This document shows, piece after piece, positions 1-39,725 of a stretch of 39,725 nucleotides of DNA. Every line of letters begins with the position of its first letter. Within the stretch, counting starts at the first letter, position 1. Position numbers and translations under genes: made by a program. The notes beneath the pieces were generated by a model. The model saw only the letters and a list, made by a program, of their open reading frames with translations, was not told where the DNA came from and did no database searches. Source of the DNA: an uncultured Hyphomicrobiales bacterium (GTDB lineage Bacteria; Pseudomonadota; Alphaproteobacteria; Rhizobiales; Aestuariivirgaceae). The stretch lies in NCBI GenBank assembly GCA_902826365.1, contig CADEEO010000006.1:1-39725 (forward strand), given 5' to 3'.

Positions 1-35
1 GCCGTCTCATCGTCGTCGCGGCACGGGGCCTTGTT

Positions 36-536
36 GTGAAGCCCGGTTCGCCGCGTCGGAAGGCGGCAAAAGCAGTAAAAGCAAGGAAGGGCGGGACTTC
101 ACGCCCCTCCTTCCAACTCTTCGATCCGCAGGCCCGCATCATGATCCCGCGCCTCCGGAGGAAGCCCAAGCGGCCCGGCCCCCGTATCCACATGTTCAAC
201 GCCGATTGGGACCTGGTGACCATCTGGCCGCCGCCCCGGCCAGCAGCCAGCCTCGCTCCCGCCCCACCCAAAACCGCTGATGGCCTGGTCAATGGCGCCC
301 GCCTCATCCGCAGGCTCGAGGCCCTCGAATCCGCCTTATCGGACCTTCCCCGCCAGGCCATGCGTCTCGCACGCTGGCGGATGCGGGAGAAAACGTCGCC
401 GAACCCCAGTTTCAAATCGCCCATCCGCCGCGGCCATCCGCCCGGTCACCGGAAGAGGGCCGTTCATCAGGTCGATGAACTGCTCAGCGAGTGCGACTGG
501 CTGGCCTTTCGCGCCGCGATGCACGACACAAGCTGA
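36..536 (+). CDS. Conserved hypothetical protein, possibly 5'-truncated by the window edge
   Basis: Function unknown. The first in-window start is a GTG at 36, but the frame stays open to base 3, so the true start may lie outside the window. The protein is basic and proline-rich at the N-terminus, then has a helical stretch with LIRRLEALESALSDLPRQA and LARWRMR, and ends in a basic tail with GHPPGHRKR followed by an HxVDELL segment. From memory, this layout (LRRLEAL..DLPRQA..LARW, then GxPPGxR) recurs in short hypothetical proteins of Hyphomicrobiales. No signal peptide or membrane segment is visible. It is separated from the next genes by a REP palindrome and is probably not co-transcribed with them. 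Confidence 0.6.
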   Translation: MKPGSPRRKAAKAVKARKGGTSRPSFQLFDPQARIMIPRLRRKPKRPGPRIHMFNADWDLVTIWPPPRPAASLAPAPPKTADGLVNGARLIRRLEALESALSDLPRQAMRLARWRMREKTSPNPSFKSPIRRGHPPGHRKRAVHQVDELLSECDWLAFRAAMHDTS

Positions 537-581
537 GGCAATAATCATCCGTAGACGGACTAATTTAATAACCACCCACTT

Positions 582-696
582 CTGTCATCCCGGCGAAAGC
601 CGGGACCCAGACTCATGACCAATGCGTATTCGGAAAGCCTGGGCCCCGGCATTCGCCGGGGTGACAGAAATTGTGAGCGTTTTCGCCGGAATGACA
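582..696. repeat. REP-type palindromic repeat with a third partial copy
   Basis: Two 29-base arms, 582-610 and 639-667, are inverted copies matching at 26 of 29 positions by my alignment. They are built around TCATCCCGGCGAAAGCCGGG. A third, shorter copy of the inner part (TTTCGCCGGAATGACA) lies at 681-696 in the same orientation as the second arm. Such units are common extragenic palindromes in alphaproteobacteria. It fills most of the 185-base gap 537-721 downstream of the MoaD-like gene, so it could also act as a transcription-stopping hairpin for the minus-strand operon. Confidence 0.8.
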
Positions 697-721
697 AATG
701 GTGGGGATGAGAGAGTTTCGC

Positions 722-967
722 TCAGCCGCCCGGAATGCGCGGCAGGAGATAGATTTCCGCGTCTGCCGGAAGCGCCTGGTCCCAGGTGTCGCGGTAGATT
801 TTGCCATTGATGGAGACGGCGATGCCGCGTTGCAGGTGGGGTTCGAAGGCGGGGTATTGCTCGGCCAGCGTCTTGAACAGCTCGCGGATGTTTTTCGCCT
901 CGACCGAAACGGAAAGCGCTCCGCCAACGATTGGCCGGAGCGCTCCCCAGAGGTGGACTTCCGCCAC
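722..967 (-). CDS. MoaD/ThiS-family small sulfur-carrier-like protein
   Basis: An 81-residue beta-grasp protein of the MoaD/ThiS type. It opens with a strand (AEVHLWGALRP), has a central helix (IRELFKTLAEQYPAF), a VSINGKI strand, and ends in LLPRIPGG. The terminal Gly-Gly is the residue pair that MoaD and ThiS adenylate and convert to a thiocarboxylate. It starts with GTG four bases after the stop of the molybdopterin subunit gene and is clearly the last gene of that operon. No MoaE or MoeB/ThiF partner is in the window. Inference: it serves cofactor sulfuration or maturation of this molybdenum hydroxylase. Alternatively it is a second, operon-dedicated MoaD. Confidence 0.8.
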   Translation of the reverse strand: MAEVHLWGALRPIVGGALSVSVEAKNIRELFKTLAEQYPAFEPHLQRGIAVSINGKIYRDTWDQALPADAEIYLLPRIPGG

Positions 968-971
968 GGGA

Positions 972-3233
972 CTAGTGCTTGCGGTTGCTGATCGCCTTGA
1001 GCACGCGGGGCGGCGACATCGGGATATGCGTCATACGGACGCCAACGGCGTTCGACATGGCATTGGCAATGGCCGCTAAGGGAGGCACGATGGAGGTTTC
1101 GCCAACGCCGCGCACACCATAGGGGTGGTTGGGGTTGGGAATTTCCAGGATCATCGTATCGATGAAGGGCAGGTCCGAGCAGACCGGGATGCGGTAATCG
1201 AGGAAGCCCGCGTTCTGCAGGCGGCCGTCCTTGCCGTAGATATATTCTTCGTTCAGCGCCCAGCCGATGCCCTGGGCGGCGCCGCCCTGGTACTGGCCTT
1301 CCACGTAGCTGGGATGAATGGCTTTGCCCGCATCCTGGATCACGGTGTAGCGCTTGACGGTGGAGCGGCCCGTTTCCGGGTCGACCTCGATATCGCAGAT
1401 ATGCGTGGCGAAGGAAACGCCGGCGCCATCGGCCACCAGTTCATTGTGGCCGGCAATCGGCCCGCCGGTGTTGCCGGCGGCGGCGGCGATTTCCTTGATG
1501 GAGAGCGGCGGGAAATTGCCGGCGTTGGTTCCGGCAGGCTTGGCGTGGCCATCTTCCCAGACAACGGCATCTTCCGGAATGTCCCACATCTTTGCGGCCC
1601 GCGCGCACAGCACCTTGATGCAGTTGCGGGCGGCGGCGATGGTGGCCATGCCGGTTGAGAAGGTGCCGCGGCTGCCGTCGGTCATGTCGTTGTGGCCGAG
1701 CGACGAGGTATCGGCGATCACCACGCGGACGTTTTCGTAAGCGAGGCCCAACTCTTCCGCGGCCATGAGGCCGATGGAAGCGCGGGAGCCGCCCACGTCG
1801 ATGGTGCCCACGGCAACGGTCACGGTGCCATCGGGCGTCACGTTGATATCGCAGCAGGTCTGGCCGCCGAAATTGAACCAGAAGCCGCAGGCCATGCCGC
1901 GTCCCTGGTTCTTTCCGAGCGGCGCTTTCATGTGCGCATGGTTCTTCGCCGCTTCGAGCGTGGCGCCAATGCCGATGGGGCCATAGACCGGGCCATAGGA
2001 GCTTTGGGTGCCCTGCTTGGCGGCATTCTTGATGCGGAGTTCAACCGCATCCATGCCGATCTTCTTGGCCAATTCATCAATGGCGCTTTCAACGGCGAAG
2101 GCGGCCATGGGAGCCGACGGCGCACGGTAGGCGGCCGTCTTCGGGCGGTTGACGATGACCTCGATGCTTTCGCTTTTGACGTTCTTGAGATCATAGCAGG
2201 CGAAGGCCGTCATGGCGCCGAACTCGGCCCAGGTGGCGGGGAAAGCGCCGCCATGATAGCGGAGCACGCCATGGGCGGCAGTGATGGTGCCATCCTTCTT
2301 CGCACCGATTTTCATGTCGATGGAAGTTGAGCTTGTGGGACCTGAGCAGCGGAACACCTCGTCGCGAGTCATGGTGAGCTTCACCGGGCGGTTGGCCTTG
2401 CGCGACAGGGCAAGGGCCAATGGTTCGGTCCAGATGTGGGTCTTGCCGCCGAAGCCGCCGCCGATTTCAGACGCGGTGACGCGCAGCTTGGAAATATCCA
2501 TGCCGAGCAGGGCAGCGCACTGGTTGCGGTAAACGAAGTGGCCCTGGGTGCAGACCCAAAGCTCGCCCTGGCCATCGGGGCTGACGTTGGCCACGCAGGC
2601 ATGGGGTTCGATGTAGCCCTGGTGCGTCTGCTCGGTCTTGTAGGTGTGCTCGACGATAACGTCGGCATCCTTGAAGCCTTGCACGATGTCGCCGTGGCCG
2701 AAGCTGGCGCGCTTGTTGTTGTTGGAGGGCTTGGTTGGCGTTGGCTCAACGCCTTCGGTGAAGATGTCGTTGTGAATGACCGGAGCCGAGGGCTTCAGGG
2801 CTTCATCCACATCGGTGACGTGAGGCAGCATCTCATAATCGACCTGGATAAGTTTCAGCGCCTTGCGGGCGGTGGTTTGATCGATGGCGGCTACGGCTGC
2901 CACGGCGTGGCCGTCATAGAGAACCTTCTTGCGGGCCATGCAGTTTTCGAGGATGTCGCGCATGCCGCGGTCACCGGCGGTGAGATCGGGAAGATCGGCG
3001 CTGGTGATGATGGCTTTCACGCCGGCAAGCTTTTCGGCCTTCGAGGTGTCGATTTTCTTGATCTTGGCGTGGGCATGGGGCGAACGCAGCACGAGGGCTA
3101 TGAGCTGGCCCGGCGCGTTGTAGTCAGCGCCATATTTGGCGCGGCCGGTGACCTTGTCGACGCCATCGGGGCGCAGGGGCCTTGTGCCGACCTGCTTGAA
3201 TTTCTGGTTGGTGAAGTTTGTGTCGAGTGGCAT
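972..3233 (-). CDS. Xanthine dehydrogenase-family molybdopterin-binding (large) subunit
   Basis: The 753-residue catalytic subunit of a molybdenum hydroxylase (xanthine oxidase family). The N-terminal a/b-hammerhead domain covers about residues 20-135 and the MoCo-binding domains follow. GGGFGGK is at 258-264, AYRAPSAP at 368-375, and GVGE at 709-712 with Glu712 in the place of the catalytic base. The AYRAPSAP loop is neither the form I CO-dehydrogenase loop (AYxCSFR) nor the form II loop (AYRGAGR), so CO oxidation is unlikely. An aldehyde or N-heterocycle is more likely, but the substrate cannot be read. The ATG lies one base after the stop of the 2Fe-2S subunit gene. No signal peptide is present, so the enzyme is probably cytoplasmic. 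Confidence 0.93.
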   Translation of the reverse strand: MPLDTNFTNQKFKQVGTRPLRPDGVDKVTGRAKYGADYNAPGQLIALVLRSPHAHAKIKKIDTSKAEKLAGVKAIITSADLPDLTAGDRGMRDILENCMARKKVLYDGHAVAAVAAIDQTTARKALKLIQVDYEMLPHVTDVDEALKPSAPVIHNDIFTEGVEPTPTKPSNNNKRASFGHGDIVQGFKDADVIVEHTYKTEQTHQGYIEPHACVANVSPDGQGELWVCTQGHFVYRNQCAALLGMDISKLRVTASEIGGGFGGKTHIWTEPLALALSRKANRPVKLTMTRDEVFRCSGPTSSTSIDMKIGAKKDGTITAAHGVLRYHGGAFPATWAEFGAMTAFACYDLKNVKSESIEVIVNRPKTAAYRAPSAPMAAFAVESAIDELAKKIGMDAVELRIKNAAKQGTQSSYGPVYGPIGIGATLEAAKNHAHMKAPLGKNQGRGMACGFWFNFGGQTCCDINVTPDGTVTVAVGTIDVGGSRASIGLMAAEELGLAYENVRVVIADTSSLGHNDMTDGSRGTFSTGMATIAAARNCIKVLCARAAKMWDIPEDAVVWEDGHAKPAGTNAGNFPPLSIKEIAAAAGNTGGPIAGHNELVADGAGVSFATHICDIEVDPETGRSTVKRYTVIQDAGKAIHPSYVEGQYQGGAAQGIGWALNEEYIYGKDGRLQNAGFLDYRIPVCSDLPFIDTMILEIPNPNHPYGVRGVGETSIVPPLAAIANAMSNAVGVRMTHIPMSPPRVLKAISNRKH

Positions 3234-3234
3234 G

Positions 3235-3711
3235 TTAAGCTCCTCTCATTTCTTTTGCGGTGGCCTGAACGGCGCGGACAATTTTATCGTAGCCGGTGCA
3301 GCGGCAAAGATTGCCGGCAAGGCCAAAGCGGATTTCCTCTTCGGAAGGATCCGGGTTCTTGTCGAGCAGCGCCTTGGCCGCAATCAAAAAGCCCGGGGTG
3401 CAGATGCCGCATTGAAGGGCGGCATGGGAGATGAAGTTTTTCTGCAGGGGATGGAGCTGGTCGCCCTTGGCCATGCCTTCGATGGTTCCGACCTTGGCGC
3501 CATTCACTTCAGCGCCGAGCACGAGGCAGGAGCAGACGAGGCGGCCATTGATGGTGACGCTGCAGGCGCCGCAGTCACCGGTGCCGCAGCCTTCCTTGGC
3601 GCCGGTCATGCCCAAACGGTTGCGCAGCACGTCGAGCAGCGGCTCGTCGGCATTGCAGACGAACTCAACGGCATCCCCGTTAATGGTGGTTGATACGTGA
3701 ACGCCCGACAT
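3235..3711 (-). CDS. Molybdenum hydroxylase 2Fe-2S (small) subunit
   Basis: A 158-residue electron-transfer subunit with two [2Fe-2S] domains. The plant-ferredoxin-like N-terminal cluster uses Cys42, Cys47, Cys50 and Cys62 (or Cys60) in GCGTGDCGAC...C. The helical C-terminal cluster uses Cys101, Cys104, Cys136 and Cys138 (CGIC and CRCTGY). Length and motif spacing are normal for CoxS/XdhC-type subunits. Its ATG shares one base with the stop of the upstream FAD subunit gene (a TAATG junction), which indicates translational coupling. It passes electrons from the molybdenum site to the FAD subunit. Confidence 0.95.
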   Translation of the reverse strand: MSGVHVSTTINGDAVEFVCNADEPLLDVLRNRLGMTGAKEGCGTGDCGACSVTINGRLVCSCLVLGAEVNGAKVGTIEGMAKGDQLHPLQKNFISHAALQCGICTPGFLIAAKALLDKNPDPSEEEIRFGLAGNLCRCTGYDKIVRAVQATAKEMRGA

Positions 3712-4571
3712 TATTTTCCTCCTGCGCGCTTGTACGCGATTTCTGCGGCGCGGCGCGCGAGGACGCCTGCAACCTTGGTTCTGAATTCGATGGTGCCGCG
3801 CTTGTCATCAATGGGCTTGCAGGCGGCGGCGCAGGCGGCGGCGAGTTTTTCAAGTGCTGCCGCATCAAGCTTCGAGCCGATCAGGGCCTTTGCTGCTGCG
3901 GGCACGACGATGATCGTCGGCGCTACGGCGCCCAGAACAACGCGGGCATCCTTGACCGTGCCCTTGCCATCGAGCGTGAGATTGACGGCGGCGCTGACCA
4001 CGGCGATATCCATTTCGGTGCGCGGAATGAAGCGCAGATAGGCATCGCTGGAATTTGCCGGGCGCTTGGGCAGCAGAATGGCTTCGATAATTTCGCCCTT
4101 CTTGAGCGAGATGCGGCCCGGCGACACCGGAACCTGTTCAACCGGAATGGTGCGCTTGCCCTTGGGGCCGGAAATCACAACCTTGGCATTGGCGGCGATG
4201 AGGGCCGGCACGCCATCGGCGGCGGGCGAACCGTTGCAGAGATTGCCGACCATGGTGCAGCGGCCCTGCACCTGCTTGGAGCCGATGAGATTTGCCCCTT
4301 CGACAACGCCGGGCCAGGCTTTCACCAGGGCTGCGTTTTCACCGAGTTGCACGCCCGGTACGGCGGCACCGATCCTGAATCCTGTGGCGGATTTCGCGAT
4401 GTCAAAGACACCCTTGATGCGCTTGATATCGACGACAAGGTCAGGCTCCAGAAAGCCGCCTTTCATTTTGACCAGCAGGTCTGTTCCTCCCGCCAGAACA
4501 AAGGCCAGGCCCTTTTCCTTGGCCAGCAGTGTTACCGCCGATTTAAGTGTTTCCGGTGCTTCGTATCGCAT
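3711..4571 (-). CDS. Molybdenum hydroxylase FAD-binding (medium) subunit
   Basis: A 286-residue CoxM/XdhB-type flavoprotein. The first FAD motif is VLAGGTDLL near residues 25-33, and the second is the MVGNLCNGSPAAD segment near residues 106-118, where the family usually has TIGGN. A C-terminal CO-dehydrogenase flavoprotein domain follows. The ATG has a good ribosome binding site (AGGTGA, four bases before the start). It is the first gene of the FAD, Fe-S, Mo and MoaD-like order. A 107-base gap separates it from the DeoR gene upstream on the same strand. That gap holds a TTGACC hexamer (minus strand, 4629-4624) that might be part of a promoter, but I see no convincing -10. Confidence 0.93.
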   Translation of the reverse strand: MRYEAPETLKSAVTLLAKEKGLAFVLAGGTDLLVKMKGGFLEPDLVVDIKRIKGVFDIAKSATGFRIGAAVPGVQLGENAALVKAWPGVVEGANLIGSKQVQGRCTMVGNLCNGSPAADGVPALIAANAKVVISGPKGKRTIPVEQVPVSPGRISLKKGEIIEAILLPKRPANSSDAYLRFIPRTEMDIAVVSAAVNLTLDGKGTVKDARVVLGAVAPTIIVVPAAAKALIGSKLDAAALEKLAAACAAACKPIDDKRGTIEFRTKVAGVLARRAAEIAYKRAGGK

Positions 4572-4678
4572 TCTTCACCTGTTTTTGAGTTCCCGCGCCA
4601 GTTTGGCCTGTTCCATGCGTTTTGGTCAACCGGCTTATTTCTTTCTATACATAATTCATGGCTGCCCTGCGGCTTTTA

Positions 4679-5449
4679 TCAGCGCGCCACAACATTCACG
4701 CTGACACCTGCCTCCTGCAGCACGGAAGCGAGCTTAGCATCGGGAATGCCATCGGTAATGAGGCGATTGATGTCCTTGAAGTCGCAGACCTTGATCAGAG
4801 CGATGCGGCCGAATTTCGAGGCATCCGACAGCATCACGCGCGTTTCGCCGCGCGACAGCACCATGCGGGCAAACTCGGCCTCGTCGAGATAGCTGTCGGA
4901 GGGACCGAAGTCCGCATCCAGCGCGCCGATTGAGATGATCGCGTGGCGGACATGGAAGCTTGCGGCAAAGGCGATGGCGGAGGGGCCAAAGGCCGCGCCA
5001 TTGGAGCCATTCAACTCGCCGCCCGCCATATAAACCCGGTTGCCGTTCACGGTGGCGAGCGTCCGGGCGATGTCGGACGAGTTGGTGACGACGGTGAGAT
5101 TGCGTTTTTTCAAGAGTTCGCGGGCAAAAATGCTGGTGGTGGTGCCGGTATCGAGCATCAGGCTGTCGCCATCCTCGATCAGCCTTGCGGCGCGGCGGGC
5201 AATGGCGCGCTTGGCGGCGAAATGTTCGCGGAGCCGCCGCTCGAATGGCGCTTCGCCCAATTCATGGGGGAGAGCAATGGAGCCGTGACGCCGTGAGACC
5301 TCGCGGGAGTCGACCAGAGGCTTGATATCGCGGCGGACCGTTTCAAAGGACACATCCAGAGCCTTGGCCAAATCGGCGACGGAACAGGTTCCCTGCTCGC
5401 GGACAAGGCTGAGAATCTGGGTTTGGCGCTTGCTGAGTCCGGTGGCCAT
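4679..5449 (-). CDS. DeoR/GlpR-family transcriptional regulator
   Basis: A 256-residue repressor-type protein. The N-terminal winged helix-turn-helix (SVADLAKALDVSFETVRRDI) is followed by the DeoR sensor domain, with DTGTTT, a VVTNSSDIA strand and the late LSDASKFGR motif. Family sensor domains usually bind phosphorylated sugars or similar phosphate esters. I chose the ATG at 5449; a TTG 36 bases further upstream would add 12 residues and overlap the putative operator. It lies between two oppositely oriented operons, the molybdenum hydroxylase genes (same strand, downstream) and the kinase/GcvT genes (divergent), and is the obvious local regulator of one or both. Its ligand is unknown; a phosphorylated product of the kinases is an inference. 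Confidence 0.9.
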   Translation of the reverse strand: MATGLSKRQTQILSLVREQGTCSVADLAKALDVSFETVRRDIKPLVDSREVSRRHGSIALPHELGEAPFERRLREHFAAKRAIARRAARLIEDGDSLMLDTGTTTSIFARELLKKRNLTVVTNSSDIARTLATVNGNRVYMAGGELNGSNGAAFGPSAIAFAASFHVRHAIISIGALDADFGPSDSYLDEAEFARMVLSRGETRVMLSDASKFGRIALIKVCDFKDINRLITDGIPDAKLASVLQEAGVSVNVVAR

Positions 5450-5466
5450 GAGTGATTTTTGATCAC

Positions 5467-5542
5467 ATTTTGTGGTTTTTGGCAATTGTCATTATATTTC
5501 GGTCAAAAAGCCACAAAATTTATGCGAGATTACCACATAAAA
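5467..5542. promoter_or_regulatory. Putative DeoR operator: TTTTGTGG inverted repeat
   Basis: In the divergent gap between the DeoR gene and the first kinase, ATTTTGTGG at 5467-5475 is exactly reverse-complemented by CCACAAAAT at 5511-5519. Both arms continue into a T5G / CA5 run, with one base of offset. A third, weaker half-site (CCACATAAAA) is at 5533-5542. Arm centres are about 44 bases apart, roughly four helical turns. The surrounding DNA is much more AT-rich than the neighbouring genes. Position and symmetry fit an autoregulated divergent operator; binding itself is inferred. Confidence 0.55.
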
Positions 5543-5603
5543 CAACATTACAGTTGACCTCCGGGCTTCAAAAGGCTTCATTTCAGGGAAGGGAGAAGGC
5601 CAC

Positions 5604-6485
5604 ATGCCTGCAGAAGACAGGGTTCGGGGACTGCCATGCTGGACTGGGGCCATCGAGGTGGTTCCGCTAAAAGGGGGCGTGAGCAACACCAGTTTCACGG
5701 TTCAGGACCGCGCCGGCAAATTTGTGGCCCGGGTCGGCGAGGATTATCCCTTCCATCATGTGTTCCGCGAGGCGGAAGTGATCGCCAGCCAGGCCGCCTT
5801 TGAGGCGGGGCTGTCGCCGGAGGTTGTCTATACGGAGCCCGGCATCATGGTGGTGCGCTTTATTGAAGCGCGCACCTATGCGGAGGCCGATGTGCGGGCA
5901 AATACCGATGCTTGCGTCGACATCGTGAAGCGCTGCCACCGGGAAATGGGCAAGCGCATTTCAGGCCGCGCCAATATTTTCTGGGTGTTCCATGTGCTGC
6001 GCGATTATGCGCACACCATCACGGCGGCGAAGCATCGCCATGTTCCCGACATTCCGCGCTGGATGGCGGAAGTTGAGCGGCTCGAAAAGGCGCAGGTGCC
6101 GCTGCCGATTATTTTCGGCCATCACGATTTGCTGCCGACAAATTTCATGGATGACGGAAAACGGCTGTGGCTGATCGACTGGGAGTATGGCGGATTCGGC
6201 ACGGCGATGTTCGATCTTGCCAATATCGCTTCCAACAACCAGTTCACAGAGCAAGCAGAGAAGGATTTGCTGACGCGTTATTTTGAGCGCGCGCCCGATG
6301 GAGCTTTGCTGCGTTCATTCTACGCCATGAAAACCGCCAGCGCTTTGCGCGAAGCCGTGTGGGGCATGGTTTCGGAAATCCATCTCAATGCGCCGGGCGT
6401 GGACTACGTGGCCTATGCCCGAGAATATCTCGGACGCTATGAAAATATGCTGGAAGATTTTAATGCAAAGTTTGGAAAGACATGA
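5604..6485 (+). CDS. Choline kinase/APH-family phosphotransferase (first copy)
   Basis: A 293-residue protein-kinase-like small-molecule phosphotransferase. A glycine-rich nucleotide loop (GGVSNTSF, 24-31) comes first. The Brenner motif HxDxxxxN follows with His173, Asp175 and Asn180 (GHHDLLPTN), then the metal-binding DWEY at 192-195. The family phosphorylates choline, ethanolamine, aminoglycosides or similar amino alcohols; this substrate is unknown. It overlaps the next gene by four bases (ATGA) and opens the plus-strand operon right after the DeoR operator. Its close linkage to two dimethylglycine/sarcosine-dehydrogenase-like enzymes argues for catabolism of an N-methylated compound rather than for LPS decoration or drug resistance. 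Confidence 0.85.
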   Translation: MPAEDRVRGLPCWTGAIEVVPLKGGVSNTSFTVQDRAGKFVARVGEDYPFHHVFREAEVIASQAAFEAGLSPEVVYTEPGIMVVRFIEARTYAEADVRANTDACVDIVKRCHREMGKRISGRANIFWVFHVLRDYAHTITAAKHRHVPDIPRWMAEVERLEKAQVPLPIIFGHHDLLPTNFMDDGKRLWLIDWEYGGFGTAMFDLANIASNNQFTEQAEKDLLTRYFERAPDGALLRSFYAMKTASALREAVWGMVSEIHLNAPGVDYVAYAREYLGRYENMLEDFNAKFGKT

Positions 6486-8929
6486 CCCAGAATTTTCCCA
6501 CTCATGCGGATGTCGTGGTTATCGGCGGCGGCATTATCGGCTGCTCGACGGCGTATCATTTGGCGAAGGACCACAAGCTGAATGTGGTCCTGCTTGAGCA
6601 GAACAAACTCACATCGGGATCAACGTGGCATGCGGCGGGGCTGGTGGGGCAGTTGCGTTCATCGGCTTCGATCACGCAGGTGCTGAAATATTCGGTGGAG
6701 CTATACAAGAATCTCGATGCGGAAACGGGCCTTGCGACGGGCTGGAAAATGACGGGCTGCCTGCGGCTGGCAAACAATGAGAACCGCTGGATTGAATACA
6801 AGCGGCTGGCGACCACGGCGCAGAGCTTCGGCATGGAAATGCATCTGCTGACGCCCGCCGAAGCGAAGAAGATGTGGCCGCTGCTGAACATCGATGATCT
6901 TGTCGGCGCTTCCTTCCTGCCGACGGATGGACAGGCTTCGCCTTCGGATATTGCGCAATCGCTGGCCAAGGGTGCGCGCATGCATGGCGCGAAGCTGATC
7001 GAGGGCGCGCGGGTGACGTCGTTTGGCATCAAGGATGGCCGTGTCACCGCGGTGAACACCAATCAAGGCAAGATTATTTGCGAGAAGGTGGTGAACTGTG
7101 GCGGGCAATGGGCGCGGCAGATCGGGGCCATGGCAGGGGTGAGCGTGCCCTTGCAACCGGTGAAGCACCAATATGTGATCACCGAAAAGGTGGCGGGCCT
7201 TGCGGCTGATGCGGCTACCATCCGCGATCCGGACCGGCGCACTTATTTCAAGGAGGAAGTCGGTGGTCTGGTGTTTGGCGGCTATGAGCCGGACCCCATT
7301 GCCTGGACGCAAGGCGACGTTCCCGACAATTTCGAGTTCCAATTGTTTGAAGATGACTGGGATCATTTCGAGCAGCACATGAACGAGGCTCTGGTACGCG
7401 TGCCGGCTTTGGAAAACACCGGCATCAAGAAAATAATTCACGGGCCGGAAAGCTTCACGCCCGACGGCAATTTCATTCTGGGTGCGGCGCCGGAGCTCAA
7501 GAATTTTTATGTCGGCGCAGGCTTCAATGCCTTTGGGATTGCCTCTGGCGGCGGGGCAGGCTGGGTGTTGGCGGACTGGGTTGCGCGGGATGAAGCGCCG
7601 ATGGATTTATGGGTAGTCGATATCCGCCGCTTCTCCGATCTGCACAAGGACCGCACCTGGACTTCCGAGCGCACGCTTGAAGCTTACGGCAAGCACTACA
7701 CCATTGGTTTCCCGCATGAGGAATATCAGTCGGGGCGGCCGCGCATCGTGTCGCCGCTCTATGACCGGCTGAAGAAACTCAACGCCTGCTTTGGCTCAAA
7801 GCTGGGCTGGGAGCGGCCCAACTGGTTTGCGCCTGCTGGCGAAGAGCCCCGAGATATCTATACCATGGGCCGGCAGAACTGGTTTGCGGCGGTGGGCGAG
7901 GAGCACAAATGCGTGCGCGAACGCGTCGGTGTGTTCGATCAATCGTCCTTTGCCAAGTATGAACTGCGCGGGAAAGACGCGGAGGAGGCGCTGGGCTGGA
8001 TTTGCGCAAACAACTTGGCGAGACCGGTAGGCAAGCTCACCTATACGCAGATGCTGAATTCTCGGGGCGGCATCGAATGCGACCTGACGGTGGCGCGGCT
8101 GGCGGAGGATCATTTCTATATCGTGACGGGCACAGGCTTCCGGACCCATGACTTTGCCTGGATCGTGGATCACCTCAGGCCGGGGCTTGAGGCGAAGCTG
8201 ACGGACATCACCGAACAGTACGGAACGCTTTCGGTGATGGGGCCGAAGTCGCGGGAGGTGATTCAAGCTGTAACAAAAGCTGACATGTCGAACGCCGCTT
8301 TCAAATTCGGCGAGGTGCGGCAAATTGAGATTGCTGGCCATGGGGTGCGGGCGCTGCGCGTGACCTATGTGGGCGAGTTGGGCTGGGAACTGCACATGCC
8401 CATTGCGGCCACGGGCGAGGTGTTCGACGCCTTGATGGCGGCGGGCAAGCCGCACGGCATTGCGCCTGTCGGCTACCGGGCGCTGGAATCGCTGCGGCTT
8501 GAGAAGGGCTACCGGGCGTGGAGTTCGGACATCACGCCCAATGACACGCCGCTTCATGCGGGGCTTGGCTGGGCGGTGAAGATGAAAAGCAATCAGGTAT
8601 TTTTGGGCCGCGAGGCGATTGAAAAAATCGGGCAAGCGCCGCTCACCAAAATGCTAGCGGGTTTCACCACGGAGCGCGAAGACATTGTGCTTTCGGGGCG
8701 GGAAACCATCCTGCGCAATGGCGCGTTCGCCGGTTATCTCACCAGCGGCGGCTATGGCTACACGATCGGGAAACCGGTGGGCTTTGGATATGTGCGGAAT
8801 GCTGATGGCGTTGATGAGGCCTATCTCGAAGCGGGCCGTTACGAGCTTGTAGTGGCCAAGGAAATCGTCAAGGCAAACATACACTTGCAGCCAATATATG
8901 ACAGTTTGAATCAACGCGTGAAGTCATGA
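6482..8929 (+). CDS. GcvT-family FAD-dependent dehydrogenase (dimethylglycine/sarcosine dehydrogenase-like), copy 1
   Basis: An 815-residue two-part enzyme. The N-terminal DAO-type FAD domain has the dinucleotide motif VVVIGGGIIG at 11-20 and GSTWHAAGL, where His50 aligns with the histidine that covalently carries FAD in dimethylglycine and sarcosine dehydrogenases. A short linker domain spans about 385-430. A folate-binding GcvT N- and C-terminal pair fills the rest (YVGELGWELHMP, then ALESLRLEKGYRAW and the HAGLGWAVK segment). Family members oxidise an N-methyl group and pass the C1 unit to tetrahydrofolate, or release formaldehyde without it. It starts four bases inside the kinase gene and ends overlapping its paralogue by four bases. 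The substrate is unknown. Confidence 0.9.
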   Translation: MTQNFPTHADVVVIGGGIIGCSTAYHLAKDHKLNVVLLEQNKLTSGSTWHAAGLVGQLRSSASITQVLKYSVELYKNLDAETGLATGWKMTGCLRLANNENRWIEYKRLATTAQSFGMEMHLLTPAEAKKMWPLLNIDDLVGASFLPTDGQASPSDIAQSLAKGARMHGAKLIEGARVTSFGIKDGRVTAVNTNQGKIICEKVVNCGGQWARQIGAMAGVSVPLQPVKHQYVITEKVAGLAADAATIRDPDRRTYFKEEVGGLVFGGYEPDPIAWTQGDVPDNFEFQLFEDDWDHFEQHMNEALVRVPALENTGIKKIIHGPESFTPDGNFILGAAPELKNFYVGAGFNAFGIASGGGAGWVLADWVARDEAPMDLWVVDIRRFSDLHKDRTWTSERTLEAYGKHYTIGFPHEEYQSGRPRIVSPLYDRLKKLNACFGSKLGWERPNWFAPAGEEPRDIYTMGRQNWFAAVGEEHKCVRERVGVFDQSSFAKYELRGKDAEEALGWICANNLARPVGKLTYTQMLNSRGGIECDLTVARLAEDHFYIVTGTGFRTHDFAWIVDHLRPGLEAKLTDITEQYGTLSVMGPKSREVIQAVTKADMSNAAFKFGEVRQIEIAGHGVRALRVTYVGELGWELHMPIAATGEVFDALMAAGKPHGIAPVGYRALESLRLEKGYRAWSSDITPNDTPLHAGLGWAVKMKSNQVFLGREAIEKIGQAPLTKMLAGFTTEREDIVLSGRETILRNGAFAGYLTSGGYGYTIGKPVGFGYVRNADGVDEAYLEAGRYELVVAKEIVKANIHLQPIYDSLNQRVKS

Positions 8930-11337
8930 ACTGGGACCGTAAAGTCCGTATACTGATTATTGGCGGCGGAGCCATCGGCACGTCGCTGGCCTATCACCTG
9001 GGGCGGGACGGGGCGAAGGATGTTCTGCTCGTCGAAAAGGCCCAACTCACTGAGGGCTGCACCTGGCATGCGGCGGGGCTTGTGGGCCAGCTGCGCGGCA
9101 AGAAAAACCTGACGCGATTGATGCAGAATTCCGTGGCGGTGTTCGACCGGCTGGAAGCGGAAACGGGGCAAGTGATTTCATGGAAGAAAGTGGGGTCGCT
9201 TCGGCTTGCCTCGAGTGCGGCGCGGTGGAGCGAAATCCAGAGGTCCATGGGGCAAGCCAAGAGTTTTGGGGTGGAGTGCCAGTCGCTGTCGGCGGCGGAG
9301 GCCAAAAAGCTTTTCCCCTATATCACCACCGATGGCATTGAGGGTGCGGCCTATATTCCGGGCGATGGCTACATCGATCCCTATTCGCTGACCATGGCCT
9401 ATGCCAAGGGGGCGAGGGCCCAAGGTGTGAAGATCGAGGAGCGGGTCTGCGTCGAGGAGATCGCGCTTGGGGGGAGGCGGGCGCTAGGGGTCGTTACCAA
9501 CAGGGGCAATATAGCTTGTGATATTCTGGTGAACTGCGCCGGGCTCTGGGCCAAGCGGGTGGGTAATATGGCTGGTGTTGCGCTGGCCGCTGGAATTGTC
9601 GAGCACCAGTATTTTCTGACGGAGAAAACCCTGTCGTTTGATGCGGGACTCACGACGCTGCGCGATCCGGACAAGAATTTCTACCTCAAGCCCGACACGG
9701 GTTCCTTTGCCATAGGCGGCTGGGAGGAGGGCTCACGCGGATTCCATCGAGGCTTGCCGCCGCTGGATTTTGGCCGGGAGCTTTTTGCAGCCAACATGGA
9801 GCGGCTGGAACTTTTTGCGCTGCCCGCTTCCGAGCGACTGCCGGTGCTAAACGAGACAGGCATCCAGACGGTTATCAACGGGCCCATTCCGGTTTCGGCA
9901 GATGGCGAGCCGATCATGGGGCTGGCGCCGGAGCTTGATAATTTCTATGTGGCCTGCGGCTTCACGGCGGGCATTGCAGCATCTGGCGGAGCGGGGCTTG
10001 CAATGGCCAACATGATCTTGCATGGCGACGCGGGCATGGACCTCTGGCCCTTCGATGTCAGGCGCTTCAGCGGGGTTCATGCACAGCCGCGCTACCTGGA
10101 GACGCGGGCCATTGAAGCCTATGCGGCCTACTACAAGGTGCATTGGCCGCTTGAGGAAACCCAGTCCGGGCGCGATTTGCGGCTTTCGCCTCTGCATTTG
10201 ACACTGAAGAATGCCGGGGCGGTGTTTGGTTCGCGGGCGGGCTGGGAGCGGCCCAACTGGTTTGCGCCAACGGGAATTAAACCGGTTGATGTTCCTTCCT
10301 TTGAAGACAAACCGAACTGGTTTTCTCACGTGGCCGAGGAATGCCGCGCCATCCGTGAGCGCGCCGTGCTGATCGACCAGACGTCATTTGCGAAGTTTGA
10401 GATTTCGGGAGCGGGAAGCGAGGCGGCGCTGCAGCGGATTGCGGCCAATGACCTTTCAGGCCCGCCTGGGAAGGCGGTTTACACGCAGCTCTGTAATGAG
10501 AAGGGCGGCATTGAGGCGGATGTGACGTTGGTTCATGTGGGCCCAGATCATTTCTATCTCATTACCGGTTCAGGCTTTGGGGTGCGCGACAGTGGCTGGA
10601 TGGCGAGGCATCTGCCGCCAACGGTTGAGATCCGCGATGTCACGAACGCGCTGGCGGTGATCAATATCTGCGGGCCACGTTCGCGGGAAATCCTGCAAGC
10701 GGTGACGGATGCGGATATTTCCAATGCGGCGTTTCCTTTCTTTGGGGCGCGGCGGATTGATGTGGGCCAAGCTAATGTGCTTGCAGTGCGCGTCGGCTAT
10801 GTGGGCGAGCTTGGCTACGAGCTTTACATTCCGCAGGAATTTGGCGCCCATGTCTATGACACGCTGTGGGTGGCGGGCGCGGCCCATGGCATTGCCAATG
10901 CGGGCTACCGGGCCATTGACAGTTGCCGCATGGAGAAGGGCTATCTCTACTGGTCCGGCGATATCTCGCCCGACTACAATCCGTATGAGGCTGGCCTTGG
11001 CTTCTGTGTCGCTTTGGATAAGGGCGACTTTATCGGCCGTGAGGCGCTCGCAAAGATCAAGGCCGCTGGCCTGACGCGGAAGCTCTGTTCCTTCACCATT
11101 GATGGTTTTGCACCGTTGCACGGCGGCGAGACCATTCTGCATGGCGGGAAAGTTGCGGGTTCAACCACGAGCGTTGGCTATGGCCACACTTCGGCCAAGA
11201 CCATCGCGCTCGGCTATCTTCCCATGGAGATTGCCGATCAGAAGGACTTCGTCATCGAAGCATTTGGTAAAGCCCACAAGGCCAAACGGGGGCCACGCTG
11301 CCTTTACGACGCGAAGATGGAAAGGCTGAAAGCGTGA
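8926..11337 (+). CDS. GcvT-family FAD-dependent dehydrogenase, copy 2
   Basis: An 803-residue paralogue of the preceding enzyme with the same layout: Rossmann motif IIGGGAIGTS at 11-20, GCTWHAAGL with His48 at the covalent-FAD position, linker, then GcvT domains (YVGELGYELYIP, DSCRMEKGYLYW, and the EAGLGFCVAL segment). The two copies align over their full length but differ in many pocket-region residues, for example GDGYIDPYSL here against TDGQASPSDI. This suggests successive steps on related substrates rather than redundancy. The ATG overlaps the upstream stop (ATGA), so the two are translationally coupled. A 95-base gap follows before the second kinase. Predicted cytoplasmic; the electron acceptor is not evident. 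Confidence 0.9.
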   Translation: MNWDRKVRILIIGGGAIGTSLAYHLGRDGAKDVLLVEKAQLTEGCTWHAAGLVGQLRGKKNLTRLMQNSVAVFDRLEAETGQVISWKKVGSLRLASSAARWSEIQRSMGQAKSFGVECQSLSAAEAKKLFPYITTDGIEGAAYIPGDGYIDPYSLTMAYAKGARAQGVKIEERVCVEEIALGGRRALGVVTNRGNIACDILVNCAGLWAKRVGNMAGVALAAGIVEHQYFLTEKTLSFDAGLTTLRDPDKNFYLKPDTGSFAIGGWEEGSRGFHRGLPPLDFGRELFAANMERLELFALPASERLPVLNETGIQTVINGPIPVSADGEPIMGLAPELDNFYVACGFTAGIAASGGAGLAMANMILHGDAGMDLWPFDVRRFSGVHAQPRYLETRAIEAYAAYYKVHWPLEETQSGRDLRLSPLHLTLKNAGAVFGSRAGWERPNWFAPTGIKPVDVPSFEDKPNWFSHVAEECRAIRERAVLIDQTSFAKFEISGAGSEAALQRIAANDLSGPPGKAVYTQLCNEKGGIEADVTLVHVGPDHFYLITGSGFGVRDSGWMARHLPPTVEIRDVTNALAVINICGPRSREILQAVTDADISNAAFPFFGARRIDVGQANVLAVRVGYVGELGYELYIPQEFGAHVYDTLWVAGAAHGIANAGYRAIDSCRMEKGYLYWSGDISPDYNPYEAGLGFCVALDKGDFIGREALAKIKAAGLTRKLCSFTIDGFAPLHGGETILHGGKVAGSTTSVGYGHTSAKTIALGYLPMEIADQKDFVIEAFGKAHKAKRGPRCLYDAKMERLKA

Positions 11338-11432
11338 GCCGCAAGCCTACCTTTTTGATCTTCATAATGTGATTCAGAAGACCTATATAAGCATCTGTTA
11401 TTCATAGGCTTTACCGAAAGGCGAAACGAGAG

Positions 11433-12365
11433 ATGGATGATCAGGGCATAGGCCTGGCGCGGGAAGCGCTGAAGCAGATTCAGCTCTTCTGGTGCCTTGA
11501 TGATACGCAGATCGAGGTCAAGCGGCTGGGAGGGCTGACCAACCTGGTGTTCTATGTCAGCCTTAACGGCGAGCAGTATGTGCTGCGCCTTCCGGGCAAG
11601 GGCACGGAGGAATATATCAATCGCCGGAACGAGGCTCAGGCGGCGCGGGAAGCGGCGAAAGCCGGGGTAAGCCCGGACGTGGTTCACTTCGATGAAAAGA
11701 CGGGGGTGATGGTGACCCGCTTTGTCGACCACGGCGTCACCATGTCGCCGGAGAATTTCAAATCCCGCAAGGGTTCACCTCAGCGGGCGGGAGAGGCGTT
11801 CAAGAAGCTCCATTCCTCCGGGGCCAAGTTCAATTTCCGCTTTGAGCTTTTTGCGATGATTGACGACTATCTCAAAATCCTGGCGACGAAGGATATCTCC
11901 TTGCCTGAGGGCTATGCGGAGGTGGTGAAGGAAGCCGAGTCGGTGCGGAAGGCGCTGAATGCCCATCCGCTGCCGCTGGTGGCCTGCCATTGCGATCCGC
12001 TGTGCGAGAATTTTCTCGATACGGGCAAGCGGATGTGGATTGTCGATTGGGAATATTCCGGGATGAATGACCCGCTGTGGGATCTGGGCGATCTGGCGGT
12101 TGAGGGGCAATTCAATACGGCGCAGGAAGAAGAGATGATTGCTGCTTATTTTGGCGGCGGGCCGACGCCAGCCGAGCGCGGACGCTTTGTGATTTACAAG
12201 GCGATGTGCGATTTGCTGTGGACGCTATGGGGCCTTATCCAGCATGCTAACAAGAATCCGGTGGATGATTTCTGGGCCTATTCGATCAACCGCTTTGAGC
12301 GCTGCAAGAAGCTGATGGCAACGGAAGCTTTCGGGAAACACGTGGCGGCAGTGAAGAAAGGCTAG
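11433..12365 (+). CDS. Choline kinase/LicA-like phosphotransferase (second copy)
   Basis: A 310-residue phosphotransferase, distinct from the kinase at the start of the operon but of the same fold. It has the nucleotide loop RLGGLTNLVF at 31-40, ACHCDPLCEN with His186, Asp188 and Asn193 as the Brenner triad, and VDWEYSG with Asp205. GGLTN followed by CHCDPLCENFL resembles choline kinase/LicA more than the first copy does. It is the last plus-strand gene of the cluster, 95 bases after the second dehydrogenase; the AT-rich gap could hold its own promoter. Two kinases bracketing two dehydrogenases is unusual. The phosphorylated substrate is unknown. Confidence 0.87.
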   Translation: MDDQGIGLAREALKQIQLFWCLDDTQIEVKRLGGLTNLVFYVSLNGEQYVLRLPGKGTEEYINRRNEAQAAREAAKAGVSPDVVHFDEKTGVMVTRFVDHGVTMSPENFKSRKGSPQRAGEAFKKLHSSGAKFNFRFELFAMIDDYLKILATKDISLPEGYAEVVKEAESVRKALNAHPLPLVACHCDPLCENFLDTGKRMWIVDWEYSGMNDPLWDLGDLAVEGQFNTAQEEEMIAAYFGGGPTPAERGRFVIYKAMCDLLWTLWGLIQHANKNPVDDFWAYSINRFERCKKLMATEAFGKHVAAVKKG

Positions 12366-12372
12366 AGCCTTT
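12357..12372. terminator. Short bidirectional palindrome at convergent stops
   Basis: AAAGGCT-AG-AGCCTTT is a perfect palindrome covering the stop codon of the second kinase and the last base of the convergent DUF1615-like gene. It could form a short hairpin in transcripts from either side. There is no long U-tract, so terminator function is only suggested by position. Confidence 0.3.
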
Positions 12373-13535
12373 CACTTCCGCGCCATGCAAGACTGGTAGC
12401 GCCGGTCCACGCTTTCAGCGAAAATGCGGGTCGTCATTTTGCTCCTGATCTTGGGACTCGACAGGGCAATATTGGGGACCATTGCAAAGGCGGGACGCTT
12501 CTTGGTGGCCTGCTCGTAAGTTGCCCGCAGCGCGCTATAGGTCAGCGTCTTCACGAAGTCACTGTCCTTTTCGCGCAGCAAGTCCTTGCGGATGTCTTCG
12601 TCAGCGAGTTCAAAACTGGAATTTTTGAGCACAGCGCGTAAAGCCTTTTCCGTGTTGCTAACGCCGCTGGCCACTTTTCCCGACTTGTCATAGAGCAGCA
12701 GGTCGCCATCGGCTGCGAGGGAGTTGCCGCTCAGTTCGGATATCTGACTTTGGAACGCCGCATTGCGGCTGGAATAGCGGCCGGCGTTGAAATCCGCAAA
12801 GCGGTAGAGCTTTTTGTTGTAGCCCGTTTCATAGCCGAGCAGCAGGAGGACGCCGTAATACATGCCGCCATGGCGGGTGTAGAGTTCATCGCGCAGGGCG
12901 TAAACATCATCCAGCGCCATCGGCAGCCAGCGCCGCCGCTTGGCAGTCTCCAGGGCGAAATCGACCGACACCTGCATGGAGCCGATGGTGTCGATCTCGT
13001 TGCGCCCGTCGATCTGCTTGTTGAGGAGTCCGCTGTTGATCACCAGGCCAAGGCCGGTTTGCTTGCCGGCATCGGCCACCATGGCACGGTAGACAAGGTC
13101 AAGATCGCGTTCGGTGCGGGCGGCGCGGATGCGCGCGAGATAGTTGTCTTGGGGGCTAGGTGTCACCTCCAGAAAATGAAGGGCGATGCGCCCGAGAACC
13201 GGCACCTTGTCCATCTTGGCGCGCAACGCCGCTTCCGAAATCTTGCCAAGGCCGGCCACCGCTGGATCAGCGACAAAGCTTGATTCCTGATCAATGATGG
13301 CGATGGCGGCGCAGATGTTTTCCTTGCTGGCGGACAGGACATGGAGCTTCAGCACATCGAGGAGGTAATCGGCCCAACCCTTGGAATCCTCGACGTTCTT
13401 TTCGGCGGCGTTGATGAGCCTTGCCACCGCGGGCGCAGTCAACGCGGGGGGTTCCGCTGCGCTGGAGGCGGAGCAGGCGGACCATAGGGCCGCTAAAAAA
13501 CAGAAGATTAACCTGGCCACGCAAAGCTCCTTCAT
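12372..13535 (-). CDS. DUF1615-like exported protein (lysozyme-like fold suspected)
   Basis: A 387-residue protein with an N-terminal hydrophobic export signal (LIFCFLAALWSACSAS), possibly cut after ...SSAA; the ACS segment is only a poor lipobox. The mature part has GWADYLLDVLKLH, then ENICAAIAIIDQESSFVADPAVAGL. This matches my memory of the DUF1615 opening (glutamate within an xxEQESTF-like motif) and recalls the catalytic Glu region of lytic transglycosylases. Enzymatic activity is not established. It is the last gene of a minus-strand run behind gfa and the class III ADH, 61 bases from gfa. I see no functional reason for that link and it may simply be a read-through neighbour. Confidence 0.7.
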   Translation of the reverse strand: MKELCVARLIFCFLAALWSACSASSAAEPPALTAPAVARLINAAEKNVEDSKGWADYLLDVLKLHVLSASKENICAAIAIIDQESSFVADPAVAGLGKISEAALRAKMDKVPVLGRIALHFLEVTPSPQDNYLARIRAARTERDLDLVYRAMVADAGKQTGLGLVINSGLLNKQIDGRNEIDTIGSMQVSVDFALETAKRRRWLPMALDDVYALRDELYTRHGGMYYGVLLLLGYETGYNKKLYRFADFNAGRYSSRNAAFQSQISELSGNSLAADGDLLLYDKSGKVASGVSNTEKALRAVLKNSSFELADEDIRKDLLREKDSDFVKTLTYSALRATYEQATKKRPAFAMVPNIALSSPKIRSKMTTRIFAESVDRRYQSCMARK

Positions 13536-13596
13536 CCCAGCATAAACCTCAACGGGAATTTATGTCTAAAATAAGAAGCCCTGCGCGGCTCAGGAG

Positions 13597-14211
13597 CTAT
13601 TTCAAGACGCCGGAAGCCTTGGCGGCATGGGTCGCGAGATAATCCATAAGTGGCGGCGACAGGCAGTCATAGGGCTGCAGGCCAACCTTTTTCAGCTGCT
13701 TGCGGATGGCGGGCATGGCTTCGGGCTTGGTGCCGCTTTCAATGACGGACGAAACGAAAGCCGCGAATTCCGGCGGCGACCAGCCCTTTTCCTTGGACAG
13801 TTCCGTGTGGATGAAATCGAGGCCATAAAGGGCGTGCGAAGTGCGCTCGACGCGGCCATACATGTGAACGCCGCAGCCGGTGCAGGCGTGGCGCTGGATG
13901 AGCGCATTGGCATCAATGATCTTCAGCTTGTTTTCATTCGCCGTGACCTTCACATTGTCGCGGCCGACGACGGCGACGACGGAGAAGATGGCTCCTGCAG
14001 GCTTCCAGCATTTGGTGCAGCCGCAGGCATGGTTATGGGCGGTTTGCGCGCCAACGCTTACCGTCACGGGATCGGTCGCGCATTTGCAGGTCAGAGTGCC
14101 GCCGGCAAATTTCGCCTTGGCCTTGCCCTTCACACCCTTGTCAATGGCGGGGTGAAGGGAAATTCCTTTCGGTTTTTTTGCGGCGGCTTTGGCTTTGGCT
14201 TTCTTGGCCAT
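13597..14211 (-). CDS. gfa: S-(hydroxymethyl)glutathione synthase (glutathione-dependent formaldehyde-activating enzyme)
   Basis: A 204-residue zinc protein of the GFA/CENP-V fold that promotes addition of glutathione to formaldehyde, giving the substrate of class III ADH. Metal ligands stand out: Cys42/Cys44 (CKC), Cys63/Cys65/Cys68 (CGCTKC), and Cys110/Cys113 (CTGC). The start is fixed by AGGGAGGA five bases before ATG. That start gives a lysine/alanine-rich extension ([16 protein letters not shown]) in front of the usual ISLHPAID opening, which is odd for a cytosolic Gfa. It lies 25 bases behind the dehydrogenase gene of the same pathway. Formaldehyde from the nearby demethylating enzymes would be the logical substrate. 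Confidence 0.92.
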
Positions 14212-14236
14212 GGTGGTCCTCCCTCAGTTTCTAATT

Positions 14237-15346
14237 CTAGAACACGACAACGCTGCGGATCGACTTGCCTTCATGCATGAGATCGAAAGCGGAGTTGATT
14301 TTCTCCAGCGGCAGGATGTGGGTGATCATGGGGTCAATCTCGATCTTGCCGTTCATGTACCAATCCACGATCTTCGGCACATCGGTGCGGCCGCGGGCGC
14401 CGCCAAAAGCGGTGCCGCGCCAGGATCTGCCGGTGACCAGCTGGAAGGGCCTTGTTGAAATTTCCTGGCCGGCGCCGGCCACGCCGATGATGATTGACTG
14501 GCCCCAGCCCTTGTGGGCGGCCTCGAGGGCAACGCGCATGACCTTCACATTGCCGATGCATTCGAAGGTGTAGTCCGCGCCGCCATTGGTGAGGCCCACG
14601 AGATGGGCGACAAGATCGCCTTCAACCTTGGAAGGGTTGACGAAATGCGTCATGCCGAAGCGCTTGCCCCAGCTGGCGCGTTCTTCGTTGAGGTCGACGC
14701 CAATGATCTGGCTGGCGCCGGCAAGGCGCAGGCCCTGGATCACGTTGAGGCCAATTCCGCCGAGGCCGAAGACGATTGCCGTTGAGCCGATCTCGACCTT
14801 GGCCGTGTTGATGACGGCGCCGACGCCAGTGGTGACGCCGCAGCCGATGTAGCAAATTTTGTCAAAGGGCGCGTCTTTCCGCACCTTGGCCAGGGCGATT
14901 TCAGGAAGCACCGTGTAATTCGAGAAGGTGGAGCAGCCCATGTAGTGGTGCACCATCTTGCCCTTGTAGGAAAAGCGCGAGGTGCCATCGGGCATGAGGC
15001 CCTTGCCCTGGGTCATACGGATTTTCTGGCACAGGTTGGTTTTGGGGTTGAGGCAATATTCACATTCGCGGCATTCCGGGGTGTAAAGCGGAATGACATG
15101 GTCGCCCTTGGCAAGCGAGGTGACACCCTTGCCGACCTCCACCACGACGCCCGCGCCTTCATGGCCCATGATGGCGGGAAACAGGCCTTCGGGATCGGCG
15201 CCGGAAATGGTGAATTCATCGGTATGGCAAATGCCGGTGGCCTTGATTTCAACCATAACCTCGCCCTCCTGGGGCCCGGCCAGATCAACTTCAACAATTT
15301 CAAGGGGTTTGCCCGCTTCAAAGGCAATGGCGGCACGCGATTTCAT
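14237..15346 (-). CDS. frmA: S-(hydroxymethyl)glutathione dehydrogenase / class III alcohol dehydrogenase
   Basis: A 369-residue zinc alcohol dehydrogenase of class III (glutathione-dependent formaldehyde dehydrogenase). Catalytic zinc ligands are Cys40 (GICHTDEF), His62 (GHEGAG) and Cys169 (CGVTTG). Structural zinc is held by Cys92, Cys95, Cys98 and Cys106. The NAD-binding GLGGIG is at 194-199, followed by VDLN, whose acidic residue favours NAD over NADP. Length is normal. It oxidises S-hydroxymethylglutathione to S-formylglutathione. No S-formylglutathione hydrolase is adjacent; the alpha/beta hydrolase at 17487-18095 is of a different type. It is the first gene of the minus-strand run with gfa. 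Confidence 0.95.
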
Positions 15347-15444
15347 GGGATCCCCATCTCTATGAAATTTTTTCTCATGGAAGCCTTGTGGCCGTGTCTA
15401 GTCAAGCACAATGTTCAAATACCAAGCCGGGATGGCCCGGAAAT

Positions 15445-15473
15445 TTGACAAGTTGCCGACCCTGCGCTTGATA
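15445..15473 (+). promoter_or_regulatory. Possible promoter of the lacI-type gene, leaderless transcript
   Basis: A consensus -35 box TTGACA (15445-15450) is followed after 17 bases by TTGATA (15468-15473), a weak -10. A start seven bases on would fall at about 15480, on the ATG at 15479 itself. No Shine-Dalgarno sequence precedes that ATG, which fits a leaderless message. A small inverted repeat CCGGG-ATGG-CCCGG at 15427-15440 just upstream could be an operator. Confidence 0.35.
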
Positions 15474-15478
15474 GCCCC

Positions 15479-16504
15479 ATGGCAAAATTCACGATTCAGG
15501 ATGTGGCGCGGCTCGCGGGGGTGAGCGTTGCGACCATCGACCGGGTGCTTAACCGCAGGCAGGGGGTGCGGGCTCCCACCATCGCAAAGGTCGAAGCGGC
15601 AATCCGGGAACTGAATTACCAGCCGGACCGCATTGCGGCGCGGCTGGCGCGGTCGCGGGAATACCGTTTCTGTTTTGTCCTGCCGGTGAGCACCAGCGAG
15701 TTTTTCATGCGCATTGCCGACGAAGTGCGGCTTGCCACGGAGCGCATGGAAGCGGAACGGGTATCAATTATCGTCAAGCGGGTGGACGTGTTTGACGGTG
15801 AGCTGCTGGCCCAGACGCTCGATTCCATCGACAAGGCAATGGACGGGGTTGCCGTGGTGGCGCTGGATCATCCGGCGGTGCGCGAGGCGATCAATGCGCT
15901 GGTGTCGCGCGGGATCACGGTGGTGACGCTGGTATCCGATGTGCCGGGGTCAAAGCGCCAGCATTATGCGGGCATCGACAACTCCTCCGCCGGGCGTACT
16001 GCGGCTAATCTCATGGGGCGGTTCCTGCGCGGCATGACGGGCACGGTTGGCGTGTTTGCGGGTTCGCTGGCGCTGCGCGATCACATCGAGCGGCAGTTTG
16101 GCTTCGAGCAGGTGATGGCCCATGAGTATTCGCATCTTCCCGTATTGCCCGTGCGGGAATCGCGCGATGACTGGGCGCGGATCGAGGAGATGACGCGGCA
16201 ATTGCTGGCTGAGCATCCCGACCTTATAGGGATTTACAATGTGGGCGGCGGCACGCGGGGCATTGTTTCGGGCCTTGAGGCGGAGGGACGCGCCAGGGAC
16301 ATCGTGTTCATCGCCCATGAGGTTACCGACCTGTCGCGGCGGGCGCTGATCCGCGGCTCAATCGACGCGATCATCAACCAGGACGCGGGCCACGAGGTGC
16401 GCAGCGCGGTGCGCGTGCTCATGGCCAACGCCGACAAGATGCCGCTGATCGAATCGCAGGAACGCATCCGCATTGATATCTTCATGCGGGATAATCTGCC
16501 ATGA
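15479..16504 (+). CDS. LacI-family transcriptional regulator
   Basis: A 341-residue regulator. The N-terminal LacI helix-turn-helix and hinge run from FTIQDVARLAGVSVATIDR through NRRQGVR and the hinge helix PDRIAARLARS (about residues 4-60). A periplasmic-binding-protein-like sensor domain fills the rest (YAGIDNSSAGRTAANLMGRFL, GVFAGS, IYNVGGGTRGI, VFIAHE). Sensor domains of this subtype usually respond to sugars or polyols. No ABC transporter or sugar gene adjoins it in the window, so its targets are unknown. It is divergent from the formaldehyde dehydrogenase gene, with 132 bases between, and could influence that promoter. Confidence 0.92.
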   Translation: MAKFTIQDVARLAGVSVATIDRVLNRRQGVRAPTIAKVEAAIRELNYQPDRIAARLARSREYRFCFVLPVSTSEFFMRIADEVRLATERMEAERVSIIVKRVDVFDGELLAQTLDSIDKAMDGVAVVALDHPAVREAINALVSRGITVVTLVSDVPGSKRQHYAGIDNSSAGRTAANLMGRFLRGMTGTVGVFAGSLALRDHIERQFGFEQVMAHEYSHLPVLPVRESRDDWARIEEMTRQLLAEHPDLIGIYNVGGGTRGIVSGLEAEGRARDIVFIAHEVTDLSRRALIRGSIDAIINQDAGHEVRSAVRVLMANADKMPLIESQERIRIDIFMRDNLP

Positions 16505-16523
16505 GGCCTGCACCTACCCCCGG

Positions 16524-16545
16524 CCCCTCCCTCAAGAGGGAGGGG
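16524..16545. terminator. Perfect hairpin between convergent genes
   Basis: CCCCTCCCTC and GAGGGAGGGG form a perfect 10-base inverted repeat with only AA between (in practice a shorter stem with a CAAG-type loop). It sits in the 50-base gap between the convergent lacI-type and dioxygenase genes. It lacks a U-tract on either strand, so it may be a REP-like unit or a weak bidirectional terminator. Confidence 0.5.
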
Positions 16546-16554
16546 TGAAGGGAT

Positions 16555-17478
16555 CTAAAGCGGCTTCAACGCAGCTTCGATCTGAGCCCGGCGACCTTCG
16601 AGGAAGGGGGGCAGGGAGAGGGTTTTGCCGAGATTTTCCAGGGACTCGTCGGTGGCAAAGCCCGGACCGTCAGTGGCGAGTTCGAAGAGGACGCCGTTGG
16701 GTTCGCGGAAATAGAGGCTCTTGAACCAGAAGCGGTCAACCGGGCCGCTGTTGGGAATGCGGAGTTCCTTCAGGCGGTCAGCCCAGGCCTGGTAGTCAGC
16801 CGAGGGAATGTTGAAAGCCACGTGGTGCACGGAACCGGCGCCCTGCTGGGCGGGCGGCAGGCCCTTATCAACGCGGACATGCAGTTCCGAGACGGGGCCG
16901 GAGCCATTCATCTTGAAGACGCTGGTGTTTGCGTATTCACGGGCTTTGGTCATGTTCATGACGGTGGTCAGGATCACTTCGGTAGAGCGCAATTCAGGCA
17001 CGCTGATAGTTATTGGGCCAAGGCCACGGATCTGGTTCTCGGCGGCTATGGGGCTTTCATTCCAGGGATGGGTTTCGCCAGTGCCTTCATCATCGACAAG
17101 GCTCAGGCGCTGGCCCTCGAAATCCTCGAAGTCGAGGGTAAGGCGGCCGTCGCGTTCGGCAACCTTTTCGGCAGAAACGCCACGAGCCTTGAAATGATCG
17201 GCCCACCATTTGAAGGCGACTTCGCCCTTGATGCGAAGGCCGGTGCGGACAATGGAATGGGTGCCGCGGCGTTCACGGCCTACCGGCCAATCGAAGAAGG
17301 TTATATCCGTTCCGGGCGAGCCCAGGCCATCGGCATAGAACAGGTGATAGGCCGAGGTATCATCCTGGTTCACGGTTTTCTTGACCATGCGGAGGCCCAG
17401 CGTCTTGGTATAGAAATTGTGGTTGCTGGGGGCATCGGCGGTGACGGCGGTGAGGTGGTGCAGGCCATTGAGTTGCAT
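16555..17478 (-). CDS. Ring-cleaving dioxygenase of the VOC/MhqE-MhqO type
   Basis: A 307-residue extradiol-type dioxygenase with two vicinal-oxygen-chelate modules. The metal ligands expected are the His of LHHLTAV near the N-terminus, the His of VHHVAFN in the second module, and the Glu of LFELATDG. The family cleaves hydroquinone-like rings (PcpA, LinE, MhqE/MhqO). I prefer the ATG at 17478, which has GGA seven bases upstream, over a GTG at 17502 lying inside the upstream hydrolase gene. It follows the hydrolase by eight bases, in the same pairing as Bacillus mhqED. This suggests quinone or hydroquinone detoxification; the natural substrate is unknown. Confidence 0.88.
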
Positions 17479-17486
17479 TTTGTGTC

Positions 17487-18095
17487 CTATTGGTTCAGCC
17501 ACTTGGTGGCGAGGGTTACATCGTTCTGGGTAAGGTTATGCCCGGTCGGCAGGGTTTCATGCTGCACATCGGCGTTGGCGTTCTTCAGCATGGTGGCCAA
17601 AAGCTTTGCATTGCTAGCCGGGATGATGGGATCGCTGGCGCCGGAAATGATGAGAACCGGCGTTTGTGCCAATTCGGCTTGCGGCGGTTTTGCAAGCGGC
17701 ACCATGGCGCGCAGCAGAATGGCCCCGCTCAAGGCTTCCGGGCGCAGCAACAGGATGGCAGCGGCAATGTTGGCCCCATTGGAGAAACCAACGGCAACGG
17801 GCTTTCCCAGCTTATAGGCCGTGCCCGCTTCAACGATGAAATCGGCCAGTTCATGAGCGCGCTTGATCACGTCCTGCTCGTCGAAGATGCCTTCAGCGAG
17901 ACGGCGGAAAAAGCGCGGCATGCCGTTTTCAAGCACCTTGCCACGGGGCGAAAGCAAGGCGCGATCCGGCGTCAAGGCCTTGCCCAGGGAGAGCAGGTCG
18001 GTTTCGTCGCCGCCGGTTCCATGGAGCAGGAGAAGGGGTGCGGCGGTCGAAGTGCCGGGTTCAAAACGGTGAATGAATGAGAGGTTCTGTGTCAT
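17487..18095 (-). CDS. Alpha/beta hydrolase, phospholipase/carboxylesterase type (MhqD-like)
   Basis: A 202-residue compact alpha/beta hydrolase. It has the oxyanion-side motif LLHGTGGDE, nucleophile elbow GFSNG, acid in SGASDPIIP, and catalytic His in PTGHNL. The lack of a lid insertion and the small size match the phospholipase/carboxylesterase family that includes MhqD. I use the ATG at 18095; the frame extends to a TTG at 18134 without better support. It is translated just ahead of the ring-cleaving dioxygenase. Together they look like a quinone/catechol stress unit, but no MarR-type regulator such as MhqR is nearby. Confidence 0.87.
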
Positions 18096-18158
18096 GATTG
18101 CCAGATACTCACCCCATAGGGAGGGTACAAGCAATCATTCTTAGAACTCAGTTACAAG

Positions 18159-19436
18159 CTATATACCGCGGGAGGCACGGGGCTGGCCCAGCACGAAACC
18201 CTTGCCATCGAGGCCATAGATATCGGGGCGGAAATTGATCCGGCCGTCTTCGGTGGCCCAAGCGGTGAGATACATGAAGCGCACGTCGGGCGGGTTCAGC
18301 ACCTTCACATCATAGCGTTCCTGGCTCGCCGTGATCATTTCGATTTCGGTGGCGTCAATCCCGTCCTGGCCGCCCAGGATCCAGTTCACGACGTCGCTGA
18401 CCTTGTCAACGCGGACACATCCGGAGCTTTCGAAGCGCGCATTGACTTCGAACAATTCGCGGTGCGGCGTGTCGTGCATGTAGACCATGTATTTATTGGC
18501 GAAGTTGATTTTCATTGTGGCAAGCGCGTTGCCCTCGCCCGGTTCCTGGCGGAAATGGTAACGCTCGGGATCCGTGTTGACCCAGTCAACCGTATAGGGG
18601 TCAATCTCGGGACCGCCGACGCCATCAAAAATCCGGATGTTCATCTGCTCAAAAATCGTGGGATCCTTGAGGAATTTCGGCACCAGATCCTTTTGCACGA
18701 TGGAGGCCGGGGCGTTCCAGTAGGGATTGAAATTGATATCGCTGACGACACTCTTGAGAGCCGGAGAGGGTCTGTCACGTTTTCCCACAACCACGTTGTG
18801 GCGTGAACGGACCTTGCCGTACTCAACGGTTTCAAGCTGGGCGGAAGGGATGTTCACCAGAATGTTGCGCTCGTGCAAATCCAAGGCGTATTCACCGACT
18901 CGGGGGTAGTTTTCCCGCAGGGTTTGAAGCCGGGCGCGGGCCGTGATGTTCAACTCGGCGCGGGTGCGGTCATCGACCTTGCCCGATGGGGCAATGCCAT
19001 GGCTGGCCTGGAAGTATTTTACCGCCTCGACAATGTTGGCGTCGAACACGTCAGCTGCTTCCACGAACATGTCTTCAATGGGCAGGTAGCCTTCGGCCAC
19101 AAGGCGCTGGCGCAAGGTCACGACGAGAGCGCTCTTCACGTCTTTTTCGAGCTTGCCCTTGCCAACGCTGGGCCAGCCGCCGCCGGCCACGAATTCCTCA
19201 TAGAGCTGGATGGCGCCTTCAAGGGCACGGATCGAACCGGCGGTAACCATAGCCGCTTCCTGGCGGTCGGCCAGAAATTCGGTTTTCGTGGCAAGCTTTC
19301 CGGCTATGGCCAGTTTGGGGGCGATAGAGGTAATTGAACCGGTGATTTCGGCCGTCTGGGCCTGCGCCACGGAGGCGGCGGCTGCCAGGGAGGCGGCACC
19401 GAGAAAGGCGCGACGCGTTAAATGCTTATAAAACAC
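18159..19436 (-). CDS. L,D-transpeptidase (YkuD/YcbB type) with peptidoglycan-binding domain and Tat-like signal
   Basis: A 425-residue exported cell-wall enzyme. The N-terminus TRRAFLGAASLAAAASVAQAQ is a twin-arginine-type signal with an A-Q-A cleavage site. A peptidoglycan-binding region (about 90-165, with IVEAVKYFQASHGI) precedes the YkuD catalytic domain. That domain has His321 in MHDTPH and the nucleophile Cys340 in SSGCVRV, the SSGC variant typical of YcbB-like proteins. It forms 3-3 crosslinks or attaches proteins to murein in the periplasm. It lies 63 bases upstream of the MhqD-like gene with no evident functional link. Confidence 0.9.
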   Translation of the reverse strand: MFYKHLTRRAFLGAASLAAAASVAQAQTAEITGSITSIAPKLAIAGKLATKTEFLADRQEAAMVTAGSIRALEGAIQLYEEFVAGGGWPSVGKGKLEKDVKSALVVTLRQRLVAEGYLPIEDMFVEAADVFDANIVEAVKYFQASHGIAPSGKVDDRTRAELNITARARLQTLRENYPRVGEYALDLHERNILVNIPSAQLETVEYGKVRSRHNVVVGKRDRPSPALKSVVSDINFNPYWNAPASIVQKDLVPKFLKDPTIFEQMNIRIFDGVGGPEIDPYTVDWVNTDPERYHFRQEPGEGNALATMKINFANKYMVYMHDTPHRELFEVNARFESSGCVRVDKVSDVVNWILGGQDGIDATEIEMITASQERYDVKVLNPPDVRFMYLTAWATEDGRINFRPDIYGLDGKGFVLGQPRASRGI

Positions 19437-19517
19437 CCCAAAACCCCTAGACCTGAGAAGCTACATACAGAGAATCACTGATCTGGGTAAAGACGATATT
19501 AAAAAGTTGTGGCTTGA

Positions 19518-21566
19518 TTAAGATAGCCCGATCACTTCCCTGCGATAGGGCAGGTCGAGGAAGTCGGAGAGCGGCGAGCCGAATTCCTCAGCAAATTTGC
19601 GGCCCGCATGGACGGCGGCGGCTATGGTTCCGGGGCTGAAACAGTCGCCAATGCGGGCCAGATTATTTATTTTTCCCACGGAAGATTGAAAGAGCTGGTC
19701 TTTGACGTTTCTGGCGGTGACCAGAACGATGGAACTTGCCTCCAGTTCGCGGGTGCGGCCGGTGAAAACGCAGCCGAGCGTCACATGGTCTGCAGCAATT
19801 TCCTGAGCGGCTGAATTTTCTTCAATTTTAACATTGAGCTCCAGCAACTTGGCCTGGATGGCGTGTTGCTCCAGGGAGTTCTTGGTGAAAGAGGAGACAA
19901 GGGAAGACGGGGTGACCAAGGTCACCGAGTAATCTTCCTTGCGCAGAAGTTCGGCGATTACACCGCCCATGTAATAGTGGTCGTCATCATAGATGACGAG
20001 GTTTTTGTTCTTGGGCCTTTTGCCATCGAGGATGTCATCGGGCGTCAAGACGTCGGTGGCCCCATCCATCGGGATGGGCCTTGTATGATGGCGGGCGACG
20101 CCATCGCGCCGCCAGCATGAACCGGTGGCCATGACAATATGGTCGGCGCCAAATTCTGCCAGGGTTTCGGGGTTCATCTCGCTTTCGAGATATAATTCGA
20201 CATTGGGTAATTTGTTAATCTGAAGCAGGCGCCAATCGCGCACCCGGCCCCAGGCGGCAAGGCCGGGAAGCCGGCATTCCAGCGCCACCCGGCCGCCCGC
20301 CTCGCTTCGCGCATCGGCAAGGGTGACCTTGTGGCCGCGGTGCCCGAGGGCGCGGGCAGCTTCAAGGCCTGCGGGGCCTGCGCCCACAACAAGGATGCTC
20401 TTTACGCTTCCGGCGGGGCTGATGCGTTCGGGGTGCCAGCCGCGCCGCCATTCCTCTCCCATGGTGGGGTTCTGGGTGCAGCGGATGGGCGACATGGTGA
20501 AGTCGCCGGTCACACAGATATTGCAGCCAATGCATTCGCGGATATCATCTAACCGGCCCTCCTCAATCTTCTTGGGCAGGAAGGGATCGGCAATGGAGGG
20601 GCGGGCGGCACCGATCATGTCCATGATGCCTTGTTTAATTACCCGCACCATGGTGTCGGGCGAGGTATAGCGGCCCACGCCGACGACAGGTTTGGTGGTA
20701 AGCTTCTTCACGCCCTTGATGTAGGGCTCCTGGAAGCCTTCCTCGGAGAAGCGCGAGGTTTGCGAATCCTTTTCCCAGCTTGAGAGCGACAGGTCCCAGA
20801 GATCCGGCAGTTCCGCCATCAGGCCGATGGCATCCTCCACCTCGGCGGGTTCGAGGCCGTTAGGCCCGAGAAATTCATTCATGGCAATGCGGACGGGAAC
20901 GGCACAGCGGTCGCCCACCGCTTCCTTGGTGTCCTCGATCACTTCGCGGAGCAGGCGGGCGCGATTTGCAAGGGAGCCGCCATATTCATCGCTCCGCATA
21001 TTGGTGGCGCGCGACAGGAACTGCTGGAAAATGCCAAGGCCGTGCCCGGCATAGACATAGACGAGATCATAGCCGGCGGAGCGGGAACGCAATGCGGCGG
21101 CGCGGTGGGCGCGGCGCAGGTTTTTAATGTCCTCCTTGTCCATGGCGCGGGCTTGGATCGGGCTGTTGAAGGAACTGGAAGTTGGCATGGCGGTGGGCGC
21201 CATGGGAATTTCACGCGACCAGAGGTTTGATGAGGTGTAGCCGGAGTGACAAAGCTCAATTCCTGCCAACGAACCATGCTCATGGATTTTTTCGGCGATG
21301 CGGGTGTGCATGGGAATGTCATGATCGCTCCAGATGCGAAGTTCCACATAGGGCGTCACATCGGCGGTTTGGTGAATCTCGGTCATTTCGGTGCAAACCA
21401 CAGCCCAGCCGCCTTCGGCCTTCATGCCGCGCATGGCGGCAAGTGCTGAAGGATCACGCCAGCCCATGCCGTTGCAGTGGGGGACCTGATAGAAGCGGTT
21501 GCGCGCCGTAACGGGACCGATTTTCACGGGTTCAAACAGAATATCGTATCGGGCGTCTCGGGCCAT
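19518..21566 (-). CDS. Trimethylamine/dimethylamine dehydrogenase-like iron-sulfur flavoprotein
   Basis: A 682-residue multidomain oxidoreductase. The N-terminal FMN TIM barrel (old-yellow-enzyme fold) carries Cys31 in QVPHCNGMG, the place of the 6-S-cysteinyl-FMN cysteine (Cys30 after Met removal), and YAGH in the active site. The [4Fe-4S] motif CIGCNIC..C precedes CTQNPTMGEEWRRGWHPER, a signature of trimethylamine and dimethylamine dehydrogenases. Two C-terminal Rossmann regions follow (VVGAGPAGLEAARAL). The ATG at 21566 has AAAGGGAA upstream and is preferred over a TTG five codons earlier. Position 60 is Met, against Tyr in TMADH and Gln in DMADH by my recollection, so the amine substrate is uncertain. 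The product would include formaldehyde. Confidence 0.88.
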   Translation of the reverse strand: MARDARYDILFEPVKIGPVTARNRFYQVPHCNGMGWRDPSALAAMRGMKAEGGWAVVCTEMTEIHQTADVTPYVELRIWSDHDIPMHTRIAEKIHEHGSLAGIELCHSGYTSSNLWSREIPMAPTAMPTSSSFNSPIQARAMDKEDIKNLRRAHRAAALRSRSAGYDLVYVYAGHGLGIFQQFLSRATNMRSDEYGGSLANRARLLREVIEDTKEAVGDRCAVPVRIAMNEFLGPNGLEPAEVEDAIGLMAELPDLWDLSLSSWEKDSQTSRFSEEGFQEPYIKGVKKLTTKPVVGVGRYTSPDTMVRVIKQGIMDMIGAARPSIADPFLPKKIEEGRLDDIRECIGCNICVTGDFTMSPIRCTQNPTMGEEWRRGWHPERISPAGSVKSILVVGAGPAGLEAARALGHRGHKVTLADARSEAGGRVALECRLPGLAAWGRVRDWRLLQINKLPNVELYLESEMNPETLAEFGADHIVMATGSCWRRDGVARHHTRPIPMDGATDVLTPDDILDGKRPKNKNLVIYDDDHYYMGGVIAELLRKEDYSVTLVTPSSLVSSFTKNSLEQHAIQAKLLELNVKIEENSAAQEIAADHVTLGCVFTGRTRELEASSIVLVTARNVKDQLFQSSVGKINNLARIGDCFSPGTIAAAVHAGRKFAEEFGSPLSDFLDLPYRREVIGLS

Positions 21567-21656
21567 TGGGTTCCCTTTCAACAGGCCTTTGATTTCTAAC
21601 AGCCTTTGGGCATAAGAACCAATACAGGCGGCGGATTCCCCCGGTTTTGCGACAGA

Positions 21657-21665
21657 AAAGGCAGG
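21657..21665 (+). promoter_or_regulatory. Shine-Dalgarno that supports a TTG start
   Basis: AAAGGCAGG ends seven bases before TTG at 21673. No ATG or GTG giving a full-length dehydratase is available, and the next internal Met lies far inside the fold, so the TTG is the likely start. Confidence 0.6.
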
Positions 21666-21672
21666 TGTTATT

Positions 21673-22659
21673 TTGGCGGCTCAAGGACTTCCGGTATTTG
21701 CAGACATTGAGCTGGCCGCCAAGAGAATTCAGGGTGAGGCAGTTCTCACGCCGCTTCTTGAAAATGTGAAGCTGAACGCTCTCGTGAGCGGGCGCGTGTT
21801 CATCAAGGCGGAATGCCTGCAGCGCACGGGATCATTCAAATTCCGCGGCGCCTGGAACTGCATTTCAAAACTTGATCCGGCCAGGAACAAGGGCGGCGTT
21901 GTGGCCTATTCATCGGGAAACCACGCGCAGGGCGTTGCGGCGGCGGCACAGCTTCGCGGCATCCCGGCACTCATCGTCATGCCGGAAGACACGCCGGAGA
22001 TTAAAAAGGCCAACACAAAGTCCTATGGCGCTGAAGTGGTGACCTATGACCGCGCCACCGAGAGCCGCGAGGAGATTGCAAACAGCTATGTGGCAAAGCG
22101 CGGGGCGGTTCTGGTGCCGCCGTTTGAGCACGCCGATATCATTGCGGGGCAGGGCACCAGCGGGCTTGAAATTGTCGCCGCGCTTCAGGCCTGCGGCGTG
22201 GTGCTTGATGACATGCTGGTGAATTGCAGCGGCGGCGGGTTGACGGCGGGCATTGCGCTGGCCTTCTCCGAAAGATCATCGAAGACGAAGGTGCATCCGG
22301 TTGAGCCCGAGGGTTTTGATGATTATGCGCGCTCGTTGCGCTCCGGCGTGCGCGAGAAGAATCCGCGTTCTTCGGGTTCCATTTGCGATGCGCTGCTTAC
22401 ACAGCAACCCGGCGAAATGACCTTTGCGATGAACAAGGGGCGCCTTGCGGAAGGCTATGTCGTTTCGGAGGCGGAAGTTCGCCGCGCCATGCGCTTTGCC
22501 TTTGAAACCCTCAAGCTGGTGGTTGAACCGGGAGGTGCCGTGGGGCTTGCAGCGGTGCTCAGCGGAAAAGCTGCAGCGAAAGGCAAGAACATCGGCATCA
22601 TCCTGTCCGGCGGCAATGTCGATCCGGAACTGTTTGCCGATATCCTGGCCGAGACCTAG
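21673..22659 (+). CDS. PLP-dependent threonine/serine dehydratase (no ACT domain)
   Basis: A 328-residue fold-type II PLP enzyme. Lys56 in TGSFKFRGA is the Schiff-base lysine. SSGNHAQGVA binds the substrate carboxylate and CSGGGLTAG the cofactor phosphate. There is no C-terminal ACT regulatory domain, so it resembles catabolic threonine dehydratase, serine racemase or hydroxyaspartate dehydratase rather than biosynthetic IlvA. The start is TTG with a well-placed ribosome site. It is divergent from the amine dehydrogenase gene (106-base gap). Serine formed from glycine plus a C1 unit would be a natural substrate in a methyl-amine pathway, but that is inference. Confidence 0.88.
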   Translation: MAAQGLPVFADIELAAKRIQGEAVLTPLLENVKLNALVSGRVFIKAECLQRTGSFKFRGAWNCISKLDPARNKGGVVAYSSGNHAQGVAAAAQLRGIPALIVMPEDTPEIKKANTKSYGAEVVTYDRATESREEIANSYVAKRGAVLVPPFEHADIIAGQGTSGLEIVAALQACGVVLDDMLVNCSGGGLTAGIALAFSERSSKTKVHPVEPEGFDDYARSLRSGVREKNPRSSGSICDALLTQQPGEMTFAMNKGRLAEGYVVSEAEVRRAMRFAFETLKLVVEPGGAVGLAAVLSGKAAAKGKNIGIILSGGNVDPELFADILAET

Positions 22660-23240
22660 GCGGCTGCTTCCGACGATTTATCTTCCATCAAGGGAATTTC
22701 CGCTGCCTCGCTTGCGGGGCGGCGAATGATGACGACACGCTGCTTTGGCTCGGCCGCCGGCTGGGGCGCGAAGCCGGCTTTGGTTTCTTGCGCGGAGGCG
22801 GCGGATACGGATTTTTCCGGCTCTGCGGCCATAAAATCCTCTTCCGACATTGCAATGGCCGGCATGCGCTGAATTTTGAGCTTTGCGCCCTTGGATTCGG
22901 GCGGCGGGACAGGGGCTGCTTTGGGCGGGCTGCTTACCACTGACAGGGCAGGTGCCGCGATGGTGGGTTCAACGAAGATTTCCTCATCCTGCTTAAAGAA
23001 TTTGAGCTGCTCGGTTTTTAGCGCTGGGGCAGGCTCAGGGTTTTTCGAAGGCGGCAAAAAACTGGAATTTGTGACTGAATTTTCGAGTTTTTTAAGGATT
23101 TCCAGAATAGCGAGGGTTTCGGCCGAGCGCTGGCGCCGGGCATATTCCTCAAGAAACCAGCGTCCCCGTTGGGTTTCCAAGACGGCGGCTTCCAGACTTT
23201 CGAAACTTTCGTTCCGGTAACCCTCACTTTGCGCTGACAT
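22656..23240 (-). CDS. Hypothetical protein with a short conserved N-terminal helical motif and a disordered Ala/Pro/Glu tail
   Basis: A 194-residue protein of unknown function. The conserved-looking part is N-terminal, about residues 10-55: ESLEAAVLETQRGRWFLEEY, then ARRQRSAETLAILEILKKLE, predicted helical. I recall similar VLET.RGRWFL.EYARR segments in uncharacterised alphaproteobacterial proteins. The remainder is low-complexity (Pro, Ala, Glu, Ser) and ends with RVVIIRRPASEAAEIPLMED. No signal peptide or membrane segment. ATG at 23240 has GGAG seven bases upstream; a GTG at 23261 is less likely. Its end overlaps the convergent dehydratase gene by four bases. Confidence 0.65.
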   Translation of the reverse strand: MSAQSEGYRNESFESLEAAVLETQRGRWFLEEYARRQRSAETLAILEILKKLENSVTNSSFLPPSKNPEPAPALKTEQLKFFKQDEEIFVEPTIAAPALSVVSSPPKAAPVPPPESKGAKLKIQRMPAIAMSEEDFMAAEPEKSVSAASAQETKAGFAPQPAAEPKQRVVIIRRPASEAAEIPLMEDKSSEAAA

Positions 23241-23349
23241 ACCCGAACTCCACAAACTCACATGCGCCCCGCAACAGGCGCAGGTCTTACCAGCGCCAAG
23301 TATCGTGGAAAGTGGTGAAGTTTTGGTTTATTTAGCCGTCCAACGGATC

Positions 23350-24534
23350 ATGCCAGCACGAATCTTCGGCCTTCGATTTTCAGTTTTTTATGCTTTTCTC
23401 ACGATTGGCACCGGCATGCAGCTGCCGTTTTTGCCTCTTTGGCTGCATGCCAAGGGGTTAACGGTTGCCGAAATCGGGCTGGTTATCGCAGGCATGACAG
23501 CGGCCCGGTTTGTGGCCATTCCGGTTGCCGCCTATTTTGCCGACCGTTACCGCAACCGGCGCGGGCTCATCATCCTGTTCAGCCTTGCTTCGGCATTTGG
23601 CTATTTGCTGTTGGGGCTGTCGGCGGGATTTCTTCCTATACTTGCCAGTGCAATTTTCGCCTCCCTCTGCATCGCCCCGATTTTTACTCTGACCGAGAGT
23701 TTCAGCGTTGACGGCAGCGCCCACCACGGACTGGACTATGGGCGCCTGCGGCTTTGGGGTTCGCTAAGTTTTCTGTTGGGGAATCTCGGGGCAGGGGCGC
23801 TGCTGCTCCATATCCCCATGGATAATCTTATCCATCTTATTGCGCTGGCGCAGGGTGTTTCGTTTCTCGTCGCATTTCTGCTGCCGCCTGACCCGGATTT
23901 GGACAGGCCACAGCAGCCAGCCGAGCGCCCTGCCAGTATTTTCAACGCTTTCGGAATTTTGATGACGGGCAGCTTTGTCATTTTCACTGTCGCCGTGAGC
24001 CTGGGACAGGCAACTCATGGAATGCTCTATTCCTTTGGGCCGGTCGAGTGGGACAGGCTGGGCTACGACAAATTTACAATTGGCAGCTTCTGGGCGATTT
24101 CCATTGTTGCCGAAGTGAGCGTGTTTGCCTTTTCCAATGCGTTCGTCAGGCGGTTTGGCGCGATCAACCTGATCCTGATCGGAATTTCCGGCGGCTTCCT
24201 GCGCTGGGTTTTCATGTCGCATGATTTCGGGCTTGGCATGAGCATTGTCTTGCAAAGCCTGCACGGCGTTTCCTTTACCATGCTTCATCTGGGCACCATG
24301 CATTATATCCGGCTGACGGTGCCGCAAGGCTTGCGCAATTCGGCACAGGGGTTGTACGCGGCATTTTCCGGCGGCATTGCCATGTCGGGCATGATGGCCG
24401 TTTCGGGCATGCTCTATGGCCAGCTACTGGGCGGAACCTATCTGGTGATGGCGGCGGTGTCTTTGGTGGCCTTGAGTTTTGCCTTTGCCCTGAAGCGGGT
24501 CAGCCCCACAGTTCTGGCTCGGGCGGGTACATAA
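23350..24534 (+). CDS. MFS transporter, HcaT/LacY-like subgroup
   Basis: A 394-residue inner-membrane carrier with about 12 hydrophobic segments. The loop between helices 2 and 3 has the MFS-like YFADRYRNRRG, and the middle region shows YGRLRLWGSLSFLLGNLG, characteristic of the 3-phenylpropionate/nucleoside/lactose-type (MFS_1_like) subgroup. The frame opens at GTG 23305, but the ATG at 23350 immediately precedes the first helix and is preferred. Substrate unknown. It converges on the dipeptide epimerase gene and overlaps it by 35 bases. It might import murein peptides or organic acids, but nothing in the sequence decides this. Confidence 0.85.
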   Translation: MPARIFGLRFSVFYAFLTIGTGMQLPFLPLWLHAKGLTVAEIGLVIAGMTAARFVAIPVAAYFADRYRNRRGLIILFSLASAFGYLLLGLSAGFLPILASAIFASLCIAPIFTLTESFSVDGSAHHGLDYGRLRLWGSLSFLLGNLGAGALLLHIPMDNLIHLIALAQGVSFLVAFLLPPDPDLDRPQQPAERPASIFNAFGILMTGSFVIFTVAVSLGQATHGMLYSFGPVEWDRLGYDKFTIGSFWAISIVAEVSVFAFSNAFVRRFGAINLILIGISGGFLRWVFMSHDFGLGMSIVLQSLHGVSFTMLHLGTMHYIRLTVPQGLRNSAQGLYAAFSGGIAMSGMMAVSGMLYGQLLGGTYLVMAAVSLVALSFAFALKRVSPTVLARAGT

Positions 24535-25480
24535 GGCTGCCATCGAAGCTGATGCCGGGATTGCGGTCGCGCGCCAGAAGCAGGGGACCATCGAGATCAA
24601 TGACCTGGGCCAGCTGGGCCACAAGCATGGCGGGCGCCATGGCAAGGGAGGTTGCCACCATGCAGCCCACCATGATCTTGAAGTTCAATTCCCTGGCGGC
24701 CTGGGCAAGGGCAAGCGCCTCGGTCAATCCGCCGGTCTTGTCGAGTTTGATGTTGATGGCATCATATTTGCCGACGAGCTTATGCAGGTTATGGCGGTCA
24801 TGGGCCGATTCGTCGGCGCAAATCGGGACATCATGGGTGATGCGAAGCAGGGCCTCGTCATCGGCCACAGGCAGCGGCTGCTCAACGAGTTCAACGCCCA
24901 CGGCGGCGCAAGTTTTCATCAGTTGCGGCAGTTCGTTGGGTGCCCACCCTTCATTGGCATCAATGATGAGGCGGCTGGCGGGTGCTGCCTCGCGGATCAG
25001 GCGCAAGCGCTCAATGTCGCCTTCACGGCCGAGCTTGAGTTTGAGCAGGGGGCGATGACTTGCTTCGGCGGCGGCCCTGGCCATAGCTTCCGGCGTATCG
25101 AGGCTCAGGGTGTAAGCCGTGGTCATCGGGCGCGGCTGTTGCAGCAGCGCCAGTTGCCATACAGGCTTTCCGGCGCGCTTTGCCTCAAGATCCCAGAGGG
25201 CGCAATCCAGGGCATTTTGCGCAGCCCGCGGCTTCACAAGGCGGGGCACCTCGGCGTGAGAGAAGCCCGCTTCAATTCCGGCGCGGGCGGCTTCGAGGCT
25301 GGCCACGACGCCTTCGACGGTTTCGTTGTAGCGGGGGTAGGGCACGCATTCGCCCCGGCCCCGGTGGCCTTCTTCTTCGAGGGTGACGACAACCATCTCG
25401 GCGGCTGTCTTGCTGCCGCGCGAGATGGTAAAACTTCCGGCGATGGGCCAGCTCTCCTGAGCGATTGTGAGAGCAGGCAT
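24500..25480 (-). CDS. Dipeptide (L-Ala-D/L-Glu-type) epimerase, enolase superfamily
   Basis: A 326-residue muconate-lactonizing-subgroup enolase. The catalytic lysine pair is KLK (Lys147, Lys149) and the opposite base is Lys245 in NIKLDKTGG. Metal ligands are Asp174 (IIDAN), Glu200 (EQPLP) and Asp223 (ADES). The C-terminal GCM and DLDGPLL elements match dipeptide epimerases acting on L-Ala-D-Glu from recycled peptidoglycan; other dipeptides are possible. It starts eight bases after the stop of the giant coiled-coil gene on the same strand and may be co-transcribed with it. Its 3' end overlaps the convergent MFS gene. Confidence 0.9.
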   Translation of the reverse strand: MPALTIAQESWPIAGSFTISRGSKTAAEMVVVTLEEEGHRGRGECVPYPRYNETVEGVVASLEAARAGIEAGFSHAEVPRLVKPRAAQNALDCALWDLEAKRAGKPVWQLALLQQPRPMTTAYTLSLDTPEAMARAAAEASHRPLLKLKLGREGDIERLRLIREAAPASRLIIDANEGWAPNELPQLMKTCAAVGVELVEQPLPVADDEALLRITHDVPICADESAHDRHNLHKLVGKYDAINIKLDKTGGLTEALALAQAARELNFKIMVGCMVATSLAMAPAMLVAQLAQVIDLDGPLLLARDRNPGISFDGSLMYPPEPELWG

Positions 25481-25488
25481 TTGCCGCG

Positions 25489-28400
25489 TCAGCTTGGCGA
25501 AATGCGGCCGCAGGCTTCCGCCAGCATCACATAGATCTTGCCGGACTCCGACATGAGGCAGGCTTCGACCATCTGATTGCCTTGCGGCGCTTCGGACACC
25601 GTATCGAGCAGGCGTTCGAAGAGCTTGACGTAGCTGTCCACCTGGTTGCGCGTCGGCCGGTCATTTTCATAGCGCATGGCAATGTTCTTTTGCAGGCGCT
25701 TGCCGCGGCCCTCATAGAGGCGCTGGGTGTAAACATGACGCTCGTTCTTGTTGTAGCGCTTCTCGAGTTCGGCCGGCAGGCCATCCTCAAGCACGTCAAC
25801 GATATCGCGCGCCACGCTGTTTAGCTCCTGGGTCAGGCTTTCGACTTCGCGCGGAACGCCGTTGCTTTCCGCCGCCTTTTTAGCTTGGGGCTTGCTCGGG
25901 CTTTCGATTGCCGCATCACGCCACGAGGTCGAGGCTCCCTTGTTTTCCAGCCGCTCCATGGCCTTTTTCAGGGCGCCTGACGTTCCGGATTGTGGAGCAA
26001 GGAACGTAGCGCCCTCAGATTTTCCCGGGCTGGGATCCCTTGTGCTTCGCTGCGGTGCGTAGCCCGAGCCGGGGCCGGACAGATCGGTCATGCCCGTCTG
26101 GCGCTTAACCACGTCGGCCAAAGTATTCAAAGCGGCAATCTGGTCGGCCACCACTTTTCGCATTGCATCGGCGTTGCTGCGGGTTTCTTCCGGCAGGTCA
26201 ACGATGGCGCGCTTCAAATCGCTGCGCGCGCTGTCAATATCCTTGACCACCTGCTGGGCCGTCATGCGCATGTCCTGGGCGGTCTGCTGGAAGTCGCTGG
26301 CGGTGGACGAGAGCATTTCATTCATCGAGGCCATGGCGCGCTCATGCTGCTCGCGCAGCACGCGGGAGGCCTGGGTGATCTGCCCGCCGGAACTTGCCTC
26401 CATCTTGCGGATTTCCTGCTCGAGATTTCCGACGGCGACATTGGTCTGGTCGGCGATGATGCGGCTTATGTCCTTGGCGCGGGATTCGGCAGTTACCAAT
26501 GAATCCTCGATCAGTCTCATATAGCTGGTCATCACCGCATCGATTTCCTGGGCACGCTTGGACGCGTCGTCAATAAGGCTGTCGAGGGCGACCTTGCGGC
26601 TGAGAAGAACGGTTTCCATCTCACCGTTGAACTTGTCGATGGATTTTTCAACCAGGACCGACACATCCTCAAGACGGTCCGAAATACGGCTGCCGGTCAT
26701 TTCCAGCTTGCCGGTGAGCTGCATCGAAATGCTTTCCAAGCGGTCATCGATGGATGACGCGGCGGTTGAAAGCTGGTCGGCCAGATAGGTGTTGGCGGTT
26801 TCAACATGCTTGGAGAACTTGCGGTGGGCTTCCGAAAGCTGGCTGTTGGTTGCCGAGGTGGCGCTGTCGAATTCCTTGACCGCCTTGTCGATGCGGCCGA
26901 CAAGCAGCCCGGTTTCCTGCTCGAAGCGGCCGCTGATCTGCAACGTGGTTTGGCCAAGGCCTTCGGAGAAGGCTTCGCTGGCCTTGCCGAGGTCGGAAAT
27001 CATCTGGCTGCTGGCGGTATCGAGGATTTCGGCGAATTTTGCTCCGGTGCCGGAAATGCGCCCGGAAATGTCACCGGTCACCTTTTCGAGAATTTCGGTG
27101 GCGATGTCGAAGCGCGTGCCGAGTTCGCGGGCCGTGGAGTCAATGCGCGTGAACATGGAGTTGCCCGCGCTGGCCAATTGCTCGGCAACCTCGGCGGAGG
27201 TTTTTTCCAGGCGCTGGGTCATGACAACGTTTGCGTCCTGCACCTGGCGGGCCACGCGGACAGCCGTGTCGGCGAAGGTGTTGGTGACTTCCGTGGAGGT
27301 TTGATCCAGCTGATCGCTCATCATCTTGGTATTGGCAGTGAACAGGGCAGTCAATTCGGTTGAAGCCTGGTCAAGCTGCGCGCCGATCCGCTGTTCGGTG
27401 GATTCCAGGAGCGTGTTGAGCTGGGTCGATGAGGTATCGAGTTTTCGGGTGAGATTTTCGGTGACGGTCGTGACCTTGCCGGTGATTGACAGGGAAGTAT
27501 CATCAAGGCGGGCAAAAAGCTGCCCGGCCGTATCATCCATTTTGGACGTGATCTGATTGGAAGTTTCCGAGAGGAAGTTGAACATGCTTTCGCGGGCGCC
27601 GCCCATTTTCTGGATGAACTCGCCGGATACGCCGATCATCTTGTCGGTCACCAGGCCGCTGGAAATCTCGATGTTTTGCGCCAGCGCAATGCCTGAATCC
27701 TGCATCTGGCGGGAAACGATGTCGGAGGTTTCCTTGAGATGGGATGAAATGGTGCCGCTGGTTGTCACCAGCAGGTCATTGATGTTTGTGCCGGTTGTTT
27801 GCAGTTGAACGACAACATCACCGAGCCTATCGTTGATTTGGGTGCTGTGCAGGTCGATGGCGTCGAAGACGCGCAGAGCATTGTTCTCAATGGTCGTTCC
27901 AAGGGCATTGGCGCGGCTGTCGAGATTGCCATAAAGCTTCGAAGCGGTTTCCTCGATGTGGCTGTTCACATAATTTGCCTGCAGGTCGAGGCGGTCGAAC
28001 ACGCCGGTTGAGGTTTCATCCAGTTTCATATTGATCTGCGTGGCCTTCTGGCCGATTTCACTGAAGAGGCGGTTGGTGGTTTCCTCGACCTTGCCGGCGA
28101 GGCCCGAGCCAGCGGCATTCAACTGGGTGAAGAGCTGGTTCGCCGTCTGGTCCAGTCCCGTAAGGAAATCTGAGTTGGTGGTTGACAGGCGATCCGACAA
28201 TTTCTGGGTCGCCCCTTCGACGCCGACGACAATTTGCGACGCGGCCTGGTCGAGGTAGCCCTTGAGATCGCCATGGGTGCGGGCCACCTTGTCCATGTAG
28301 TCCTTGGCGACATTCTGCAAACCCTGATCGACGCGGCCGCGGCTCAGCTCGATCTGCTGAGCGGCATCGATGCCGGAGCGCTCAATGAGCGAGGCCACTT

Positions 28401-29526
28401 CGCTTGAGGTTGCCTTCAGGTGGTAGGTGATGTTTCCGCTGGAGCTTTGAACCACATCGGACATCTCGGCGGTGAGGGCCTTGATCTGGTCCATGCTTTG
28501 CACCAGCAGGTGCGTGACATTGCTTTCCATGCCTTGCACATTCCGGCCAAAGTTCGTGGTTTCGGCATTGAGATGGCCGGCAGCCGACGACAGGGTTTGT
28601 ATCTGGTCCTGAAGATGCTGCGAGAAGGTGCGCAACTCACCCACCAGCATGCCGGACATGCGTTCCATTTGCGATGTCTGGCCGCCGATTTCATTGCCTG
28701 CGGTGACGGCGCGCGAAGACACTTCATCAATGGTGCGGGCAAGTTCGGTGGTGGAATTCTTGAGGCCCTGCTCAAACCTGACAAGGGTGGATTGGGCACT
28801 ATTGACCACGCTATCAAGATTCTGCGTGTTGATTTCAAGGCGCGCCAGCAGGGGGGCTGATTCGTTGCCCACCACGAGCGAGGCCTGATGCAAGGCGGAG
28901 CGCTGGTTTTCCAGGCCCGTCACCAGGGTGCGGATACGATCTTCATTGCCGCCGAAGGCGCGTTCGATCGCCGATATCTCCTTGTGGACAATTTCTTCCA
29001 GAACGGTGGCGCGCTGCACTGCGTGTTCAACGCCGCCCACGAGAAGATCAACTTCCGAGCGGACCGCCTGGGCAATGGAGGTGAGGCCTTCGGTGGCAAT
29101 GTCCTGAGGCCGGATCAGGCGCATGGCCGACTGCATCAGGACCTCCGAAACCTGGCGCAATTGCTGGGCGCGCCAGAGGAAATAGGACATGACCGCCACG
29201 ATCCCGATGGGCAGGGCGAGCAGGGCAAGGGACTGCACCATCTCCGGTGTGGTTTGGTCGGTAAAGTTTGGCGAGTAAAACACCGACCAGCCAAAAACCC
29301 AGGCGAGAATAAGCAAGCCAGCTACGTAAAAGGACGCATAGGAAGGCTGACGGTGCAAGCGGGCCATCATCAAACTGGAGCCGGGGTCATTTTCGTTGGC
29401 AGGGCGGCCGCGCAAAGGGGCTGCCTCCAGGGACGGGCTGCGTCTTAATTCTGCTTGCCGTTCCGCCGCCCGCTTGTCCCTACGACGCGTTTCCACCGTG
29501 TTACTTGCCATACGATTTACCCACAT
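25489..29526 (-). CDS. Very large membrane-anchored coiled-coil protein with 22-residue repeats
   Basis: A 1345-residue protein. A basic cytoplasmic N-terminus (1-60) precedes two hydrophobic helices (about 63-85 and 97-118), so both ends should be cytoplasmic. Residues ~120-1130 are almost all helical and rich in Ser, Thr, Asp and Gln. Blocks at 418-571 and 656-809 fall into exact 22-residue periods, as in apolipoprotein-A/E-like proteins. The C-terminal ~200 residues form a separate region (RDIVDVLEDGLPAELEKRYNKNERHVYTQRL, positions ~1240-1270, given here only as landmarks RDIVDV and YNKNERH). Comparable long proteins occur in Hyphomicrobiales under names such as kinesin-like or septation regulator, with no proven role. 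ATG at 29526 has AGG seven bases upstream. A scaffold for envelope or polar organisation is inferred. Confidence 0.85.
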   Translation of the reverse strand: MWVNRMASNTVETRRRDKRAAERQAELRRSPSLEAAPLRGRPANENDPGSSLMMARLHRQPSYASFYVAGLLILAWVFGWSVFYSPNFTDQTTPEMVQSLALLALPIGIVAVMSYFLWRAQQLRQVSEVLMQSAMRLIRPQDIATEGLTSIAQAVRSEVDLLVGGVEHAVQRATVLEEIVHKEISAIERAFGGNEDRIRTLVTGLENQRSALHQASLVVGNESAPLLARLEINTQNLDSVVNSAQSTLVRFEQGLKNSTTELARTIDEVSSRAVTAGNEIGGQTSQMERMSGMLVGELRTFSQHLQDQIQTLSSAAGHLNAETTNFGRNVQGMESNVTHLLVQSMDQIKALTAEMSDVVQSSSGNITYHLKATSSEVASLIERSGIDAAQQIELSRGRVDQGLQNVAKDYMDKVARTHGDLKGYLDQAASQIVVGVEGATQKLSDRLSTTNSDFLTGLDQTANQLFTQLNAAGSGLAGKVEETTNRLFSEIGQKATQINMKLDETSTGVFDRLDLQANYVNSHIEETASKLYGNLDSRANALGTTIENNALRVFDAIDLHSTQINDRLGDVVVQLQTTGTNINDLLVTTSGTISSHLKETSDIVSRQMQDSGIALAQNIEISSGLVTDKMIGVSGEFIQKMGGARESMFNFLSETSNQITSKMDDTAGQLFARLDDTSLSITGKVTTVTENLTRKLDTSSTQLNTLLESTEQRIGAQLDQASTELTALFTANTKMMSDQLDQTSTEVTNTFADTAVRVARQVQDANVVMTQRLEKTSAEVAEQLASAGNSMFTRIDSTARELGTRFDIATEILEKVTGDISGRISGTGAKFAEILDTASSQMISDLGKASEAFSEGLGQTTLQISGRFEQETGLLVGRIDKAVKEFDSATSATNSQLSEAHRKFSKHVETANTYLADQLSTAASSIDDRLESISMQLTGKLEMTGSRISDRLEDVSVLVEKSIDKFNGEMETVLLSRKVALDSLIDDASKRAQEIDAVMTSYMRLIEDSLVTAESRAKDISRIIADQTNVAVGNLEQEIRKMEASSGGQITQASRVLREQHERAMASMNEMLSSTASDFQQTAQDMRMTAQQVVKDIDSARSDLKRAIVDLPEETRSNADAMRKVVADQIAALNTLADVVKRQTGMTDLSGPGSGYAPQRSTRDPSPGKSEGATFLAPQSGTSGALKKAMERLENKGASTSWRDAAIESPSKPQAKKAAESNGVPREVESLTQELNSVARDIVDVLEDGLPAELEKRYNKNERHVYTQRLYEGRGKRLQKNIAMRYENDRPTRNQVDSYVKLFERLLDTVSEAPQGNQMVEACLMSESGKIYVMLAEACGRISPS
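27100..28275 (-). repeat. Two blocks of 66-base (22-residue) tandem repeats inside the coiled-coil gene
   Basis: Reading the protein in 22-residue steps gives an in-register pattern from residue 418 to 571 (seven units). Units start near HGDLKGYL, TQKLSDRL, ANQLFTQL, TNRLFSEI, STGVFDRL, ASKLYGNL and ALRVFDAI. A second block of seven units runs from 656 to 809, starting with SNQITSKM, SLSITGKV, STQLNTLL, STELTALF, STEVTNTF, NVVMTQRL and GNSMFTRI. Many units end in D/E-E/Q/D-T/A. The second block is shifted by four residues relative to the first. The DNA copies have diverged, so these are old repeats. Confidence 0.8.
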
Positions 29527-29817
29527 TCTTAACCTAAAGTTCCAACAACCTTTGGGGCTGTCGGCAGGCGCTTGATTTCATGAAAGAATCTGCGTTTCCG
29601 ATGCAGACCGGCCCCTTCCATTCCCTCCCGCCAAGACTCCCACCTTAACCTATTGGTAACCATGATAGAACCCGTTCTTGGGCTATCCGCAAGTATAATT
29701 AAAGGTTTGGTTAAAATTATCGATCGAATTGAAACGATTCAGAAAACTACCCATTTACGGTCGCGCCCTATAACTCCCTGAGAGCTTGGTGCTCCAAAAT
29801 GAAGCAGGGACGGCGTA

Positions 29818-30192
29818 GTGGCGCAAGTGGCAGCAAGAAAATTGGTGCGGACAAAAGCAGCCCCAGTCATTTTTGACCGGAGTCTCCTGGCGCAATACAC
29901 CATGGACAGCCCGGAGCTTGAGCGCGAGATCATCGGTCTGTTTGTGGCGCAATTGCCGGCCATTCTGGATCGCCTGCAAAATGTCGATTCGCGTGCGGAC
30001 TGGCGCATTGCAACCCATACACTGAAGGGATCGGCGCTTGCCATTGGCGCTTGCAAAATTGGCGATCTGGCCAAGAAGCTGGAGCCGGTCAATAGCCCGG
30101 AACAAAACGCCAAGCGCAAGAAACTCCTGTCAGGACTGGTTCGCGCCGTGAATGAATTTGATGAAATGGCCCGGCAGCTCTACCCCATCTGA
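29818..30192 (+). CDS. Hpt (histidine phosphotransfer) domain protein
   Basis: A 124-residue single-domain phosphotransfer protein. His67 in ATHTLKGSALAIGA is the phosphorylatable histidine (HTLKGS motif), inside a four-helix bundle. It would shuttle phosphate between a hybrid kinase and response regulators, none of which are in the window. It starts with GTG seven bases after AGGGA. It is divergent from the giant coiled-coil gene with a 291-base shared upstream region. That region is AT-richer than its surroundings and contains a TTAA-N7-GTAAC element (29645-29660) resembling a CtrA box. Confidence 0.88.
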   Translation: MAQVAARKLVRTKAAPVIFDRSLLAQYTMDSPELEREIIGLFVAQLPAILDRLQNVDSRADWRIATHTLKGSALAIGACKIGDLAKKLEPVNSPEQNAKRKKLLSGLVRAVNEFDEMARQLYPI

Positions 30193-30223
30193 CTTGCCTT
30201 TCAATTCTTTATATCCTATGTAG

Positions 30224-31626
<1,403 letters not shown>

Positions 31627-31627
31627 A

Positions 31628-33433
31628 TCAAGGCATCGCCTTCTCGCGGCGCAACCGCTTGCGTTCCAGCTCCAATTCCTTCTTGCGGTTGGGACGGCCG
31701 AGAAGTTTGCGGAAGGTGTCGCGGCACTCGTGCACGGAGGCGATGACCAATCCCATGGGAATGCCAGCCTCCACGAGGAGGGACTCGCCGAGCTGCAGGC
31801 TTGATTCGATGGTTTCGGGAACGGCCTCGGTTACGCCGGCCGTGTAAAGCCGCATGGCGTGGCGCTCATCCCTGGCGCGGGCAATGATCTTGAGGTCGGC
31901 GCTTTCGGCGCGTGCGGCTCTCGCCACGTCATCAACGCGGGCCGGGTTATCCATAGTGATGGCAATGGCCTTGGCATCGGCCAGCCCGCATTTTTTCAGG
32001 AACTCGACGTTGGCAGCATCGCCATAGTAGACCGGAAAACCGGCCCGGCGCTCGCGGGTCACAAGGGCTGCATCCGCGTCCACGGCGATATAGGGAATTT
32101 TATGCTCGTCGAGCATGGAGCCGATGAGATGGCCAACGCGGCCGAAGCCCGCGACAATAATGCGGGGCTGATCATCTTCCGGCGGCGCTTCAAGCGTTTC
32201 CGGTGAATTTCCCACGAGCTCTTTTGATTTCCTGACGAGTTTCTTGCCAATGAATGAAAGAAACGGAATGGTGGCCATGGTGAGCGAGACAATCAGCAGC
32301 AACTCGCTGAACATGGTTCTGTCAAGAATGCCCAAGGCGGCGGCGGAGCTCAGAATGACGAAGGCAAACTCACCGCAGGGGCCGAGCAACAGTGAGCTTT
32401 CCAGGGCTGCGGCGTGATTGACTTTCATGAACCGGGCGAACAGATAGGTCACGGCTGCCTTCGCAGCGATAATGAATAGTGCAACGCCGAGAATCCGAAC
32501 CGGCGATTCGATGAGTCCATGGAGGTCAATGCCGAGGCCCACCAGCAGGAAGAATGCGCCAAGCAGCAGGCCCTTGAATGGCTCAAGGATGGCTTCAATG
32601 GCGCGGCGGTATTCGGTTTCCGCCAGCGTCAGCCCGGCGATAAAGGCGCCGAGCGCCATTGAGAGGCCGGCATAGTTTGCGAGCACGCCGGTGCCAACGG
32701 CAATGAGAAGGACAGCCGCCATGAACAAATCCGCGCTGTTTGTGCCCGCAACCAGCCGCAGCAACGGCCGCAAGGCGAAACGGCCGACACCAACGATCAA
32801 GCCCACGGCCAGCAGCGCCTGGGCTATGGCAATCGTCAAGCTTTGCAGGACCGGGCCGGAACTCTCGTGAGCCAGGACACCCACCATCAACAGGATGGGG
32901 ATTACGGCCAGATCCTGAAACAGCAGGATGGCAAAACTCGTCCGGCCGGATTGGGAACCCAGCCGCTTCTCATCGGAATAGAGCTGAATGACAATGGCGG
33001 TGGATGACAGCGAAAGGGCCGTGCCAATGACGAGTGATTGGGCGGGGGTGAAAGCGAAAGCATAGGCGACAAGTGCTATGAACGCCGTGGTGAATATGAC
33101 CTGAAGGCTGCCGAGGCCAAAAACCAGGCGTTTCATGGTGATCAATCGTTCGAACGAGAGTTCAAGGCCGATCAGGAAGAGAAGGAACACCACGCCCAAT
33201 TCACCAAGCGATGAAATGGCTTCCCGGTCAGTCAGGACAAAGGCTTCAAGAAATGGAAATGGTGTTGTGAGTGAGCCCAGCACATCGGGACTGAGAAGAA
33301 ATCCAACCAGCAGGAAACCCAATATGGAACTGATGCCAAGGCGCACGAAGAGGGGTATGACCAGTCCGGCGACGCCAAGAATGATCAAGAACTCCCGATA
33401 ATGCCCTACATATGCTGATTCCATGGACCCCAT
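31628..33433 (-). CDS. CPA2 monovalent cation:proton antiporter with TrkA-N domain (Kef/YbaL type)
   Basis: A 601-residue inner-membrane protein. Roughly 12-13 hydrophobic segments occupy residues ~15-400, including the LLFQDLAVIPIL motif of CPA2 exchangers and GAFIAGLTLAETEYR. A cytoplasmic RCK/TrkA-N domain follows (IIVAGFGRVGHLIG, then AVDADAALV and YYGDA) and binds NAD(H) or another nucleotide. The tail is highly charged (RKKELELERKRLRREKAMP). Probable K+/H+ exchange. The frame extends to a TTG at 33475; I use ATG at 33433 (MGSMESAY), and the ATG at 33424 is also possible. No KefF/KefG-like ancillary gene adjoins it. Confidence 0.92.
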   Translation of the reverse strand: MGSMESAYVGHYREFLIILGVAGLVIPLFVRLGISSILGFLLVGFLLSPDVLGSLTTPFPFLEAFVLTDREAISSLGELGVVFLLFLIGLELSFERLITMKRLVFGLGSLQVIFTTAFIALVAYAFAFTPAQSLVIGTALSLSSTAIVIQLYSDEKRLGSQSGRTSFAILLFQDLAVIPILLMVGVLAHESSGPVLQSLTIAIAQALLAVGLIVGVGRFALRPLLRLVAGTNSADLFMAAVLLIAVGTGVLANYAGLSMALGAFIAGLTLAETEYRRAIEAILEPFKGLLLGAFFLLVGLGIDLHGLIESPVRILGVALFIIAAKAAVTYLFARFMKVNHAAALESSLLLGPCGEFAFVILSSAAALGILDRTMFSELLLIVSLTMATIPFLSFIGKKLVRKSKELVGNSPETLEAPPEDDQPRIIVAGFGRVGHLIGSMLDEHKIPYIAVDADAALVTRERRAGFPVYYGDAANVEFLKKCGLADAKAIAITMDNPARVDDVARAARAESADLKIIARARDERHAMRLYTAGVTEAVPETIESSLQLGESLLVEAGIPMGLVIASVHECRDTFRKLLGRPNRKKELELERKRLRREKAMP

Positions 33434-33510
33434 GCGCCGTTTTCGACATAGTGTTGCAAGTGACCGGATTTGCAAAGCAAAAAGTTACATTTGTGGATGA
33501 GAGGTAATTT

Positions 33511-34599
33511 ATGGTTGGTGTGAAGCGCGGACGGGACTGGGGACTGTTGTTTGCTGGAAAGCCCGGACCGTTCAATGCAATCACCGATGTGGCCGGTGTT
33601 GAGGTCGGAACGACGACGCTGATTAGCGGAGACGGACCGCTGGTGCAGGGCAAAGGGCCAGTTCGCACGGGCGTTACGGCGATTCTGCCGCGCGGCTGCG
33701 CCAAGGCCCATATTCCCTGTGCCGCTGGTTACTACTCGCTGAATGGCAATGGCGAAATGACAGGGGTCGTGTGGATTGAAGAATCCGGCGAGCTGCAAAC
33801 GCCGATTACAATAACTAATACGCACTCCTGCGGCGTGACGCGGGACGCCACGATCCGCTGGATGGTGGCCAACAAAATCGGCACGGGGCAGGATTGGGGG
33901 TTGCCAGTTGCGGCGGAGACCTATGACGGCGACCTGAATGACATCAACGGATTCCATGTGACCTCTGAGCACGCCATTGCAGCGCTGGATGCGGCGCGGG
34001 ACGGGGCTGTTGAATTGGGAAGTGTTGGCGGCGGCACGGGCATGATCTGCTATGATTTCAAGGCGGGGAACGGCTCGTCATCACGCGAGATCAGGATTGA
34101 TGGCAAGCCATACACGGTCGGGGTTTTCGTTCAGGCCAATTTCGGGGCGCGTGAGCAGCTGGTGGTGCTGGGTGTTCCGGTTGGGCCGCACATCAAGGCA
34201 GAAAAACTGCGCGGCAAGGACCAGGGTTCGGTGATTGCCATTGTGGCGACCGATGCGCCTTTACAGCCACACCAACTCAAGCGCCTGGCGCGCCGGGTTC
34301 CCATGGGGCTGGCGCGAACGGGCGCTGTTGGCAACAACAGTTCCGGTGATATTTTCCTGGCTTTCTCAACGGCGAATGAAGAAGCTTACGAGAGCGGCGG
34401 GGCAAAGCTCCGCAACGCCGTCTTCCTGCGAAATGATGCCATTGACCCGGTTTTCAATGCGGTTGTGGAAGCAACCGAAGAGGCGGTGATCGACTCAATG
34501 GTGTGCAACCAAACCATGGTGGGCCGGGATGGAAACACCTCGCACGCCCTGCCGCTTGATCAGGTAATGGCCCTCATGAAGAAATTTGGCCGGCTTTAG
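33511..34599 (+). CDS. P1 (S58) family peptidase, DmpA-like N-terminal-nucleophile aminopeptidase
   Basis: A 362-residue self-cleaving hydrolase of the DmpA/BapA fold. The opening FNAITDVAGVEVG is the family signature. The likely autoproteolytic site is Gly239-Ser240 in KDQGSVIAIVATDAPL, freeing Ser240 as N-terminal nucleophile of the small chain. Other family marks are SVGGGTGM and SSGDIFLAFSTAN. DmpA releases N-terminal D- or L-amino acids and BapA cleaves beta-peptides; specificity here is unknown. No signal peptide is seen. It is divergent from the antiporter gene and its 3' end overlaps the convergent PmpB-like gene by 26 bases. Confidence 0.92.
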   Translation: MVGVKRGRDWGLLFAGKPGPFNAITDVAGVEVGTTTLISGDGPLVQGKGPVRTGVTAILPRGCAKAHIPCAAGYYSLNGNGEMTGVVWIEESGELQTPITITNTHSCGVTRDATIRWMVANKIGTGQDWGLPVAAETYDGDLNDINGFHVTSEHAIAALDAARDGAVELGSVGGGTGMICYDFKAGNGSSSREIRIDGKPYTVGVFVQANFGAREQLVVLGVPVGPHIKAEKLRGKDQGSVIAIVATDAPLQPHQLKRLARRVPMGLARTGAVGNNSSGDIFLAFSTANEEAYESGGAKLRNAVFLRNDAIDPVFNAVVEATEEAVIDSMVCNQTMVGRDGNTSHALPLDQVMALMKKFGRL

Positions 34600-35014
34600 G
34601 GCGCTGCAGTTTTTGAATTTGCCTGGCGAGAATCATTCCGGCCGCCATGGCGATCACAAATGTAATGCTTTCCATCCGGCCAAAAACCAGGCTGGCGACG
34701 GCGGGGCCAGGGCAGAATCCGCCCAATCCCCAGCCCAGACCGAAGAGCGCGGCACCGCCCAAGAGTTTTGCGTCGATGTCCTGCGATGTTGGCAATCTAA
34801 AAGAAGGCGCAAACCACGGCGCTTTTCGTTTGAAGAGGATTTGATAGCCAATCAGGGTGACGAGAAGGCCGGCGCCCATGACAAGGACGAGCGTGGGGTC
34901 CCATGGGCCAAAGATATCGAGGAAGTTCAGAACCTTCATGGGGTTGACCATGCCGGAAATAGTGACGCCTGCGCCAAACAGCATGCCGGAGACGAGCACG
35001 ATGAGTTTTTCCAT
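34574..35014 (-). CDS. DUF6691/PmpB-like half of a YeeE/YedE-type membrane transporter
   Basis: A 146-residue membrane protein with about four helices. It opens with LVSGMLFGAGVTISGMVNPMKV and has the conserved GWGLGGFCPGPAV motif, whose Cys is essential in YeeE-type thiosulfate carriers. PmpB and PmpA are split halves of a YeeE/YedE-like transporter, usually tied to sulfur compounds. It begins two bases after the stop of the PmpA-like gene, so they form one unit. It overlaps the convergent peptidase gene by 26 bases. Confidence 0.85.
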   Translation of the reverse strand: MEKLIVLVSGMLFGAGVTISGMVNPMKVLNFLDIFGPWDPTLVLVMGAGLLVTLIGYQILFKRKAPWFAPSFRLPTSQDIDAKLLGGAALFGLGWGLGGFCPGPAVASLVFGRMESITFVIAMAAGMILARQIQKLQRPKAGQISS

Positions 35015-35016
35015 TC

Positions 35017-35445
35017 TCAGGCTCCGAGCACGTGACGCGTCAGGAATACGGTGAGGATGGCAACGGCCATGAAGGTGCTGGTGGCCGCCAGCGAGCGCGT
35101 GGAAAAGCGCGACAGGCCGCAGATGCCGTGGCCGCTGGTGCAGCCCGATCCGAGCACCGTGCCGATACCGACCAAAAGGCCGGCAGCTATTGTTGTGAGC
35201 GGGCCGCCGTTGAATGCAAGAGATGAGGCATCAAAGAAAATCAACCCGGACACGGCCGCACCGATCAGCACGCCGGCGATAAAAATAAACCGCCAGCCAA
35301 ATTCGGTGTTGAAGCTCAAGGTAAGAAGACCGGCAAAAATGCCACTGGCGCCGGCGATGCGGCCATAGCCACCCATGAGGAGAACAGCAGAGAGGCCAAT
35401 GAGAGAGCCGCCGAGGAGCCCGGCAAGAGGAGTGAATTCTGTCAT
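35017..35445 (-). CDS. YeeE/YedE (PmpA-like) half transporter
   Basis: A 142-residue membrane protein with about four helices. It has GGSLIGLSAVLLMGGYGRIAG early and the hallmark GSGCTSGHGICG late, which supplies the conserved cysteines of YeeE/YedE sulfur-compound carriers. I use ATG at 35445 (MTEFTPLAG); a TTG nine codons upstream is less likely. It is paired with the PmpB-like gene, probably for uptake of thiosulfate or a related sulfur species. No ArsR/BigR regulator or sulfurtransferase is next to it, unlike many pmpAB loci. Confidence 0.87.
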   Translation of the reverse strand: MTEFTPLAGLLGGSLIGLSAVLLMGGYGRIAGASGIFAGLLTLSFNTEFGWRFIFIAGVLIGAAVSGLIFFDASSLAFNGGPLTTIAAGLLVGIGTVLGSGCTSGHGICGLSRFSTRSLAATSTFMAVAILTVFLTRHVLGA

Positions 35446-35502
35446 GGCGATGACAATAGGCTCACGCCGCAAATTGCGCTAGGCGGAGAAAGCGGAGAAG
35501 GC

Positions 35503-35526
35503 CCGGCCGCCTGCATTGGCGGCCGG
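35503..35526 (-). terminator. GC-rich stem-loop downstream of the EF-hand gene
   Basis: CCGGCCGCC and GGCGGCCGG form a perfect nine-base stem around a six-base loop. It starts ten bases after the EF-hand gene's stop codon on the minus strand. What follows is TTC/TTTC-rich but not a true U-tract. It probably limits read-through into the pmpA-like gene. Confidence 0.5.
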
Positions 35527-35536
35527 AGGTCTTGAT

Positions 35537-36037
35537 TTACTGGGCGTCTTGCCCGTCCTTGTCTTCGTCACCACCCATTCTCTCATGATTTTTCTTGCCC
35601 CAGTGGCGGCGGGGTGAAAGTTCTTCGCCGGAAACCGCCTTATCGTTGTCGCGATCCATTTCGGCCACGAATTTGGAAAGCGGGAGCTTGTATTCGTCCA
35701 AGGTAACCTGGCCGTTGCCATCCCGGTCAAACTGCTGGAATTCCCGAACCATTTGCTGGTTGCGGGCCTTCAACCAGAGGTTCTGGAATTCGGCGAGCGC
35801 CAGGGCGCCGGACTTGTCGCCGTCAAATTCGCCGAGCCAGCTTGTGCGGTTGGCATCGATTTCCTCCTGGGAAATCTTGCCATCCTTGTTGGCGTCGTAG
35901 CGCTCGGACATCTGCTCAAAGCCCATAGGGCCATGGCCACCGAAGCCGTGCCTCCAGCCTTTTTGCGCGAAAGCCGCGCCGCCAATTAAAGCAAGGCCGG
36001 CGACGGCAACAAGAACGATCTTTGTGGATTTCTGCAT
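35537..36037 (-). CDS. Exported EF-hand calcium-binding protein with four loops
   Basis: A 166-residue protein with a signal peptide (IVLVAVAGLALIGGAAFAQ, cleaved after AFA) and a His/Gly-rich linker (WRHGFGGHGPMGF). Four 12-residue EF loops follow: DANKDGKISQEE, DGDKSGALALAE, DRDGNGQVTLDE and DRDNDKAVSGEE. The second and fourth are poorer matches at the central Gly or hydrophobic position. The tail is acidic (GGDEDKDGQDAQ). It is probably a periplasmic Ca2+ buffer or sensor; partner unknown. The start is fixed by AGGAG seven bases before ATG; the frame extends to a TTG 33 bases further upstream without a better site. Confidence 0.9.
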   Translation of the reverse strand: MQKSTKIVLVAVAGLALIGGAAFAQKGWRHGFGGHGPMGFEQMSERYDANKDGKISQEEIDANRTSWLGEFDGDKSGALALAEFQNLWLKARNQQMVREFQQFDRDGNGQVTLDEYKLPLSKFVAEMDRDNDKAVSGEELSPRRHWGKKNHERMGGDEDKDGQDAQ

Positions 36038-36043
36038 AGTTTT

Positions 36044-36048
36044 CTCCT
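36044..36048 (-). promoter_or_regulatory. Shine-Dalgarno fixing the EF-hand gene start
   Basis: AGGAG on the minus strand lies a standard distance upstream of the ATG at 36037 and selects it over the upstream TTG at 36070. Confidence 0.7.
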
Positions 36049-36125
36049 TCAAATCTCCATTTGCATGCAAGAAAGACGGCCATGGCCTGTCATTCCGTCG
36101 CAGCAGGGCTTAATTATTGTTAATG

Positions 36126-37133
36126 TCAGGGTGTCTTCGGCCCGCTGGAATCACCCAGCGTGACCAGTTCGCGCAGGAGGCTGCCCAGGGTTTCCTTGGT
36201 CGATTCTGACTGCGGCACAGGGCGGCAGACATCGCGCGCGGCAAGGCCGATGCGGGAGGTGAGAATACCGTTAACGGCGCCCTCGCCAAAGCGGGCAGAG
36301 AGCCTTCCCAGCAAGCCCTTGCCGACCACATGCTGAATGAGGTTGTCGGACAGCGCCAGTCCGCCGGTGACGGCGAGATGGGAAACCACCATGCGGGCCA
36401 GCTTAAGAGTTGAGAGAGTTGAAGGCCTGCCGCCATAGAGTTCGGCAAGTTCGCGCAGCATGCGCAAGTTCTGGGCGGCGACAAAGACAAGATCGAGGGC
36501 TGCCGCAGGGGTAACTGTGGTGAGCAATGTCACGCGCCTTGCGCGGCGGGCAATGATCCGGTGGGACTCTTCATCAAGCGGGCCGATGACGAGGCGGTCG
36601 AGGAGCCTGATACGATCACGCGGGTCCATGATATCGTTCTTATGATCGCGGAAGGTTTTCATGCCCCAGGCCGTATCCCGCCTGCTGCCATAGATGCCTT
36701 CAAATGAAGCGACGGTTTCAGCCGCGGCGGCGGCTTCATCGAGATTGATGGCGCGAGCCGACAGTTCCTGAATGTGCTCAATGCGCCTGAGGCGCGAGAG
36801 GCCCCAGACCTCCCGGACTACAATTGCAAGCGCGGCGAGGCCCGCCAGGCCTGCAATGCTTGAGGCGAGCCAGCCAAGCGTTGCCGAGCGGGCAAAGAAA
36901 TCCTCGATGAGCGTCGTAATGGCGAGGCCGGCCCACAAGCTCAGGATAGCGGCGAGGGCTGAAACAAGCAGGAAGCCCCAGCGAAATCCTTTGGAGGTTT
37001 GGCGGGGAACCTGCGGCACGGCGACCAGTTCGCCAAGGGATTCTTGCGTTTCGAATTCGATTTTGTGGCGGGACTTCGGTTTTTCCTCATCATCCAGGAC
37101 GAAGGCCGCGGGCTTGCGATGGTTTGCGGTCAT
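36126..37133 (-). CDS. ycjF: YcjF-like TIGR01620/DUF697 membrane protein
   Basis: A 335-residue inner-membrane protein. The hydrophilic N-terminus with FVLDDEEK leads to two hydrophobic helices (about 52-75 and 84-105). The DUF697-type domain includes SRRDTAWGM, DRLVIGPLDEESHRII and the VTPAAALDLVFVAAQNLRM region. Function is unknown; members are usually encoded with the P-loop protein YcjX, as here, where its ATG overlaps the ycjX stop by four bases (ATGA). In other bacteria the pair is linked to envelope stress, but nothing in this sequence shows that. Confidence 0.9.
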   Translation of the reverse strand: MTANHRKPAAFVLDDEEKPKSRHKIEFETQESLGELVAVPQVPRQTSKGFRWGFLLVSALAAILSLWAGLAITTLIEDFFARSATLGWLASSIAGLAGLAALAIVVREVWGLSRLRRIEHIQELSARAINLDEAAAAAETVASFEGIYGSRRDTAWGMKTFRDHKNDIMDPRDRIRLLDRLVIGPLDEESHRIIARRARRVTLLTTVTPAAALDLVFVAAQNLRMLRELAELYGGRPSTLSTLKLARMVVSHLAVTGGLALSDNLIQHVVGKGLLGRLSARFGEGAVNGILTSRIGLAARDVCRPVPQSESTKETLGSLLRELVTLGDSSGPKTP

Positions 37134-38563
37134 GCGAAACGGTCCCCCAGAAGAAATTCAAGGCTGCGGTCCAGGCGAATGTGCGGGAAGGCGCCATCCT
37201 TCAAGGGCGGCGGCCGGAAGCGGACGAATTTCAGTTTGCCCTGCAAGGTGCCATCAAGGGCATCAAGGGAGTTGGCCGGCAAATCACCGGGGAAAATTGC
37301 GACTTCGCTTTCGCCATCAAAAGTGGTGCCGGCAATCTTCTCGCCCTTTTGCGGGATCCCGGCGATGCAAGGAAGCTCTTCACCTTTTTGTTTCACCTTT
37401 GCCTCGCGCGTGGCGCGAATGGCGGCGAGGGCGGCCACGTCTATGGTGGCGCCGGAAAACTCCGCCTTGGCGCTGGCATCCTCAATGATCAGGCGCAAGA
37501 TATTTTCGAGACGGTCATGGCTGGTCTGGTGCAGGAGGTCGGCCTTGGTGGCGGCGAAAAGAATGCGGTCGATGCGGCGGCCCAGAATGTTGGAGAAAAT
37601 TGAATTTGCGCCCAAGCGGAAACAGGCCAGCACCTGAGTCAAGGCGTTTTTCAAATCCTGCACGGCTGCCGGGCCCGCGTTGAGAGCTGAGAGGGTGTCC
37701 ACCAAAACAATCTGGCGATCCAGCCGGGCGAAGTGGCTGAAGAAAAACGGCCGCACAATTTTAGACACATAGGAATCATAGCGCCGTTCCATGAGATCGC
37801 CCAGGGAGCCTTTAGGGAATTCTTCGTCCGTTTTTGCAATGAGGGGCGCGAAGGTGAGAAGGGGAGAGCCGGCAAAATCCCCCGGCATGAGAAACCTTCC
37901 CGGCAACAGGCTCGACAAAGCCGCGTCGTCCTCGCGGCATTTGGCGAGATAGGCAGTGAAAAGTTCGGCGGCTTTCACCGCATTGAGTTCATCGGCCCTA
38001 CCGCTTGCCTCAAGTTTTGCGAGATGGGCGTGCCACGCCTTGGCCAAAGTGGCGCGTGGCTCAATACGGCTGGCGGAAATGGTAGCCTCGGACCACTGCC
38101 GATAGGATAGATTCATCAGCGGCAGGTCGAGCAGCCATTCGCCGGGGTAATCCACGATATCGATGTGAAGCTTTCCGCTGCCGAAATTCCGAGCGATGAG
38201 ACCATGCGGCTCATACTCCAGGGTGAGGCGAAGCTGGCTGATGCGGCGCGTGCCCTCCGGCCAGGACCGGTCATCGGCGGTGAGGCGCGCGAGATGGTCC
38301 TCATAGGCAAAGCGGGGCAGGTCATCGTCGGGTTGCGGTTCGAGATAGGCTCTTGTGATGCGGCCCTGGGCATAGGCTTCGAACACAGGCAAGCGCGTTC
38401 CCTTGGTGAGGGCGTGAACCAGCGCGGTAATGAATACAGTCTTGCCTGATCGCGAAAGCCCGGTGACGCCTAGCCGAAGGGCTGGATTTACCAGCCCGGT
38501 GGCCAAGTCCTTGATCCCGCCAGCGGCAATCCGGCTTGCATCTATGACGTTCTGGAATCTCAC
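37130..38563 (-). CDS. ycjX: YcjX-family P-loop NTPase (DUF463)
   Basis: A 477-residue GTPase-like protein. Walker A is GLSRSGKT at 35-42, and HIDIVDYPGEWLLDLPLM carries the DxPG-type Walker B. ATKADLLHQ resembles the guanine-specifying TKAD motif. I prefer a GTG start at 38563 over the ATG seven codons upstream, because a strong GGAGGG site (38573-38578) lies inside those seven codons, nine bases from the GTG. It is transcribed behind metA and overlaps ycjF by four bases. Crystal structures of family members show GTP binding; the cellular role is unsettled. Confidence 0.92.
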   Translation of the reverse strand: MRFQNVIDASRIAAGGIKDLATGLVNPALRLGVTGLSRSGKTVFITALVHALTKGTRLPVFEAYAQGRITRAYLEPQPDDDLPRFAYEDHLARLTADDRSWPEGTRRISQLRLTLEYEPHGLIARNFGSGKLHIDIVDYPGEWLLDLPLMNLSYRQWSEATISASRIEPRATLAKAWHAHLAKLEASGRADELNAVKAAELFTAYLAKCREDDAALSSLLPGRFLMPGDFAGSPLLTFAPLIAKTDEEFPKGSLGDLMERRYDSYVSKIVRPFFFSHFARLDRQIVLVDTLSALNAGPAAVQDLKNALTQVLACFRLGANSIFSNILGRRIDRILFAATKADLLHQTSHDRLENILRLIIEDASAKAEFSGATIDVAALAAIRATREAKVKQKGEELPCIAGIPQKGEKIAGTTFDGESEVAIFPGDLPANSLDALDGTLQGKLKFVRFRPPPLKDGAFPHIRLDRSLEFLLGDRFA

Positions 38564-38572
38564 TCTTTGCTG

Positions 38573-38578
38573 CCCTCC
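38573..38578 (-). promoter_or_regulatory. Shine-Dalgarno that decides the ycjX start
   Basis: GGAGGG on the minus strand is nine bases from GTG 38563. It would be internal coding sequence if translation began at the ATG at 38584, so the GTG is the more likely initiator. Confidence 0.6.
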
Positions 38579-38623
38579 GGGCATCCATAATTGGTGCGGG
38601 ATGCCGGGAATAACAAGAAAAAC

Positions 38624-39652
38624 TTATGGTTTACCAATATCTTCCAGCCTGAAGGGTGTAGACTGGTAAACTTCGTTAATCCAGTTGCCAAAGAGCAGGT
38701 GGGCGTGGCTGCGCCAGCGGTTTTCAGGCGTGGCTGAGATGTTTCCGCCGGGAAAATAATTGGCGGGCGGGTTGATGGTTTTGCCGGCTTCCACATCCCG
38801 GCGATACTCATCACCCAGGGAATTCGTGTCGTACTCAATGTGGTTGAACATGTAGAGCTGGCGATGGGGATTATCGGCCACAAAGCAAAGCCCTGCTTCC
38901 TCCGACTCCATGAGAACTTCAAGACCCTTGCCCCCGGGCAATTCGGATTTCAGGTTTTCAGTCCAGCGCGACACGGGCATGGAAAAGTCATCGGAGAAGC
39001 CGCGGAGATAGGGCGAGGCCGGGCTCAGGTTCTTGTGGCGGTAAATCCCGAATGCCTTTTGGGCCAGCGCATGCTTGGGAACGTGATGGAAATGATAGAG
39101 CGCTGCCTGGGCGCCCCAGCAGATGTTGAAGGTTGATTGGACATGGGTTTGGGTCCAGTCGTAAATCTTCCGCAGCTCATCCCAATAGGTTACATCCTCG
39201 AACTCCAGCAGTTCGATGGGCGCGCCGGTGATGATCAGGCCATCGAACTTTTCCTTCCGCACCTTTTCCCAGTCGCGATAGAACGTGATCATGTGATCGT
39301 TCGGCGTGTTCTTGGATTTGTGATTGGTGATCTTGATCAGGCTCAATTCGACTTGCAGCGGGGTTGCGCCGATGAGGCGGGCAAACTGCGTTTCAGTCTT
39401 GATCTTGTTGGGCATCAGGTTGAGCAGCCCGATGCGCAAGGCTCGGATATCCTGGCGGTGGGCAGTGTCCTCGGTCATCAGCATGACGGCCGCCGACGCG
39501 ACGCCGGCCAGCGCCAGCGCGCGCGCGGCCTGCCGCGCACCTGCCCCTTCACTGTCGAGCGCGATCACCGTCTCGGCCGCCGCGACGCCATCGGGGAACG
39601 CCAGCTTTTCGTCGACCACGAAGTGCTGTCGCATCGGGACGGCCAGCAGCAC
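38624..39652 (-). CDS. metA: MetA homoserine O-acyltransferase (acetyl-type residue), with foreign sequence fused at its N-terminus
   Basis: This frame encodes MetA from about residue 58 of the open frame (near 39481) onward. The catalytic triad Cys178, His271 and Glu273 lies exactly 36 positions after E. coli Cys142, His235 and Glu237. Glu147 is at the place of E. coli Gly111; Glu there goes with acetyl-CoA use, so homoserine O-acetyltransferase (methionine synthesis) is more likely than succinyl transfer. The first 57 residues do not belong to MetA: they read [19 protein letters not shown] and so on, as in OPT transporters, and the normal ~21 N-terminal MetA residues are absent. The 39652 start is a GTG in that foreign part, and the frame stays open to the window edge. 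Confidence 0.85.
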
Positions 39653-39725
39653 GCCCAGGAGGCCGGCGGTCGTCAGCCAGGCAAACGACTGCAGGGGCGT
39701 CAGGATCAGCGAGAGCGACGTGCCG
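39482..39725 (-). other. Fragment of an OPT-family oligopeptide/siderophore transporter, in frame with metA, cut by the window edge
   Basis: On the minus strand the open frame from the window edge reads [21 protein letters not shown], then [21 protein letters not shown] and [16 protein letters not shown]. The VPxRxxxVVxEKLxFPxGxAxAE pattern is the hallmark of OPT-family transporters. By hand count GC is about 73% here against about 56% in 39301-39480. It then passes without a stop into MetA near 39480. It has no start codon of its own in the window. It is either a chimeric contig join or a genuine recombination scar. Confidence 0.7.

Follow-up and report, generated by a model that had tools for sequence, protein, structure and literature searches.

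In the anaerobe Eubacterium limosum, choline is phosphorylated by the kinase MthK and then demethylated by MthB to dimethylaminoethanol phosphate, and the authors of that study argued that the added phosphate serves as an acidic handle, the enzyme family being one whose members bind carboxylated amines (PMC12155760). The locus described here resembles the MthK-MthB-MthC-MthA system of E. limosum in that, likewise, a LicA-type kinase would form a phosphate ester that would be demethylated, its methyl group passing to tetrahydrofolate (THF). The E. limosum system relies on a cobalamin-dependent methyltransferase of the MttB family acting on quaternary phosphocholine, whereas FAD/THF enzymes of the dimethylglycine dehydrogenase (DMGDH) type are encoded here, and neither MttB nor a corrinoid protein is found by Pfam among the operon genes, which sets the operon apart from MthK/MthB systems. 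The acidic-handle logic would apply to DMGDH-type enzymes too. A search of the open-access full-text literature (preprints excluded) returned no FAD/folate enzyme demethylating a phosphorylated amino alcohol and no paper on the operon. The first-pass annotation of this DNA had known of no characterised pathway in which amino-alcohol phosphorylation is paired with two such dehydrogenase steps; MthK/MthB is a characterised precedent for phosphorylation before demethylation (PMC12155760), though one using a cobalamin methyltransferase.

The operon lies in a window of 39,725 nucleotides (the whole stretch of DNA that was analysed), whose source, an alphaproteobacterium, is close to Aestuariivirga, the proteins of locus L019 being 91-99% identical and in the same order. 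Its features are collected in Table 1.

Table 1. Features of the kinase-demethylase operon and its surroundings (positions in the window)
Feature	Position	Strand	Description	Basis
Molybdenum hydroxylase	972..4571	-	three subunits (large, 2Fe-2S, FAD), beyond the DeoR gene	Pfam
DeoR/GlpR-type regulator	4679..5485	-	divergent from K1	Pfam DeoRC 5e-45 and HTH_DeoR
DeoR/K1 divergent intergenic region	5486..5603	.	presumed regulatory region	
K1 kinase	5604..6485	+	choline-kinase-like phosphotransferase, modified amine cage	Pfam and cage alignment
D1	6482..8929	+	DMGDH-like FAD/THF N-demethylase	Pfam; DMGDH E 1e-162
D2	8926..11337	+	second DMGDH-like FAD/THF N-demethylase	Pfam; DMGDH E 1e-152
K2 kinase	11433..12365	+	choline-kinase-like phosphotransferase, full LicA-type cage	3DXQ E 4e-139; LicA 4R77 E 1e-40
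Gfa	13597..14211	-	S-(hydroxymethyl)glutathione synthase	NCBIfam TIGR02820, over cut-off
AdhC	14237..15346	-	S-(hydroxymethyl)glutathione dehydrogenase	NCBIfam TIGR02818, over cut-off

The four reading frames are found exactly where the first-pass annotation had placed a kinase-demethylase-demethylase-kinase gene set, and their Pfam domains are complete: Choline_kinase and APH are matched above cut-off by each kinase, and DAO, FAO_M, GCV_T and GCV_T_C by each demethylase, in the domain order of DMGDH/DMGO. The 4-base ATGA joins reported among the first three genes are likewise seen, the K1 stop overlapping the D1 start at 6482-6485 and the D1 stop overlapping the D2 start at 8926-8929; from the D2 stop to the K2 start there is a gap of 95 bp (11338-11432) with no overlap. 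A VOC-family gene, absent from the window, sits between D2 and K2 in L019 and L022, and L019 15731-17030 holds this gene plus extra sequence in place of the 95 bp. Which codon starts the DeoR gene is uncertain, TTG at 5485 and an ATG within the frame both being candidates, and a purine-rich AGGGAGAAGG precedes the K1 ATG in the intergenic region. Long frames in L136, L137 and L145 had hinted that K1 and D1 might be fused there; this was rejected, the extra part, devoid of any K1 match, being upstream out-of-frame sequence.

The association of these kinases with these demethylases is not due to chance. The first-pass annotation had made its proposal depend on a neighbourhood conserved in relatives, and such conservation is what is found. 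A genome scan with K1 gave 80 loci, and more came from plasmid records; counting only loci with at least 38% K1 identity, in a sample gathered via K1 and leaning heavily on Mesorhizobium, D1 immediately adjoins K1 in 99 of 106 and DeoR genes occur in 86. The remaining seven are without an adjacent D1, five of them having downstream room for it. K1 adjoins D1 in 116/122 D1-core proteins, a set gathered mostly via the K1 query, and K2 adjoins D2 in 15 of the 16 D2 orthologues. In an even sample of the class (289 genomes), D1 orthologues, taken at no less than 54% identity, are carried by 20 genomes from 15 families; among D1 carriers are two genomes of 1.4 Mb, in both of which the K1-D1 pair is retained. 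K2 is encoded in 12 genomes of the class sample, namely 10 of the 20 with D1 and 2 of the 269 others (Fisher 1e-11, a number that is merely indicative, related genomes not being independent).

K1-D1 and D2-K2 are two separable kinase-demethylase modules, occurring together or apart. The joined order K1-D1-D2-K2 is found in the window, in R. rosettiformans, in Ciceribacter (L104), in the genome G001 (L149) and in two M. qingshengii loci, so that the four-gene unit conceived in the first-pass annotation does recur in full, in Rhizobium, Ciceribacter and Mesorhizobium among others, yet is not fixed. In Ruegeria, Salipiger and Rhodobacteraceae M382, D2-K2 forms a separate operon that has a DeoR gene to itself, and three genomes belonging to a single family have TmoX-like ABC genes, DeoR, D2 and K2 consecutively on one strand. 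In Mesorhizobium, Shinella and the genome G159, K2 is not beside D2 and is divergent to a SAM methyltransferase gene. The latter, opposite K2, encodes a small class I SAM-dependent methyltransferase of about 210 aa (L018 16774-18401, L069 13330-14972, L164 7188-8900 and the majority of the K2 loci of Mesorhizobium). The Mesorhizobium gene that separates D1 from K2 was considered as an additional pathway enzyme; it is SAM methyltransferase-like and on the opposite strand, and the idea was discarded.

D1 and D2 share with DMGDH and DMGO (4P9S, 5L46, 1PJ5) the domain plan, the covalent-FAD His, His225/Tyr259 and the folate domain. Both keep that His in a TWHAAGL motif, and both have complete folate domains with Asp552 kept, as had been read in the first-pass annotation; the covalent-FAD His, His225/Tyr259 and Asp552 (DMGO numbering) are invariant in 138 relatives (122 D1 and 16 D2). 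The differences from DMGDH/DMGO lie in the kinase partner gene, in the separate tree clades and at one position of the active site, that of MSOX Lys348. In MSOX this Lys is a carboxylate ligand; DMGDH and DMGO have a His there, whose role may be similar by comparison with MSOX, whereas D1 has Ser, Ala or Gly and D2 has Ala, so that by this residue neither would be a strict dimethylglycine dehydrogenase. The K1-, K2- and phosphonate-linked groups retain the Arg59 and Lys89 of D1 (His/His in rat DMGDH, Asn/Asn in DMGO); Arg59, a candidate anion residue placed by sequence only, is also common in relatives with neither a kinase nor a phosphonate link.

In a FastTree tree of 91 sequences all K1-linked D1 group in a single clade (local support 0.996); three further members of it had no K1 found, and the contig of one ends there. 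D2 forms a separate clade (0.999), also containing two Rieske-linked members, and neither D1 nor D2 belongs to the clade in which rat DMGDH lies together with the other DMGDH-like proteins of the window genome (L003-L005). The D1 clade has as its sister (0.993) a clade comprising nine members near PhnW/PhnA/PhnY genes (L103, L183, L184, L190, L195, L205-L208), a tenth directly after a PbfA gene (L193), and others without a phn or PbfA neighbour. Those with such a neighbour are GcvT-fused and DMGDH-like, 48-51% identical to D1 and often accompanied by a DeoR gene; no kinase neighbour was found for the D1 sisters in aminoethylphosphonate clusters, and in none of the fetched K1-D1 loci does PhnW/PhnA/PhnY or PbfA lie beside the demethylase. 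Aminoethylphosphonate being a near-isostere of phosphoethanolamine, this sister context points independently to aminoethyl-phosphorus substrates.

PbfC/PbfD are FAD amine oxidoreductases that oxidise N-methyl-aminoethylphosphonate to phosphonoacetaldehyde and methylamine (PMC10590968), and likewise give an N-methylated aminoethyl-phosphorus compound entry to catabolism. The D1-like proteins of the phn clusters are predicted to be N-methyl-aminoethylphosphonate demethylases distinct from them; unlike PbfC/PbfD, they carry a GcvT domain and should pass the methyl group to folate. On a plasmid of Aminobacter niigataensis MD1 (L102 7569-16662), genes for a Rieske oxygenase, a reductase, a D2-like protein, DeoR, a dihydrofolate-reductase-family protein and a D1-like protein are clustered, an arrangement that looks like one for the stepwise removal of three N-methyl groups.

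The two kinases differ in their pockets when the choline-binding residues of LicA (PMC4364537) are taken as reference. K2 has those of a LicA-type choline kinase: it aligns all cage and catalytic residues with LicA (4R77) and M. loti 3DXQ, and Thr29, Asp176, Asn181, Asp194 and Glu196, together with the cage residues Tyr197, Glu213, Trp251, Trp254 and Tyr268 (LicA numbering), are invariant in 88 K2 sequences, Val178 being Leu or Met. K1 belongs to the same family and, across 111 D1-linked sequences, keeps the catalytic Asp/Asn/Asp as well as Tyr197, Trp254 and Tyr268, but its cage departs from that of LicA, with Glu for Trp251 in all 111 and Asn for Glu213 in 106 (same numbering). In reading this cage, a pairwise alignment that pairs the K1 Trp with Trp251 was set aside in favour of the multiple alignment, in which the WG motif is matched. 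With an acid inside it, the cage would be better fitted to an ammonium bearing fewer methyl groups. LicA serves cell-wall phosphorylcholine, whereas the setting of K1 and K2 looks catabolic.

As for neighbouring genes in relatives, a TmoX-like binding protein (4XZ6, E 1e-71), mostly 64-85% identical across distant carriers, is encoded in 17 K1 loci; TmoX itself binds a methylated amine oxide. EutH, over the NCBIfam cut-off, directly follows D1 on the same strand in Nitratireductor and G159 (L010, L140). A case in point for the demethylation step is Salipiger, where ETF, FolD and PurU lie behind D1, as expected for a folate-linked demethylase; ETF genes also flank D1 in the two 1.4-Mb genomes (L134/L135), on the side away from K1 and in the same orientation, and one of the two has ABC genes at the opposite end of the pair, beyond K1. 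Genes of the IMPase family (phosphatase-type) lie near D1 in L011, L012 and L150. Within the window itself no importer gene is recognised beside the operon. Gfa and AdhC also adjoin the operon in the window's nearest relatives, L019 and L022, and the presence of Gfa possibly reflects formaldehyde scavenging; the molybdenum hydroxylase is retained near K1-D1 in 8 loci of related MAGs. Further along the window (19518-21581) lies a gene for a FadH/old-yellow-enzyme-type oxidoreductase, whose top NCBIfam match, a mycofactocin-system OYE, is below cut-off.

Ethanolamine ammonia-lyase as a general downstream step was rejected for want of association with D1: EutB is not enriched with D1 in the class sample (2/20 D1 genomes), and the window genome (94% complete) yielded neither EutB nor PbfA. 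An iron-containing alcohol dehydrogenase (FeADH) is more frequent in D1 genomes (18/20) than in the others (63/269), and the gene at G000:C159:1129-2262 (L176) encodes an enzyme of this kind, whose orthologue is the enriched one; in other genomes it has GS-like, aldehyde dehydrogenase and PbfA genes for company. A route through FeADH, GS-like and aldehyde dehydrogenase enzymes is a lead only, because elsewhere these genes are also neighbours of PbfA and phn genes.

The reading favoured here, to which an even chance is given, is that of a catabolic operon for N-methylated ethanolamines, with phosphorylation before demethylation and two kinase-demethylase modules. An imported amino alcohol would be O-phosphorylated first, K1 taking the less substituted amine and K2 the di- or trimethylated one; the resulting zwitterionic phosphate ester would resemble dimethylglycine and be oxidised by the FAD enzyme, D2 acting on the N,N-dimethyl and D1 on the N-methyl form. 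The methyl group would leave as methylene-tetrahydrofolate and the electrons would go to ETF, with phosphoethanolamine remaining. The phosphorylated compound would lift repression by DeoR, a phosphate ester, which the first-pass annotation had also proposed as the signal, being a plausible ligand in view of the DeoRC domain. The choice of methylated ethanolamines comes from the TmoX-like importers and EutH, the cage of K2 set against the swaps in K1, the phosphonate sister clade and the IMPase-type neighbours; the lack of EutB enrichment, K2 beside a methyltransferase in Mesorhizobium, Shinella and G159, the five K1 loci without D1, the spread of Arg59 and the lack of a recognised importer gene beside the operon in the window speak against the model. 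The first-pass annotation had likewise proposed that an amino alcohol is phosphorylated and then demethylated, and this is still the best reading of the gene context, from which I infer the substrate and the order of steps.

The pathway might be the same and its substrate another N-methylated amino alcohol, such as choline via K2 or a lipid or osmolyte breakdown product, phosphorylated before demethylation. This is unlikely, yet deserves to be taken seriously, for the importers resemble TmoX, whose ligand is a methylated amine oxide, K2 has the full choline cage, and a GMC gene that is choline dehydrogenase-like by eye adjoins the cluster in L134; it sits poorly with EutH after D1 in L010 and L140. 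Moreover, DMGDH-type flavoenzymes require the lone pair of the amine, and the quaternary phosphocholine is therefore an unlikely direct substrate of D1 or D2.

The order of steps could also be reversed, D2 and D1 acting on free amines and the kinases phosphorylating the product (e.g. ethanolamine to phosphoethanolamine). Step order is not readable from gene context, and the acidic cage residue of K1 would go well with an ammonium that is primary or secondary; this order is nonetheless rather improbable, as the D1 sisters in aminoethylphosphonate clusters, none of which has a kinase neighbour, would use an amine already bearing phosphorus. There is only a small probability that kinases and demethylases are co-regulated and act on unrelated substrates, D1 and D2 being ordinary dimethylglycine/sarcosine-type dehydrogenases. 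Both do match DMGDH over nearly their full length with catalytic residues kept, but they lack the His that DMGDH/DMGO have where MSOX has Lys348 and group apart from rat DMGDH and L003-L005 in the tree, and there are two different kinase-demethylase pairings, each tightly conserved, with K2 co-occurring with D1.

To return to phosphorylation before demethylation, a broader proposal may be made tentatively, its chance being put somewhat below even: that of a widespread aerobic pathway of Alphaproteobacteria, from soil rhizobia to streamlined genomes of 1.4 Mb, in which methylethanolamines would be phosphorylated for folate-linked flavin demethylases, a sister group of which would demethylate N-methylated aminoethylphosphonates. 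Methylethanolamines are breakdown products of phospholipid head groups, and the operon, if the proposal is true, would offer a genetic handle on their aerobic breakdown and would explain two unnamed enzyme families of many rhizobia and marine bacteria. Phosphorylation as a handle for demethylation would then have arisen alongside two demethylase chemistries that are unrelated to each other, and the existence of a new phosphonate demethylase group would be predicted.
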